64,000 bases of DNA from Certhia americana (lineage: Eukaryota; Chordata; Aves; Passeriformes; Certhiidae), in NCBI GenBank assembly GCA_018697195.1, contig CM031864.1, positions 19,669,316 to 19,733,315 of the forward strand. The letters are read 5' to 3'. The stretch's first letter is position 1, and each line of letters opens with the position of its first letter. The notes below the pieces were generated by a model. The model did no database searches. It was given only the letters and a program-made list of their open reading frames with translations, and was not told where the DNA came from. This document shows positions 1-64,000 of this stretch, one piece after another. The position numbers and the translations under genes are program-made.

Positions 1-2089
1 TTCCTTCAGACAGATCATTAGGTTCCTCCAAAGGGCCTCCCTCTTCCAGCTGGAGGTCTAAATTGTTGTTATTAAAGCTTTGATCCACCTAGCTTCAGCT
101 TTTCCATTTCTGAGCTACAGCATTAAACAAATCAACAACAAAATGCTGCAACAATTACAGAGATTTATGATATAAATTCCAAGCAATACTAATCCAAATG
201 GTTGTCTCCTAAGAGAATCAAGTGTTAATATGAACATACCAATTACTTCATACAACTGGAGAAGGTATTTCCATAAAGAATGTTCCTGAGTCTCAGCAGA
301 AAAGAATATACACATATAAATAATTATTAACTTCTATTGGTTTTGAAGTGTAGACTATGTGAAAAGTTATTGATACTACTTACACTGATATGTGATGTTC
401 CTTCACTGAAAGGACAGATTGCTGTGCCTGCTACTCATGTTTTGGTTCTTCTCCCACCAATGACAGCCCACTGGAAACTGAGAATATAAAACTTGTCATA
501 CAAGCACTGAGTAGTCATGACATAATGAAAACTTTTGATTACAATCCTGAACTGCATTAGTCAAAATAAGAGACCAGACCAACAAAATTAGAGGATGATA
601 GATATTAACTAGAGTGGTTGTAGTATTCCTGATTTTTCTTTCAAACACCAACATTGTGTCCAACTGAGTGTGACTGTAAGCAAGAAATGTGAATTAAACT
701 TCTAATTCAAACCCCAAGAATAGGTTTCTTACTGTCTTGTAACTGCATCAGCTGTATGTCTGACAATACAGCTGGATCCATTTGGCAGCAGGCTATTATA
801 ATACTCAGTGAAATGAGAAATTACCTGACAAGCCCCTTTTCCAGATTAACACAATGCATCAAACCCTTTTCAAATAGGCATTTCACCTATAGGCTATACA
901 CAATGGCATTTCCAAATTTCCAAAAATTGTTTTCTTTGTTTTCAAAGGTTTTGTTAAAATAGGCTATTAAAATAGTATTTAACTCCAGCCTTTGCATGCC
1001 ATCAGTCTCCAAGTGCATTTGGACAGTGAGAAGTCTATAAAGACCATAATGGATCTCCAAACCAACTACAGGTCTTGCTTGGCAGGCTGCAGAGACATTT
1101 GCAAAGACACTCTTCAGAAATTACATCTAATGAAGCAGTGCCATCACATGCAGATTAGTTTGGCTCTCCTTAATCCACTGGGTAAAGAGAGCCCATTCAC
1201 ATCTTAAGATATGACTAGAAAAGAAATTTAAGCTCCCCAAAATATTCTTTCATACAACCAGATTATTCTTTGCATTCATGAATGGTAATAAGATATTCAC
1301 TTCATCAAGATTTTGATCTGACAAAAGTGTTTCAAGGCCTATTCAGCCTCCAGGGGGGAAGAAAAGGGAAAAAAAATAAATTTCCACACATTGCGTTATG
1401 TAGTCGGTAAAGGTAAATTTATATTTAACAGCTTAGTTTATCTACCAGTTTACCATAGCTTTTTCTTTCTTCCTACTTGTCCCTCCTCTTCTACTGCTCT
1501 TTCCTCCTCCTTTGCACTTTCCAGTAGCCACAGTTTCACCTTCTATCCTCTCTCTACCACATTTTGGCACTCATCAGGCTTCCCTGGGCAATGATCTGAC
1601 TCATCAGCATAGCAATAGCCACCTTTTAGCTTGGTTAGTTCTCAGCCAGCTTAGTGAGCAGATTCAATGAGCAGACGGCCACATTAACTGTGGGAATATG
1701 GGATATAGAGACAGATGCAGAGTGTCTCCTTTCAGCTCCACAGAGCCAGTATATCTGTTCAAACTTCCTACAAAATTTCACAATGAGCAAATACCAAGCA
1801 AAGAGCAGAATATCACAAAGAGGAGCCACTTCAGATTCAGGTGAAAATAAGGATGATTATATCTTTCTGATTAGAAAATGTAGCTATGAAACAGGTCTGA
1901 CAAACCTCACAATCAAAACAACACTTCCACGAAAAATAAGGAAACTGTATTATACCAAGTTTTTTGCTCCTAGTTAATAATCACCACACTAAGGTGAAGG
2001 CTTAAGTAAATGTACAGTGCTGTGTGAAGCAGTATTGAATATTTGAATCTGTTGAAGAACATGAGTTGGTGACATACTGTCACAGGCAT
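1..2089. other. 5' flank of PALMD, no gene seen
   Basis: AT-rich single-copy-looking DNA. Open frames here (the longest is 107 codons near 1654-1977) show no recognisable domain, and I see no splice-bounded exon, so I treat them as chance. It is either intergenic or part of the PALMD 5' region, because the PALMD first exon is not placed with certainty. Confidence 0.5.
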
Positions 2090-2647
2090 GCGATGACTCC
2101 TCAGGTTCAGCTGCTTGCACTGCATCGCTCGGCACTCCACACAGCCGGCGTCAGCTGGCCAGAGCCCCGTGTTATTGAGATGACCTCCCTGGCACTGGGA
2201 GCAAACAGGGGACAGCTGATATTAACAGTTTGAGCAACTGACAAGCTGAGAGTTTTTCCTCAGCCACTGCTTCCAAATAAACTCCTCAGCAAAAAACAAC
2301 AGGTCTTCGCTGCAGAAACTAGGCCTGTATTTGCAACACACGTCATCTGACATAAACAATCTTATCACCTCTGCTAACAAAAAAGTTTTGCATAAATCTT
2401 ATCATGTTTGCTTTTTTTTTTTTTTCCATTAATACTTGGAAAGGCTTACGTAAAACAAATTGTATGTGGGATATTTTTTGCCCACCCACAGTGGAGTGAA
2501 TATCTGGAAGCACAGGAAGGATTGCCAGAGTCTGAAGTCATCGTGTTTTCACAGCAGTTTCAAGCTTCAGATAAATAACTAAGCATGCATGTTTATCATA
2601 CATGTCAACATGAGGTCTCTCATGGTCCCTGGACCACTCATAGTAAG
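2090..2647 (+). promoter_or_regulatory. Candidate PALMD promoter / non-coding first exon
   Basis: About seven CpG dinucleotides cluster within roughly 2090-2170, which stands out against CpG-poor surroundings. About 480 bp further on, a strong 5' splice site (TAAG|GTAAGC) ends a possible exon at 2647. The first coding exon of PALMD begins with an acceptor one base before the ATG, so a non-coding upstream exon must exist. This is the best candidate I can see within the window, but the true exon 1 may lie left of it. No TATA or initiator can be fixed. This is inference. Confidence 0.22.
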
Positions 2648-5600
2648 GTAAGCCTGAGGCCTGCAAGGTGCCTGAGTTCATCTCTCTGCTGCCAGAAGTC
2701 ACATTTCCTACATCTTTCTCCTCTTGCTACTTGTCCCCTGATCAGAATTAGAGTTCTTCTTACTCCCTAATACTACTATTCCTGTCATCTCCTACTGAGC
2801 CTTTTCAGCTTACTGACATAGTGAATATTCATGGATTTGGGGGGTTAGGTTTGTTTTCAGGTTTTCTTTTTAATTACTTTCCTGACAGATTAGCAAATAT
2901 AATTTCTCCACAGATTTATCAGACGAAGGGAAGTGAAAGGATAATGTGGCTGGAAGTGTGGGAGGTGAAAGCAGTAATTCCTCTTTGCTCTGCTGGGAGT
3001 TATCAGATAAGGTTCATCTCATCTTGCAGAACCTCTGAGCTCCAGTGCTACAGGCACAGACTAGTTAGGCAGCTTCTCAAAGGAGCAGCGTGAGAGCTCT
3101 GCCCATGCCTCAGGAGAAGGGAGCCAGCTGAGGCAACCCACACAGGCTGCCGAATGGCTTCACCAGCTCCAGCTGCAGAAAGAGATTTCCTCTTAAGAAG
3201 TTCCTACTTCAGCTCATCTTCTAGAACATTTTATCTGTACTTTTAAGGCTTTCACCAGCAGCATTTGGTACTATGGCACTGGTACACCTGGTGTTCACAA
3301 AATGTGTCTGCAAGGCCCTCATTTTGCTCTGCCATCTTACTGAAGTCTCTTAGACCCAAACACCACAACTGTTCTCATTGTATTCTCCAAGAGTATCATA
3401 AGAATTGGAAGAAAATGAGATTAGTTTCCTCACTGTCAACAGCATAGTACCTGTTTGGGTTTTGTTACTTTTTGCAGGATTTGGCCCTGGTTATGGGGTG
3501 GTTTGTTTTCAAACTTAATAAAACATAACCTAACTATGCAATAACTAAAGCCAGTTCTCAGAGCCCTGCTAAAAATTCTCCACACAGTTGGCTGGGTAGG
3601 ATTTAAAACTCTGCCCTATTCTTAGAAGTGCATATCTGCAGCAGTTGGAAAATTCTATGTTGTAAGCAATGCGTTCCAAAACATTTTTAAGGCACTCATC
3701 CTGAGTATTTCAGATTCTTTGTGGGTTTATTTGTTTCAGTTTATATTTAAAAAACAAAACAAAACAACTGAAAAAAAATAAATTAAACCACCACAAAACA
3801 AACACAGTCCTATCACTATCTGGGCACCTGAACACATTCTATTAGAAGTCTGACATTTGATATCACCACAGTAATTACACTTAAGCTATTCACTGAATTG
3901 GGATTTTTAGATGAGACACAACAGAGTTAAAGGTGCTTTGGAAAGCCTCCCACATCCAGAGGTTCATATAATACACAGGGACTAAGAACTGATGAGTCTG
4001 AGAACATGAAAAAAGCTATGCAAGGTATGGTTAACTGATTAAAAATAATCAGTATACTTCACCAAATTTCACCATGTAATTTTAGAAAATAAAGGCAATA
4101 TGGTCTATGCTTAGCACTATAGCACTTTTAGTTGGATTTAACTGTATACATAAGATATTTGAAGAGGAGCATGCTTCATTCTAAAACCTCTCCATAGCAT
4201 TGAAAGGTGTCTGAGCAGCAGATGTACTATAAAATAATATTTTTAAAAATCAATGTGTTAAAAAATCTGAAGATAGTGACAAATAGCTGTGTCTTCAGTT
4301 TGAGTTTAAGGAATTAATATATTTATAGTTATGAATAGCAACAGGAAGGGAGTTGTACCAACTGAAACATAATAGTCCAAGGCTTTTCCTCCCAGAGATT
4401 CAGGGTGTGTATCTACTCAAACAAGTGAATAAGGCAGAATTTAGCTTCATAAAACTGTATAAATCTGACATATTCAGATATTGGTTTGCTTCAGTGAGAG
4501 GATCCAAGAAATTAATTATGTTAAAAGACCTGCCTAGTAGGGGATTACTTCTCCAAAAATTTTCAAAGCAAAATGTAATCCCTCCTGAGACCTGGCAGAT
4601 TTTTTGTTAAACTTCCTCTAAGATCCTAAAATGTATACATTTTTTAATAATTTCAATGTATAATTTGATGGAGGGACATAAGCATTATTTAGATTTTCAA
4701 ATTTCTATTTCTTGTTAGTTTATTTTCCACCTGTAAAATGTAAACCCGTGGTCCCAGCTGGAGAAGAGACTGTCTCTCAATCAATTGAGACACCCTCAAG
4801 AGCAGACTTCTGGGCCAATTGACACAATGGCTGCAGTAAACATTTGTATTGAGAGACCTTCAATGAAATTTATCTCCTCCCTATTCCTGCTGTCAGAGCC
4901 AAGGCTACACGTAGACAAATGCATAGAGACAGCACATTTGCTCACTGTAAGAATATAGAATTCCTTTTTGTACTGAGTCCAAGATACCCCTTTTATGTTT
5001 CAAACACATTTATAAAGGCAGCTCACCATAAAGCAAAATTATCAAACTAATTAAGATGAACAAAATGTGAATTCATTAACTCAGTAACCACTTTTTCCAG
5101 AAAGTATTGGCTGTTTTCAGCTGGTAACAATCTAATCAACTCCATTCACCTCAAACTCACTTTTTGAAACAGTGAAAACTTATTTCTGCTTACCTTTAAT
5201 GCAATGTTTCTTCTCAAAGGCAACTGTTTACTATTACAATAATCTGTATCTCACTGTACCTTAGGCTAATTATGTGTTTCAAAAGAAATTCCAGTACAAT
5301 TAACAAGAGTAGAACTAAAGCTGATATTGTATGTAGAGTATGGCCAGGGAAAGCCACTACAGTTCTGAAGATCGTTCCAGGACTCAGACACTACTCCAGA
5401 AATGAACAACAGAACTTGTATTTTTCAGCTGTGAAAGTGCTTTTATGGTCCTTCTAGATTTCAGGTCATGATATTCCATTCTTCTAAATTAACACCCCTT
5501 TTCCGTGAGGCTTCATAATGGAACTCTCTCACCTTGTGATTTCATTAATAATAAATGGGTTTTTTTAAAAATGCAATTTCCATTATTATTCCCAAATTAG

Positions 5601-8281
5601 GTACACAGTGCAAAAGGGAAATAAACAAAGAAATAAGTGAAGCCAAAAATTCCAACCTGTATGACTCATTATATGATACACAAACATTTTCTGCACCACT
5701 CAAAGCATCTATTCTACCAAAAGAAAAATAAACTTTTTCTTAAAGTTGTAGAATAGGTAGATAGTTTCCTCTGGAAATGATCCTGGCAGGTAGGTTCTGA
5801 GAAACCTTGTTCCAAGAATCCTGCAGCCTGAAAACTCGGCTGTTCAGATTCACTGCTCTAACCTCTACTCCATAGATACTCCTACTAGTAAGGCAGGCTT
5901 ACTGGGCAGACAAAATGACAGCTGGTCCATTTCTTCTCTTGCAGATAAATCCCATTTAGAATAGGATTAAGATAAATGGAAAACAACCTATTGACTGAAC
6001 AACAAATCCTGCCTAGCAAGGGGATATATATGAGTCAAACAATTTAAAATATTTAAAGTAAGTTTTAAATACTTTCTTAATAATGGTCACCTAAAAACAG
6101 AAGCTACATTCTAGAAACCTTCTTCAGTTTACCTCAATTAACTGGTTTAGATTAGGGAAAGACAAGCTAAATACTTTTCCAGTTGCAACTATATAACATT
6201 GACAAATAGGGGCTTTAAAAACACTTACATAATTTTCCAGCATAAATTTAGGATAATATTTTAGGTCATAAAAATTATAAGCAATGCAAACCCATTGATT
6301 TTAATTTGATCTTGAAATATAGATCTAATTCCTCCACCCATTGAGTGTAGATCTCATTTATTTCAGATTACAGATTCTAGCCCAAAACAGACATCCTTAA
6401 TTCTGATGTAATCCCTTGTTGCTTTAAATATTTTTAAACACTCTGGAGTCCACATACACACTTCAAATTTAAGATGAACTTCACAGAGCACAAAAGTAAA
6501 ATAAGTTGGTTTGGTTTTTTTTACAATGTTTGGTAAGGCAGGCTATACTAACTTACAGAAGCTTAAACAGAAAGACTGTCTCTCTGCTGGCTTCTGCAAC
6601 AACAATATATTTATTTTTATGGGGTGGTTGAATTTATTCTCTTATCCATAAACCAAACTTAGTCAAACTCACATGTAATCTGTCTCTTGATACACCTCAA
6701 CATACTTGCCTTTGAACTTTGCATTTGCTTTAATATTGTAATTTTTAAAATTTCAGGTGCTGACCAAACAAAGCATATATAAATATTTAAAAAATAGAAA
6801 TTAACTTTTCACTGGAGAATAAAAATGGGGTCTTTGCAAGTTTGAACAAAACCTCAGGGTGGATCAGAGAATAAAGAAAACATTAATGAATCCTTAATCC
6901 CCAGAGCAGAGGGGGAAAATCTGCTTGTGTATACAGAGAAGTGATGACAGACTAGAAAGGATGAAATTCAAATTAAATATTGGTTTCTATTCAATTATAA
7001 GGCTGTAATTTCACCATCAAGTGTTAAATTCTGTAGCATCTTAGAGTTTGCTAATAATGAGCTTGATTTGCCACTAAGCTTCAGGTCACTGTACCAACAT
7101 GTAAAATAAATCCCGTCACCAAACCCTGCTGAGTTGAGTCATGACAGTCATGAAAGCCAAACATGCTGACTGACTCTTCTGCTGATGTCCTTACTTCACA
7201 TAATTTAATTTCCGTGATACTGAAGGTAACAAAGGGATTCCAGATTCACATTACACCTTTATGCTGTTTGATTTGCTTAGAATTTTTTCCACAACTGGAT
7301 TTTACTAAGGCAGTTCCACTTGTTCTGCAGGTTTCCTAGATTGATTTTGGACAGCTGACTCTCACTCAGGTAAATGGAAAGGTCAAAATGTGCACCATCC
7401 CTAAAGGCACAGAATGCTGTTTTCAGCAGAAGTCTGCAGCAAGTCAGCTGAATAAAAATCCATCCTGAGAGCCACCAGCATTTTAGATTCATCTCAGTAA
7501 CGCTGCAGTGATGATCCTGAAATCCTTACTTAGACAAAGCCTCCCCTGAGTCCCAGATAGCTGACCAGTAATTGCACAGATTAACACTTGCATTTAATGA
7601 AAGACCTGACTGCTTAAAGTTTATCTTACTGTAGGTTACCAGTTCTAAAACTCTTCCAGCTATGAATACAGCCTTTCTAAAAATTTCATCTACAAAACTA
7701 AATTGAAACAGCCAGCTCAAAAAACCCTCCATTCCATCTACAATGTTAATATTACAACTGGTTAAAATATACTGGTGAAATAAGAGAAAAAAATTTAATA
7801 ATAAACTTTATGAATTGAAATAAATTTAATAAGTTTAAAATATCCGTTTATCACCAGAAGCATAGAAAAAGAGAAGAAACAGGAACATAATAAAAGTTTA
7901 CTTCAACCATGGTCCTGTAAGAGTCCGTTTTGGGCATTGAACAGTTAAAGAAGCAGTGGCACGCAAACCAAGCACATTAAAACAAAGAGTTGGCAGCTCC
8001 TGAAGGGAAAGAGCTTGTGCTCCACTGTTCCAACTTGTCAGTCAACTCATGCCAGCACTCTCCTTGTCTGCCTCTTCTCCACACCCTCATTACATGTGTC
8101 TGTCTGGACTGATCTGCTCATCTGTTCAGGGACTCTTCTGACAAGTTAAAAATTCTGCCTCTTTCTGCTCTGGAACTGGATCAAATCACCTCAGCTTTTT
8201 TTTTGTAGCCCCACCAGGAGGCTTTTTGCTTATGGTCTCATTCTGTTTGCCTTCACTACTTGTCTGTTTTTGATTTGTAGA
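2648..8281 (+). other. PALMD: Probable 5' UTR intron of PALMD
   Basis: The stretch ends in a good 3' splice site (TTGATTTGTAG at about 8271-8281) one base before the start codon of PALMD. It is AT-rich, with a T16 run near 2411-2426 and A/T homopolymer patches. No coding exon or repeat family was recognised inside. Confidence 0.45.
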
Positions 8282-8326
8282 ATGGAGGAAGCCGAATTGC
8301 TGAAAGAAAGATTCCAGGCCATAACA
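8282..8326 (+). CDS. PALMD: PALMD coding exon 1
   Basis: It encodes residues 1-15 (MEEAELLKERFQAIT). The acceptor TTTGTAG ends one base before the ATG and the donor is ACA|GTAAGT, phase 0. The start is fixed by identity with the family N terminus. The exon carries a single 5' UTR base (8281). Confidence 0.94.
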
Positions 8327-11300
8327 GTAAGTGCTCATGGTTATAATTCACTATTAAAAAAAAAAAAAAAAAGGGCTTAGAAGCAATATTATTAATGAGC
8401 TGCTGTGTGTTTGCTGAATAATGATTTATCCCAGGACAAAAAAGAAAAGACTTTTTGTCTGCTTGAAATTGTTACTTAACAATTCTAGTTTATAAGATAT
8501 TGCTTTAAGACAGCTAAGTTGACTGTACTGTTTTTATTCTGAATTGTACTGGTTGCACTGCACTTTAGCTTCAAAGTAGTGAAAGTTTGTGTGTAAGTCA
8601 CTACTGGACACTTTAAAACAGACATTACTGTCATCATACTGAATGTTTGCCTGAAGGTCAAATGGCAGGTAGAGAATTCCGGAACAAATCAATTTTCACA
8701 TTTCACAATGTGAGATTAGAGATTTTTCATTTGCACTGTGGAATTAAATACAATTTCTGAATTATTAATGATCTAAGTATTTCTGTCTGAAAAGTAAAAA
8801 AGGACAAGCTTGGATTAAGAAAATTCCTCCCCGTCAGTTTTCAGAGGAAGGACCCAGTGAAGGTTATGCTGGAGACATTAGAAAACATTTTCAGTTTCTC
8901 TTCAAAAAAGAAATCTGAGTGATGATTTCTAGTGCGTGAAAGGAACAACTAAACTATTTTTAAAGTAATACAACCTGATGTTATAAAAATTGGCTGAAGC
9001 CGAATCTTCCTGTGATTTGATCTCCGACTGAACTTACTCAGTTACAAAAGACAAACTGAAACAAAATTTGGTCCCCTAAGATGAAAGGAAGCCTCCAGAA
9101 GGATCACTCACTTCTTAGTTCATACAAAATAATGGAAATGGAAAAAAAGGTATTTGTCACACTCCTAACATGTTAGATTAGTTGTGAAACACTACTGACA
9201 GAATAAATGGTAAGCAGAATTTAAAAAATACCTTATTGGAATCCAAAGAAATGTAAGAATGCATAACTGGAAATCTATAGGAATCTAATAGGTTTTAATA
9301 ATATGGGAATCTAATTGGTTTTAATTGAGCTTTAATTATGGCACTTGATAAAAGCCAAAAGAACCATTAATTGTGATTTACTTGAGACCTGACTCAAGCC
9401 CACAATAAGGTAATTTGAAATGTTTTAGAGGGTTTACAATACATTTGTTTGTTTAACTGTAATGTTGCCTGAACCAGGGTCATAACCTGGACTTTGTCTC
9501 TAGTGTATGGACTCAAAAGATAACAAATGTTTTGGCACTCCAGAGAAGTCCAGGCCTCACAATGCTTTGTGAGGAATGGGGCAGAGCTCCTGGCTGATGT
9601 GGTCTCCTATGAACATACGAGGTTGGCATCCTCCAGCTGCAGCTTTGTTTCCAAATTAATACTGGAGCAGTTTATTTTTTAGGAAACTGGGGCAGCTTCC
9701 AGGGTCTTGCATTAGAAGAAATAGGAAATCATATTTGGGTTCTGCCTCTGACTTCATTTATTACACTTGATGTGTGAAGGAGCTATTTGCTCTCTACTTT
9801 CATCAATCCAGAGCATTCAGTTGAAACATTTGGAGTGTTCTGACTGCAGAAATGAAGTCAGATAAGGTGAAGTTATCAGCCTTAACAACCTGCACTAGGA
9901 GTTGTCCAGGGAAACAACATGCTGCAGTTATAATAGCAAGCTCCTCCATTGTTCTGGGGAGGTTTGGCTCAGGTAACATACCTGGGAATTTCAAGTGCTA
10001 CCTTCCAGATGTTTGCTGCAAAGGCTCTAACAGGATAGCAAGGGGTCCTCAGAGCAGTCAACAACTGCATCTGCACTAAACCTTATTGGTTTCTGTTGTT
10101 AAATAGCTGTCTCCTTGACAGCAGCAGAGCCAAGCAGGAGTTTTCAGTCTTATGCTAATCTTTTCTCCGTATAGCAAACAAAAAGGAAAACATGATTATT
10201 GGTTTTGTTCGTGACGTTGCTGTTTTTAAATATTTTGATGTTCCCACTGCACTGAAAAGGAAATTTTTTCCTTTGTTATATAGCGACCACCTGCTGCTTG
10301 TGTATATAAGATATAAAAAGTAAAAAATCAAATGCCTTCATTTTGTTAGCAAGACTTTCATACTTTAAAATATGAAAGCTGCAATATTTTTGATGCTTAG
10401 TAGGTTCTAATATCTTGAAAACTACATGAAAATAAGACTAAATTAGCTAAGACATTAGCTGCTCCATGGAATTTGTATGTGGCATTTGCCAGGAGACCAA
10501 GACCACCAACTTTGCCACTGTCTTTGTCACTATAGAGCACTGACACAAACTAAGGGACTTGGCAGACAAGATCTCACAAGACACTGCTCTGTGGATGCCA
10601 TTCCATATCCTCCAGACAGATCCAGTTTAGAACACAATTCATAGAATTTATGAATACAATAAAGTCAGGAAGGAGTTGCACGCGTTTCAGTAGGAGTGAA
10701 AATTGACACCAAGCCTTACCTTGCACTGATGTACACCAGAAGGGAATGGCTGAAGATGCTCTGTCATGAAAAGCAAATCTTGCTCACAGTAACAAGAGCA
10801 TAGGAAAAGAGGATACAAAAACTTCTGCCAGCAACATGAGTATCTGCAGGGACAGAGCACAAGATTTAATAGAATCATGGCTCCCTTAGCTATCCAGGAA
10901 TCAAACACTTATTCCATTAGATGAACAGTCAAAGCTTTGTAAAACAAGACATGATGTGCAGACAAAGCATAGCAGAATGCACTGTAGAAAATATTCTTAG
11001 AGGTTTTTAAAGTTATGTTGGCCCACAAGGTTCAAAATGATTCCTCATACTTCTTTGTGTCTGGAATTAGACTAAACTACATAGATATATAAACTAGACA
11101 TATAAAAGAATCTATTTCAACTGATTTAAACTGAGCAACTGGATACTGGATATTTAATAGCAACCAGTGAAATTAAAACTAGATGTTAATGCTAGAACAC
11201 CAAAAGATATAAGAAGAAAACTTTCAGAGAAAAAACATTGGATATAAAAGAAATGTGGGCCTCTTAGAAAAAACAAAAAAAGACGCAAAAGTTTCTTTAC

Positions 11301-14300
11301 TGAATAGGTTCCTTATTATACAGTTTGTTTAAAATGCACTAATTTCTGCTTTTATACTCATATTTCTTTCTGCACAGTAGTTTATGTACAAATACTCATT
11401 TCAGACTGCCCAAACTCCTATTACATCTCCAGTGGTGCAAAAAAATAATTGACTTAGAATAAACCAAGTAAAAGTTCATTCTCTGGCTAAAAATCTTATC
11501 CAGAACTTTAGAAAAGACAAAAAAGAGTTTTTCTTAAGTATCCTAATAATCTGTAAACACAAGCTCTTGTAATCTGTAAACACCACTCATCTATGATGAG
11601 TTATTTAAAGGCCATTTATACCATGAGATCAGGAATATTTCCTAAGTAAGGAAAAGTGTGAAGATCAGAGACCAGATAGCCAGTCCTGATTTTGAAGACA
11701 GAGTAAGAAAAATCCAGCATAGCAGCTTTTGGATAAAGTCCCTCACAAGAGTCATTGCAGAAAAATTACACATTGTAGTGATCCTAAATCAGTAACTTTG
11801 TTAATTGTATTAAAGAGCATTGGCAAAACACAAAACCATTGCAGAGACAAAAATAGCATGCATTTTGAGGAAAGAGCCCCACCTGTTCTGTTTGGAGTAT
11901 TAAAAGGCAGACTAACACCATCAAGGAAAAATTGTAAAGGGTTTATAAATAATATATAAATATTATATTATATATATTAAATATATTTTATAAATAAAAT
12001 ATAAATAAACCATACTTTGCAGACTGCGAGAGATCAGGGGCACTCTGATGTTCACCTACTGAATCCCAGCAGAGTATCAGTAGTGCCTGACCAGCCTGTA
12101 CCCTGCCCTCAGTCCCATAAAGCTTGGTGCCTTCTTACACTTCCTCTCCTATCCTTCAGAAAAGTGTCCTTAGAGTCTGTGGCCCCGCTGCTAAGTTCTA
12201 ATTTCCAGTAACAGTGAAGTGATTCAGCCAAGCACACCACATCTCTTCCTGTTTCCAAATCCCAGGGAAATGGTGGAGAACAACTCCCAGCCTTATGTCC
12301 AGCACTTCCTAACTGACTTTCTCCAGTCCTCACACACAGCTGGTTCCACAGGTGGGCTGAAAGGGCAAGGCTCTTCCTCTGTTTGCAAAGAAGTTAACTC
12401 CTTCCGAAACTACACTTGTCTGAAAACAGACTCTTTATAAAGAAAGCTATCACTTTTCTAACAGAGCCAAGCTGTTCTAATTGAAAGGAAAGAGGGATTA
12501 GCCTCCAGTCAACAAACATTTCTGCACAGGACAACAGAAGATTCCATTTACTTCCCTAAAATGTAACAAGAAACAAGTACAAATGTTTCTTGATTGGCAC
12601 ATGGCAAGGTGCCATGCCCAATAACAGAATTTTATACCATCAAGGCAGACCAAAACAATAGCCTACTAATACACCTTATTAAAGTTACTTTCCTTTGGCA
12701 TGATTCCTTCCCCCCTGGCTGCTGAGGACACAAGGTACTAAATCAGTTTTTGGCCTCACACAGAGGAGCCACAAGGTTACTCCATGTGACAGTGTTATCC
12801 AAAAACAGGAGAGACTCAAGCATTGCCAGCATTCAGACATTGCTCACCCATTTCCTTTTTTCTCTAATCTGTAATAAAAATGATTAAGGTGGCACTAGGA
12901 TAGACCAGCACTACACAAGGTTTTTCCTACTTAAGATCAGCAGTCATGGAAACAGCCTGCACACAAACAATTTTTTTTTTTTTAATTGAGAGGTAGCAGC
13001 AACATATATGAAGTATATCACAATTCTCTTTTCTCATCTTTACCATTATTTGACAAACAAAATAAATTTCTAAAGTCTTTGTTTATTCCTGTTTATTTCA
13101 GCTATTAGCCACAGGATACATAAACTGAGTGCTGGATTCACTGACAGCCCATTTCATTCAGTGATGTATCACAGCTGCTCAGTGGAGACCATGCAGACTC
13201 TTTCCTCTCCTAAACGATGCGTGGGCTGCCTTAGGAATTTTGGTCAGGACCCAGTTTTAGTCTCACTCTGCATGTACAATTCTGCTCAACTCTACTTTCT
13301 TCCTGGTTTTGCCCCCAACCCTTCCCAAGACTAAATAATTTTTATTTTGCATCATCCCTCCTTTGTGGTCATTAACACATTTAAATGTACTTTAGAGAAA
13401 AATGGTGGAAACCATACCTGTGTTGGATCAAATTATTGCTGCAAAGAATTATGCACTGCCTAAGCACCACATAAGCTATAAAATAAGGCTTTATTTGCAT
13501 GGATTGATTTCACCCCACTGAACAACACTTAAGTAATAATTTTATTAACAAGCAATTTCTCTAAACAAAGTTTTATTGTTCTTAATTTGTAGGACAAAAG
13601 AAAACTGCAAGAAGAAATTACACAGAAACGTCTAAAAGTAGAAGAGGAAAAAATGAAACACCAACATTTAAAGGTCAGTAAAGTGTAAGATTTATGTAAC
13701 TAAAGATAGCCTCAAGTCATACAGCACGAAAAAAGGCTGGGGATTTTGGAATGCAAATCTTCATGCATTTAAGTCGTGCTTTTACTGTCAAATCTTCACA
13801 GCTTTGTGGAGTCTTGCCAGGACTCCATTTGACTTTAATAAGCATCACTCTTTGAAAAAAATTACACTGGGGAGCTAATGTTACTTGATCACTTTCATGG
13901 CATAAAATGAGATCATAACCAGGAAAAACTCACCGATGAAAATCAAGCCTCACATTTCAGACTGGGTGTGTTCACTCCCTAATCCCACAACAGCCACCTC
14001 ACTTGGTACAGGGTGCATCACAATCATGAGGTCTAATTGCATTTTTTCCTAGAAAAAACCCAACCTATTTATTTGGCTTAGGCATTTGTCAGCTTGTTTA
14101 ATTATTCTTTAAAAAAATAATGCTGTTTCTTTGTATATCTAAAAAAAGGGAAAAAAAACATAAATGTTACAAATATTGTTCTCAAATATGGCCTGGTAAA
14201 CTCAGGATTACGAAGTTCAAAGGAATAAGAAACATAAAGATCCATCTGTGTAGAGAATTGAAATTGCAGTGATTTCTACCCAACACCACTATTCTTAAAA

Positions 14301-17300
14301 TGTTTATAGCAGTTTGGCTACATGTCATTTAGGGAGATGAGAAAAAAAATCTATGCTTCAAGAAATATGCAAGACTTCATATTTTACATATACTTTTCAT
14401 TATGTGAGCAGATAAACAGTCTCAAGAAAGATATATTGAATCTAACACCAGGAGCGTGGTGTTTCTCCTCCAGCAAATGTGAGAGAAGCATATTTAAAAC
14501 AGACTCCTCTTCAAAACACACACCAGATCTTGAGTTTCATCCACCCTTGTCTTTTGTGTCAAGCCAAAAAAAATGAAAAGCCATGCTAAACTAGTTCATT
14601 GGGCCAGGCAAGCCAACACACAGCCATGCCCAGGTTTTAATGGAAGGTAGTCACTCCAGGACAGGCTTGACCATTTGTGTAATATCTTATCTAAATGGAG
14701 GGGAATACCTTTTCCAAGTCCTGTAACCTTTGAGTAGCAAACATGTGACTCCTCCATCAGGGTACATGGCTGCATAGAGTACTAGAAGTTATATTTCAAG
14801 TTTCCATGTCTATAAATCCAGGTGACTCTTTTGCCCTTCTTTATAGAGGGATAAACTGATCTGTTGTAGACAACCAGCTAATCCTCACTACTGCTGTGTG
14901 CAGACAGAGCCCTAGGGCAGTTTCCTTACAGACTTAGTACATGTTCCTAGCTAAAATTAATAGGTTCAGTGGAGTTTTAAAAGCTAAGAAAGCAAAAACC
15001 AACCTTGCAGTTGTTCTGAAGAAATTTTATGGAGTTTTTAGAGAAACTAAAACACTCCTGGAAAAGTACTGCTGAAAGGATTTTACTTTGAAAGAGAACA
15101 GAGAATGTGATTTCCCTGCCTGTTTTATGAGAAATTTTACAGATATCACACAGAAAAGCTTTTAAATTAAATCAGTTCTATTGCATATACGAGGCAAAGC
15201 AAGTATCTGTTGAGAAAATTATTCACTTGGAGAAGAATAATCAAGTATACATTTAAATATATACTTTAAATATACACTTATATACACAAGTATGCTGCAT
15301 AAATATATTCATATCATTAGTTATTTGGAGCACACAAAATGTAGACTACTTTTTCCAGCTCAGGAATAAGACAGGCACCTAATATCCAACACATTAGTAC
15401 ATGAACATGCTCTGCTTTATGCCCCAGAAGCTTTGTCCCTTCAGGAACATTCTTGCTTCAGACTAATTCAGGTATTTCAACAGTCAAACAACAAAAGGAT
15501 CTAATGCATAAATTTCTTTAAAACAGTTTTAAACTTCTAAAACATTTAAAAACTGCAGTAAACTTTATTGAGGGATCATTTCCCTAGCAATTCAGGCTGA
15601 TTCCACTCATTCATGCATATACCAGTTGTGTGCATGCTGAAATCCAGAGCTCCATAACTCACAACATAACTCACACCTGTCCCCTAGGAAGCTATTGCAG
15701 ATTAGTAAATCTCACTGCCATGGAGAGGTTCTTGTTAGATGGATATCACTATCCTGTTCCCTCATTTTGTCCTTCCTATGTATAACCCCTAGCAACAGGT
15801 GGATGAAAAGGTTGTTAGTTTTATTTGTGGGGGTGCAAACTTCTTACTAGAAAGACACAGATGAAGCACCATGACAGATCTTAGTTATCTGGTAGAAGTG
15901 GAGAAGGAACATTTATTCCCTACATGTACATTTCTCCCAGATAAGGTGGAGGGTGTGCAAACAAATACACCTGTGTAGACAGGGCTTTACAGAACTGCAA
16001 GGGGTATTGGGGGCTGCTAGTGTGAGTACAGGGGGAATTTAATCCAGTATTTCTAGATGCACCAACAACTGATCCTTCCTTCTACCTGGAATCCTTCTCA
16101 CTGACACAACAAGGGAAATCACCAGACAGAATCGTTTGAAAAAGCAGTCAGCCCTGATTTGCATGTACTTTCTAAGAGCTTTTTCAGTTTAGCTTATTAA
16201 TTTTCAGGCTTCTGACATGCCTGAACTCCATTAGTGCTACCTTGTAGGCGCTTGTCACACACCCCCTCCTTCCAGTAGTTAACAGTGTTGAACTACCCTC
16301 TTTTGTGAAAAATCGTGAAAATTATTTATGCCTTCCCCAAAATGTTAAAACTGCCATACCCCTGAGAGAGCAAGACCCACCTTTGCTTTTCAGAGAAGGA
16401 TGAATCTTTCAGTGCTAGTCCATCCTTAAGAATGGTAGTGGAGTTACACCTGGCGCACACACTGTAAATTATTCACAGAATCTGCAGGATATTATCATAG
16501 TTTTTTGATGTGACCATGAACCACAAAACGATTACTTTGCAGCACTCTGGCGTTCCCAGGGTTTTATCACATCACAGTGTACAAATATCCCTTTCCCTTA
16601 ACACAAAGAGCCTAACACAAAATGAAGGTGCTTTCATGTCAGTGCTATAAGATGTGCACAACCTGGTTCTGAGCTAGAGACACTTTGTCATGGAAGGAAG
16701 TGTTAGACAGCAGAAAAAAACCTGTCAGACCCAAAGCAGCTGCTCCTGCACTGGCTTGTGTTGCTGCCTGGATGGAATAGACCTGAAACTGTCTTTTATT
16801 CAAAGGTCATTTCCAAACTACACGATGTGCCATTCTTTCAAAAATGGCTAATTAAATGAAAAAGATTACATGGCATTTAGTTGGGAGTAGCAGCAAACTG
16901 CTCTAGAAACAGGCAAAAAATAACACTATTGTGTTATGCTGTCATTGAGGGAGTTTGTTTTCTTGGGCCTAACCCTATATGTACAGAGGCTTTTGTTAAT
17001 TTCAGTAGATGGTATCAGTTTCTGAGGTCTACAGTGCCAGCCCCACTCAAAATTGTACACGGAATTACAAATTTATTTTTGGAGACATAAGTGCTAGACT
17101 AACACTGTTGCAGCCAAGATGAAGACTTCACTTTTCTGGAAGCCCTACTTATCATTAAAATCTAAACACCTTAATAGGAAGAGAATTAATAACTATGTGC
17201 CCACCAGCTTGAGAACACAGTAGTTTGTAGTCAGTAGTACTGTGCCAACACCAGGCTACCTGCATCTACCAGATCATATGAAAATATCCTATTAAAATCT

Positions 17301-20300
17301 GCTTTTATTTCATTAGAGCCTAAAACACAACTACCAGGAAGTGCTGCCAAGTGATTCTACAGAGTCAAGGCTCAGGACATCAGTTTTGAGCAAGCTATGT
17401 TTACCAACAACATTTCCTAGGATCCAGTGTTGAGAGAGACAGAATACTGTCCTGCAGGCTAAGGCAACTGTAAACATTGCTCTTACATCCCACAAGAAAA
17501 AAATTAAAAGCACCATGGACTGCACAGACTCCTCAGCAAGCCTGTTTTAGACACACTTTCTATGACATTATATGTCAAGTGGAAAATTGCTTTGAACTGC
17601 AATAAGGTCCTACATATATATTCCTCTGCCAGTTTGGCCTCAGTAGTAACCTCATGGAAAGTACACAATAAATAGAAAAGTGTAGGAGGAAGCAACATTT
17701 TAAGTAACTCAACACAGGATGCAGGCAGGGATTCCAACAGCCCCTGCAAGCAGCACTGTTAATGCAGCCTTCTCACCAGAGCTGGGCACAGGCTGCCTCA
17801 AGCACCAGTAGTCAAAATTCAATGTAATCTGCATCCACATCCTGCAATTAACAAAACTGTATGGGGGGGAAACCAAAATCTTAACATGGAAATTACACAG
17901 CTCAAGGAATCTAAATTATAACTGGGACATCCATGGTTAATTAAAGACTTTATATGTGTGTTCCTTTTTTGCCTGTTGAAAGAGTATTTCTAGAGTCCCA
18001 GCTCCTTCCCCAAGGTAGCAACTGCATTTATACCCGAGTTAGACTGAAGGGAGTAAAAAGAGCACAAGAAAGTTGGCATGGTTTACAAGTTTTAGCCTGC
18101 AAATATCAATTTATCTCCAAGAATATATTTTTTTATATCAGTATTTTTGAGAGCTCTGATGACTTTCAGGTACCACCTTTCCTAGTGTAAAGCAGCTGTA
18201 GGAAGAAATCAGTGCATACAACTGTATTTTTCAGAATTTGAAAACATATCAGAGAGATACACTTGCCTGTGCACATAATACACCCATTTATAGGCCACCA
18301 CTGCACAGAAAGAACTCCACAGGCACTAACCAGATCAGGACCTAAATACTTACGTTCTGGATTGGCCTTGCAACAGCAGCTCTAAACACACAGTAAGTGC
18401 TGAAACACTAACCAGGCATCAGCTGCCCATGCTCCTCCTTTCCATTGCCCCTCTTACCCCACACATCTTCACCAGCTGAAATGTGAGTTCACTCTCATAA
18501 GTACACAGGATCTTTGTAAGTTCCAGGGGTAGCACTGCATCATTAACTCACTAGAGATCTCTTAGTCCTGTACAATCTTATTTACAGAAACTTCTCAGGC
18601 TTTATACCTCCTTCCAGAAGGTATGCAATGTCAGGATCACGGAAATTAGGGCTATTGAAATAAAACTGTTGTGCTTCTGACTGAAGCCTTTCACATCAGT
18701 CTGTTATATGTATGGCTTTACAACTGGTTTGCTTTATTGAAAACAAACAAACCACTAGATCCACTTACCCATCTTAATCTGTTTCAGACAGCAACTGACA
18801 TACTCCACATTTTTGTTGGATGAAGTAATAAAATGGCACATTGTTCCTAAAGATTTTGCTTCTAAGTCAATTCAGAACACAGAAGTTGTTTAGCATTTCT
18901 CTTCTACTGGCACTCACTGCAGACAGGTTGCCTTATGCTGGATAGATCACTTCTGTGGTATCAAGACAAATACAGCAAATGGTTAAATACTCTAACTTTT
19001 AGCATTCGCTTCCTTGTCTATTTTTCCCCATCAGAAAAAGGTCTTGCGAGAAAAATGGCTTTTGGATGGCTTTAGTTCTATGACTCCAAAAGAAGAAGAA
19101 GAAATGCAAAAGCAGAATCAGGAGGATCAACAACGGACTCATGAGCTGGAACAAGACATTTTCAGGTAGGGGAGTATCCCTGTCCTTGTGTCTGGGTTAA
19201 AATTGTCCCATCTTAAAAGTCCTACCTTATTTTGTAAAAGATAAAAATGTCAACAAGTACAGAGTAAAGCAATTCTTGTCATGTTTTCTAGTCACTCAGA
19301 ATCAGAGATTACAGAATGCAATTTCCATACTGTAAACTGCAAAAAACTGCACAATAACTATATTGCAGAGTATTTGTTTCTCTAATTCCAGATATCCTTT
19401 CCATGCTGTATTCAGTAGGTGGAAGTCACAACATACGGGGTTTGCTCTGAAATAGTAATTGTTGAATCAATTCAAAGAAAACTATTTTGAAAGTTTTTCG
19501 GTTTCACTAGGTCCTGGCACAGCCTTTAATACCTGACTTTCACCATAACAGCACTTCAGAACAGTACAGGCTCCCTAGCCCCATTAGTAACATTTATCTT
19601 GTGTTTTCCATGTGTTTTGTACTCAATTTAGTCCCAGAAACCTGCTATAGCAAAAGTCTTTTTTTACCTTTCATCAGAGATGTTTCTACAAATCTCATTG
19701 CCTAATGCTTCCCTATCACCCAGGACTAACGTTTAGCTGCAGAGACAGTCTCATCAAAGAGTCCTATTTACTATGGCCATGGTTCCAGGTGCTTATTAGC
19801 TCCAGCTAGCCCTTCTCAAACACCACAGAGCTGTGCACACAGTCAGCTCCTTTCCTGGGTCCAGGCATACTGACTGGTATGACCCCTTAGCACACATAGA
19901 AAAGATAACATGCTCCTGTTCTTTTAGATTCTGGAAAGTTTCATCATCCTTTTTCAGTGCTTCTTCCTCTTTTTCAATTCAATAGCATTTTCCTCTCTAC
20001 TTTTCTTCCACTGTCCTCCTACACACACTCTTTAGGCAAAGCTGTCACCAAGATTACCTTCTCTGGTGCTCTCCCATCCTCTTCCCTCCTTACTCCATCT
20101 CTGACACAGATAATAATTCTCTTGGTTGACAGGTAGCAGCCTAGTGCTAGTTCGTCCTATAATTATGCTGACTTTTTGCTCAAAAGCATTTTTCTCTACA
20201 GAACATCTTTTTACACACCTCTGTAGGATTCATTGTTGCAGTGGTAGGAGGTAGACAGCATGCCCTGAAAACATCCCAGGAAGCTGTCATTTTGAAGGCA

Positions 20301-23300
20301 TGCAAGAGGGGTCCATATGACAGTGTGAGTGCCAGAAAGGAACAACATCTAGGGCTAGAACAGGCTAAGGAGCAACAAGGAAATGGTGCTGAGCAAGCAT
20401 TTCCCCATCAGACCACTGGAAGTTCAGCCCTTCTCTGAGCAGTGAGAGGAAAGATTAGATTCAGTCCTATTGACTGTGAGCAAAGCCTGAGCTAAGAATT
20501 TAGGCATGTTTATTTACATGTCTTTTGCTATAAATTAAATTTCCTACCTCTTCCTAATAGCTGTTTAGCAAGGACATCTAGGAAAACGTCTGTGTTGCCT
20601 TCCAAACAGCATTACATCTTGTTTATACACACCCAGGCCAGTTTCAAACCAGCCAACAGTGAAACAGAAACCTAGGGATAAAGTCCACTAATAAATATAA
20701 AATATGCATCATACAGTTCTTGCCCAGTGCTTTTGCTCTGCCATAGATATCAGCAAAGTTAACAAAACCTGTCTGACCTTCGACCTACAAATCAAACATT
20801 GCTAAACCGATCATGTAGACATCATACAGTAGAAATAACAAACTCTGTAGCATTCTTTCTTCTAGGCATCTGACTACTAAAACTCACTTGATTCAGACCT
20901 ATTTAGTTCACTCTGTTGATTATTCTGTGTGTGTTTTATCTTCAGCTAAAAAAAATCACGAATCACCTTAAAGACTTTTTGATTAGACAAGTGTTTTTTA
21001 GTTTCTGCTGAGAGGACAAGAGGACAATTGCAATTGTTGGCAGATTATTTACAGCAGGGGCATGGGCCTTGCCATCACCTTCCCAAACTGGACCTCTGTT
21101 TTGAAACATTCTTTACTTGGGTGTCAAATCAAGCTGGTGTAAGTCTGCTAATCAGTTCAGATTTGAGAATTTTATTTATAAAAGGGAGAAGTTCCATTCT
21201 TTCTATCAATGACAAAACCGTGAATAGCAAGCAGCCTGAGCCACCTTGCAGATAAATGGCTGAATGCTTTGATTACAGACAAAAAATTGCATTTATCTCA
21301 TCTGTCCTATTTACACTCTTTACATGCTAGAAGCTTCAGTGAACCAAGTGAGCACATCCTTGCACATACAAGCTGAATGAAGAATTAAGAGCCCTGTTTT
21401 CTCACTTAATCTTCAGCTAATAACACTCATTCTTGATGGAATTAATTGCTAAACAACATATTCAAAAATGCAAAACAAATAATGTCTATTCAATTGCTTG
21501 TAATGTGATGCATGAAAGCAGACTCAGGCTATACTACAGAGCTGCTAAATCATTTGACTCACCTCAAAACATGTGAGTACTTGTTAAACTGCCTTTTCCC
21601 CTCAGTCTGGAATTCTTCAGGGTGGTATCTTTCTATCTGCTTTTTATTCTCCAGCCTTTTTTTTTGCCTTTTTTTTTTTTTCCTGGGGTGGCAGTGATGC
21701 CAACTCCAGCAGATCAGCTGGTGGCCAGCAGCATCCAGGCAATCTCCACAGATTTTCGTAATTCAGATGATGCTTTGGCAGAGAAACCTTTCATTTAGTG
21801 TCTTGAGTAAGGTTTCTCCTCTCATCCACACCTCCATACTTCTTATTTTCCCCTCTCAAATAATCAGTGATACTTGAAAAGAGGAGAAACAGTCAAAGGA
21901 TTGATTTAATACAGTAATTGTGCTATACTTCCATTTCTCTCAAAAATATGTAGTGCTGTACAAAAGGTAGTTTCATGTAACAGCTAGAATAGTTGCTAGA
22001 CCCTTTCAAGACAAAGTGTGATATAAATTCATAAAAATATCATTGATTTAGAAGTTTCTAAACATTTAAACACACCAAAAAGATCCTGGCTTAACTTTTC
22101 GACCGCATGATGTTACAAGGACTTCAATTTCTTTGAACTATACAAATTGCATGTCTTAGAAGTTTTCTTTCCACAATTCCAGTGTGTGGAATTCACACAC
22201 ATGCTCTGAAATTGAACCATAAAGTCTGGTTTTGCAAGTTTAAGTGCAAAAGGGATACTTAAATTCTAGATGCAATTCACATTACATGGGTATGAGAATT
22301 TCTCTCCAAACTCACTGAATGATGAATCAGGTCTCTTAATTACCATATAAAGTGGGTGTTGGTACGGGTGTAAGAGCATATATAAACTTTCATTTGCTTC
22401 TTAATCACCCAGTAAATACATGGTGCTTATAATCTTTGATTTATTTGTCATTTCGTTTTCTCTTTTTCCCCACCTCCCTTTGTTCAAGTATCCCCAAGAT
22501 TTTTCCTCCTCTTCGTACACCTGTGCATCCAGAAATGTTTAGAGCCAAGACTGAAATGAATCCACAGTATAAATTAACGATTTTTCAGCCCATTATGCTT
22601 CTGTGAGTTTTTAATGATTTTCAAATTATGGTAATTGCAATCAAGTCTCATCTAAAAATAAAACATATCAATATATTAAACAAAGACTGTTCCATAACAA
22701 GTGCAAAAATATGGCACATGGTCATTACTTTCTTTTATAGCTGTCCATAAACATTCATCCCCCTTGTAAAAATTTTTAAATTTAGCACTCTAACCAGTAC
22801 CTTTGATCAGAGTTCTAAGACCATCTTGCAGAGATCAGGTCCAAAGTGTGAGCAGCTTTTAAATTTTTTTTAGCTTTTACTTTCATCCTGAAGGGTTTGG
22901 GTTTCTTCACTGTTTCACATATCGGTTCTGAGGTCTCTGTTACCTTTGTATACCAAAAAAGAGGACTGTTGGGTTTTTTAATCTGATCTTTCAACAGATA
23001 AAAGTCCCACGTAGCACCCTGTTAGTGTAGTTCTACATATCTGAGTTTAAATAGAGCAAGGGCCATAATGGTAATTCAGATTCCTCAGCCACACAGAAGG
23101 AAATCAATAACGCTTATCTGTCAACCTGTATTCAGCTTTTCTAGTCTGATTATTTTAAAGGGATGGCAGACTTTAATCATTCATGGTGACTTTGTGTAAT
23201 ATTGTGAATCCTAGCACACAGCAAGGAAGTCAAAATACAAAAACACAACACCTCTGACCCTCGGGGTTATAGGCCAACACTTCTGTAACCCTGTCTGTAA

Positions 23301-26300
23301 CTTTGTCTCAGATCATCTGACTGCTCTCAGCAAAACATGGTATCAGCTGCAGCTGCCTTAGGTCTACAGTCATCGATTTCCAGCATGGATTAAAAAAAGA
23401 AATAGAAGGCATATTTCACTCAAATTTAGAAGCTTTTAAAATTTCCTTTTTTTTTTTTCTTAAAGTTAAAATAAGTTCTTTTAAAAAAAACCAGGAGACT
23501 AAAGTTATATAGCATTAACCTATGGCATAAGACATTCAGTTCAAGTTCCATTTCAGAGTAAAATCTTGAGTTGGATTCTAGATCTTCATGGAAAATTGAC
23601 TTCCCAACGACTCAGCTAATAAGGTAAATTGCATCTAAAACCCAACAAATATGCACTTATGCAGAAAAGAGTAGTCTTGACTAGAAAGAATAAAAAATAG
23701 GAAACAGGACGCCTGCTTAAGTCACTGCTTTACTCAATGGAGAAAAATTTCACCAAGATACTTTATGTTAGCAGAGTGCTTTACACCCAAACAACCAGGA
23801 ATAGCTTTCTCCCTCTCTGACACAGAGATTCAATTTTTTATCTTGGACCTTTCTGTCTAGAAGTGTTTGTCACACACTAAGAAAATTAAAATTCTCATCG
23901 AGAAAAAAGGTAACTTAATCATTGTACTCAGCTTTAACGTGCAAGAAACCATACAACATAGACTTAACACATCAGAAGGACAGGGAAAGGAGCTATAACA
24001 TAAAATCCTACAGTGAGTGTCAATAAACAAAAAGAAATTTTGACTCCTAAACTTCAATATTCCTTTCACATAAAAATAAAGAGTTTTAAAAGAAAATAGT
24101 TAACCCATCAGCTGAGGCCTATCTGACAAAATAGTTCAAGTTTACTTGTGGAAGACTTTGTTTGTTGTTGGGTTTGGGTTTCTTTCTTTTTAAATGAAAA
24201 CACTATTTCACACTTATTTCCCAATGTGTGTGAAATTTTAAGTTGATCTCATAAGAGCAAAGTTTGTCAAGGTAAGTAGAACCAGCTCTACTAATGTCCA
24301 TATTCCCATATGTCCATACTCCCATAGAGTTGCATCAACTCTACAATGTTGTTCTCTGTCTAGTATTAAATCAAATGCAACTGTGATTGCAGGCTGGAGA
24401 AGGAAATTGAGGCTCTGGAAAGACAAGAAACGGAAGTCTCAGCTAAAGAAGAAGCAATTTTAAAGAAACTGAAGTCTATTGAGAAAACAACAGAAGACAT
24501 AATAAAGGTTAGTGCTATATTATGCCAGAAATAGAATTTATTATTCAATCATCATCATATCTAGGGAAAGGAGAACTAGCTGGATCCCATGAGTGGTCAT
24601 GAGCTTTTGTCTGAAGTGACAGCAGTTCAAACACAAGAGAGGTCAAGATGTTACATTGTTTAAGTGCCCATGTGTCTCCATTTGCTTATTTATGGGGGTG
24701 GGGGAGCAATTTTTCTCTTTACTCATGTACAGCATATCTCTAAAAACAGCCCTGCCACTGACACCCAGCAACTTCACATCTCAGCCAGAGACAGACACAC
24801 CAGCTACAGAGGCTGGTTAGTCATGCTCCTTCAGGTGGCATGCCCAGCTAAACTGCATCATGCCCTCCCACCAAGTCCTTGACAGAGATTATGAAGCATA
24901 TTTATGTTATCAGCCGTTAGTCTTTGTCAAAAGGTAATTTTAATATTTTTTAAATCATCATAAACCATCTCAAGAAATACAGTGATGAAACTAAACTTCA
25001 GTTCACCAGCTGTTCTTACGTACACACACACATTATCTGAAAATATACAGGGAGATAAGCAAAATTGGAAAGCCAAAGTAGGACCTTTAAAAAAAATCTT
25101 TTGACACCAACCAGGTTGGGCCACAGTAGGCTAGGTCACTGATTAACACTTCATAATATTATTGTCCTTCCCTGTGTGACTTGGAATCATATTGGCAAAA
25201 GACCACAGAAATTTCACTTTCTCACTCTCCATGCTCCAACTGAGCACATTTCACTTTTAGCCCCTTCTCTGTATGAAGCTGTGCACACAAAAGGTTAAAA
25301 CTATCAGGGAAACCAAAGCACTTTCTAGTTAGTAATTTAAAAGTAACTATCACATTTATTGTTAATGGTTCTCTTTCCCACCTAGTCTGTGAAGACTGAA
25401 AAAGCTGGATTTGAAAAAGGTACGTTTAGTCAAAAGACTATTTTTTAAAAGGTTCTTGTAGCAGTAAGTTAAAACATACTAATGCTTTGTGGATCTGTGG
25501 ATCTTCTTTACTCAGAGGCAGCAGACTACATATATGCCAGCATCCCTGACCTTCCCAAGTATTTCAGACCCTCTGCATTGAGAAGTACAGCACATGCTGA
25601 CATGGATGATGAAGAAAAGAGAAAAGGTACTGCTGATTAGTAACTCCAAAAGGTGTCAATACGTACAAAAGCTTCCCATATATTGAATCTAATACACTTT
25701 AAGCAAAGAATAGACATTACAGATATCCAACATTTGTTCTCATTTAAGCTGTGTTACCCATTAGGTCATCAAAACTGAGAGGTGAGACTGTAGTGTAAGG
25801 TATGTGCCACTGAGAATAACTCTTTTCACCACTGACACTTCTTTCCAGCACTTCATTCCTCTGCCTCTCATAAGTACAGACTTCCTTCAAATCATTCATT
25901 TCACATTTTCTATCTGCACTTACAGCTGTTGGGTAGCCAGCAGTAGTCTGGTTATTTCCCAACTACTACAAAGTCTCCTAACCCTTTCAGAGTGCTCAAG
26001 AGTCTCTGGCATCACAGCACACTGAGCTCTTCCAACTGCTATTGCCCAGTATAATGCCTGGGGCCAAGGTTAAATCTGGATTTTTCAGCCTATCATGTAA
26101 GGAAAACTACATCTACTAATGAAATCTCAGCAGCCAATTTTTCCTCACAGAATGAAAATATTTTTTCCACAGGATAAAAGGGGACATTCAAAATGAGATC
26201 TAATATATTGGCTGTGTATGCGATAATTTCATATATTTAATAGTTTGTTCAGACAGTTCTCTATCACTGTCAGAACTTCTATGTTTCTTGCAGCTACTGC

Positions 26301-29300
26301 AATACCAGTTTAAGCATTTATTTCTTTCAACAGCATTGTTTGCCATGGAAATTAAGGTCGAAAAAGACATGAAGACAGGCGAAAACACAGTGTTATCAAC
26401 AATACCACTTCCCTCAAAGGAGTTCAAAGAGACAGGGATTAAAGTCTATGATGATGGCAGGAAGTCAGTCTATGCTGTGTCCTCAAATGGGAGCACAACA
26501 CAAAATGGGATGGATGAACTTGCTCCTGTTGAAGTGGAAGATCTGCTGCGGCAGGCAACTGAAAAAAATTCTCAGTCTCCCACAGAGTACCATGAACCTG
26601 TCTTTGCAAACAAATTCTGCAGGCCAGTTACTCCTCAGAAAGAAAAATTAGTCCCTGGACCAAAACCAGAAGGCACTGACAAAAAAGAGATGAATGGATT
26701 TAGCAATCATCAAACAGGGTTCTCCTCCAAAACAGAGCCCTTTATGCAGCAAAATAAAGAAAATGGCCTTGATCTTCCAAAGGTAATACAACCAAAGTCT
26801 CCCTCTCCAATAATTTCCCATACAGAGAAGAAAGTGCACACTAATCCTGAGAACAGGATGACTCATAATGAAGAAAGAAATGCTGCACATGAGGAATTAA
26901 AACCTTACCAGATTACAAGGGAAAGACATAGTGAGACAAGGTTTTTAAATCCCTGTCATCCTAATGAAGCATCCCCTGCCCCTCAAGACGAGGAAGATGT
27001 TCGGTACAACATTGTCCAGGCTGTGCCTTGTTACGTGGATGAGTCTGAACCTGTGACAATGGTTTTCATGGGCTATCAGCGCATTGATGATGATGACACA
27101 GAAGCAAACCAGGAGCTGTCCCCATACGATGGGGTTATCCATGCAGAACTAGTTATCATTGATGACGATGATGAAGATGACAGCAAATCTGAGAAACCAG
27201 CATATCATCCCATAGGCCATTATAGTCAAGTTTACCAGCCACCAAACAGGAAAATCACAGAAGCCCAACAGACAAACCCTGTGAGCACTCTGGGTGCAAG
27301 CCTGAACAAGGTACCCCACAAAAATTCCATCTCCCTACAAGAACAGGAGGAATGCTTAAGCTCACCAACACACCATGCTCATCTTCACAGCCAGATGTCT
27401 GGAGATGGTACAGAAGATCCCTCCCTAACAGGTAACAGAAAAGGAAAATCCTGTCACTGCTGTTTGCTCATGTAGCAAATTGATATTGCTCTTATCTGCT
27501 GGCAACTGTGTCACTTCTTATAGCGTTTGGATTGTTTCAGACTAATACGCTATTAATATTTTTTTTGCTCTTGCTTGTTAACAAATACCAACCTCCATTT
27601 TGGATCTGTTGAATTATTTTGTCTTAGCAATGCGCTAGTTACCACATCAAAATTTGGAAAATAAACTAATCACAGAAGTGCCATTGCTTTTTTATTTGAA
27701 GTAACCTTCAAAGATTAAAAGATGTTCTCTTTCAAGTTCCACTAATGCTACCAAAATTAATAGAATTAGTTTTCATTTCTTGCAGGTAACTAACAGCATT
27801 GCTACTTAACAATTCCTCCTCTCTCACTGGCATGTTTTTCTGCCTGTCTGCATTCCAACTAGTTCCTAGATCATCCACATTACTCCTTAAATAAGAAAGA
27901 CTTCTTAATAAACAGCTTTACTTTGTATTTTTGAGAAATCAACCTTGCCAACATTGTCTTGATAGTGCTTATGCAAGTTTTAACATTTTTTCATTAACTG
28001 AGTTAGACATTTTTATAGCTTCTGAAAGATAATGGAACAGTTTCCATCACTACACACTGTTAGTCCAGTAGTCCAGTTATTTTTGAATACTTTTTATATG
28101 CTATTAATACATACAGCATCTATTTCTTACTATAAAGTTTTATAATAAAAGTTTGAAAGCAATAGCAAAATCTTTCAGAAACATACAAAACTCTTCTTTA
28201 TGATTATGTTGCACTTTAATGTATGCAATTAAACTCCATTTAAATATACTTACACAGCAGCAGATTTCAGAGAATAGTCACATTCCACTTGAAGGAAAGA
28301 ACATTCTGGTTGAATTACAGGAAGATGAGGGGTCCTGATCTTCTCTCCCTCCAGCCAATTTGCAGCAAAAATGTTAGCTTAGACCCTGCCTAAAGCTGTG
28401 GAATTGACAGCCCAGGAATTCTTTACACTACATGTAAATCCAGGAGAGAGAATGACCTTTGGATCATGTAAGAAATTTCAAATATTTTTGCATCAGTAGG
28501 CAGTGATTGGGAAGAGCTGTTCAGCAAGCAAGGCTCTCAGCTTCTAAGAGTATCAACATCACGGAGTCATGCACACAACAGTCAGAAATATTCCAGCAGT
28601 GCTGCCCATGCTTTCTGATCAATCAGGCCACTGCACTTTTCCATTGCTTGAGAGGACCTTTGCTTTCCTTAAGCACCAACTGGAAGCAGAAGTAGTTAGA
28701 ACAGGCAAGATAAACCCCTCGAGAAGCTGCTCCAGCCCATTATGTTATGGGGATGGTCCCTTAATTCCCCCATCACATAAGTATAGGATAATGGAGAAGG
28801 GACACTCACCTACCCACCAGCAGGTTTCTGCTGAGACAGGGTATCCATCTTACAGCCTGCTGAGTGGGTGCTCCTGAACAGATCCTGGGAAAGAGTTGTC
28901 CAGGTAGTAACTGCCAGCTGGCAGTCCCATTCAGGTGAGCCATACCCAGCCCATGAGATGTTAGCTGAGCACCTCTATCCATACCAACCCCCGCTTTTTT
29001 TGTCTCTCAGGAGAAGCATCTGAAATCCCTACATTTTTCCCCTTCCACTCAGGCATTTCCCAAATGATCTGGGTTTTCTCCCATTTGAGGTTAGTGGAAA
29101 ACAAATACTGAATTTCAGAAAAGGGCACTAAGTGCAAGTAGAGTGAAAATATTTGAGACTCTGTCCTGTAAATCTGTATTTGTATTTGGTCTCAGCCATT
29201 TGCTTAGAACTATTCCACCAATAAGAAAACGGCTAACTGGGAAAAATGGGTCCCAGCTAAATTACAAGGAGTTTGGCAATTGCCTTAAAAATTCCCCCAG

Positions 29301-31590
29301 GCAGCACTGCCTCCAAGTGTGTATCTTGATGCCTAGTAGCATTTGGAACTAAGCCATATTCTTCTTTAGCCCCCCACTTATTTATTGCCACTCCCTGGGA
29401 CATTTTTGATCAGTGGAAAAAGCCAGGAAGTGACTCAATCTTTCCCAAACAGCCCTATAATCCTACCGAGACTTCTAAAAGGGAAACAAAATCAGGAAAG
29501 CCTCTCAATCTAGAACAATGTATTATACAAAGCTGTTTCTTAGAGAAATATATTGTTTTCAAAGCAGTCATTGATGCCCACCCTAGCAGGTTCACCCTAA
29601 AGGCCACTAGAGAAAAGAGCGGAGGATATTATTTTGACTCATCCTTCATTACTAAAACAACAAACAGTAAAACAGAAAAACTAATCCTCTCAGAAACTAA
29701 ACCTTTGGGAAGCACTTGCAGCATTTAAGCATTAAACAAGCACTGAAGACTCTGAAAGAAAATGGAAAGCAAAGAAGCACAGGACAGAACAGCATGATGG
29801 TCCCTTATGTAACGATTTTTCTTCAGGAAAGAAATAAACCTTTAGAACAAGTTAGTGAATTAGTTAGCAATGGCCAAGGACAAGGAAGCAGAAGCATTGT
29901 TCCATGTGTCAATCTATACAGAAACATATCAGATTAAATTAGGAGTTTTCATGCCCACAATCTTACAAAGATGTAGGACATACCTCTTTCCATATAGAAG
30001 CAATTTTCCTTCCCCCACAAGCTCCATTTCCCACCAATATCTCAAAGTATGTGCCCTCAGAAAAAGCACACAGAGAAAAGGATGACAACACTATAATTGG
30101 TGCATCCATATTTGCATTATTAGACCTTATTTTCTTCTTTAAATTTCAGGCAAATTAAATCAAGTGCAAATGTTTTGAAGATGCAATATTCATTAGGGAA
30201 ATGAAAAGTCCTTGGGAGGGAACAAAGGCTAGACATAGTGAAATGAATAAGGAAATGCAAAACTAAAGCTGAATAAGCAGCAAAACCTACTGACAGTGTG
30301 GAACAGGCTCTCACGGGACACAAAGGTCCAAGGCTTTTGGCAGCTAGCTAGTCTAGATGAGCTTTTTTTTTTCCTACCACTGGAAGCTTTGCAACCTTCA
30401 AAAAACACAATGGAGACACCTCCATTTGTGTTGAAGAACGTAAAATACAAAAGTCCTTTTTAATAAAGATTCATGCACACCATCTGTTTCTGTAATGTAT
30501 AGAGCAATACAAAAAAAGACTATGAGCAATAAGTGAGGCATCAAACTGACTGTTCTCAAACCATGACCAGGGCTTGAATCCTTCAGGATTCCTCAGCCTG
30601 TAAAAAGTACACAGTGTCTTTGTAAGAGCTAAGGTTAACATCAGTGGCTCTGTGATATAAAGTTACACTCAGATGCTTCTATGATTTGCATCAACTTCAG
30701 CATTCAAAACATAATTTGAGTTGGACATTTGCTGACATGTGTAAATCAAGTAAACAGCTGCTTTGACCCCTCGTGTCTCAGCAGAGAGACAAATGCAGGG
30801 TGCAGGAATGAGACGTGCTATTTTTGGTGACTCTTCAAACTAACAGGTCAGAGTAATGGAGATTAATCCCATTGCATTCTCAGATCAACAATGTGCTGGG
30901 GGGAGGCTTTTGCATGTCAAACAACGGCATTATATTGCTGTTCTAAAAATATCCTTAACGTTATATCATTGCTGTCCCTTCCAAACTTACCCACATTATA
31001 GCCAGGTACAGACAACAGCCATACCAATGTTTATACAGGTACTGTTACTGCTTCAGATGAAATCAGGAATGTGACTAACTCCCACTCTGACTCACAGCAC
31101 CGGGAAGAGAGCAAAGTTTTTTCTGAGCATCACAGAAAAGGAAAAGGTTTTTCCAAACAGTTACAGCTCCCACTGAGGAGTTTAGATTAAACAAAGGGCT
31201 TGTTTAATTATTCATGCATCCTTTTAATCTGTCAGCATCCAGTCAAGGGCAAAACCAACTCTGTGTAATGTGTTAGTGAAGGTAACAGAGACAAAACAGA
31301 AGATAGCTGTGCTAATTTTTAAATAGCAATTTTGGAGTAATTTCTTAATATACTCACTTTATTAAAAAATTGCAAGAACTAACACCTTCTACTGATTTCT
31401 TTCTGTAACACTAAAACAATGCTTATTCTGCTGGATTAACCACTGGAGGTATGTGTGTTCTTCATTTTTCCTAAATAAGGAGATTTTACTTCAGAAATAG
31501 AAAGGAATACTTAAAATGCAATGGCTTTGTTTGTTTATTTTTGCAGCTCTGAGGATGAGAATGGCAAAGCTGGGGAAAAAGGTGCTTTAA
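8282..31590 (+). CDS. PALMD: Palmdelphin (whole coding span, eight coding exons)
   Basis: Joining 8282-8326, 13593-13673, 19035-19165, 24393-24507, 25386-25419, 25516-25626, 26334-27431 and 31547-31590 gives 1659 nt, a 552-residue protein plus stop. Human palmdelphin is 551 residues. It is recognised from the start MEEAELLKERFQAIT, the Lys/Glu-rich coiled coil (about residues 1-125), the paralemmin motif VYDDGRKSVYAV (about residues 210-221), and the late blocks EDVRYNIV, EPVTMVFMGYQ, HAELVIIDDDD, YHPIGHYSQVYQP and HKNSISLQEQEE. It ends LRMRMAKLGKKVL. Palmdelphin is a cytosolic, peripheral-membrane member of the paralemmin family linked to cell shape and myogenic or endothelial functions (family knowledge). 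This spliced form has no CaaX box, as in mammals. All introns are GT-AG and every phase closes. It is convergent with FRRS1. Confidence 0.95.
9280..9325. repeat. 20-bp direct repeat rich in TAAT cores
   Basis: GGAATCTAATAGGTTTTAAT (9280-9299) and GGAATCTAATTGGTTTTAAT (9306-9325) differ at one base. Confidence 0.8.
11943..12009. repeat. A/T-only low-complexity tract
   Basis: Near-pure TATAAATA/ATATTA sequence of about 67 bases inside the first PALMD coding intron. Confidence 0.85.
13593..13673 (+). CDS. PALMD: PALMD coding exon 2
   Basis: It encodes residues 16-42 (DKRKLQEEITQKR...KHQHLK), 27 codons, phase 0 at both ends. The acceptor is TTAATTTGTAG and the donor AAG|GTCAGT. It is strongly charged and heptad-like, part of the N-terminal coiled coil. 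The order and length match human palmdelphin. Confidence 0.95.
13674..19034 (+). other. PALMD: PALMD intron after coding exon 2
   Basis: A 5.4 kb AT-rich intron. The 15240-15310 stretch is a TATAC/TTTAAATATA low-complexity patch. Nothing else was recognised. Confidence 0.85.
19035..19165 (+). CDS. PALMD: PALMD coding exon 3
   Basis: It encodes residues 43-85 plus two bases of codon 86: KKVLREKWLLDGF, then a Glu/Gln-rich helix to EQDIF. The acceptor follows TTTTTCCCCATCAG and the donor is TTCAG|GTAGGG. The motif REKWLLDG is a paralemmin-family signature. The phase-2 end joins directly to the exon at 24393, or through the candidate cassette at 22489. Confidence 0.95.
22489..22602 (+). CDS. PALMD: Candidate in-frame cassette exon of PALMD
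   Basis: A pyrimidine tract (about 22455-22484) followed by TTCAAG makes a strong acceptor, and GTGAGT starts at 22603. The enclosed 114 nt is a multiple of three with phase 2 at both ends, exactly the phase of the junction it interrupts. In that frame it is open for 38 codons. It reads SIPKIFPPLRTPVHPEMF, then a hydrophobic end KLTIFQPIMLL. It would insert a proline-rich segment between residues 85 and 87 of the coiled coil. I do not recognise the sequence as a known palmdelphin segment. It could be a pseudo-exon. The splice sites and phase are seen; use of the exon is inferred. Confidence 0.33.
24295..24326. repeat. 16-bp tandem duplication near a PALMD acceptor
   Basis: TGTCCATATTCCCATA is followed directly by TGTCCATACTCCCATA. 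A small inverted repeat GAGTTG-CAT-CAACTC follows at 24327-24341. Confidence 0.8.
24393..24507 (+). CDS. PALMD: PALMD coding exon 4
   Basis: It completes Arg86 and encodes residues 87-124, LEKEIEALER... to KTTEDIIK. The acceptor is GATTGCAG and the donor AAG|GTTAGT. It is the C-terminal half of the coiled coil. AILKKLKSIE-TTEDII matches the palmdelphin family closely. Confidence 0.95.
24508..25385 (+). other. PALMD: PALMD intron after coding exon 4
   Basis: A short AT-rich intron with no recognised content. Confidence 0.85.
25386..25419 (+). CDS. PALMD: PALMD coding exon 5 (microexon)
   Basis: A 34-nt exon encoding SVKTEKAGFEK (residues 125-135) plus one base of codon 136. The acceptor is TTTCCCACCTAG and the donor G|GTACGT. 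It is too short for any ORF listing and is placed by phase and by family resemblance (human begins SVKVE). Confidence 0.9.
25516..25626 (+). CDS. PALMD: PALMD coding exon 6
   Basis: It completes Glu136 and encodes residues 137-172, AADYIYASIPDLPKYFRP... to DDEEKRK. The acceptor is TTTACTCAG and the donor AAAG|GTACTG. The IYA-IPDLPK block is conserved in palmdelphin. Confidence 0.93.
25627..26333 (+). other. PALMD: PALMD intron after coding exon 6
   Basis: A 707-bp intron with a TTTCTTTCAACAG acceptor. No further content was recognised. Confidence 0.85.
26334..27431 (+). CDS. PALMD: PALMD coding exon 7 (large exon)
   Basis: It completes Ala173 and encodes residues 174-538 plus one base of codon 539. 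It opens LFAMEIKVEKDMKTGENT and carries IKVYDDGRKSVYAV, the LAPVEVEDLLRQATEKNSQS block, the acidic stretch IIDDDDEDDSKSE, and the end GDGTEDPSLT. The open frame runs upstream of the acceptor to 26288, but that part is intron. The normal donor is ACAG|GTAACA at 27432. If the donor is ignored the frame stays open to a stop at 27473-27475 (see the alternative tail). Confidence 0.96.
27432..27475 (+). CDS. PALMD: Alternative CaaX C-terminal tail of PALMD (read-through of exon 7 donor)
   Basis: Reading past the exon 7 donor adds GNRKGKSCHCCLLM and a stop, 14 residues, the same number as the spliced ending from codon 539 on. Either form is therefore 552 residues. The ending is basic residues, C-x-C-C, then a CaaX box C-L-L-M. 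That is the arrangement of the lipidated C terminus of paralemmin-1, where the CaaX cysteine is prenylated and neighbouring cysteines are palmitoylated (family knowledge). Met in the last position favours farnesylation. AATAAA at 27660 could end such a transcript. The sequence is seen; expression and lipidation are inferred. Confidence 0.55.
27660..27665 (+). terminator. PALMD: AATAAA poly(A) signal for the CaaX isoform
   Basis: AATAAA lies 185 bases after the read-through stop. A T-rich element (TTGCTTTTTTATTT) follows about 20 bases later, as expected around a cleavage site. AATAAA also occurs at 27907-27912 and 28144-28149 as alternatives. Confidence 0.35.
31547..31590 (+). CDS. PALMD: PALMD coding exon 8 (last)
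   Basis: It completes Ala539 and encodes LRMRMAKLGKKVL and TAA. The acceptor is TTATTTTTGCAG. The ending matches human palmdelphin (LRMRMAKLGKKVI) in all but the last residue, which fixes the main isoform without a CaaX box. Confidence 0.96.
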
Positions 31591-32035
31591 CAGCTGTAAT
31601 GACATGGAAGTAAAATTTGCCACTCAAAGCAGATAAAGCTAAGAAGACTTTCTTCCACATACTTTTCCTGGATCATAATACTTGGTTTGCTACTCTGTTT
31701 CATGGGTTATTTTGCCCTCTGCATAATGCAATGGACTTCAAAAGACTTTCAGAGTTGACCAACTGCCACATACACACAAATCACATCCTGGATTTTGTCA
31801 AAAGTAGTGGGAAGTTACCTAAGGCCATAAATGAAGTGTATATACAAGTATGAAGACACGTGCATACCTGTTCTAACAATCAGAAATATGCTGTTGCTAT
31901 ATACACAGAGCAGATAAACACCAATCTCCATGGATCTCCATGGGACATTGTTCCACATTAAAGTGTGCCAATCTATCTGATTTTGACTGAAAATGCTGTT
32001 CCAGCATTCATTTTTTAAAAGCATTGCTTAATAAA
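31591..32035 (+). other. PALMD: PALMD 3' UTR
   Basis: Untranslated sequence from the TAA to the first AATAAA (32030-32035). A longer UTR using later signals is possible. Confidence 0.6.
32030..32035 (+). terminator. PALMD: Probable PALMD poly(A) signal
   Basis: AATAAA 440 bases after the stop codon, followed by GTGAGAGAGG within about 15 bases. It is the first canonical signal after the main stop. Confidence 0.55.
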
Positions 32036-35000
32036 AAGCAAAATGTGAGAGAGGAGCAGGAATTAATGTAGATATAAAAAGTGCTTTCCAATTATACTAC
32101 TTTGGATGAAATGTAAAGCATTCCTTTTTAAGTGATAGCAGAACAAACCAAAAATAATTAAGCCAGCATATTTAAATATTTAGCCACCTTCTAGAGCTCT
32201 ACAGTCCATTCACCTTTCTATGTTACATATGACAGCGTAGCCATCCTCACATCCTGCTCTCTTCACCATCCCACAAACATGCTGCCTACCCACAACCTCA
32301 CAGATCAATTCTGTGCATAATAATTTGAACAGCCTGACCTCCTGAGCATGGTTTCACCTCCCAGCTTGCTGATAATGCCCTGCTTTTCCAAGAAACTTGT
32401 CACCAGACAGGCAGTGCCTGTCTTTCAGAAAAAAGCAACCAAACAAAAAACCAAAACCAAACAAAAAACCCCAACAACAGAAAAAAATCCCAACAACCGT
32501 GCTGTTTAGGTTTCAGTTGCCTGGGGAGCTAAAATCAGGCAAGCCTCCCATCAGAAATACTGAGTTGCTGGTAGCTTGTCCTGCAGCTGAAAACAAAGAT
32601 CTGTTATGGGTGCAGCCATGGCTGGGCACAGTTCTCCAGGTTGGACCTGGAGAGTTTCAATGCTCCCACCAAAAAACAGGTTAATTCTTTCCACATGATA
32701 GAGGAGATATGGGCCCTAAAAGCAGGTTCAATCACATCTAGAAAAATCACATCCAAATCAGATTTTCCAGAATGTAGTTCTTGGGAGAAAAAGTGCCTCA
32801 TAGCACACTACAGCATTACACTCAAATCAGCCCAACAGCTTTAACTCACTAGGTCTTAGCCTCATTTGTAACACTAAATAGATAAAGCTCAGGTTTTGTT
32901 ATTCTGGTATAGCTGACTTAAATTATGCACCAGCAAGAAAAAAAAAATAGCTGTAATTTTTAACTGGTATTCTTTTCAAAGCAGGAAACTGAAGTTACTA
33001 CCTCATAGTGAGGCACGATGGTAGTAATTGACTGATTTGTAGCCTCTAAACATTTGGTGGCTCCCAGTCTGATGTGGGTAATAATCTCAAATTTTAAGAC
33101 TTGTCAGAAATAGTTACTTGGAGAGTGGAATAGTAAATAAGAATAAATTTTATTATAGTACACTTCCTCTATGTCTATCCTGTTGTTTGTTGTTGTTGTT
33201 TTATAGTGGGTTTTTTCCTTATGCTTCTTCTGTTATTCGCTGGTTGTGAGAGCAGAAGGCTTCAGCCTCACCTCTTAAGGACACAGCAAGAAATGAGAGT
33301 AGGTGAGTGATATGAAGTAGTCACAAACAGTTTTTGTAACAGCAGCAGATGCCTATGGACACTTGTCCTCTGCTCCCCCCACAACCTGTACTAATTAACT
33401 TTTATAATATGGAGAAGGGAACAACTACCATCACAACACTATTCAAAGTAGTTTAAAGGAAAGACTGAAAAGTTTCGTGCTTCTGGAAAGTAGGAACGTT
33501 CATCATCTGAGTGTTACAGCCCCAGAGCTTGCTTTCATCTTGTATCAACAAGAGCAGAAATACAAGGTGGCAAATCATCTTTCCAAGTGTCAGTAGAGAT
33601 GCCATGCAAAAATCTAATTCATCATTAAAGCCAAGTGATTTCTAAGGCCCCACAAGACAAACGTCTCTCTGAAGCAAAGCTGAAACTGCAGTCCTTCTTA
33701 AGTGCAGTATCATTTGTGTGAGATGACTGTCATAAACAGCTGGTTCAGAGTGATGCAGTTTTGTGGTTTACATTATGTAAAGTCACTTTTGCACAGCACA
33801 AGGAAGACCAACAGAAGCTAGACAGTGGTTGAACTAGGTCAGGTATGAAATAAACCAGGTGGTTCCAAGCATGTTCTGAAGAATTTGTCCTGTGCTAGTT
33901 CTGCTGTGCCACTTACTCAGGTACATGCAACAGTTTCACCATCACACAAAGCCCCTAGAAAAGTCAGAATCAGATTTATGTGAGCAAAGAATTTCTCAGA
34001 CCTACTAGCAGATCGTCCCTGTTAACCATCCTTCCATTCACTTGGACACTTCTTACTTCAGCCTGCACAAAAGGTCTAAACCCACTGAGGTATTAGCTTT
34101 GCAGAGAAATGCAGAATACTGCAGTTTGTCCTTAGCAATCGCTGTTCATCTTCGCTTTTTTGGGAAAGGATATACCCACATGACAAAAGAAAACCATCCA
34201 TATCTGCTCAAACAAAAGCTTAAGCATAGCTATCAAGCAAACACCCATTCCATAATTTCTATCTGTATGAGTTGGCTTGAATTTAAAGATTGAGCTTCCT
34301 AATAAACCTTGAGAATTTTTCCAATTAGTTCATATAGGAACACTTCCTGTTTCAGAAAACCTTTACATGTCAACCTCTCGCTGAGTTTACAGAAAGCAAG
34401 CAAACAGCAGTGCTGTTATTTGTACAAGGGCGCCACGTAGTGTTACAGCCTGATGGGACACAAAGCAGGTAAGCTCTCTGCAGCCCTTCCTGGGTAAAGA
34501 AAAAACAAGGCCATTATTACACGGAAACGGACATCTCCCAATCTCGTGATTTTTGACAAAACAGAAAACAATGTAGCACTCAATGTAAGAAGGAGAAATG
34601 AAATACACCTTCCCCTGATTCGTGCTGCAGCCTGAAATGCCAACCAACTAAAAATTACTTAAAGACAAAGTAGCCGTGAACTCCATTATATTTGTACCAC
34701 ATAATTTTTGTTCAAAGCACAGGTAAAGAACATCATTTGCAGCTAAGTCAAGAGCAAATGACCAGTATTTGGATGCTGCACCTAACAATCAAAACAGCAA
34801 ACTACTTACAAGACATTTCACGAATTACTACTCATCATATATTTTCTTGCCAGTATCAAACCCTTCCAGATTTTTTTTCAAAGGATTACACAAAAAAAAC
34901 TTTGGAAGACGCCAGAATACAATGACACGTTACTTCCTCTTACTAGTTATGCAGGAAAAGGGCCAGAGTGGTGGTGTGAAGAGAAATTATGTTAAATTAG

Positions 35001-37298
35001 CAAGTCTTTCTTTCAATCAATTAAGCTACAATACTGCACATAATGACGCCCGTAAGAAATTAGACAATACTGCAAGCAGTGAGAAGAAAAAGGTTATCCA
35101 GAGCAACTGACAATTTTGCCAGTTTTAAAGTTGTATTAGATGTGGAACAAAGACTTTTTTTTTTTTCTTGAGGAAAAGAAACTACTATAAAAAGTGACAC
35201 TATTTAACATTCAATTTCAATAATAAGTTTCTCCAGGAAGGATTTACGTAACTTTAATTTATAAAACAACATCTACAAAACCCAGACAATCCATTTTGCT
35301 CCTAGGCAAGACTTATCCAGTTTCCTTTTGACAGCATTTTCACATTACTAAAAGGGACAAGAACTTTTATTGAGATATTTACATTCATGTTTTAAAACCC
35401 ATGTTCATTGTCACACATAAATGAAACAACCCTCAGTACAGCTATTGTATTACAGAAAGAATTTGGCATTAAGGTTAATTTAAAAAACCATCAATCATGC
35501 CTTGGTTGAGTGGTTTTTCCTCTAAACTCACAGAAGACGCAAGAGCCCCACAAAACTTTAGCAGTAGATGAGCCTGAGATTCCCAGGCTTTTGAGATCAG
35601 AGTTCTCTAAAAAAACCTCACACCCACACAGTTGGCCCCATGCTTCTTGTCCTTCAGCCTGGGTTGTGACTCATTTCTTTGTAGACTCCCTTTCCCAATC
35701 TACACATGACTTTTCTAAGGGAGATGATTCAACTTGGATTTAGTCAGCTGCTGCTAACAAAGGGTCTAATCCCAGCTCCATAACTGTCCTTATGGCTAAA
35801 TCAGATATGTGAGCAGCCAAAAGATCTGAATTCAAACAAATCTGTAGCTTCCTGAATATTACCTGTCCATGCAACAGGCTGTACTATGGACTTTGGGAAG
35901 GTGGGAGAAGAAACAGAACCAGACAGCTTTGGTTAACTGCAGAGAGCCACCACCTGACCCACACTTACAAGTATTTTAGAGCTGGCCACACTTGCAGAGA
36001 TGTTGCTGGAAAAGTCTATAACAAGTGAGGCCTCACTACTCACTAGTCTATCCAATATTCCCAACACCTTCATTCCCCAGTAGGCCTAGCTGAAAAATAC
36101 ATCTTGAACTGTTACAACTAAAAATCGATACTTTTCAGCAAGAAAAATGAAGACCTGTGGGAGCAAGCTGTTCATAGCCACAAAACAACTGCAAAGTACT
36201 GTAACTGCACTGCACATTAAGGTTTCATTTCCAGAATGCCATTTCAAGAGTATTCTTCCATACTTAGGCAAACCATGTACAAAATACGTGAAATGATAGT
36301 CTCTTTCTAGTCTCTGCACCTAGTTCAGATATTTGGAGAAACCTTTTGTTGACTAAAAAATTGCCCTCCAATATTCTTTCAGAATAGAATTCTTATAGTT
36401 CTGTGTTCTAGATATGCCAACTCAAAGGACTCTCACTCAACACTAACAGAAGCTGCTTTTCCTGAAGTCAACCTAGCTCCCAATTTACATTTCGCTCAAT
36501 AGCACAAATACAACTGCAACATTCCAGAGCAAGTATTTTCACTTCCATTAAAGCATCAGTTGGAATAAATCCATCTTATTCACATAGTCAAGTAATTCAG
36601 AAGCCACAAGCAACCAGACAGTAAAAGAGAAATCCACAAACACAGCTAGCTTCTTCCTGGTTTGAGTTTTAGATAAGTTATGATAGGTTTAATGCATTTA
36701 TATTGCAAACATGTTTTCTCTTTATGACTCAGAAGCACCAAGAGGGATATGAGAGCAGTATTTTGAGTGAGGCAAATGACGGTCTTCTTAAAGGCCTGAA
36801 GTTCCTAAACTCCTGTGCTTCTTGTGTAAGTATACTTAGAGCAGACAGTGCTTTTCACATTTTACTTTTTTCTATTTAGCTCATGAATCAATCTGCATTT
36901 GTGACAATCTTTCACTAAGTTTTGTGGTTTGTTTGGTTGGGTGTTTCTTTATGCACAAAACTGTCAAGAGTAGGAAGCTGGCATATCACGTATTAGAACA
37001 CAGTGAAGTGGACAAATTAATCTGGATCAGTCATATCTTACCAGTTCACCCAATAATATTTACAAAAGGTTTAGGAAACTGACTATCCAAATAACATTTT
37101 CAGCACATCTTCTCAGTCTTCACCTATAAGCCTCAATCAAGTTAACTAGTGTGCTTAAAAAATAGAGATTTCTTTCCTTACTCAGGCAAAAGTTCCTGTT
37201 GAAAGTCCCATCAGAAGACAGCTTTTGTAGGACTGCAGGATTCCTCTCTAGATTTGAATTCCAAATCTCCCTAACACTGAGCATGACATGCATGTGCT
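32036..37298. other. Tail-to-tail intergenic region PALMD / FRRS1
   Basis: About 5.3 kb between two convergent genes. It includes an A/C-rich simple tract (about 32427-32510), a TTG run near 33185-33200 and a T-run at about 35156-35166. No recognisable gene or transposon. Open frames of 60-113 codons look like chance. Part of it may be FRRS1 3' UTR if the proximal poly(A) signal is not the main one. Confidence 0.7.
32427..32510. repeat. A/C-rich low-complexity tract
   Basis: Irregular AACCAAACAAAAAACC-type units. They produce the Lys/Pro/Asn-rich open frame from 32397, which is compositional, not a gene. Confidence 0.7.
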
Positions 37299-37304
37299 TT
37301 TATT
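37299..37304 (-). terminator. FRRS1: Probable FRRS1 poly(A) signal
   Basis: TTTATT on the given strand is AATAAA on the minus strand, 110 bases after the FRRS1 stop. It is followed on that strand by TGTCATGCTCAGTGTTAGGG, a GU-rich context. A longer 3' UTR, for example to TTTATT near 35365, cannot be excluded. Confidence 0.45.
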
Positions 37305-37414
37305 CTTCAATTACATCTTCATGGACATTTTGAGAAAAAAGTTTTAATAAAAAGTATTCCTTGCAGATTTTTCAACTGCACAGTATTTTGTCACAAAATT
37401 CTCAAATACTAATT

Positions 37415-37507
37415 TCATACTTGGTTGATTGCTATCAGGAAGGCAACAAGGAAAACTATATTTCCACAGACATAGATGGTCAACACAATCTGTTTGAACA
37501 GACGACC
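37415..37507 (-). CDS. FRRS1: FRRS1 coding exon 15 (last)
   Basis: Residues 564-593 and TGA: GRLFKQIVLTIYVCGNIVFL then VAFLIAINQV. It is the sixth membrane segment, matching the human end (AIYVCGNVTFLIIFLSAINHL in spirit and length). The acceptor is CCTTTTCTTGCAG. Confidence 0.94.
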   Translation of the reverse strand, partial: GRLFKQIVLTIYVCGNIVFLVAFLIAINQV

Positions 37508-40500
37508 CTGCAAGAAAAGGGGAAGAAAAGTCATCGAACAGTAAGTCTTTTTATTGTTTAAACAAAGAATCATACCACTCCATAGCAGTTAGTTACCAAA
37601 TTGTGACTCACCTCTGCTTCTGCAGATGTGAGTGACTGCAGTATCTGTACTCTGTCATCCTCTATCACTTCAACTGTTCATAGGGAAAAAACAGAAGTCA
37701 AGTCTGCCCTTAAGAGGAAAGGGGGGTTTCATTTTTATACTGCAGAGGTCTTAATCCTGTGACTAAGTCTGACACAGCATCAAATCTGAAAAGAACTTGG
37801 GAATTTCATTTGACATTTCATGACCTGTTGCTATCATGCTCACAGCACAAATGAAAAATTATTCTGGAGCTGACCTACAAAAAGTAAATTCTGAACATTG
37901 AAGTCAAAAAAACACTCTGTCTCTTTTGCTAGACTGAATAATCAAAACACTGAGTTTTGAGCTAACACCTTTTCCTTTTATATTTTAAGATAACTGGATT
38001 TCATTAAGAAGTATTTTCATTAGCCAACATGAGAAACACTCGTTGTTCAAACATTTCAGGTTAATTTCCCTATTTCTAGGAAGTAATTACTGCAGTTAAA
38101 TTTAAATTCACATCTTTTATAATCACTGCTTCTCCACATGCCACCTCACACAGACTATTAATTAATCACACTTCAATTCTGCAGCTGTCTCATCTCATCC
38201 TTAGACCCAGGTCATTCACATGTGCAGTCACCTCCTCTCTGTGACACCAGCCAGTGAAGATAACAAATTCTAATGAAGTTACTACCCATCTTTTCCTGAG
38301 ACATATTTGAGTCAGGATTTCATATTCCTGCCCCAGTCAGTCAAAATGGCAAGCATTCAAGCTTGCTCCTGCAATAACAGCAATTTGTCAACAGTTAAAT
38401 GCATATTAAGTCTTCATGAATTAATCTGGACTTAACGTACCCACCTGGCATCAAATTTATGACAAAAAATAATAGAGTCTCAGAAAATATTTACATGTTT
38501 CAATCTGCACTTTTCAGTCCCCTCTGAACTGTGGCTAGAGAAATGAGAAGCTACTATTTAAAATGACACAAACCCCACTCTTCTAAAACACTTCTGTCTT
38601 GAAAACTGGTTTTCTTCCATATTCATTTGTCTACAGAAGATAGGACACTATTAGTCAAGAGTTACTCCCTTTCAGCTTCCAAGTTAGAGGCTAAAGAACA
38701 CCTCCTGAAATCAAATCCACACTGGTTTTATGCTCAGCAAGCAAGGGGACACAACAGGCTGGGTTTGTACCTTTGCGAACGAGACAGTAGCTGTGTATTT
38801 CCAGAAGAACATCAGTACCAACATGCCAAGCTACAAAACCAATCATTGCATAGGTGTCCCATGGGTCTGGCAGGTCAAGTGCTGGCAGATCCATTCCCAA
38901 GAACATAGTCACAACTATTCAGTAAAAACAAGATGAAAAAAACAATAAGCATGTTGTGCCGATGTGTTTTAAAGATGCTCTCAATGCTTTTTTAAGTAAA
39001 TTTTACATGAATTACTTAAAACTTCTTTAGGAATGAGGTTAAAGGAGCTCATACAGCTGAAAGTTGTCAAGAGGTTGTTTTTGGGGAGGATAGGGGGTTG
39101 TTTGGTTGATTGGGACTTTTTTGGTAGTGTGGGGGCCAAGACAGGAAGAAAAAGCCAAGATGGTTTTCAACCAGCTTAGTGCCCTATCACATTCCAGCCA
39201 CACAAACACTAGCATTTGTGACTACCAACAAGACCACTCAGCACAATATTAGTGCTTAAGGTTGCTGTGGAAGCTTGCCTCTATTACAAGAATTAAACCC
39301 AGCTTCTGGATCTGTAAGTGAAATTCCTGTCTCCCATTCAGTAACATTATTCTCATATCTTCCAAGACAAAAAGAAACCATGAAGATAAGGACAGGTCCT
39401 CCTTACAGAGGAATTTCAGTTTTGTCAGTAATTCCTTGTGTTTTGAAGTCACTTCTTTCTAAGTTGTATCCAATGGCCTCTTAAAGCTCACACAAAAGAT
39501 GAACAAGATAAAGGATCTTCAGACATTCCTGGACTGGATGTACATAGACGTTTTAAATGAACAACAGCCCAGACAAAGGGAAAAGATCCTCTAACTCAGC
39601 TAAATGAGAGTTACAACTATTACTTCTACTCACCAGCTAATATTCTAGCTGTTGTACCAGTACTCCAGTGAAACCAGTTAAACAATTGCCTCCTACAAAG
39701 CAATGAAACACATTTTTTTGATTACACAGCTGGGGGAAGGGGGCAGAAATCCAAGGACATTTTCTCCTACTTTCAAGCTGTAAAACTTTCCAGTGTAAAA
39801 AGAAGGTTTAAAGAAACAGTCCCATTTAACTCCTGTGGCTGTAATTTAATGAGTCAGTCATACCTTGGTGCATGACGAGATGGTCTGAAACCTGCCATAA
39901 GTGCTTGAAAGATTGTCAAAGCCATCACAGCACAGCCAAGGTAAGGATGAAAACCTGCTTGCTAAACAGAGGACATTTTTCTTAAAACATCATATCTATA
40001 TAAACAGAGAAGCTTACAAACAAAAAGTTGCAAATTTTATTTATTCTTGTATTAGTAAGTCACAATGGGGCAGCACTGGCAGAGACAATAGGACACAATA
40101 AGCTGCCCTGCAGCCAGATGGACATTGTTTGCCTTGGTAGCAGACACACCAGTATGTCTGCTCAGGATTTGTCCCTCCTTTCTGCTGTACTGAGAAATTC
40201 TAGCAGCTGAAGAGCAGACTTACATGACTATAGAAGCCATAATCCAAGCTCTCTAGCCTAGGCCTATTTTGTAGCTCATCCCAGACCCCAGCACTGGTCT
40301 TCTTTCACTTGAAAACGTTTTATTCAGTTTTCCTAGGTCACACCTGTGATTGTATTCTCTCACCTTGAATTCAGATGCTCTATGGACTTTACAACTTTCG
40401 ATGTCACTTTGCATCAAACAGAATACAGGTGACAGCAACAGGTACACAATCTCTAGCTAGCTACTGCTCCAGACGAAACTTATCACTCACTGTTATGTCT

Positions 40501-43500
40501 AAGTTCACAGAAACACTTCTTCCCAGCAGATTTACCATGCTAATGTCAGCTATCACATCCTTACTCCCCTCCCAAGATCATATTCTCTAACGAAACAGTA
40601 AGACCAAAATAGTACATAAAGAAACTGTGAGCAAAGAATTTATTTGGGAAAAAGAGGAAGGAAGGAAAACACCAAAATTTTTCAGCTGTAGTTTTAAAAG
40701 AGAGAAAATTCCTCTTCTGTGTTGCTAGAATTTGAAATCAGCTTGCTTAAGAACAGCTTTCACAGAAATATGCTGAGAAATAGTCATAATTGTCGTCAGT
40801 GAACTTCCTCATTCATTTAGACCCACCTTTACCTTTGAGTTAACAAACAAGATGAAGTACACACTTACTTGGCTCCAGCCTCCTCGGTATACAAAAGGCA
40901 ACACAAAGGAAATGCTTGTAAGCATGACTGTGGTCAACATAAGCATACGATGCACCTAGAAAAGTTAAACTTGCTTTTAGAAACTCTACAGCTTTCTTAA
41001 TACATCATTAAAAGACATTAAGAAGACCAACAGTTAAAAGATATTCCTAATCCCAACTTTAGATTTTACAAGTAAAGTAGGTGAACTGATTTTCAATTGT
41101 TCCACTTCATAAGATTAAAGAAAGATGTAAATCATATCATGTTTAGTCTATTTCTAGGATCAAACAGGTTTAGAATTCTGCCTGCAGTAATGCTAGAAAA
41201 TACAGCTGGAGATACGTGGAGATTTTACCCACCTGAAACCACAACTCCTTTCCAAGTAGGAATGAATGAGACCAGACAGGTTTGAAGAATCGTGCAACAA
41301 TAACACCAATACTAACTGTGGTAATCCAAGCAACAAACATTAGTGCTCCTGAAAATACAAAAAAACAGAGGAGCAAACAACTCAACTAGGTAAATGATAG
41401 GTAACAAGTGCACATGAATACAACTTCCAAGACCATATAATAGTTTAGTCCATATGCACATGTTCAGAATTTACCAATGATTAAAAACATATCACCTGGT
41501 TCAGGCTACAGCTTCATAACCTTTATCTTGCTACAGAACAGAAACATCCATACAAGAGATAATTATACTTTGCCCACACAACAGAGCAGCTCTGGCTACT
41601 GCACACTTCACACATGTTAATAGACTTTGTACATACTGGTGAGAGAAAACATTCTATCACCACCTCAGACATCAGAGGATGAGAGATGACATTGCTACAA
41701 TCTGTGTGACAAAGACTGAGTGGCAGTTCTATCATGGACTTGCATTAAAGTCCAGTAGTGTAGGAGAAAAAAATTCCCATTAACTTCAGTGGCTCCAGAC
41801 TGCCAGTTGAGTGCTTTCTCATTTCAAACCAAAAATGCAACTACAACAACTTGAAATAGACAGAAAGGGATAAACAAGTCTCAGTAATAAATTTAAGGGA
41901 AAAGGCAAGGGTGGGTTCATTTTCCTGGACAAAAAGAATCTTCCAACACTGTTCTTGAAATAAAAAATTAATAACTTCACTCTGCCACCAGAATATCAGA
42001 TCTTGCTAGCCAACAGAATATACAACATAAATGGCAGAATGACAAGAGGGAATACCAACTCTGCAATAACCCTCCAGTCTCAGCAAGTCTAGAAGTGGGA
42101 GACAAGACTAGAAACTGCAGCTTACCATGAGCCTTGATAAGCCGTGGGGCCCGGGAACCTCCGATGTCCTGAGGAAGTCCCGTGATGTTGTACAGCCCAT
42201 CGGTGACCAGCGGCTGACGACGATGTTTGGATATGAGCCCACCTGAGCAGTGACAAAGTGGTTTATTTCTTGCTAATGAAAGCCATTACACTTCTAAGTG
42301 TGCTCATTCCTCATTCATGAATTCAAGCCCTGTTGTGACCACTGTGCATAATCATACAAGGTAACACACTACAGGGTAAGAACCTAACATCAGCTAAGCT
42401 ATCCTGCACAGCTAATGTACAAAACACAACTCACACAGCTACTGGAAATACCTTTCTTCTCCACTACATACACAAGACATGAAGAATAATTCCTTTTGAT
42501 TCCAGTCTCCATTTAAAAAATAAAGATGTGGACAGTTCTCAAGAAGCCATCAGTTCCTATCATCAAATGAACATACAACACATATATGAACAAATTTGCA
42601 ATAACTTCCACAAGGAAACCCATGATCCAGAGAAGCAGTAAAGGTGACTGAACTAAAGGTCTCAAACTCAGAAACCTAAGTTCAGACACCAATTCTCATC
42701 TAAGCCATATCTTACAGAAGGGTTCTCATTTGGAGCAGTTAAAAGAAAAGCAACCATATGTAAGTCAAGTTTACCTTTACTAGCTTCCCCATCTGCCAGA
42801 AAGATGTAGTAACTGGTATTCAGATTAAATCTCCCTTTAAAAGCAGGGAGATGAATACTCCTTCTGAAAGAACATTGAAGAACACCATCTGCAAGCCTCC
42901 ATGACACATCTTCAAGGGCATTCTGTAAAACAGGAGATATTTAATACCCAGAGTTTTCAGACTGGCTAAAAAGTAACCTTGCAAAAGACAAGAGTGTCAC
43001 TGCAGTATAAAGGAAAAATATGAATGATCCAGGGAAGTGGGATCCCTTCTAAACTGGCATGCAAGAGGTTTGTCAGTAAGTCAACACAGCAACTTAAGAG
43101 TTTGAAGCTATTATCACTAATTTTTATAGCCCATAACAATGTTTAACCCAGGACAAACCCGTTACAGCTGCAGTTGTAGCAAAGGAACAGACTAATAAAA
43201 GAGACAATGTTTCTAAATACACTAAGTTCCCATCATGAGACTAACTTTACAAATTAGACTTCCAAAGTTAACATTTACTAGGAATTAAGAGCCCAACCAA
43301 TCTCACCTTAAAGAATTATGTATCCTCCTCAGTATTTACACCTGCTGTGCAAAACAAAAGCACAAAGCAGCAGCATACCTTCCTTCAAAGCTACATACGT
43401 GAAAGTGTCTGAATTTTAAAACATACCTCTGAATCCAGGAGAGGATGACTTCTCTCCTTCAGATAGGCAGTGCTTACATGAACTCGGTGATCCTCATTAA

Positions 43501-46500
43501 CACACAGATAAGCATCGTCACCACCCTGCAGAGTTGAAAAGAAAAATCTCTATAGCCCAATAAAAAACACTACTGGCAGTCTCCAAAAGGTCTTTGATTT
43601 AATATAGGCACACATTAAGTTAGAGATGACAAATAGAAACACACATTATAATTCACACTCCCCTCCCATCATAACAACCACATAATCAGAAGTTTCTTTA
43701 ATTTAGAATTTACTAAATTAACTAGACAAGACAGAGATGGATGTTGGAGCTATTTAAAAATCCACTTCAGTTACAAGATCTTTTTCCTCCACAGCTGTAA
43801 AAAAAGTGTTGCTAAAAACCAAGTGTTTCTGCATTAGGGGTACAAATATAAACAGTGGGTTTTTTGTGCAACAAGTAGATTATGGATTATGCATTTGTCA
43901 ACAGCATCATCCTTTCACTTTAACATAGGCCAGAAAGAAGCATCCTTTGACATTTTTAAGACTCTTTGCATAGGAGTAATATTCAAGGATCAAATGCAAA
44001 TGGTTTTCAGAATTACAACTCAGTTTCTGAGAGGTAAGATTTTTTGGATGGGTAAATAGAGATTGATTTAACCAGGAATTTCAATCAGACAGGCTGAATT
44101 CTGCCATGAGAAATCCAGAGGGAAATTCTACTGCAGTTACTCAGTCCTGAGTTAAAAGTGAATATCCACCTCTAAGAAACAACCTGTGTTTTAGCACTAT
44201 GGGAGAGTCACACTTTGTGGGACATCTGACAGTATTTCAATTTTCCATATGCGTTTCCATTTAAAATTTATTAACGTCACAAAAGCTACGGAAAATAAAA
44301 TAGAACACTCACCATCCACTGGTCATGGGAAAATGCAAATGCTAAATATCCTTCATTTGGACCGCTCATTTCAATAAAAACTGAACTCTCCTCTTGTTGG
44401 AAAGATAGAAAAAAACAGGAAGCACTTCCAGGATCACAGTTTGTAGGGTTCCTAATGCAGAACTTCATAATTCCACAACCTGAGGCACTAAACTAAACAA
44501 TTAAACAAACAAATAAATTGTGAACAATGAGAGTTTCCATTCTCTTCCTCCTTTCTACCCATGATTGAAAATAAGCATACAAAGAACAACAGAGATATTT
44601 ACACACCATTCCAAGTTAAATTTTAATTGAATTTTCACTTTAGAATAAAGTAGAATAACTTGGAAAAAAATAACTTGGAAAAAAATAGAATAACTTGGGA
44701 AAGTCAGCAAGGACTTCACAAAAAACCTTCCTCTGGTTTAATATTTGGAGAGGTAATATCAGCTCTAAGATGAGAAATAAAAGAAGGGTACTACAGATTT
44801 ATGCTTGCTTTTAAAAGTAGAAACTCCACTGAAACACATTGAGAAAATACATTGATTATAAGTCACAGTTATCCTGGATCAAATAGCAATGCTTGCTCAA
44901 TCCACTCAAGACTCAGTAACAAAAATCAGTAACACAGATGAACTCAGAGAAGAAAATTTCTGAGCCTGCAGTTGCAAAATAGGAAGCTATTAGTCAAGAC
45001 CAGATAAAGTATTTTTCCATCTCTCATGACAGGTATGCACAATATTTTCTGATCATTAATTTCTAAATGTTCTGTTAATCTTCTGACCTGTGTGCAGCAT
45101 GAGAACATTTGCCCCTGCAAGGTTCAGGCAACTCAGCTAAGGGTAGATGTCATGTTCTGAGCCTTAGATATTAAAGTAACTCATCCATCACCTCTCCTTT
45201 TCTGTTAATAGACTGTATCAATGTCATCTCATTAAATTCCATTAATCACAAACATTAAAGATAGCCTGATTTAGCTTTATTATTACTTACTGGCTTTGAT
45301 ATGTAGGAAACTGGATGTGAAGTTGACATAGCCTCTGATGTTGCACGCAAAGGTGGTGTTGGGGACAGGACATCAGGCTGAGAAACAACAGGACCCGGAA
45401 TCTTTACCCAGAAAATCCTGTATTTCTTCACAACTGTGGCTCTTAAAGAACACAACACGCACACAGAGTCATTACTGTATACATTTATAGTTGGCTGCTA
45501 CTTCAAAAAGGAAAAAAAAAAAGGAAAAGAAGCTAGAGTTCACACAACTTATTTGCAAAACTCATCTTCATGGAGACTTCTACCATTTTAGGGATTGAAG
45601 CAGGAAAATACCTTAAATATCAGTAGAAAAAGATTTTTAAAACATAATACCACATGCTGTAGTGGATATAAGAAACATTTACAGATATGGTATAGATCAG
45701 AACTTCAGAGAAGTGTCTGCATTAACACAGACTCTGCAAGTAAGGGGTATTGGCTTTTCAGGCCATTGGACCCAAGGCCATTGCTGGACAGCATTTCAGT
45801 TGCTGGATAATATTTGACATAGACAATGGTACAGGTTTACCTTGTCTGCATTTTAATAATTTATTATTATTAATAGTATATAATATTATTACTAATAATA
45901 TTATACAATAGCATAATATTATTACTAATAATTAGAATTGATATTAGGTTTACTTACAGAAACTGTACACGTTTTGGAGCATCTCTAGGAGCAATCCAAT
46001 AAACTTTTATGTCTTTTTTTTTTGCTTTACTTGTGTGACTGACAGCTGAATTCTGAAAACACACAAGTACCAAGAGTTACACAGTGGATACACATTTAGT
46101 TACTTAACACAGTCAGCAGAAGCTGCAACTAAATCCTGCAGAGACACTGCACTATTACACTGCACAACCCCAGTGCAACTGGGTTTTCCCCAGTCAGTGA
46201 TGATCAGCTCAGGGGAGGTGTAGTACTGCAACTTACTCATACTAACAAACTCCAAGACTAAAAGGAACGACTTTCATTCCAGAATACTCCAGCAATGAGG
46301 TAGAGCATACTCTACTACACTCCCTACAGCATTTATGCAGAAATAGTGATGTTTCTTCATAAGGAAATGCTCCACTTTTTGGCAATAAGAGAATGAAGAG
46401 GGAGTGCAATGGCTGCTCCTTTTAATAGTAGGAATACACTGTGTCCATTGTGTAAAAGGAAAACTTGTTACAAATACTGCATCTTCCTGCAGCAGTCAAC

Positions 46501-47270
46501 AGCTTTCTGTCACCAAGATAGGTTAAACAGCTCGTAAGAACAGCCAGAGCTGCAGTGAGTCATGCCTCTGTACTCCAATTTGGACCAATTTCCCCAGAGA
46601 CTCACTGAACTCAAACTAGATTACATGGATTAGCTCTATCCTGTTCCAGGCATATTCTGGTACAATTCCCTCAGTGCCCAATGGATCATTTTAAGGCACT
46701 GAACCCTACCTTGGTACGACCACATGTCAGCAGCTGAGAATGTCTCCGGTCGGCTAACACAAAAGAACCAACTGCAGGGCGATCCAGGTGCTCTGCATCC
46801 CGGGCTTGTATGAAAAACCCTTCAAAATCTGGTCCAGACAGATGAACTAAAGCAAGAGGGAAAATAAAAAGAAGTTTAACTCTATTCCAGAGAAAGAAGG
46901 AAGTATTTCAACAATGACTACCAGATGCTCATTTTACAAGTACCGAATGATGGTTCATGGATTACCTAAATAAGATTCAACTGCTTCAATAAATCCAATG
47001 TAGAAAAGTGAGGAAAGACATACTATAATACAAAGAAACAATAAATTAAACTCTTCAGCTGTAACTGACAATACCTTCTATGTTGTCCCCTGGTTTAAAT
47101 TCAGTCCCATTCACTGTAATGGTGTGCTCAGGTGACAGCTGAGGAGAGCTACCATGACAGGGTACCATGCTAGTACAGGCTTCTCTTACTTTTCCATTTG
47201 GATAGCCAACCACAGATGCATAGAGGCAAACAAACATCCAAACAGCAACAGAAAAACCAGGCAGCTCCAT
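37415..47270 (-). CDS. FRRS1: Ferric-chelate reductase 1 (whole coding span, fifteen coding exons)
   Basis: Fifteen minus-strand exons join to 1782 nt: 593 residues plus stop, against 592 in human FRRS1. Order: signal peptide (about residues 1-22, VAVWMFVCLYASVVG), reeler domain (about 23-175), DOMON domain (about 205-330), and a cytochrome b561 core (about 375-593) with six hydrophobic segments. Four b561 histidines that should bind two hemes are present: His415 (VHRML), His447 (FHPYLG), His483 (NWFHWS) and His525 (AWHVG). The family moves electrons across membranes, probably from ascorbate, to reduce ferric iron in endosomes or at the cell surface (family knowledge). One sequon is NGT at 54-56. 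All introns are GT-AG and all phases close; no break or truncation. Confidence 0.95.
37612..37673 (-). CDS. FRRS1: FRRS1 coding exon 14
   Basis: Completes Val543 and encodes EVIEDDRVQILQSLTSAEAE (544-563), the acidic cytosolic linker. The acceptor is ATGAACAG, with a weak pyrimidine tract, and the donor GAG|GTGAGT. Confidence 0.92.
38771..38914 (-). CDS. FRRS1: FRRS1 coding exon 13
   Basis: Completes Val495 and encodes 496-542 plus one base: VTMFLGMDLPALDLPDPW, DTYAMIGFVAWHVGTDVLLE, to CLVRK. It carries heme-ligand candidate His525 and membrane segments 4 and 5. The acceptor is CTGAATAG and the donor AAAG|GTACAA. Confidence 0.95.
39634..39692 (-). CDS. FRRS1: FRRS1 coding exon 12
   Basis: Completes Arg475 and encodes 476-494 plus one base: RQLFNWFHWSTGTTARILA. 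It carries heme-ligand candidate His483 (human NWTHWS). Only 59 nt; placed by phase and conservation. The acceptor is GCTTTGTAG and the donor G|GTGAGT. Confidence 0.93.
39864..39961 (-). CDS. FRRS1: FRRS1 coding exon 11
   Basis: Residues 443-474 plus two bases: QAGFHPYLGCAVMALTIFQA then LMAGFRPSRHAP. It carries heme-ligand candidate His447 and membrane segment 3. The acceptor is TCTGTTTAG and the donor AG|GTATGA. Confidence 0.94.
40869..40955 (-). CDS. FRRS1: FRRS1 coding exon 10
   Basis: Residues 414-442: VHRMLMLTTVMLTSISFVLP FVYRGGWSQ. It carries heme-ligand candidate His415 and membrane segment 2. The acceptor is ACTTTTCTAG and the donor CAA|GTAAGT. Confidence 0.94.
41233..41348 (-). CDS. 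FRRS1: FRRS1 coding exon 9
   Basis: Completes Gly375 and encodes 376-413: ALMFVAWITTVSIGVIVARF (membrane segment 1), then FKPVWSHSFLLGKELWFQ. The acceptor is TATTTTCAG and the donor CAG|GTGGGT. Confidence 0.95.
42126..42242 (-). CDS. FRRS1: FRRS1 coding exon 8
   Basis: Completes Gly336 and encodes 337-374: GLISKHRRQPLVTDGLYNI... to PRLIKAH, the linker into the b561 domain. The acceptor is CTGCTCAG and the donor CATG|GTAAGC. The exon is more GC-rich than its neighbours. Confidence 0.93.
42775..42922 (-). CDS. FRRS1: FRRS1 coding exon 7
   Basis: Residues 287-335 plus one base: NALEDVSWRLADGVLQCSFR... to TSYYIFLADGEASK. It is the end of DOMON, with strong identity to human around WRLADGV and LNTSYYIFLADG. 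The acceptor is TTTTACAG and the donor AAAG|GTAAAC. Confidence 0.95.
43427..43525 (-). CDS. FRRS1: FRRS1 coding exon 6
   Basis: Residues 254-286, GGDDAYLCVNEDHRVHVSTA... to SHPLLDSE. The acceptor is CTCTGCAG and the donor GAG|GTATGT. The GDDDAY block of the family reads GGDDAY here. It continues DOMON. Confidence 0.94.
44313..44492 (-). CDS. FRRS1: FRRS1 coding exon 5
   Basis: Residues 194-253, FSASGCGIMKFCIRNPTNCD... to AFAFSHDQWM, the first part of DOMON with its cysteine cluster. The acceptor is TTGTTTAG, and the TTTAG just inside the exon is not the splice site because only the first one keeps phase 0. The donor is ATG|GTGAGT. Confidence 0.94.
44641..44700. repeat. Short tandem repeat, AATAACTTGGAAAAAA type
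   Basis: Three copies of TAACTTGG in an A-rich context, starting near 44656, 44671 and 44691, with TAGAA interruptions, inside an FRRS1 intron. Confidence 0.75.
45291..45441 (-). CDS. FRRS1: FRRS1 coding exon 4
   Basis: Completes Leu143 and encodes 144-193: ATVVKKYRIFWVKIPGPVV, then a Ser/Thr/Pro-rich linker ending SYISKP. The acceptor is TTCTTTAAG and the donor CCA|GTAAGT. It is the end of the reeler domain and the linker to DOMON. Confidence 0.94.
45847..45945. repeat. AT-rich low-complexity tract with a 20-bp perfect repeat
   Basis: ATAATATTATTACTAATAAT occurs at 45880-45899 and again at 45913-45932. The tract lies directly downstream, on the minus strand, of the FRRS1 exon 3 donor. Confidence 0.8.
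45958..46052 (-). CDS. FRRS1: FRRS1 coding exon 3
   Basis: Residues 112-142 plus two bases: NSAVSHTSKAKKKDIKVYW then IAPRDAPKRVQF. The acceptor is GTGTTTTCAG and the donor CT|GTAAGT. It includes a run of ten A on the coding strand (AAA AAA AAA), a possible sequencing or indel hot spot, but the frame is intact. Confidence 0.93.
46710..46846 (-). CDS. FRRS1: FRRS1 coding exon 2
   Basis: Residues 66-111, VHLSGPDFEGFFIQARDAEH... to QLLTCGRTK. This is the reeler core, with the typical GF-IQARD block and Cys107. The acceptor is CTTGCTTTAG and the donor AAG|GTAGGG. Confidence 0.94.
47075..47270 (-). CDS. FRRS1: FRRS1 coding exon 1
   Basis: Residues 1-65 plus one base: MELPGFSVAVWMFVCL..., signal peptide, then the reeler start GYPNGKV. 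The acceptor TTTTATACAG abuts the ATG with no UTR base in the exon. The donor is GAAG|GTATTG. The start is supported by the signal peptide and the family N terminus. Confidence 0.94.
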
Positions 47271-50200
47271 CTGTATAAAATAAAATTTACAGGCAATTAA
47301 ACACCATAAATATTTACATTACAGGTCACCACTCCTCTTTAGAAATCAGTTGAATGGTAAAATACAAAATCTTGTTTAAAAAAAGCATTCAGGAGAAAAC
47401 ACTGCTCCCAGCTGCTGAAGAACTTCTGATAACTGCCAGACATTGTTAAAATGTTCAGATACCATATTTCAGGCCATCTACAGGTTGTCAATGGATCCCT
47501 CCATCCACTGGGTAGACTACTTCCCTCCATGCATTTTGACAGTGCTTTTAATATGCCTTTTGCCAATCCATCTCCTGTTCTCTCTCTCTCTCAAAAAAAA
47601 AAAAAAATCAAGTTCCTTTAACCTCTGCACAGGACAGATAGATCTTAAAACATGCTTCACAGACATAGAAAGGTCAACAGTATTGCGGAACTACCCAGCT
47701 AGTATCAATCATGCTTTTATTAATCATAGCTCCAAATTCTGCATCATTACAGACTGCCTTTTGTTTCCACAATCTGTGTCTATTTATTCCCATATGACAA
47801 ATATCCCCAGTAATAAGTTCTTCTTTCTGCAGAGAAACTAAAGTTACCAAATGTCAGAAATAAATTTTATGCTTGCAAGAGTGAGAATTGGTATGAAGAT
47901 TTAGACAAAGAAATACGTATGTTTGTTTGTTGCAGACAAGCACGAGACTTCTCCCTTTGAACTCTTCCTTTTGGATATTTGATCTCTAGACAATTAGTCA
48001 AACAATGGATTGCTTGTCACACTCCTGTCAAGGGAACAGCATGCATGAAAGACATGGGATGGTAGGACCCCAGATCCTAAACAGTTATATGGACCCCTAA
48101 CCTCAGCTTTAGTCATACAACGATGATTTTGCCCTGCCAAAATAATGTTTTCATAAAAGCTGTGACAATTGTTTTGCTGCTCGGTAGCATGCAGGGCTTA
48201 CAGCTGTACTGTGGTTTACAGAACACCTTAACCAACAACAGAAAGGGTTTCCACATCCAAAAGGCCAGCAGAACAGAGATAAACTTCCTTTCAATCCTGA
48301 GGCACAAGAAGTGAGTTATCAGCTCTGGTGGAACATAGACAGACAAGGTGGTCTATCTTCTGGAAGGGCCAAGCCCATTTTGCAGCCAGTGATAAGAAGT
48401 ATCAGGTTATGAAGTTCCCTGACAGCATGGATGGACATGAAGATAAGAAACACACAGAGCCATTTCAGACTGAACTCCTGATACCTAAGAAGCAGCCAAA
48501 TAAAGACAAGGCACATCATTAATCTTACACAATAGACATCATCAATATGAACTCTTCCAAAGTTCTCATACATGGAAATCCACAATTTCCAAGGCAATGC
48601 TATATTTGTATTTCAACATATGGGCTCCTCAGCAACTTTACATCACTAAGTAGAAGAAAATCAGAGGTAAGAGTGTGTGGAACAGTTAAGTTTCAAGAAC
48701 TAGAAAATAAAAACCCAATACGCAACTCCTCCCAAATATTCAAGGTAAGATTAAATCAGATCTTCAACTTCTAGTTAAAGTATTTCCTTCTAGTTCCAAC
48801 ATTCTCCAAACTGTAATGTAAAAGTTTACATCTAATTGATTTTATACATAAATTAAAGATGCCTATAGAAAGCTAAAGATGAAGATTAAGTAATAATTAT
48901 ATGTACCAGCAAAACTTTCAAAACAAGAAGAGATAAGGCTGTTTGCCTTGCTCACAGAGACAAGAAAAAGAGTAAGGTAGTATTCTGCTTTAAGTAGCAG
49001 AGAGGATGTGGTAGGGATGTAAAATGAAATGAGAGATTCTTGTCAGATTCAACTGACTCAAAAGCTGGCAGAAGAAAAAGATTAAATAGAGATTAATAGA
49101 ATAAAAAAAAAATAAAAACAAAAAACTGAAAAATATTTGGATAAACAGAGAGCAGTAAGTTACTTCTTCCTGTGTTGAAAACAACTCCTACAGTCCCTAA
49201 GAAAGCCTTGGTAGCCTAATAGCTCATAAGCACAATGCTCACACTGCAACTCAGGATCTCTTCACAGAACTTCTTTCAGCTGTTTTACTTCATTAGCTGC
49301 ATTATGGGAAATCTAAAACTAGCTTCAGAGAGGAAGAAGAGATGAGACAACAGACAAGGCAAACATACTGTCAGCTCAAAAGTACAAAAACTTCTGAAGT
49401 TCACCATCAGACAAGAGGGCAAACAGAAAAGGAAAGAGCCAACTGAAGAGGAATAAGCTACATTAATATAAGGGATTCATGACACATTCCTTTAGAAATA
49501 AACCCCTACAAAGGGAAAGCAGTCTTGCTGCCCAAGAGTCACCCTCCCTTGGAATTCATAAAGAGTTTGGGTTGATCTCTTCTGCTTAGTTAAAGGTATT
49601 CATATCATGACAGTTGGATTGAGTAGAGACACAAAACATACACATAATTATTCACTATTTTAAAAATACAAACACACATACACCCCTCATGCACACAAAA
49701 CAACAAAACACATACATACCTCAGAATCTTTTTCTTTCTAAGAAGGATAATTTCAAGTGTAAATGTAACTTCAAAATTACTTTTTGTAATAATTTGAGTG
49801 TAGGTACTTACCTTGCAGCCAGTTCTTCTGTTACAGTAATGAAGTTTGAGTAAAACAGCCATTGGCTTTCTACTTCCAGTAAAAAGCCTTATATTACTTG
49901 ATAGTCTCTTCTATTTGGTTTGCATCTAACTGTATTATCATTTACTGTACCCAGGAAGCTTGTCTGAAAAAAAGAAACAGCACACACACACAAAAAAATA
50001 AGGTTTATAAGAGCATCTTTACTTCAGGCACATATTTTATACAGCTTCCCCACACTTCAGCTAAAATGCATGAAGCTGTAATGAAACACTGACCCTACAG
50101 CTTCCTTTGCTTTGTCAGACACTTCCCCAGCCATCAAAGAGTTTCGTAGTAAGTAATTACTTAATTATCTTCTGGTGAAGTTAAGGGCAGGCATAACCTA

Positions 50201-50802
50201 CAACCAACAGTTGACACAAATTTGCAGCATGATTTTAGAGCTCATTAGGCATTTACTCCCTATCAAAAATACAGTTTATTTTATAGAAGAAGAATAAACT
50301 ATTTTAAAAATATGGTAACTTTGTGTTTTTTCCTTATGTCTCATCAAGAATGAACAGGAGGCAAGGATTTTGACCTGTTCACTTGTTTGCTTTAATGAGT
50401 TTACTTGGGCAGCTGCTCTGTATAGAAGCTGTAAGGCCCAACCTTGCAAATTTTTGCTTATATGAAGAACCCGAAATTGGTGATTAACCTAAAAAGATGT
50501 AGTTTGTTACCCCAATAAGTAACATCAACTATAGCAAGAGTACATTTTCTGTTACAGTTATCATAGAGCCATCTCCTATGCATGTTAAGAAAGTAAGAAA
50601 CTAATATTCACATAAGAAGCAAAAAAGATACCAGAGGAACATGGTTGGCATGGTTTCCAGATAAAATAAGTTATAGCTTACCTTTACTCATTAAGGGACA
50701 CAGGTTTAGGAGTTTTCTCTAAAGCAACTCAGAAATCTCGCAAGACAGGCAGCAGCTACAAGGTGCTTTAAAAACGCCTCCAGACTTTATTTTCCTTCAT
50801 AC
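47271..50802 (-). other. FRRS1: FRRS1 5' UTR intron(s)
   Basis: The coding exon begins at a splice acceptor, so this stretch up to the CpG island should be intronic with perhaps small untranslated exons. One consensus donor (CAAG|GTAAGT, exon end 49812) and another (AAAG|GTAAGC, exon end 50682) are present. It also holds a TC repeat plus A14 run at 47579-47606. The 132-codon plus-strand frame at 47443-47841 runs through that microsatellite and has no recognisable domain. Confidence 0.6.
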
Positions 50803-51090
50803 CTGCTACCGATCTTCTATTAAGCAAATACACTTTCGAAAAAAAGTATCCACTGCGAGCACTGGCTGGCATCAGTTTAACCAAAGCATTAGCACAAAGG
50901 CTGCAGCAGCAGCAGCTGAGCCCCTCCAGAGCTCTCTCCTGTTCTGGCAGCGGGCGGGGCTGGTCGCGGAGCGGCGGCGCTGCCCGGGCCAAGGCTCCGA
51001 GTGCCCGCCCCGGCTTTGCTGCCGGCCGGCAAACCCCGAACGGCGGCCCGGGGAGCTGTCAGGGTGCCTAATTCCTCTACAGCCTCCCAG
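50803..51090 (-). promoter_or_regulatory. FRRS1: CpG-island promoter and probable exon 1 of FRRS1
   Basis: The sharp GC- and CpG-rich block (about 50930-51090, GGGCGGGG and CCGGCCGGC) is the only island between FRRS1 and AGL on the FRRS1 side. On the minus strand it runs into a possible first exon with donor GCAG|GTATGA (exon end 50803). A later donor at 50682 is an alternative. There is no clear TATA, as usual for island promoters. The exact start site cannot be set from sequence alone. Confidence 0.55.
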
Positions 51091-53587
51091 CGCTGGAGGG
51101 AGGGATGGCCGGCTGGGTTAACAGCTAGAGTTATACTGAGAGATTGGCCTTCTGGAAGCTTGCAGAAATTCCCGCTGCTATTCGTGGGCCGCAAGGCGGT
51201 CACATATATTGGCTTGCAAAATCAGGCCTTTCTTATCAAGAAAGCAAATAAATACCGGCTGTAACTGGGGCTTTGCTGGCAGAAACTGCAATTGCTTACA
51301 CAGGCTTCTCTGATTTCTGTATTGCTTAAATCCGAGTTCTCAATTGTTCACGAAGTGAACACATAAAGACAGTTAAAAATCCAATGGGAATTTTGCCCTA
51401 CCACAGCACAGAAATATTGTGTTTGTGTTAAAAAAAATCTTTACTGGACAGCTCTAGTGATTCAGTTGCTTACTAGTAGTTCTGAGCAGTTCTAGAGATC
51501 TTAGTACTATTAATTCAGTAATATTTTCTTAAAAAAACCCATCTACTAAAATATACCAGACTTGGAACTGTTCACCATTTCTGTAAAAGCAGAGCATTAT
51601 CTTTTAGAGGAACTCTGTGATAACATATTAAAAATAAATTTAACATGAAAAACAATAAGGGATAACTTTGCCTAATCAGAACAATTATTTGACTGTTACA
51701 CTTGTATTATCTTGCTCATGGGAGTCACTGGAAGCTGAGATCTTACTCAGAATTCAGTAACTGAAGAAACTTAATGCATAAAGCAATAGCTTGAAGTGAA
51801 ATATGGCTATTTCCCCCTAGGTGGGGGAAAAAAATAATTCTGTTTACAACTATATACTAAAGTTCCCATATATGAAAGATTTTGATAAAATTGCAGTATA
51901 TATAAGTATGTACAAGCTTTATTATGTGCTTGTGTGTTTTTAACCAATACAAATACATTATTAGTAAGACAAATAATAACATAAATATATTTACAGTAAG
52001 AAAACTGGTGACCAGAGGGACCAGTATTCTTGACAATATTTAAGTTCATAGCTTTCACAGAGTATAGTGGAATTAATATACAAATATTTTAAGATATTAT
52101 TTTAGGGTCTTGGCTTATTGACAGAACAGGGTATATATGTCTGAAACATTATAATATATATGAGCATATATGGAAGTAATTTCCTCATTAAGACCCACGA
52201 AGAGGGATGAAAATGCAAGCTACAATTCTGTTGGTTATCAGGGTTTAGGAAGAACAAATAATTTTTCTGTGAAAAGTACAGAGAGTAAGGGAGGGAATAC
52301 AGTTTTGCTAATCATTGTATAGTGTCTCTTATTTCAAAATATGTTAGCTATTGCTAAAGAGCTGTGAAACAAGAAAACCAAGAAAACACCAAGAGAACCA
52401 GAGAGAAGAAAAAACAAACTACTGAGTACAAGCCCCCATTCTACAGCATGGGCAATCATCAATCCAGCTGTAAAAGGCTCTTTTCAAACATATCAGTCTC
52501 TTTTAAAAAATAATAAAATCAATAGTTCTGCATCCTTAATGTTTCTATGAAAGGGTAGTGCATGCTAATTTGTTAAGTGTCATATCCAGTATAAAGTAAA
52601 TAGCATGCATTAGGGTGTATGAATTATAAAAAGTCCACAGCTGCATCTTCTTTGTAAAATGTACTGCAACTGCTGTTAGTGTGTTCATAACAATTCTCTA
52701 TTTATTACAAAGCAGATCTTCTAGCTTAACCAAATGAGATAGAGACATAGAGGGCAGGTGAGTGGGTTTGAATCTTCCTGCAAGCCTGAAGAGAGATAAA
52801 GCTGTGTAACCTACTATTGACCTGTGTCAGAGGAGGAGCACATCAAGTGGCAAATGAATGACACAACATCTAACATGAAAAGAAGCTGATGAGGTTTTTT
52901 GCATGGTTTAAGTAAGTAAGTGAAAGCTTATAATTTTGAAAGCAACAGGAATTTCATAGAGGAGACTTCATTCCAAGTACATAAAGGGGAACTTCTCTTG
53001 CTTAAGAACTGAGAAAGCAATTAAGTAAATATATATAATTTTGGAAATTAGCTATTGTGCAGTTCAAGATTTATACTGATAGCTATGCTACTTTTAAGCC
53101 CAAAGCAATATGGAAAACAATAAGCCATTGAAGCTAGATCTGAAGAGAACCCATGTTACTATGTGATTCCTTCTAATCAACTTTCCTCTATGATACTAAG
53201 CTAACTATTCAGTAAAACTCTGGCATTTTAGGTCAGACCTTGCTCAAATTTCATAAATGTGCATTGAGCATTGTTATCTTATATATGAAGAATTCTTCCT
53301 ACCAAACCAATTTGTATATGGTGGGGTTTTTTTCCTCCCAAAGAGAGGGAGTTGAGTAATTGAAATAATCTTGACCATCTAAAAGGAAACAAATGATGAT
53401 AAAGTCACAACGTAGGATGAGATATTTTACTCCATAATTAATAATTTATTTTCCCTTGAGCTTTGGCACTGTTTCATACTTACCCGTTTTACCAACTTAC
53501 TGTTAATTTACAAAATAAACTATTCCCCTTATGTTCAGAAATGTCCTTCTACTGTATGCATTTTTTGGTTCTTTATTAATCACATTA

Positions 53588-53608
53588 TTTTTTTTTTTTT
53601 TTTTTTTT
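53588..53608. repeat. Poly(T) tract
   Basis: 21 consecutive T. It could be an old poly(A) tail of a minus-strand retro-insertion, but no element body was recognised beside it. Confidence 0.8.
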
Positions 53609-56600
53609 AATGTCACACATAAAATTCAGACTTGGAACTGTATTTATTTGTAAACCTAGAAGTAAAAGGCATTTTACAGTTTTCAGTCAATGACTGTAAC
53701 AAGCCACCTGGTGGCAGTAGCCAATCAGTCAAATAAGATTTGCCAGTCGCCTGCATAAGAAACCTGCCTTGGTTTTGCATCTCTAGTATGACACAATAGC
53801 TGAAGTCCCTGCCCCATAGCTTTCTACCAAAGTATGTATCCACTTAGACTTAAATAGGTTTTGTTTTTTTTTTTTTAAAGTACTTCATTGCTTATCTGAA
53901 ACGAAATATTTAAGATTGGTTCCCTGATATCAATTTGAGATCTGTAAAGGTGTTATGAGAAAATGACCACAACCCATCACTTTTCTGAGTCTCCACTTAT
54001 GCAGTGTCCAACACATATAAATTGATAAAGGACTTCAGTAAAATCATTTCATCCCATTCAAGTGATGTGGGTCAGTGCTTTATCTGATGCACACTATCAA
54101 GTTTTATCTGATAAAAGTACTGAATTATTAACTTCATTGAGTTTTCTGTATTTTCTGACTATTGCTGTGATGCTCTTTTAAATTATTAATTTTACTATAT
54201 CAGCAACATGTGATAAGTTTTTATTGTTGTGCTTTACAGGGAGCAAAGAGCTTGCTGGCAAAGGCATTGACCTGGAAGTGCTCCAGCGTAAGGCACTTTA
54301 GACCTGATTACAGAATTCATAATGTCAAGCTAAGATTATTGAAATCTCGTACAACATTCTCTCACACAATCAGTTTCTTTGCCAGCCAATCTCAATTCCA
54401 CCTTTGCCCCCACAGCTTTTTTCCTCTGCCCTTTCACTTGGATTAGGAACTAATTTTCCTACTCTTTTTCATCTCATCTCAGAAATTCTTTCACAGACAA
54501 CCCATTTCCATTTCCTCAACTTCTCTTAGCAGCTGCTAATTTGACTCCTTCGTGGTTTCTAAATGCATTCTGTGTTCAGACCCAGCATGCCTGTGGTTTT
54601 GCAGTTGATCTGGGTTCAAGCACAAGCAGTCCTGCTGGAGGGATGATGCAGAGCACTTTCAGTTGTAGCAATATTCTAGTTATTATGTGCTCAGTGCCCC
54701 TGTGGGGCACCACGTGGTGATGTTTGAGTACTCTCCACGGGAAGGGCTGCAGGGATTTTAGCTCTTACTTTAACAAGTCTCACCTAAAGGTTTGTAGAGA
54801 CTTTCAAAAGCTAATAAACCAGTCAGACCATAACAGGGCTGGTAAAAGGCATATCCAGCATTGTGAGCTGTGAGAAGATTGTTTTGTATCAGTTTTTAAG
54901 TGCTGTAAGCAGCAATCCCCAGTTGATGAGCACAGGGGAATATCAAGCAAGGTGTAAAGGGACCCAGTCCAGACAGGTTATGGAAAGCTGCCTCCTGCAC
55001 AGTGAGGTTAGTACATGGTCTCTTTGGAAGCCAGTATCTCCAAGGAAGTTCCACATTTTCTCAGAAGCAAAATACCAAAGCCGTTTTATTGTACGAGACA
55101 CTAATTCCTCCAGCTGAAATGGAGACCAGTGCTTTGTGCTGAGGTAAAATACTCCAAATAATGTACAGCAGCAGCAGTTTGTCCCAAATACAGCAGTAAT
55201 TCCTAGGTCCTGGGTGCTCACATAGGAACCACTGCCCAGTGGCAAACTACTTCTTATCAGTAATCCTAAACTTAAATTTGTGGATAACCAAAAGACCTGA
55301 TGAAATCAATGAGACAAACACTAAGGAGTTTTATTTTCTGGAAGCAGCATTTGGAGATGGTTCAACTGCAAATGTGTTGTCTGATTGCTGTGCAGCAAAA
55401 GATTTGCCAGTCTGTATTCCAGCTTTGTAGCACTCTAGTACAAACCACTCTTATATATCTCATGTTTAATATTTTTTAAAACAAATGCTTGTATTCATAC
55501 ATTTGGTGAAATATTTTCTTTCTGCAATATATTACACCATGTTAGCCTATTCAAATTACCCTGGCTTGAGTTCTGCCTGCACTGAAAGATTACAGTGTAG
55601 GACTACAGTTCCCAATACTAGCTTTCAGATAAATTCATGCGATTATTTCTTCGTTTAAAAATCAGATGTCAAATACATAGAACAAAAAGCAAAATCAGCT
55701 GGTTGCCATTTGAACTCAAAGACCTATCTAGGTAATATTTAAGGATTATTATTTTAATGGACCAGGAAAATATTCACACTATTCTCAGTACAGTTTGATA
55801 CATTAGGAAGGAACATCATAAAGGAGATGGAGTGTGTAAGAGACACTCTGAATATTTATTTTTGAAAAGGAAATAGATCTGCTTGATAAGACATTGTTAC
55901 AGTTCATTTAGGAATAGATCCACAGAATTTTAAAATCTCAGCTATGGAACAATTCACAGGAAGATAGAAGTGCTGATAGTGGTTCAGCACAGTGCTATAA
56001 TATGTTCTCCTTCTACAACAAAAATTGGCCCAGTATATGTGAAATAATTTTACACTTAACCAAGTTAAATGGTACAAGAATATAATTCAGATATTTGATT
56101 TTGTTTTCCAAGTCACCATATTTGCAGATGACTAATGTCAAATTAATGTGATGCTGTTAGCTAAAGCACAGTCAAATGTATCTTAAGCATTATGTGAAAA
56201 GCTACCTTTAATGACATTTTATATGGTCCTCTTTAAAGATATTTGCATCGAATGTTACAATTTTTCATTAAAAATTAACTTTCTATGGATGTTAGAGCAT
56301 TGATTATTTGAGGCCACACAGTAGAAGAATGGCCAAACTGGAATTGAAAACAAACCCAAAATCTGATCTTTGAAAGGTCAAATCAACATTGCCTTACATG
56401 AAAGGCCAGTAAGGACAAACTAAATACATTTGTGTCCTAGCCTCTCCATCTCATATGATTTCTGACTTAAATAGGCATTTTTATTCCAGCCTCTCACTTA
56501 TTCACTGCCCATCAGGCTATTGCAATCTGTCTAGCCATTTAGAAGGGACTTTTTAAAAAAAGCTGTAGGTGATTATGTCAATGTTCTCACTAATGTTTTC

Positions 56601-57100
56601 ACTCAATACTAGAGTCTGATGTCCAAGAATATATCCAAATTTCTGCTGAGCATGTAACTGTCTAAGAAAGCACTCATTTTCAGTCACTGCATAACAAATA
56701 TCTAACTCAGAAAAGACTGCAGTTTAACCAAACTGCAGAGATAAAGAATTATAAAGAAAAGGAACTTTCTTTCAAGTTTGCATTTCTGGTTGAGAAATCC
56801 CCATTAGAAAACAAAAGCTAGACAGAAGATTCAACACCTCTTAAGGTTATTTTGTTTGAACAGTAACACAGTGTTAACTCATGAATTTACAGGGTATCAG
56901 TGCAGAGCATTGAGAAAAAATGTCACTTTAAATTTATATACTCTCATATTTCCTGTACACAGGCCAAAGGAATCTGCTTTTAATTTTAGTTAGATGTTCA
57001 GTTAAGTTCTCTCTGTGCTAGTTGGCTTTTACTGTTGTTATTGGGAACTAATTTTCTGTTATTAAAAATAAAAAACTACTGCCACCATGTAAGCACTCTG

Positions 57101-57128
57101 AGTTCCCACACTTTACATCGTGGGAACT
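57101..57128. repeat. Perfect inverted repeat (stem-loop)
   Basis: AGTTCCCAC, a 10-base spacer, then GTGGGAACT. Pairing extends outward through ACTCT with one bulge and one mismatch. Confidence 0.75.
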
Positions 57129-58390
57129 TAAGAGTACTTCTTACCTTTTAAAAGTACTTAGGGTACTTTTCACCCTTTAAAACAGGCATAAGCAATATGA
57201 CATTAGTGAGATGTGACACCTAGTGAAAAGTTCTCCAAAGTGTATTGACAAGTGTTCTGTAATACTTTGTTGCAAAACGGGAGGCAAGAAAAGAGGGCCA
57301 CTAGGAAGGTGTTTGAGGAAGGACTGAAGAATTCTGGTATGAGTACATTTGCAAATGCTGCAAAATTATTTCCTGATGATTAACATTGATATGGTATGTT
57401 ACTCTTATTTTGAAGCAAGTATTGATCATTTCCTGCTGTGGTATATCATAATCACACACAGAAAAACTGCAAACTGAAGATAAAATGGCACTGTGAAAAT
57501 CACCCCTTAGATGCCAGTGTAGCAATGCTCAGTTGGTGTTGGCTGTGTTCTAGACAAAAGTGCAGTGCTCAAAGACAGCACTTATGTGTACATGTTTTGC
57601 TGGTGTGGTTTTCACACAGAGAAAAACTGCTCAGTTTACATGTGCTAAATGAACAATAGACACAAAGACTGTAAGGGATGGGCCAGCATAAGAGATGATG
57701 CTGATGGAGAAATGATTAGAGAAGTCTGCTCTGTTCCTGATTACACTTCATCAAGAGATCTTCAACATTCATCATCTTTGAAACAGTTTGTTGTTTTTTT
57801 TAATATTGAATTCAAGGCAAATGAAATGATATTGTTCCAATTATTAAGTGATTTCACAGTACCTAGGAAACTTTTTTTGCTTTGTAGTGAATCAAATCCT
57901 TTATTTACACTATTGACATCTGGTTTAGCTACAGTAACAAATGATGTCAAAATAACTGGCTCAGGATTGGTTTCCTAATGTTTTTTGTCTAAGACACTAA
58001 AAAAAAAAAAACGTTTTCATCAACCTGGGTACATTTCAAAATCTGTCTCAATGCATAGTACAGAGGAGATGTGCCAGTGCAAACCTAGTAATGGTAGAGT
58101 GAGTTTCTGTATGGAATAAGGAAATTGAAAGAGCCACATTTTAAAACTTTGTAACAGCAGAGAAATTGCATTCAATAATACCCTTTTGGTTCCTATCTTG
58201 CTTTTCACAATATATTCAACATGCACTTTAGGATAATTATTTATGCAAAGGACTTGGCTACATAGGCATTACTTGCTCTCCCTCTCTTAGAGCTGCTCTC
58301 TGTGTAAGCAGCTCATGACATTTCTAAATCCCAGCCCATTTGCAGGGACAGGACAACAGCAAGCCTGGAGAAAAACACACTTCTGCAAGG

Positions 58391-58433
58391 CTCTGTGGCA
58401 GAGCAACTTCAACTCTGTGGCAGTCACTTCAAC
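58391..58433. repeat. 22-bp tandem duplication
   Basis: CTCTGTGGCAG followed by AGCAACTTCAA in copy one and TCACTTCAAC in copy two. Confidence 0.75.
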
Positions 58434-60080
58434 CTACTGAAGCGTGAAGAGCACCCTAGAAAAAAGATGGTCCAGATCTCTTTCAATTACCTCTGTTGGT
58501 TTTGTTCCTATGACTTCCATAACTGTTGATGCTTCTTGTATTTCCCATTCCTATGTTGTATCATCTTCTTTTCTGGGACACATCCAATTCAGAGGAAACA
58601 GCCAGCACACCAGGAGAGCCAGGGTTCTGCTAGGTGCAAGTCTGTCCTGTATATGAATGCAGGCCAGCAAGCTGAGTAAAGAATAAGGGGGCTGGGAAAG
58701 ACAATGACAGTCAGAGAATTCTACTGGGCACTCAGGAAATAGCCATGTGAAATAACTCAGATTGTAAGTATCACATCTGAATCATATCTGAATGAGCCTT
58801 GATGAGGTGAATTTTAAGGGAACTGCACTCACAGAGGTATCATTCCTTTTACCATCATTGTGTCTAGGAACACTAATATATGGGGCATACAAGTTGACAT
58901 ATTCACCTATGCCCACATGAAAACCTTCCTCAACTATAGCAAAAAACATTAACTGTAATGAGGAACAAACAGATTTCTTGAAATTTTCAGAGGGAGGAGC
59001 AAGTAAATGAGAAGATAAAGGAGAAAAGCTACCAAATGATAAAAAACTTCAGTCTGAGATGAGTGGAAGTGTTTCCAGGAACATCAAGACCTTTGGACTT
59101 CCCCTAAACGCACTGTAATTGGATGAACACCCTGCAGTAAAACACACTCATAAGGGTATGCATGGGATGGCTGGAAGCAAATGGTTAAGCCTAAATTGTT
59201 TTGCAGATTCCTTCCAATTCCACAAAATATACCATCTTTGAGAAGAAGAAAAAAAAATAAAAAAGAAAAAACAAACTCAAACCATAACACCGTGACTGTA
59301 ATTTGAGAAGCACTTTTTTTTTTTTTAACGTATTTCTAGGCAATAAAAATAGACTGACCTTCCAAAGATGCAAGGCTGACCTTTACACAGGGGTGCAGTT
59401 AATGACTTCGGTGGTGAGAGGCCTGGAGCAACTGTCCCAGGTGTTCTGCAATACAAAGCAATGGTAAGGGCTGTCTGGTGTCAGCAGTTCGCATGACAGT
59501 ATGGTGCAAAACAAGGCGGCGAGGGGGGTTTGTCCTGGCGTTTGAGAATTTTTTAAAAACTACACTACCTCTTGGTCAAAGACAGATCCACGGAGCCTGT
59601 AGTCTTGTCCACACACTATATATAGCACTTAAACTCTGGCTGACATCATGTTTTTTCAGCAGCGCAGCCTATCAGGATGGAGCCTGCCGCCCGGCGCTGG
59701 GCGCCGGCCCTGAGGCAGCGGGGAACGCTGAGGGAACCCGGCGGAGCGGCGTTCCAGTCACGGCAAGGAGCGGCTGGGCCCAGAGGCATCAGCCGGGATA
59801 CTCCAGGCAACCTTTAAAGCCAGCTCGCCCTCAGCGGAGTGCCCGGTAAATCGCACAGAGCTCCGGACTCAGGTGCCCGGGCCCCGCAGGGACACCTCTC
59901 GTGCCTGTGCGCACCAGCCGAGTGCAAAGGCGCTGGTGGGGCCGTGGCTGTAGAGGCTGACAGGACACAGGTACCAGTACGCCGCGCTGTCCGACAGCCC
60001 TGCCGGGCTGCAGGGCCCAGGCTCGCGGAGAGATCAGCTCGCTCGCTGCCGCAACAGCGCGGGGCACGGGGGGAGTCCCT

Positions 60081-60167
60081 GGAGTACCCCTGAGGTATCT
60101 CCGGGAGAACCTTGGGGTATCCCTGAGGGAACCCTGGGGTAACCCTGAGGGAGCGCTGGGGTATGCC
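60081..60167. repeat. 22-bp minisatellite in the AGL CpG island
   Basis: TGGGGTATCCCTGAGGGAACCC (60113-60134), TGGGGTAACCCTGAGGGAGCGC (60135-60156) and a partial TGGGGTATGCC (60157-60167), preceded by a more diverged copy from 60081. Each unit contains the palindrome CCCTGAGGG. Confidence 0.8.
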
Positions 60168-60484
60168 AGAGATATCCTGTCCCTTCAGAGCGCGCTTCGC
60201 GGGGCCGCCAGCGGAGGGGCGGGAGCGGGAGCCAAGGGGCGGTGCCGGGGCGGCGCGGCGGGGCCGAGAGCGGAAGAACGGGGCAGGGCCGGGCCGGGCG
60301 GGACCGAGGCCGGGTGGAGCCTGAGGAGTGCACCCCTCTGGAGTGCGGAGGGGCGGGACCTGACGGGGAGAGAACGAGAGCGGAGGGGCGGGGTAGCCCC
60401 GGCCAAGCCGCCCCGCAGCGCCGCCGGGGCGGGTCCTGGGCTCTCGCGGGAGCTGCGCCGGCGCCGCCCGTCTCCGAGCGCGGC

Positions 60485-60692
60485 CGCCGCGGAACCAATA
60501 AACTTTGTTTAAAAAAAATAAAAGGCAAGAAAAGAGCAGGAAAGGAGCGGTGCCGCCGCGGCTGCGGGCAAGCGCGTTACTGACGGCCGAACCATCCCGG
60601 GGCGGCCGCTGCGGGCAGCTCCATCTCCGGCTCCGCTCGGCCTCGGCAGCCGTCGCCCTCCGCGGGGAGCTGCCCCTCCGGCGGGCCCGCTC
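60485..60692 (+). promoter_or_regulatory. AGL: AGL core promoter and probable non-coding exon 1
   Basis: A CCAAT box lies at 60495-60499. About 190 bp later comes a canonical donor CGCTC|GTGAGT (exon end 60692). Splicing to an acceptor before the first coding exon (TCCCTCACGGCAG, ending 61117) would give a short GC-rich 5' UTR. The start site is probably near 60520-60570. AGL genes are known to use alternative 5' exons, so others may exist in the island. Confidence 0.5.
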
Positions 60693-61117
60693 GTGAGTAT
60701 GGTGGAACGGCTGCGGTGGGCAGCGCTCCCCGCGGAGGGCGGCGGGGTGGCCGTGAGGGGCCTGGCGGGGCACTCCGGCAGCGCCGGGGCGGGCACCAAG
60801 AGTGACAGGTGTCAGGCTTCCCCTGCCTGGGGGCACCCCTGTAGCTCTGGCTGCGGGCCGGGCCGCGCTGTGGGACGGGAGCCGCTCCGGGGTGCTGCCG
60901 GCGGCGGTCCGCGGCCGGGGCAGGGCTGGTCACTGCCTGACAGCTCGTCCCATACTCGCCTCCCCTCCGCCCTGCCCTGCAGTGCCGCATCTCCGCGCTC
61001 CCCCGGGACCGGGGAACATGTAAGAGCGGCCGGCGGCGTGAGGCGCTCCTGAGCGGCCGCGTCCTGCCGGGGGTCTCCGCTGACCCGTGCGGTTTTGTCT
61101 GTGTTCCCTCACGGCAG

Positions 61118-61185
61118 GGCTCGCCTTTCCCTCCCCGCACTGAGAGTCCCAGCGCGGCGGCAGCGCCGGACGGGCGGCCGCAGCC
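61118..61185 (+). other. AGL: AGL 5' UTR part of the first coding exon
   Basis: The exon probably begins after the pyrimidine-rich acceptor TGTGTTCCCTCACGGCAG. 68 untranslated bases then precede the ATG in a good Kozak context (GCAGCCATGC). Confidence 0.5.
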
Positions 61186-61267
61186 ATGCCGGGCGGTAAG
61201 GAGACGCGGCTGCTGCACCTCGGCGAGATGGAGAAGCTGGACAAGACCCTCTTCAGACTGGAGCAGG
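61186..61267 (+). CDS. AGL: AGL, glycogen debranching enzyme: first coding exon only (gene runs off the window)
   Basis: 27 codons plus one base: MPGGKETRLLHLGEMEKLDK then TLFRLEQ, with the donor GCAGG|GTAGGT. The NEMEKLEKTLFRLEQ motif of human AGL (residues 13-27) is nearly unchanged (GEMEKLDKTLFRLEQ); only the first dozen residues differ. The full enzyme, about 1530 residues in human, has 4-alpha-glucanotransferase and amylo-1,6-glucosidase activities that remove glycogen branch stubs in the cytosol (family knowledge). No further AGL exon was found before the window ends. The product call rests on this one exon plus gene order next to FRRS1 and PALMD. Confidence 0.9.
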
Positions 61268-61363
61268 GTAGGTCGGGGTGCTGGGGCCGGGTGAGAAGGA
61301 AATGGCCGGGACCTCCTCATCGTCTTTGGATGGCAGTGGAAAGGGAGCTCAGCCTGAAGTGAT

Positions 61364-61387
61364 GGGGTTTTGGGGGGGTATGTGGGG
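61364..61387 (+). other. AGL: G-quadruplex-type motif in AGL intron
   Basis: GGGG, TTTT, a run of seven G, TATGT, GGGG. Splitting the seven-G run gives four G-tracts with loops of 7 or fewer. It is on the non-template strand shortly after the first coding exon. Confidence 0.6.
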
Positions 61388-62421
61388 TGTTGTTGGTTTG
61401 GGTTTGGTTGTGGGTTGGTTTGGTTTGATTTGTTTCCGTTGCAGAGCTCTGTGGGCTCCCCACATAGTTTAATGTGACTCGTTAAACTCTTGAGAAATGA
61501 AGAGCAGATTGTCCAAGAGCCGTCAGTCTTCGTGGGACTGAAGCGCAAAGCATTTTTTTGACAGGCCTTGTCCTTCTCCTTTTATAGCCTGTACTTCAGT
61601 GACCTGAAAAAGTCCTCATAAGTCAAGGTCTCCAGTGTTTATCTTCTTATGCAGCACCCCCTGTTTTAATAATATGATTTTGAAATCGATCAGTGATACT
61701 AGCATTTTGCAAAGTCTGCAGGTTTGAGGTAGTATTTCAGAATATAAGCTCTTTAGCAACTCCTAAATCTTGTTATCAGATTTGCTATATTATTATATCG
61801 TGCTGCATATTTCTAAGAACTTAATGTTATTTCTCCCAGAGAGTGCTTTTAAGTCTATTTGTAAACAGAACTCCAGAAACAAAAGCCATCCACTAATTGT
61901 TCTACTGTTATGCTGGTCAGCAAACTCAGACTATAAAACTAAAGCCTTTGTCTTTAAAAAACATTTTTAACAGTGCAACAGTTTTTATTAAGAGTTTTTG
62001 TGAATTTTATGACAGTGTGTTACTAACCCAGGAACGTAGAGGAGCAAGATTTGGGGTTTTGAGAATAAAAATTCTCTTCAACTATATTGATGCCAAAATC
62101 TTCTTACCAGCCTAATGTTAGGAAATGTAGTGAAGAAGTGCAGAGTTGATCCTAACTTCCATTTTTAACTTATCCATCCAGTGTGTAACTTTTCTTGAAA
62201 GGAGGGAAGCAGGAGTCTATGGCTGTCAAACATTCAAAGTGCCTCTGCTGGTAGCAATCTCTGAGAGGGCATAGCTAATTTTGAGCACAGCATTCCTGAT
62301 GTCAGTATAACTCTTAGAGGAAATAAGATATCAATGGCATATATCCCTGTGCTCTAATTTTAGTTATCCCTGTAACAAAATGTCAGTACTGAGGAGAGTG
62401 TACTTAGCCTTCCAAGTAGTT

Positions 62422-62446
62422 TTATACATATATATATATATATATT
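62422..62446. repeat. TA dinucleotide repeat
   Basis: An (AT/TA)n run of about 25 bases in the AGL intron. Confidence 0.85.
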
Positions 62447-63529
62447 GCATTCAAATGGGTTTCATTTTACCTGACAGACATTCAGATCTGAAAACAGCTG
62501 CTTTGCCGGATGGGTTTTGGTGTAGTGGTGATTTTGTTAATAAGAGAAACACAAAGCTGGATAACACTTATGTTTAAATGTATTCAGACATTTAAGACAT
62601 AGAGTCCCCATGATTCTACAATAAGCAAGTGGGTTTTTTTCATCTTGATGTATTGGAACTGGATGTCCAGAATTTTTTACACTTTCTCATTCATTATCTG
62701 TGTGCCGATTATTTTCTCCTTTTTTTGCAAGTATTCAGGTTTCTTTTACTCCCAGTTTTGTAGACTGCTAGGACTAGTGGGTGATTTACTACACTTAACT
62801 ATGTGATTGGCATGTACTGTGTAAGAACTTAAATCTGCTTCATTCACTTGACAGAACCCTGTAATTAGCCACTTGTGATAGTGACCCTCATCTCTGCAAG
62901 TAGAAAACTTTCTAAAACCTCCTGACTAAACAGAACTTATGTCTAACTCAGTAGATTACATATGCTTTTAGGTTCTAATTTTTAACTCAATTTTTTCTCA
63001 TTACTACAGGTATGTTAAGCTTAAACTTAAGCCTTTTTCTGTGTGTGTGACCTGAAGCACATATATAGGACTCCCTTTGTTTTGTTGAGCTTTCTGAAAA
63101 TTTAACAATTGTAGATCACACACAAGTATATATAATTCTTCAGTCAAAAGAATAAGGAATTTACCTGTTTAATGAATCCTCAGTGAATAGTGAATGTATT
63201 TGAAATATTTTCTGGGTTTAAAAATGTTCCTAGTTTTTTTCAGATGTTTTCATGGGTCAGCCTTCTACTTAGACTAGGTAAACCTAAGTATTTAAAAGCT
63301 ACATAATCCCAAATCTACATAAAATTGTATGTAGTCTGATGATGACAGTGTTTTGCTGTATTTTGTTTTTAAAATTTACAATGTAGCAAAGACAAATTGG
63401 AAAGATGAATGGTGCCATGTAAGTAAAGGAAAAAAGGATATATGTAAAGTATGCAAAGAACAATGTTAAGAAGGAAGGGAGAGATGGTGCACTTTGAGTG
63501 CTGCAATATAAGAGTTCAAACCTATTAGA

Positions 63530-63974
63530 GAATCTCCAAAGAGCAGTGAAGATGGTGAAGCCTTGAGGGGAAGCTGTCTAAGGCATGGCCAAGGTCACTG
63601 GACTTGTTCAACCTGGAAGAGAGGATACTGAGGGGAGACCTCATTGCAGTCTGCAGCTCCCTTGGGAGGGACAGGCACTGATCTCTGCTCTGTGATGACC
63701 AGTGACAGGACCCAGGGGAATGGCATGGAGATGTGCCAGGGGAGGTTTAGGTTGGGTATCAGGAAAAGGTTCTTCACCCAGAGGGTGTTTGGGCACTGGA
63801 ACAGGCTCTCCAGGGAAGTGGTCACAGCACGAAGCCTGACAGAGTTCAAGAAGCACTTGGACAATGCCCTCAGGCACATGGTGTGATTCCTGGGGAGTTC
63901 TGGGCAGGGCCAGGATTTGAACTTGAGTGGTTCCTTTTTAGTGCCTTCCAGCTCATGATATTCTATGATTCTAT
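63530..63974 (+). mobile_element. 5'-truncated CR1 LINE
   Basis: Recognised from characteristic CR1 3' sequence: AACCTGGAAGAGAGGATACT, GAGGGGAGACCTCATTGC, the block around AAAGGTTCTTCACCCAGAGG, and the terminal TTCTATGATTCTAT octamer-type repeat (63961-63974). An open stretch at about 63644-63886 preserves the end of the element's second ORF (VFGHWNRLSREVV ... EFKKHLDNALRHMV), but it lacks the catalytic reverse transcriptase and is dead. CR1 is the dominant LINE of birds and other sauropsids. It lies in sense orientation inside the AGL intron. Confidence 0.9.
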
Positions 63975-64000
63975 ACTGTAGAAATATATAATTCTGCTGA

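Follow-up and report, generated by a model that had tools for sequence, protein, structure and literature searches.

Does the palmdelphin (PALMD) gene of Certhia americana have a single protein end, or does the donor site at the end of its large exon separate two, one soluble and one carrying a lipid-anchor signal? On sequence grounds, the stretch analysed here (64,000 nucleotides, hereafter the window) contains the PALMD gene on its + strand (Table 1). The pair of tails that can be read at the donor of exon G is almost certainly the alternative 3' end already known for palmdelphin.

Table 1. Features of the PALMD locus, in window positions, with the basis on which each was placed.
Feature	Position	Strand	Basis
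First coding exon, MEEAELLKERFQAIT	8282..8326	+	tblastn alignment gives 3' bound
Coding exon, DKRKLQEEITQKRLKVEEEKMKHQHLK	13593..13673	+	tblastn with P0004, P0001, P0003, P0017; alignment bounds
Coding exon with ...REKWLLDGF...	19032..19166	+	tblastn
Coding exon	24391..24507	+	tblastn; alignment bounds
Pair of coding exons, joined by tblastn over a short intron	25386..25628	+	tblastn
Large exon, exon G of Hultqvist 2012	26333..27431	+	5' bound tblastn, 3' bound donor
CaaX tail, exon G extension with donor ignored: GNRKGKSCHCCLLM + TAG	27431..27475	+	in-frame translation
AATAAA hexamers, candidate ends of a CaaX transcript	27660, 27907, 28144 (27660..28149)	+	hexamer scan
Exon H coding part, soluble ending: split G + exon gives ALRMRMAKLGKKVL + TAA	31547..31590	+	six-frame translation, tblastn

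Annotated bird palmdelphins match the locus exon by exon in tblastn. At the 5' end, all 15 residues encoded at 8282-8326 are identical to the query (residues 1-40 of P0019), and further downstream the two exons of the 25386-25628 pair are separated by a 32-residue alignment gap that contains stops. The REKWLLDGF string in the third listed exon is probably the paralemmin motif. The Pfam Paralemmin family (PF03285) matches positions 26345-27472 with an E value of 5.1e-34 and a score of 118.7 bits, where the cut-off is 27.3. The best-listed homologue of exon G together with its tail is the PALMD of Passerina amoena, which is 93 percent identical in an alignment that covers 100 percent of the query, and the species-named records among the eight best-listed homologues are songbirds. 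No solved structure matched at E values up to 1.

Positions 12270-12323 may hold another first coding exon, MVENNSQPYVQHFLTDFL, as an alternative. It shares 89 percent identity with residues 1-18 of the Agelaius palmdelphin P0004, a protein that starts without the usual MEEAELL.

The two endings part at the junction of exon G and its intron, where the exon closes with ...ccctaacag (last base 27431) and the intron opens with gtaacaga... (GT at 27432-27433). Read on with the donor ignored, the protein would end in SLT-GNRKGKSCHCCLLM: the tail comprises 14 codons at 27431-27472, the first of them split by the donor, followed by TAG at 27473-27475, and its last four codons (27461-27472) form the CaaX box CLLM. 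The first-pass annotation had described this extension of 14 residues and its stop, and it was right in both coordinates and letters. The spliced product would end in SLT-ALRMRMAKLGKKVL, a tail of likewise 14 residues. Exon H, which we located by six-frame translation, starts at 31547 after ...tttttgcag, codes to 31587 and stops with TAA at 31588-31590. An exact DNA pattern for KKVI followed by TAA or TAG has no match in the window because exon H here ends in KKVL (31576-31587), not KKVI. Both features of a two-ended palmdelphin gene are present, namely an in-frame CaaX tail past the donor and an exon H of the KKVI type.

A length of 552 residues had been proposed for both forms, and this fits by exon arithmetic, although not by full assembly. 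The 564-residue protein P0004 and the locus have equal exon lengths on both sides, save for one short intron that tblastn reads through, and the figure of 552 follows when the 27-residue alternative start of P0004 is swapped for the 15 residues encoded at 8282-8326.

Such a gene is already described in other vertebrates, including chicken. Hultqvist et al. (2012, PMC3405040) report two splice variants of palmdelphin, one with a CaaX motif and one with exon H and KKVI, the soluble variant being the more frequent. According to the same account, mammals have both soluble and membrane-anchored palmdelphin, with the soluble form predominating. The first-pass annotation had taken mammalian palmdelphin to be without the tail, a premise that was wrong because mammals have both forms (PMC3405040). 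The CaaX motif is reported there for all paralemmin sequences of the study except teleost palmdelphin-A (PALMD-A), and teleost palmdelphin-B is given two Cys only. The species aligned include human, mouse, chicken and frog according to the figure legend; text and legend disagree on which variant was entered in the tree alignment, which leaves the existence of both variants unaffected.

Further reports speak of the anchored form itself. Most Palmd mRNAs are stated to carry KKVI, whereas the CaaX motif is reported from a single human cDNA (PMC5288731, citing Hu et al. 2001), and a lipid-anchored Palmd variant is reported to co-immunoprecipitate with adducin (PMC11887803). PALMD-CAAX has been introduced into the cortex of ferrets (PMC13081730, which cites Kalebic et al. 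2019), and palmdelphin is named in basal radial glia in a passage that is silent on its endings (PMC6629864). The idea of one gene with a soluble form and a lipid-anchored form of the paralemmin type, put forward for this bird from its DNA, coincides with the published picture (PMC3405040, PMC5288731, PMC11887803).

We collected 136 homologues, consisting of the best 120 of 535 matches and 16 new ones from two further protein searches, with overlaps removed. The further searches used the tail ends of P0120 (18 matches) and of the tortoise record P0106 (15 matches). Ends were sorted by the length of the tail past exon G, not by its Cys; Cys-based patterns and sorting by length alone pick the same 26 tail records. 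The main query included the tail and the further searches drew on tail-bearing sequences, so that the following class counts among the 136 are not frequencies: 26 carry the full 14-residue tail past the donor, 61 have exon H directly after the end of exon G, 39 go beyond the donor by 3 to 12 residues (with 36 of these ending after GNR), 8 end exactly at the donor, and one (P0107) ends far upstream of it. The 39 short tails and the 8 donor-end records are neutral on the full tail, speaking neither for nor against it, although one of the short tails, that of P0059, has 12 residues and extends to CRCCL. The exon H ends comprise 52 KKVI, 4 KKVL, 2 KKMI, 2 KRVI and 1 KKVM, and the KKVL end is common to P0004 (Agelaius), P0113 (Geospiza), P0017 and the turtle record P0109.

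The remaining record, P0124 (palmdelphin isoform X1 of Varanus komodoensis), reaches exon H only after four residues beyond the donor. Its sequence, SLTGKKPALRMRMAKLGKKVI, reads as if a second donor were used, one that lies some 12 bases inside the CaaX tail.

The bearers of the full tail are 17 named birds (songbirds, an owl, a parrot, fowl and a tinamou among others), a tortoise (Gopherus), a lizard (Zootoca) and 7 further records; the genera include Passerina, Aphelocoma, Strigops, Bubo, Pavo and Eudromia. Because database records of these 17 birds end in the tail, it is not hidden, as the first-pass annotation had called it. By appearance most of the tail-bearing records are automatic predictions, and many are labelled partial. 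All named matches of the two tail searches (18 and 15 matches) are reptiles and birds, so that the tails of mammals, frog and fish rest on PMC3405040. Counting back from the stop, G(-14), S(-8), C(-5), C(-4) and M(-1) are invariant in all 26 full tails. Position -7 is C in 19, R in 5 and H in 2, and position -3, within the CaaX box, is occupied by S in 21 tails, by T in 3 and by L in 2. A complete CxCC is not a constant of the tail, since 7 of the 26, among them all four from squamate or squamate-like records (P0119 to P0122), lack the first Cys. At the protein level, conservation of the tail is established by these sequences.

Could the readthrough tail be a fossil, kept by descent in the DNA and hardly transcribed in birds, with only the exon H form being made? 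The higher frequency of the soluble form (PMC3405040), the single human CaaX cDNA (PMC5288731) and the seven tails that lack the first Cys are points in favour of this explanation. Against it, all 26 full tails, which span birds, a tortoise and a lizard, share the Cys pair at -5 and -4 and the last Met, an identity that the start of an unused intron would hardly keep. We regard a fossil tail as very unlikely. The suggestion that the ending is old and has been retained gains support from the presence of the tail in birds, tortoise and lizard, together with the reported CaaX motif of all paralemmins except teleost palmdelphin-A (PMC3405040).

A second alternative is that the start of an ordinary intron encodes a CaaX-like string by chance. 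The window has 127,996 codon positions in six frames, and C.CC...* turns up twice among them, the PALMD tail included; the other occurrence, at 35277 on the - strand, shows that such a string can be found elsewhere in the window. When GTs were tested by phase, 7 of 20,391 tests reached such an ending with no more than 22 open codons on the way. The window holds only two endings of this kind, so the 7 tests overlap on these two. The conservation in relatives is a stronger argument against chance than these window counts: the string stands at the same position in distant relatives, S(-8), CC(-5,-4) and M(-1) are kept in 26/26 full tails, and the tail of this same gene is described in print (PMC3405040). 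A chance origin was rejected on account of this conserved place and has next to no probability, which agrees with the earlier judgement that a chance tail was unlikely.

An alternative 3' end of palmdelphin, our preferred reading, would operate through the donor at 27432. If it is used, exon G would be joined to exon H and the protein, ending in ALRMRMAKLGKKVL, would be soluble. If it is left unused and the transcript ends within the intron, exon G would run on into GNRKGKSCHCCLLM, and a polyadenylation site inside the intron would be expected to end the unspliced form in this bird. The three hexamers of Table 1 are weak evidence for such a site, because the scan lists 12 AATAAA/ATTAAA within 27401-31700. 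If the parallel with paralemmin-1 holds, the CLLM box would be prenylated on its Cys and, as in the general CaaX pathway, lose its last three residues. The two Cys close by would be palmitoylated, and the protein would thereby be anchored to the plasma membrane on its inner face. That this bird makes such a transcript, polyadenylates it and lipidates the protein is inferred; the CaaX ending is very probably functional.

The treecreeper locus adds one more bird to the published pattern of a soluble or membrane-bound palmdelphin, and a real alternative ending was recognisable here from raw sequence alone. When compared with the palmdelphin CaaX splice variant (PMC3405040), the gene has the same two endings. 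Whereas 20 of the 26 collected tails have the CaaX box CSLM, this bird has CLLM, and its exon H ends in KKVL, whereas 52 of the 61 collected ends read KKVI. Both differences are small, lineage-level changes. That they shift the balance of the forms or the kind of lipid in this songbird lineage relative to other birds is an idea to which we give little credence. The anchor tail also resembles that of PALM1, which is described as having a cluster of three lipidated Cys at its C-terminus and a CaaX box (PMC11887803). Set beside PALM1 by these descriptions, the two differ in the status of the anchor: in PALM1 it is the regular C-terminus, whereas in PALMD it is the alternative and rarer one.
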